A DNA stretch of 8,505 bases, taken from contig JALWSI010000041.1 in NCBI GenBank assembly GCA_027080315.1, positions 1 through 8,505 on the forward strand, in the 5' to 3' direction. A model generated the notes under the pieces. That model was given only the letters and a program-made list of their open reading frames with translations, was not told the origin of the DNA and ran no database searches. A program made the translations under genes and the position numbers. Of this stretch, positions 1-8,505 are shown in pieces. How positions within the stretch are numbered: the stretch's first letter is position 1; each line of letters opens with the position of its first letter. Source of the DNA: a bacterium (GTDB lineage: Bacteria; Thermosulfidibacterota; Thermosulfidibacteria; Thermosulfidibacterales; JALWSI01).

Positions 1-1067
1 GATACCACAACGTGGGTGAAGGATCCTATGGCCATTACGAATATGCAGCACCAGATGGCTATCAGTTTTGCCACATCGTTCTTTGTTGCCAGTACTAACC
101 AGGTCATGGTGGTTATTATGGCTCCTGCAAACACTGCGCTCATAAAGGTTTCCCTAAAGGGACGGGACAGCTTGAAAGCCGTAAGCTCTATGAGATGGTG
201 GGCAGGTAGGGTGCCAAGGGCGTGTTTGCCACCAAAGTAAACCAGCGCACCAAAGAGCAGAGCCCCTACCAAGTTTCCCAGAAGCGTCAAGATCCATAGC
301 TTGGCCAACGAACTCACAGGAGCTTCTCTGTCAAGCACAGGAACCACTGGTATGAGAAAGTTTTCGGTGAATAGCTCGCTTTGGGAGAGCTTTAGGAGGA
401 CGAACCCTATGGGAAAGAAGAGGGCTCCTACAAGGGAGGCCAGATGGCTACCCACGTAATGCTGAACAGCCCCTGCGGCTGCGGACATGGCCACTGCCCC
501 AAAGGTCACGTGGATGGCTCCAATAATCCCCGACATGGCCATCTCAAGCCAGGGGCGCGAAAGCCTCTTCTTACCTTTGTCCAAGGCCATAGAGAAGACC
601 GAAAGGGCGTCTTCGCCAGTGGAGGGCTCCTTCTTTATCCGATAGATGGCCTCCAGAAACATTCTGGCGTGGTTTGCCTCGTCTTCCATTATCTCGGTCA
701 GCACCTTTGAGATTGTGGGATAGGGGCATTTTCTGGCGTCTTGGCGGTAGGTGTTCACCGCCATCTCTTCCAGCACCATGTTGAGCCTCAAGAGATCCTC
801 GTCGTTCTTGAGGCCTTCCATAAGCTCAAGAATGGTCTTCTCTTCAGGGGATATACCGGCAGGCGGGGCTTTGTCCAGCTCTTTTATGCACGAGACCAGG
901 AGCTCGGCGTGATGGGCCTCTGTTGTTGCCACCAAGCGCAGAAGGAAGGCCACCTCGGGGTCGTCAACGCTGTTGGACTGCTGCCAATAGAGGCGCAGGG
1001 CCGTGCGCTCGGCCAGCAGGTTCTCTTTTAGCCTGTCAAGTAGCTCCTGGTCTGTGTAGTTCACCAC
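1..1067 (-). CDS. Ferritin-like di-iron domain fused to a formate/nitrite (FNT) family channel, C-terminus cut by window edge
   Basis: 355 residues are visible; by comparison with FocA about 70-80 (the last helix) lie beyond the window. Residues 1-145 form a soluble four-helix ferritin/rubrerythrin-like domain with all expected metal ligands: E20, E50-A-H-H53, E100 or E101 followed by Y107, and E130-A-N-H133. Residues 176-355 are an FNT channel: helices near 176-199, 207-228, 256-279, 308-328 and 333-355; the omega-loop motif S-E-L-F-T-E-N (230-236); G-N-L-V-G-A-L-L-F (264-272) as in FocA; and S-F-T-H352, matching the central His of FocA. FNT proteins are pentameric inner-membrane channels for small monovalent anions (formate, nitrite, hydrosulfide) with cytoplasmic N-termini, so the di-iron domain should face the cytoplasm. 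The substrate cannot be told; the T-H-V-V pattern recalls the YfdC branch. It starts two bases after the macro gene. GTG at 1067 or 1064 are the only nearby starts and neither has a well-spaced Shine-Dalgarno, suggesting coupled re-initiation. Confidence 0.88.
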   Translation of the reverse strand, partial: MVNYTDQELLDRLKENLLAERTALRLYWQQSNSVDDPEVAFLLRLVATTEAHHAELLVSCIKELDKAPPAGISPEEKTILELMEGLKNDEDLLRLNMVLEEMAVNTYRQDARKCPYPTISKVLTEIMEDEANHARMFLEAIYRIKKEPSTGEDALSVFSMALDKGKKRLSRPWLEMAMSGIIGAIHVTFGAVAMSAAAGAVQHYVGSHLASLVGALFFPIGFVLLKLSQSELFTENFLIPVVPVLDREAPVSSLAKLWILTLLGNLVGALLFGALVYFGGKHALGTLPAHHLIELTAFKLSRPFRETFMSAVFAGAIITTMTWLVLATKNDVAKLIAIWCCIFVMAIGSFTHVVV

Positions 1068-1069
1068 CT

Positions 1070-1600
1070 TTAAGCTTCTAACACTTCCTTCATAACCTCT
1101 TGATGAATCTCGTAGTCCTCTTGGGCAAATAGCACGAAGCGTATAAGCTTTACGCTCTTAAGATTTGGAGCCATCTCTTTTATGGTTTCAAAGGCCACCT
1201 TTGCGGCCTCCTTCATGGGGTATCCGAATATCCCTGTGGATATGGCAGGGAAGGCCACGCTTTTGATTCCTTTCTCCTCAGCTCTAATAAGGCAGCTTTG
1301 GTAGGTTTCTGCCAGCTTGGCTGCGGGATCCTTCTCTGCGGCGTAAACCGGTCCCAAGGCGTGGATAACGTAGGCATTGGGAAGCATGTGCCCCGAGGTG
1401 ATCACTGCCTCTCCGGTCTTAATGGGGGCTAAGGGTTTACACTCCTGGTAGAGCCCGGGGCCAGCGGCCTTGTGGATGGCTCCTGCCACACCGCCTCCTG
1501 GGCGAAGCATGGCGTTTGCTGCGTTGACTACAGCCTCAATATCGTGTTGTTCAACGATGTTTCCCTTTACGCACTCAACGGTCACTTCCCCCACCTTCAT
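1070..1600 (-). CDS. Macro-domain ADP-ribose-binding/processing protein (Af1521-like)
   Basis: A 176-residue stand-alone macro domain. The fold signatures are G-N-I (13-15), V-N-A-A-N (25-29), G-G-G-V-A-G-A-I-H-K-A-A-G (35-47), T-G-E-A-V-I-T-S-G (62-70), I-H-A-L-G-P (79-84) and the phosphate loop S-T-G-I-F-G-Y-P (121-128). The family binds ADP-ribose, and many members hydrolyse O-acetyl-ADP-ribose or remove ADP-ribose from proteins or nucleic acids in the cytoplasm. The Asp that follows G-G-V in YmdB and MacroD enzymes is Ala39 here, as in archaeal Af1521, and the usual adenine-contacting Asp of G-D-I is Asn14. It may therefore bind or act only weakly, or use a different mechanism. I chose ATG at 1600 because it has an AGGAAGGA upstream; an in-frame GTG at 1624 would add eight residues but lacks a good site. 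It lies 29 bases after glnB and 2 bases before the ferritin-FNT gene, so the three are probably co-transcribed. Confidence 0.92.
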   Translation of the reverse strand: MKVGEVTVECVKGNIVEQHDIEAVVNAANAMLRPGGGVAGAIHKAAGPGLYQECKPLAPIKTGEAVITSGHMLPNAYVIHALGPVYAAEKDPAAKLAETYQSCLIRAEEKGIKSVAFPAISTGIFGYPMKEAAKVAFETIKEMAPNLKSVKLIRFVLFAQEDYEIHQEVMKEVLEA

Positions 1601-1611
1601 GGCTCTCTGCT

Positions 1612-1619
1612 TCCTTCCT
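1612..1619 (-). promoter_or_regulatory. Ribosome binding site deciding the macro-gene start
   Basis: AGGAAGGA on the minus strand lies 11 bases before ATG at 1600. It falls inside the codons that would be translated if the upstream GTG at 1624 were used, which favours the ATG. The spacing is a little long, so the choice is likely rather than certain. Confidence 0.5.
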
Positions 1620-1629
1620 GCCACAAGTA

Positions 1630-1983
<354 letters not shown>

Positions 1984-2030
1984 CTATTAAATTGACACCC
2001 TATTTGAAGATATCTCCCCTAAGTTTACTG

Positions 2031-3035
2031 TCAATAACCTGTTCTTGAGCGAACGTCCTCGTGCCAGGGGCTCCTTTCCCCCATCTCAAGACGATACCTG
2101 GCCACAAAGGCCACCATTGCCCCGTTGTCTCCACATAGACTCAACGGTGGAACCTTTATGGTTAAGCTTTCTTCTTTAGCAACCTCTTCAAACCTTCTTC
2201 TCAATCTGCTGTTGGCAGCAACCCCTCCTGCCACAACCACCCTGGGGATGGAGAGCTCTTTAACCGCCCTCAGGGTCTTAGCAACGAGCACATCTACAAC
2301 CGCCTCTTGAAACCCAGCAGCCACGTGGTTCACCTCTGGACTACCAGGCTTAATACCCTCTCTCTTCACAAGGTGCACCACTGCGGTCTTTAGGCCGCTG
2401 AAGCTGAAGTCCCAGGTCTCTTTCATGTAGGGCCTGGGTAGCTCAAAGAGGGCCGGATCTCCCTCTTTGGCAGCTTTGTCTATTACAGGACCGCCGGGGT
2501 ATCCCAGCTGAAGCAGAGATGCCACCTTGTCAAAGGCCTCTCCTGCAGCGTCGTCTCTTGTTTCTCCCAGCAACTGAAGCTCTCCGTATCCTTTCACCAC
2601 GAAGAGGGATGTGTGCCCACCTGACACAACCAGGGCTAAGAAAGGAAACTCAATCTCCCCTTCAAGAAATGAGGCAAATATGTGGGCTTCTAAGTGATCC
2701 ACCCCCACCCATGGTATCCTTCTGCTCCACGCCAGGGCCTTTGCAAAAGATAGCCCCACCACCAAGGATGGTACCAGGCCCGGCCGTGTGGTTACACCTA
2801 TGCCTGTGATCTGGTCCATGTTCACCTTTGCTTCAGAGAGCACCTGTTGGGTTATAGGGAGTATGAGCTCAAGATGCCTTCTTGCTGCTATCTCGGGAAC
2901 TATGCCACAAAAAGGTGCGTGAAGCTCGTTTTGAGAGGATACTACCGAGGCGAGAATCTCCCTCTCTCCTCTCAAAATTGCCACAGAGGTGTCGTCGCAG
3001 GAGGTCTCTATCCCCAAGATCAAGGACTCGTTCAT
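2031..3035 (-). CDS. tsaD: tRNA N6-adenosine threonylcarbamoyltransferase TsaD
   Basis: 334 residues, full family length. TsaD (Kae1/YgjD family) transfers the threonylcarbamoyl group from threonylcarbamoyl-AMP to A37 of ANN-decoding tRNAs, working with TsaB and TsaE in the cytoplasm. Visible motifs are G-I-E-T-S-C-D-D-T-S (8-17), the metal-binding H-L-E-A-H (His114 and His118), S-G-G-H-T-S-L (138-144), D-D-A-A-G-E-A-F-D-K-V (161-171), the nucleotide-binding A-G-G-V-A-A-N-S-R-L, and C-G-D-N-G-A-M near 301-307, where Asp303 is the third metal ligand. The loop that commonly reads V-T-R-G-P-G-L reads V-T-T-R-P-G-L (81-87), probably a lineage variant. The ATG overlaps the stop of the upstream solute-binding protein as ATGA, with AGGATGG just before it, so the two are translationally coupled. 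No tsaB, tsaC or tsaE is in the window. Confidence 0.98.
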   Translation of the reverse strand: MNESLILGIETSCDDTSVAILRGEREILASVVSSQNELHAPFCGIVPEIAARRHLELILPITQQVLSEAKVNMDQITGIGVTTRPGLVPSLVVGLSFAKALAWSRRIPWVGVDHLEAHIFASFLEGEIEFPFLALVVSGGHTSLFVVKGYGELQLLGETRDDAAGEAFDKVASLLQLGYPGGPVIDKAAKEGDPALFELPRPYMKETWDFSFSGLKTAVVHLVKREGIKPGSPEVNHVAAGFQEAVVDVLVAKTLRAVKELSIPRVVVAGGVAANSRLRRRFEEVAKEESLTIKVPPLSLCGDNGAMVAFVARYRLEMGERSPWHEDVRSRTGY

Positions 3036-4627
3036 GGAACCATCCTGTACTTCACGTCCTTGGGATCAACCCGCCAGTGGATAAAGTTGTACCATATACC
3101 TGCCTTCTCCATGTGCACGTTCTTGAATCTCCTGTGAAGCACAGAGAGGCTGTCTGGTACGTACAGAAAGGTGTATGGTTCGTCTTCCCATATTATTCTT
3201 TGAAGGCGATGGTAGAGCATCGCCCTCTTCTTCTGGTCAAATATGCGCCTTGCTTCTTCCATTATCTTATCAGCTTCGGGGTTCTTGTAGCCTACAAAGT
3301 TGAACTCCCCCGGTCTCGTCTTTGAAGAGTGCCAGATGTCGTAAGGATCGGGCTCAAACCCTAAGGACCAGCCTAAGATTATGGCCTGAAAGTTCCTCTC
3401 CATTATTGCGTGCAGCATTGCTTGCCACTCTAACACCCGGATCTTCACCTTTATCCCTACACGTCTCAGGTTCTCTTGAATAATCTCTGCCGCTGCCTCT
3501 CTCTGGTTGTTTCCTTGGTTTGTGATGATGGTGAATACGAAGGGTTTGCCGTTCTTTTCCAGAATCCCGTCTCCATTTCTGTCCTTCCACCCCGCTTCGG
3601 CAAGGTATTCTCTGGCCTTTTGGGGGTTGTAGGGAAAAGGGGGTATTGAGGGATCTCTTGCCCATGATGAGGGAGGAAAGGGCCCTGTTGAGAGTTGTCC
3701 CAGCCCCAATAGCACTATTCTCACAATGGCCTCCCTGTCTATGGCCATTGTGAGGGCCTGTCGCACCTTTCGGCTCTTGAATAGGGGGAGTTTGAGGTTG
3801 TAGCCGAGATAGGTGTATCCGAAGGATGGGTGCCTGAACTTACGAAACTCCTTCTTTATCTTTGGAGAGTTGGTCTGTCTTGCGTACTGAAAGGGTGTTA
3901 GCCCCATGGTGTCTATGCCTCCAGACTGAAGCTCCAGAAACATGGTGGTGGGATCTGGGATGATGCGATAGATGATGGAGCATATACCAGGTTCGCCCTC
4001 AAAGTAGTTGGGGTTTGCCTCTAAGACCAGTTTTTGCCCCGTTACCCACGATTTTAGCCTGTATGGTCCGGTGCCCACTGGGTGTCTATTGAACTCGGTT
4101 GTGTTCAGGTCCTTTCCTTCCAGAAGGTGCTTGGGGATGATCCCCATGGTCCAGCTGGAGAGGGCGGGGGCAAAGGGTTTGTCGTAGTGAACGATGAAGG
4201 TGTAGTTGTCAGGGGCCTCTGCGCTGGTGACCATGAGATAATCGCCGCTGTAGGGGGTAGCAACCTTTGGATCCTTCAGCTTCTTCAGGGTGAACATGAC
4301 ATCAGCAGAGGTGAATGGGGTCCCGTCTTGCCATTTTACCCCTTTTCTCAGATGGAAGGTGATGGTTAGCCCGTCCTTAGACACCTCCCAGCTCTTTGCG
4401 AGGTCTCCCACTAAGTTTGTATCCTTGTCGTACTTAAGGAGACCGTTGAAGATGAATCCCGAGATTGTCCCTGAGGCAGAGTCTGAGGCAAGCATGGGTA
4501 TGAGGCGCTTGGGCTCTCCAATGGAACCCATCACTATAGCATCTCTGCAGCTGTGGGAGGCTGCAGGGCATTGAGGGATCTGGGGAACCAGAAGAAGGGC
4601 GACTGTTAGTAGAAATAGAGTCAGCAT
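3032..4627 (-). CDS. Family 5 extracellular solute-binding protein (DppA/OppA type)
   Basis: 531 residues, typical of the peptide/nickel/oligosaccharide-binding family 5. These are periplasmic receptors delivering ligands, most often di- or oligopeptides, to an ABC importer. The family signature is clear near 75-113 (A-K-S-W, D-G-L-T-I-T-F-H-L-R, G-V-K-W-Q-D-G-T-P-F, A-D-V-M-F), followed by P-V-G-T-G-P-Y-R-L (183-191), N-P-N-Y-F (205-209), and V-R-Q-A-L-T-M-A-I-D in the second half. Residues 1-25 are a hydrophobic export signal, but its n-region has no basic residue. Cys20 is not in a proper lipobox, so it is probably soluble rather than a lipoprotein. An in-frame TAA directly precedes the ATG, so no longer start exists. 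GAGGCGG upstream serves as ribosome binding site. It begins 25 bases after rpoZ and overlaps tsaD by four bases. No ABC permease or ATPase gene is present, so the ligand and transporter are unknown. Confidence 0.93.
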   Translation of the reverse strand: MLTLFLLTVALLLVPQIPQCPAASHSCRDAIVMGSIGEPKRLIPMLASDSASGTISGFIFNGLLKYDKDTNLVGDLAKSWEVSKDGLTITFHLRKGVKWQDGTPFTSADVMFTLKKLKDPKVATPYSGDYLMVTSAEAPDNYTFIVHYDKPFAPALSSWTMGIIPKHLLEGKDLNTTEFNRHPVGTGPYRLKSWVTGQKLVLEANPNYFEGEPGICSIIYRIIPDPTTMFLELQSGGIDTMGLTPFQYARQTNSPKIKKEFRKFRHPSFGYTYLGYNLKLPLFKSRKVRQALTMAIDREAIVRIVLLGLGQLSTGPFPPSSWARDPSIPPFPYNPQKAREYLAEAGWKDRNGDGILEKNGKPFVFTIITNQGNNQREAAAEIIQENLRRVGIKVKIRVLEWQAMLHAIMERNFQAIILGWSLGFEPDPYDIWHSSKTRPGEFNFVGYKNPEADKIMEEARRIFDQKKRAMLYHRLQRIIWEDEPYTFLYVPDSLSVLHRRFKNVHMEKAGIWYNFIHWRVDPKDVKYRMVP

Positions 4628-4652
4628 TTAGCCGCCTCAGAGGTGCTTTGGG

Positions 4653-4940
4653 TTACGATTTATCATCAGGTGGAACTATGTCTGCAGAAACCTCCTTAAA
4701 TTCCACCACCTCTTCTACCATCTCTTTCGTATCTTCTGTGTTCTCTCTCCAGCTGAACTTGTCGTGAACAAACTCGTCCAAGGCTATGATCACCGGTTTA
4801 CTGTGCTTGCTCTTCATAAGAACAGGTTTTCCTGACTGGATCATCTTAGCCCTCTTCATGATGATCACCGCCAACCTGTACCTGCTGTCAATCTTGTCTA
4901 AAGCAGCGCCCATTAGCTCAAAGTGTCTGTGGCTGTACAT
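4653..4940 (-). CDS. rpoZ: DNA-directed RNA polymerase omega subunit
   Basis: 95 residues. Omega wraps around the beta-prime C-terminus, helps assemble core RNA polymerase and, in many bacteria, forms part of a ppGpp site. The recognisable core is S-R-Y-R-L-A-V-I-I-M-K-R-A (19-31), then S-K-P-V-I-I-A-L-D-E (47-56). The C-terminal third is acidic (E-D-T-K-E-M-V-E-E-V-V-E-F) and poorly conserved, as usual. The ATG sits two bases after the secF stop, with GAGGGG six bases upstream, so translation is likely coupled to secF. In many bacteria rpoZ follows gmk; here it is instead sandwiched between secF and a solute-binding protein. The small size makes the call rest on the two core motifs, which are good. 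Confidence 0.93.
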   Translation of the reverse strand: MYSHRHFELMGAALDKIDSRYRLAVIIMKRAKMIQSGKPVLMKSKHSKPVIIALDEFVHDKFSWRENTEDTKEMVEEVVEFKEVSADIVPPDDKS

Positions 4941-4942
4941 CT

Positions 4943-5887
4943 CTATCCCCTCTTCGCAAAAGGTATGAGTTTATTTATATCCCACTTGTACCAATAGACA
5001 ACCACCGGGCTAGCAATAAAGATGGAAGAGTAGGTTCCAACCACTATTCCAATGGTTAAGGCAAGGGCGAATCCCCTGATCACCTCTCCTCCGAGGAAAA
5101 GTAGTGCCAACACAGCCACCAAGGTTGTGAGGGAGGTTAAAAGCGTTCTGCTCAAGGTCTCGCTAACGCTGCGGTTTATCACCTCTATCATTCTTGTGGA
5201 GGTCATGGTTCCTGAAGGGTGGTTCTCCCTTATCCTGTCATAGACGACGATGGTGTCGTTCAAAGAGTAACCTACTATGGTTAGCAATGCAGCAAGGATC
5301 TGCAGATCCATCTGTTTATGTAACAGGGCAAATATTCCTGCTGTGATGGTGACGTCGTGGAATAGTGCCAGGACCGCTCCCACTGCGAACTTGAACTCAA
5401 ACCTCCACGATACGTAGAGCAGAATACCCAGCATGGCGTAGATGATGGCCAGAAGCCCCTTTTCTTTAAGCTCTCTTCCAACCTTGGGGCCCACAACCTC
5501 AACGCGCCTTACCTCAAAGGGGTTTTCTGGGTATCCCTTCTTGATGGCTGAAGCCACCTTCTCTTGAAGTCCGCTTAGAGAGCCTGAGGACTTCTGGGTG
5601 CGGATGAGCACCTCTTTGGTACTGCCAAAATCCTGAATAAGCACGTCCTTAAGTCCTGCCTTCTTCAGAATGGCTCTCAGCTTATCCAGGTCTGCGTCCT
5701 TCTCAAATCTCAGCTGAATCAGGGTTCCCCCTGCAAAGTCCACACCGTAGTTGAACATCTTTCCGGTAGAGATCTTGTTGAAGATCATCGCTCCGATTCC
5801 TATGAGTATAAGGGCCAGAGATATGCTAAAGGCAATCTTCCTCTTGCCCATGAAGTCTATCAATATTCCCGGCTTCACTATTTCCAC
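4943..5887 (-). CDS. secF: Protein translocase subunit SecF
   Basis: 314 residues, normal length. SecF pairs with SecD in the inner membrane, next to SecYEG, and uses the proton gradient to help draw exported proteins across and release them. Layout: first transmembrane helix about 17-36; G-V-D-F-A-G-G (48-54) at the start of the periplasmic domain; periplasmic domain to about 140; five further helices from about 143 to 305. The conserved fourth-helix motif V-G-Y-S-L-N-D-T-I-V-V-Y-D-R-I-R-E (205-221) is intact, including Asp211 and Arg218, the region linked to proton movement. The start is GTG with AGGAGG eight bases upstream; that site overlaps the secD stop, so the two are coupled. It lies 12 bases after secD and 2 before rpoZ. 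Confidence 0.98.
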   Translation of the reverse strand: MEIVKPGILIDFMGKRKIAFSISLALILIGIGAMIFNKISTGKMFNYGVDFAGGTLIQLRFEKDADLDKLRAILKKAGLKDVLIQDFGSTKEVLIRTQKSSGSLSGLQEKVASAIKKGYPENPFEVRRVEVVGPKVGRELKEKGLLAIIYAMLGILLYVSWRFEFKFAVGAVLALFHDVTITAGIFALLHKQMDLQILAALLTIVGYSLNDTIVVYDRIRENHPSGTMTSTRMIEVINRSVSETLSRTLLTSLTTLVAVLALLFLGGEVIRGFALALTIGIVVGTYSSIFIASPVVVYWYKWDINKLIPFAKRG

Positions 5888-5895
5888 GGCTTATT

Positions 5896-5901
5896 CCTCC
5901 T
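5896..5901 (-). promoter_or_regulatory. Ribosome binding site for secF, overlapping the secD stop codon
   Basis: AGGAGG on the minus strand, eight bases before GTG at 5887, overlapping the TAG of secD. This fixes the GTG start and implies translational coupling, consistent with making equal amounts of SecD and SecF. Confidence 0.8.
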
Positions 5902-7444
5902 AAATGCTGAGGCTCTTTAAGGTTCTCTTTTGCTGGATCAGATCAAACACAGCCTTACAGAAGACTATGGCTGTGAACATGCTGGCCACTATTCCTATGC
6001 TTAAGGTGACGGCGAATCCTTTGATGGGTCCTGTTCCAAACTGGAAGAGCACCACTGCTGCGATGAGGGTGGTTACGTTTGCGTCAAGAATAGTGATGAA
6101 AGCTCTTGCAAATCCAGCGTCTATCGCGGCCTTAACCGTTTTGCCAAGGCGCAGCTCCTCTCTTATGCGTTCAAATATGAGCACGTTTGCATCAACTGAC
6201 ATACCTATAGTCAATATGATTCCCGCAATGCCCGGAAGGGTGAGGGTTGCATGAAAGGCCGCCAAGGCGCCCAGGATCAAAACCATGTTTAGCAGCAACG
6301 CCATGTCTGCAATCAGACCTGAGCCTTTGTAGTAGATGGCCATGAATAAGAGCACGAGGATCAAGCCAACAACGGATGCCTTGAATCCCTGCTCAATAGA
6401 GTCTCTTCCCAAGGATGGTCCAACAGTACGGTTCTCAAGGATCTTCACAGGGGCTGGTAGAGAGCCTGCCCTCAGCACAATGGCCAGATCGTGGGCCTCT
6501 TCCGAGGTGAACCTTCCCGTGATCTGTGCCCTTCCCCCTGTGATGGGCTCCTGTATCACCGGAGCCGAGTAGACCACATTGTCCAGAATGATGGCCAATC
6601 TCTTCTTCACATTCTGGGTGGTGATGTGGGCGAATATCTTGGCTCCCACTTTGTCAAAAGAGATTGAGACATAGGGCTCGTTGTAGGTTGGGTCTATGTT
6701 CACCCTGGCATCAGAGAGGTGTTCTCCGGTGAGCAGCACCCTCTTTTTCACCAGATAGGGTACCTTGGTTACCACCCCTGTTTGAGGGTCGCGCCTTTTA
6801 CCGTAGAGTATCTCATCTCCTGGGGGCACCCCGTTAGCAAGGGCGTCTTGCACGCTGTTCTCGTCGTCTACGAGTTTGAACTCCAAACGCGCTGTCTTTC
6901 CGATTATCTTTATGGCCCTTTTGGGATCCTTTATTCCGGGAAGCTGCACCAGCACCCTGTCGGAACCCACCTTTGTTATGGTGGGTTCGGCCACTCCAAA
7001 CTGGTCTATCCTGTTTCTTATCACCTGAAGTGTTTGGTCCAGAGCGTTCTCTGAGATCTTCTTTATTGCTTTATCTGTCAAAGCCGCTTTTATGCTTTCT
7101 TTGTCCTCAGACACAATGTGGAGCTCTGGAAACTCCTTTAGATACTTTTTCACCTTCTCTTTGTCTTCAGGGAAGAGAAGCTTTATCTCAATGTACCTGT
7201 GTCCTTCCACCTTCACGCTGTCGTAGTCCACCTTGTTCTTGTCCATCTCCTCTTCAAGAAATGCAGAGATCTTCTCAAGAGTGGAGTCCAGAGCCTTCTC
7301 AAGGTCTATTCCAAGAACCAGATGCATACCGCCTTTCAGGTCTAAACCCAGCTTGATCTTCTGATCTAAAGGATACGCAAACCATACTGCCACAGCCACC
7401 ACAGCAATGATCAGCAGAACCTTTAACTTTAGCCAATCCTTCAT
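5900..7444 (-). CDS. secD: Protein translocase subunit SecD
   Basis: 514 residues. SecD is the larger partner of SecF in the Sec translocon accessory complex. N-terminal helix about 6-24; then the D1 motif G-L-D-L-K-G-G-M-H-L-V-L (33-44); a periplasmic region with Q-V-I-R-N-R-I-D-Q-F-G-V-A-E-P (140-154); and R-L-A-I-I-L-D-N-V-V-Y-S-A-P (282-295) leading to I-T-G-G-R-A-Q-I-T-G (301-310). Five helices from about 355 to 498 close the protein, with the conserved motif G-I-A-G-I-I-L-T-I-G-M-S-V-D-A-N-V-L-I-F-E-R-I-R (405-428) and its Asp418. The ATG has AAGGAGA six bases upstream. In many bacteria yajC lies just before secD; here the 146-base gap to miaA is too small for it and holds a candidate promoter instead. 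The start, length and motifs leave little doubt. Confidence 0.98.
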   Translation of the reverse strand: MKDWLKLKVLLIIAVVAVAVWFAYPLDQKIKLGLDLKGGMHLVLGIDLEKALDSTLEKISAFLEEEMDKNKVDYDSVKVEGHRYIEIKLLFPEDKEKVKKYLKEFPELHIVSEDKESIKAALTDKAIKKISENALDQTLQVIRNRIDQFGVAEPTITKVGSDRVLVQLPGIKDPKRAIKIIGKTARLEFKLVDDENSVQDALANGVPPGDEILYGKRRDPQTGVVTKVPYLVKKRVLLTGEHLSDARVNIDPTYNEPYVSISFDKVGAKIFAHITTQNVKKRLAIILDNVVYSAPVIQEPITGGRAQITGRFTSEEAHDLAIVLRAGSLPAPVKILENRTVGPSLGRDSIEQGFKASVVGLILVLLFMAIYYKGSGLIADMALLLNMVLILGALAAFHATLTLPGIAGIILTIGMSVDANVLIFERIREELRLGKTVKAAIDAGFARAFITILDANVTTLIAAVVLFQFGTGPIKGFAVTLSIGIVASMFTAIVFCKAVFDLIQQKRTLKSLSI

Positions 7445-7512
7445 CTGCTATCTCCTTATGTCTCAGTAACTTCAGGTGTTTTCTCTTGCTCTCTTCCGCA
7501 ATGCGAGGGGCA

Positions 7513-7541
7513 GTTAAACCACAACCCCTTGGGTTTTGCAA
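7513..7541 (-). promoter_or_regulatory. Candidate sigma-70-type promoter for secD-secF-rpoZ and downstream genes
   Basis: On the minus strand TTGCAA (7541-7536) and TTTAAC (7518-7513) are separated by exactly 17 bases; each matches the consensus at four of six positions. It sits in the only sizeable gap of the window, about 65 bases before secD. Matches this weak occur by chance, so the spacing and position carry most of the weight. Confidence 0.3.
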
Positions 7542-7590
7542 CAAGAACGGCTTCTAAAGGATGTAGAAGGTTCTATTGGTGGCAGGTATC

Positions 7591-8505
7591 TCACCGATTT
7601 GTAGAGTTTTTATTTAGCCTGTTTATCAGGTTTACTACCTTTTCTACCGCTTGCTCGGGGTACTCTGAATCTATCCAAGTGAAGCCCTCTTTTTTGAACC
7701 AGGTTCTCTGGCGTTTTGCGTATCTTCTGGTTGCCTTCTTTATCTCCTCAACCATCTCAAGAAGAGATAGTCTTCCATGTAAGTACTCAATAACCTGTTT
7801 GTACCCTATGGCCTTTAATGGGGGGGAGCTTTCGGGGTAGCCCATAGCGATAATCTTCTGGGTCTCTTCAATCAATCCTTCCTTAACCATCTTCTCCGTC
7901 CTCAGGTCTATTCTTCTTCTCAACCTCTCTTTAGGCATGTCCAGTGCCAGTGTGATGGCCTCTATCCAGGGCTTGGGCTGCCACGAGGAGAATTGAGAGG
8001 GTGGGGTTCCCGTGAGCCTGAATATCTCAAGGGCCCTTACTATCCTCACTCCATCTTGGGGTGATAGCCTGCTGGCGGTTATGGGGTCTATCTCTTCCAG
8101 TCTTTTATGCATAACTTTACTCCCCACCCGGTTCATTTCCTCTTTCAGCTCTTCCCTCAAAGCAGGATCCTTGGGTGCCGGTATTGAGAGTCCCCATAAC
8201 AGGGCTTTGATGTAGAGCCCGGTGCCCCCTACCACTATGGGTAACTTGCCTTTTTTGTAGATGGACAGGGCTATTCTCTCTGCCAGGTCTTCGTACTCTC
8301 CTGCATTGAACTCCTGATCTGGTTCCAGAATGTCGTAAAGATAGTGGGGCACCTCTCTTCTCTGTTGAGTCGAGGGTTTTGCGGTTCCTATGTCGCAGTG
8401 TCTGTAGAGCTGGACAGAGTCGGCATTGATAATCTCTCCTCCAACCTCTTTGGCCACAGCCACCGCCACCTTGCTTTTCCCCGTTGCGGTGGCTGTGGCC
8501 AAAGA
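7591..8505 (-). CDS. miaA: tRNA dimethylallyltransferase MiaA, 5' end missing/corrupted at window edge
   Basis: About 305 codons are open to the window edge, close to the family's usual 300-315. MiaA adds a dimethylallyl group from DMAPP to N6 of A37 in tRNAs reading UNN codons. Motifs present: A-T-G-K-S of the P-loop, A-D-S-V-Q-L-Y with D-I-G-T-A-K-P just after it, V-V-G-G-T-G-L-Y-I-K-A-L, D-G-V-R-I-V-R-A-L-E-I, L-K-A-I-G-Y-K-Q-V, and T-R-R-Y-A-K-R-Q-R-T-W-F near the C-terminus (tRNA/DMAPP contacts). The expected G-P-T-A-T-G-K-S reads T-A-T-A-T-G-K-S. The bases responsible belong to a perfect inverted copy of downstream miaA sequence ending at the window edge, so the first five or six codons are probably an assembly or amplification artefact and the true start lies outside. 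The TTG at 8502 should not be taken as the start. hfq, which often follows miaA, is absent; secD follows after 146 bases. Confidence 0.95.
   Translation of the reverse strand, partial: SLATATATGKSKVAVAVAKEVGGEIINADSVQLYRHCDIGTAKPSTQQRREVPHYLYDILEPDQEFNAGEYEDLAERIALSIYKKGKLPIVVGGTGLYIKALLWGLSIPAPKDPALREELKEEMNRVGSKVMHKRLEEIDPITASRLSPQDGVRIVRALEIFRLTGTPPSQFSSWQPKPWIEAITLALDMPKERLRRRIDLRTEKMVKEGLIEETQKIIAMGYPESSPPLKAIGYKQVIEYLHGRLSLLEMVEEIKKATRRYAKRQRTWFKKEGFTWIDSEYPEQAVEKVVNLINRLNKNSTNR
8447..8505. repeat. Perfect 20-bp inverted repeat with 19-base loop at the window end (probable fold-back artefact)
   Basis: Left arm 8447-8466 and right arm 8486-8505 are exact reverse complements over all 20 bases; the loop is 8467-8485, and pairing stops immediately at the loop side (C against T). 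The right arm ends exactly at the last base of the window, so the palindrome may continue outside. The left arm is genuine miaA coding sequence (V-A-V-A-K-E). The right arm encodes non-family residues in place of the start of the P-loop. A short shared GCGGTGG/CCACCGC next to the loop is what a fold-back junction would need. Confidence 0.9.

Follow-up and report, generated by a model that had tools for sequence, protein, structure and literature searches.

A bacterioferritin-type domain fused to a YfdC-type FNT channel in a lineage of hot-vent bacteria

Introduction

Channels of the FNT family are pentamers with cytoplasmic termini, and their pores conduct monovalent anions and not iron. What might a ferritin-like domain do when joined to such a channel? 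The question is raised by a gene at one end of the window, the 8,505-nucleotide stretch of DNA analysed here. The window begins at base 1 of contig C41 and covers 8505 bases of it; the genome measures 1.84 Mb (253 contigs, 94% complete). We have asked whether the fusion is real, what its two halves are, and what their combination might achieve.

Results

A single reading frame encodes both domains

On the minus strand, a single frame is open from end to end between positions 1067 and 3. The Pfam family Rubrerythrin (PF02915) matches residues 13-138 of the translation (E 4e-17, 63 bits against a cut-off of 22.8), and Form_Nir_trans (PF01226) matches residues 158-355 (E 7e-44, 150 bits against 34.6), placing the second half in the FNT family. 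A first-pass annotation of this DNA had described one unbroken frame carrying a ferritin-like domain and an FNT channel, and this is borne out. It had put the junction near position 560, which we relocate to residues ~146-154 (window ~632-606). Since the window starts at contig base 1, the gene is truncated at its 3' end. It encodes 355 of ~431 residues, the homologues having 429-431, and the missing ~76 C-terminal residues correspond to the final TM helix and a charged tail. There are two candidate start codons, the GTG at 1067 and the next GTG at 1064, of which the latter agrees with the homologues. The features are as follows.

3..1067, minus strand: fused gene lacking its 3' end (355 of ~431 residues), from the open reading frame, the contig end and homologue lengths
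630..1052, minus strand: ferritin-like four-helix bundle, residues ~6-146, from Pfam PF02915, AlphaFold helices and VIA Z of 18-20 to Bfr/Dps folds
1008..1010, minus strand: E20, predicted ligand in helix A, from conservation and alignment with Bfr
909..920, minus strand: E50xxH53, predicted ligands in helix B, from conservation and alignment with Bfr
768..770, minus strand: E100, predicted ligand in helix C, from conservation and alignment with Bfr
669..680, minus strand: E130xxH133, predicted ligands in helix D, from conservation and alignment with Bfr
561..629, minus strand: linker 147-153 and predicted helix 154-169 before TM1, at the position of the FNT N-terminal helix, from AlphaFold and analogy with FocA (PMC11841067)
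3..596, minus strand: YfdC-type FNT channel domain, residues 158-355, with the Omega loop LFTEN at 232-236 and the S-loop H352, from Pfam, pore residues and tree, and from VIA Z of 24-29 to FNT structures for a full-length homologue

The fusion is conserved within its phylum

The first-pass annotation had suggested a search for the same architecture as a check, and the fusion does recur in separately assembled genomes. Nine genomes of the phylum were compared, and eight have the fused gene, counting that of the window itself and one frameshifted copy. Thus seven of the other eight carry it, six intact and one frameshifted; the single genome without it is 71% complete. Identity between the window protein and these homologues is 43-50% in the ferritin half and 70-74% in the channel half. 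For the closest pair, dN and dS are 0.05 and 0.86 in the ferritin half, and 0.06 and 1.06 in the channel half, so that both halves are under purifying selection.

Scanning 84,980 species genomes with peptide patterns, a method that detects close relatives only, returned six fused loci. Five encode proteins letter for letter identical to those of the phylum genomes, and the sixth, L015, corresponds to genome G004. This last copy is the frameshifted one. The shift lies after residue ~53, within the ferritin half (L015:6140-6180), and leaves two frames; it reflects either assembly error or decay.

The fusion was found in none of the ~670 genomes searched outside the phylum. In 377 genomes drawn from across the domain, profile matches were to one half or the other and never to both. 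The same was true of a large phylum represented by 296 genomes (taken to be Actinomycetota on the basis of the tree described below), where single halves alone occurred, and two small phyla also gave no fusion. Plasmids, phages and viral contigs were screened and had none. Where the DNA was accessible, long open frames at some of the FNT matches were inspected, and no ferritin domain was seen in them. A search of open-licence papers for an FNT-ferritin fusion found nothing, and a survey of the FNT family mentions neither fusion nor ferritin (PMC5525234).

A gene at the end of a contig, with one homologue (L015) frameshifted in its ferritin half, might raise the suspicion that assembly or annotation had united two separate genes. 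We regard this as extremely improbable. It is refuted by the independent assemblies, in which six further genomes have an intact frame of ~430 residues with both halves under purifying selection. Because it recurs in separately assembled genomes and selection acts on both of its halves, the fusion is not a product of chance or a chimera. It is real and conserved, and apparently lineage-specific.

The N-terminal half resembles bacterioferritin

AlphaFold predicts four helices in the ferritin half (6-33, 37-63, 89-113 and 117-146). Mean pLDDT over 10-residue blocks is mostly 80-95, falling to 65-74 in the inter-helix segment 71-90 that connects helices B and C. The predicted bundle of the window protein matches Bfr/Dps-type structures with VIA Z of 18-20, and that of a full-length homologue superimposes on Bfr-type chains with rmsd ~1.5-2.2 A and Z of 19-20.

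The seven sequences with an intact frame all have E20, E50, H53, E100, E130 and H133, as well as the flanking tyrosines Y27 and Y107. In a profile alignment the six putative ligands coincide with E23, E56, H59, E99, E132 and H135 of the Desulfovibrio bacterioferritin 1nf4, which we take to be its iron ligands, and with E16, E49, H52, E91, E124 and H127 of the mini-bacterioferritin 9qq4. Y27 and Y107 align with Y30 and Y106 of 1nf4. These six residues had all been in the ligand set first proposed and are upheld by their invariance and their register with bacterioferritin. That set also offered E101, which we rejected as a ligand candidate; residue 101 is E in the window and D or N elsewhere.

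The four-helix bundle with its E, ExxH, E, ExxH pattern is that of the Bfr/erythrin type. The protein differs from bacterioferritin itself in that the heme-ligand Met following the helix B Glu is replaced by an invariant Ala51, and in having a membrane domain. Because the bundle is fused to that domain, a 24-mer cage is unlikely. Nor is this a classical rubrerythrin: a profile search of the fused protein for a rubredoxin domain found none, and the RuberyRbr model scored 14 bits against 200. Judged from sequence and model together, this half probably encodes a bacterioferritin-type di-iron four-helix bundle, with the metal site as a prediction.

The channel half is of the YfdC type

Residues of the channel were mapped with E. 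coli FocA as reference. At FocA positions F75, L79, L89, F90, T91, S92, T93, N172, V175, F202, E208, H209 and A212, the fused protein has F, F, L, F, T, E, N, G, I, M, T, H and V respectively; E. coli YfdC has Y, F, L, F, T, E, N, G, I, I, T, H and V. The equivalents of the pore residues T91 and H209 are kept as T234 and H352, as in FocA, NirC, HSC and LciA, with which the protein shares the FNT fold. It differs from these in the residues of the constriction and the Omega loop, and FocA, NirC and HSC have no fused domain. The constriction set of FocA, S92, N172, F202, E208 and A212, is replaced by E, G, M, T and V, in the complete homologues too. The FocA equivalog TIGR04060 gave 65.5 bits against 290, a score lowered by truncation of the window protein. 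The substitutions S92 to E, T93 to N, N172 to G, F202 to M, E208 to T and A212 to V are those described for YfdC-type proteins by Mukherjee et al. 2017 (PMC5525234).

A tree was built from 43 FNT domains. In it the fused proteins group together as a single clade (support 100/99) within the YfdC branch (100/100), and their sister group consists of stand-alone YfdC-type channels, mostly from Actinomycetota. The channel is thus a YfdC-type FNT, and the FocA-like motifs of the first-pass annotation give way to an assignment based on pore residues and tree. With E. coli YfdC and the YfdC-alpha and YfdC-beta groups (Mukherjee et al. 2017) it shares LFTEN, the changes N172 to G, E208 to T and A212 to V, an aromatic residue at position 79 and its tree branch. 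Those channels, however, have no ferritin-like domain, and their N-termini average 42-55 residues (PMC5525234), compared with roughly 170 in the fused protein.

The FNT half of the truncated window protein modelled poorly, and a full-length homologue was folded as well. Its channel matches FNT structures with Z of 24-29, those for LciA, FocA and HSC being 27-29. By sequence and fold together the best solved match is the bicarbonate channel LciA, but FocA and HSC lie within ~1-2 Z units, and we rejected this match as a clue to the substrate. No FNT other than the fused protein was found in the genome of the window.

Genomic context and relation to iron-exporting fusions

In the window the fused gene is directly preceded (1070-1968) by genes for a macro-domain (ADP-ribose) protein and a PII (GlnB-type) protein, with gaps of 2-5 bp, and the three probably share one transcript. 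The other genomes do not show this neighbourhood around their copies of the fused gene. In three of them a protein of ~180-220 residues is encoded directly upstream (L010:5284-5952, L011:1907-2455 and L014:1245-1847); a Pfam scan of one copy, that of L010, gave no match. Downstream there is a radical SAM gene in four genomes (one family) and there are glycolytic genes in L015, while in L012 an ArsP-type permease adjoins the fused gene. L015 also has an apparent oxygen-defence cluster upstream (L015:1-5410), with two multi-haem cytochromes, ferritin, desulfoferrodoxin, flavodoxin and flavin reductase, the fused gene lying a few kb downstream of the last four. Superoxide reductase is present in seven of the nine phylum genomes.

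Because the phylum shows no conserved gene neighbourhood around the fusion, signal and substrate are without genetic support, and we rejected the neighbourhood as a guide to the substrate. Co-occurring enzymes were likewise rejected. None of the nine genomes has a formate dehydrogenase above the family cut-off (the best, in one genome, reaching 435 bits against 666). No convincing NrfA was found in the nine, and none above the cut-off in the window's genome.

The analogy drawn at first with rubrerythrin-VIT1 (MbfA) fusions is a sound one. MbfA/Er-VIT1 proteins also have an N-terminal cytoplasmic ferritin-like domain followed by a membrane transporter and are the nearest precedent, in which the cytoplasmic ferroxidase domain is needed for iron transport (PMC7762939). 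By extension the domain studied here might oxidise Fe(II), with the membrane part assisting in iron export or iron balance. We think such iron detoxification improbable. The membrane part of MbfA is a VIT1 iron exporter and that of the fused protein is an FNT anion channel; VIT1 is absent, and the MbfA model NF045676 scores 17 bits against 450. Iron is also not what FNT pores carry. Moreover, the window's own genome encodes a distinct 372-residue ferritin-like/VIT1 protein (L066:1222-2340, in G000:C33), immediately behind the 3' part of feoB. The ferritin-FNT protein is thus the second membrane-anchored fusion of a ferritin-like domain in this cell, which makes a redundant role in iron export less likely.

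Discussion

The architecture of the fused protein suggests an anion channel that iron-oxygen chemistry controls or to which it is coupled. From the end of the bundle at ~146, a short linker and the predicted helix 154-169 lead into TM1. The linker is predicted with low confidence, so that the model gives no orientation of the domains. In FocA the N-terminal helix is required for transport, is the docking site of PflB and is the presumed gate (PMC11841067; PMC5572259). Given that this helix is both docking site and presumed gate, a redox domain attached to it would be well placed to regulate the pore.

We tentatively propose that di-iron bundles on the cytoplasmic N-terminal gate of a YfdC-type channel respond to O2, peroxide or NO by regulating its pore. 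In the chain the bundle lies just upstream of the N-terminal helix, and a pentamer would carry five of them at the inner mouth of the pore. On reacting with O2, peroxide or NO, the di-iron site may alter the bundle, and helix 154-169 may relay this alteration to the pore and so regulate the flow of a small monovalent anion in these vent anaerobes. Superoxide reductase in seven of the nine genomes and the oxygen-defence genes near the fusion in L015 lend some weak support from context, but the genes around the fusion elsewhere are unrelated. The first-pass annotation had likewise suggested that the di-iron domain could gate the channel or handle a reactive substrate or product. In its boldest form the proposal would make the protein an FNT pentamer whose pore state is set by the redox or ligand state of five ferritin-like domains, and the first anion channel to be gated through a di-iron cofactor; we consider this rather doubtful.

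The main rival to gating is that the bundle is a membrane-tethered di-iron enzyme, a ferroxidase, a peroxidase or an enzyme whose substrate is the transported anion or a product of it, with an ungated channel supplying or removing the substrate. The bundle could equally be such an enzyme, and we hold this to be a serious if somewhat doubtful possibility. Catalytic Bfr/erythrin sites have the same symmetric Glu4His2 set, and the superoxide reductase kept by the phylum is a would-be source of peroxide. Set against this, the protein has neither a rubredoxin domain nor a conserved electron-donor neighbour, and with NrfA and formate dehydrogenase both below cut-off in the window's genome there is no obvious nitrite or formate pathway to which it might be coupled. 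The [FeFe] hydrogenase-rubrerythrin (PMC11926857) likewise joins a di-iron domain to another function in an anaerobe, but it is a soluble enzyme with rubredoxin centres and no channel. On balance we slightly favour a regulator over an enzyme at the inner mouth.

A bundle that serves only in structure or trafficking, for example by stabilising the pentamer or binding a partner, and whose metal site is a relic, would fit with the docking of an enzyme partner on the N-terminal region of FocA (PMC11841067). The six ligands are nonetheless invariant in a half with just 43-50% identity between the window protein and the homologues, and we judge this reading to be improbable.

Returning to regulation of the pore, the fusion appears to be a new combination of two well-known parts, confined as far as found to a small group of hot-vent bacteria. 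With a conserved di-iron domain, as predicted here, at the presumed gate, it would provide a direct test case for N-terminal gating in the FNT family and a lead on the function of YfdC-type channels. It would also add to the VIT1 iron exporters a second type of ferritin-like protein bound to the membrane.
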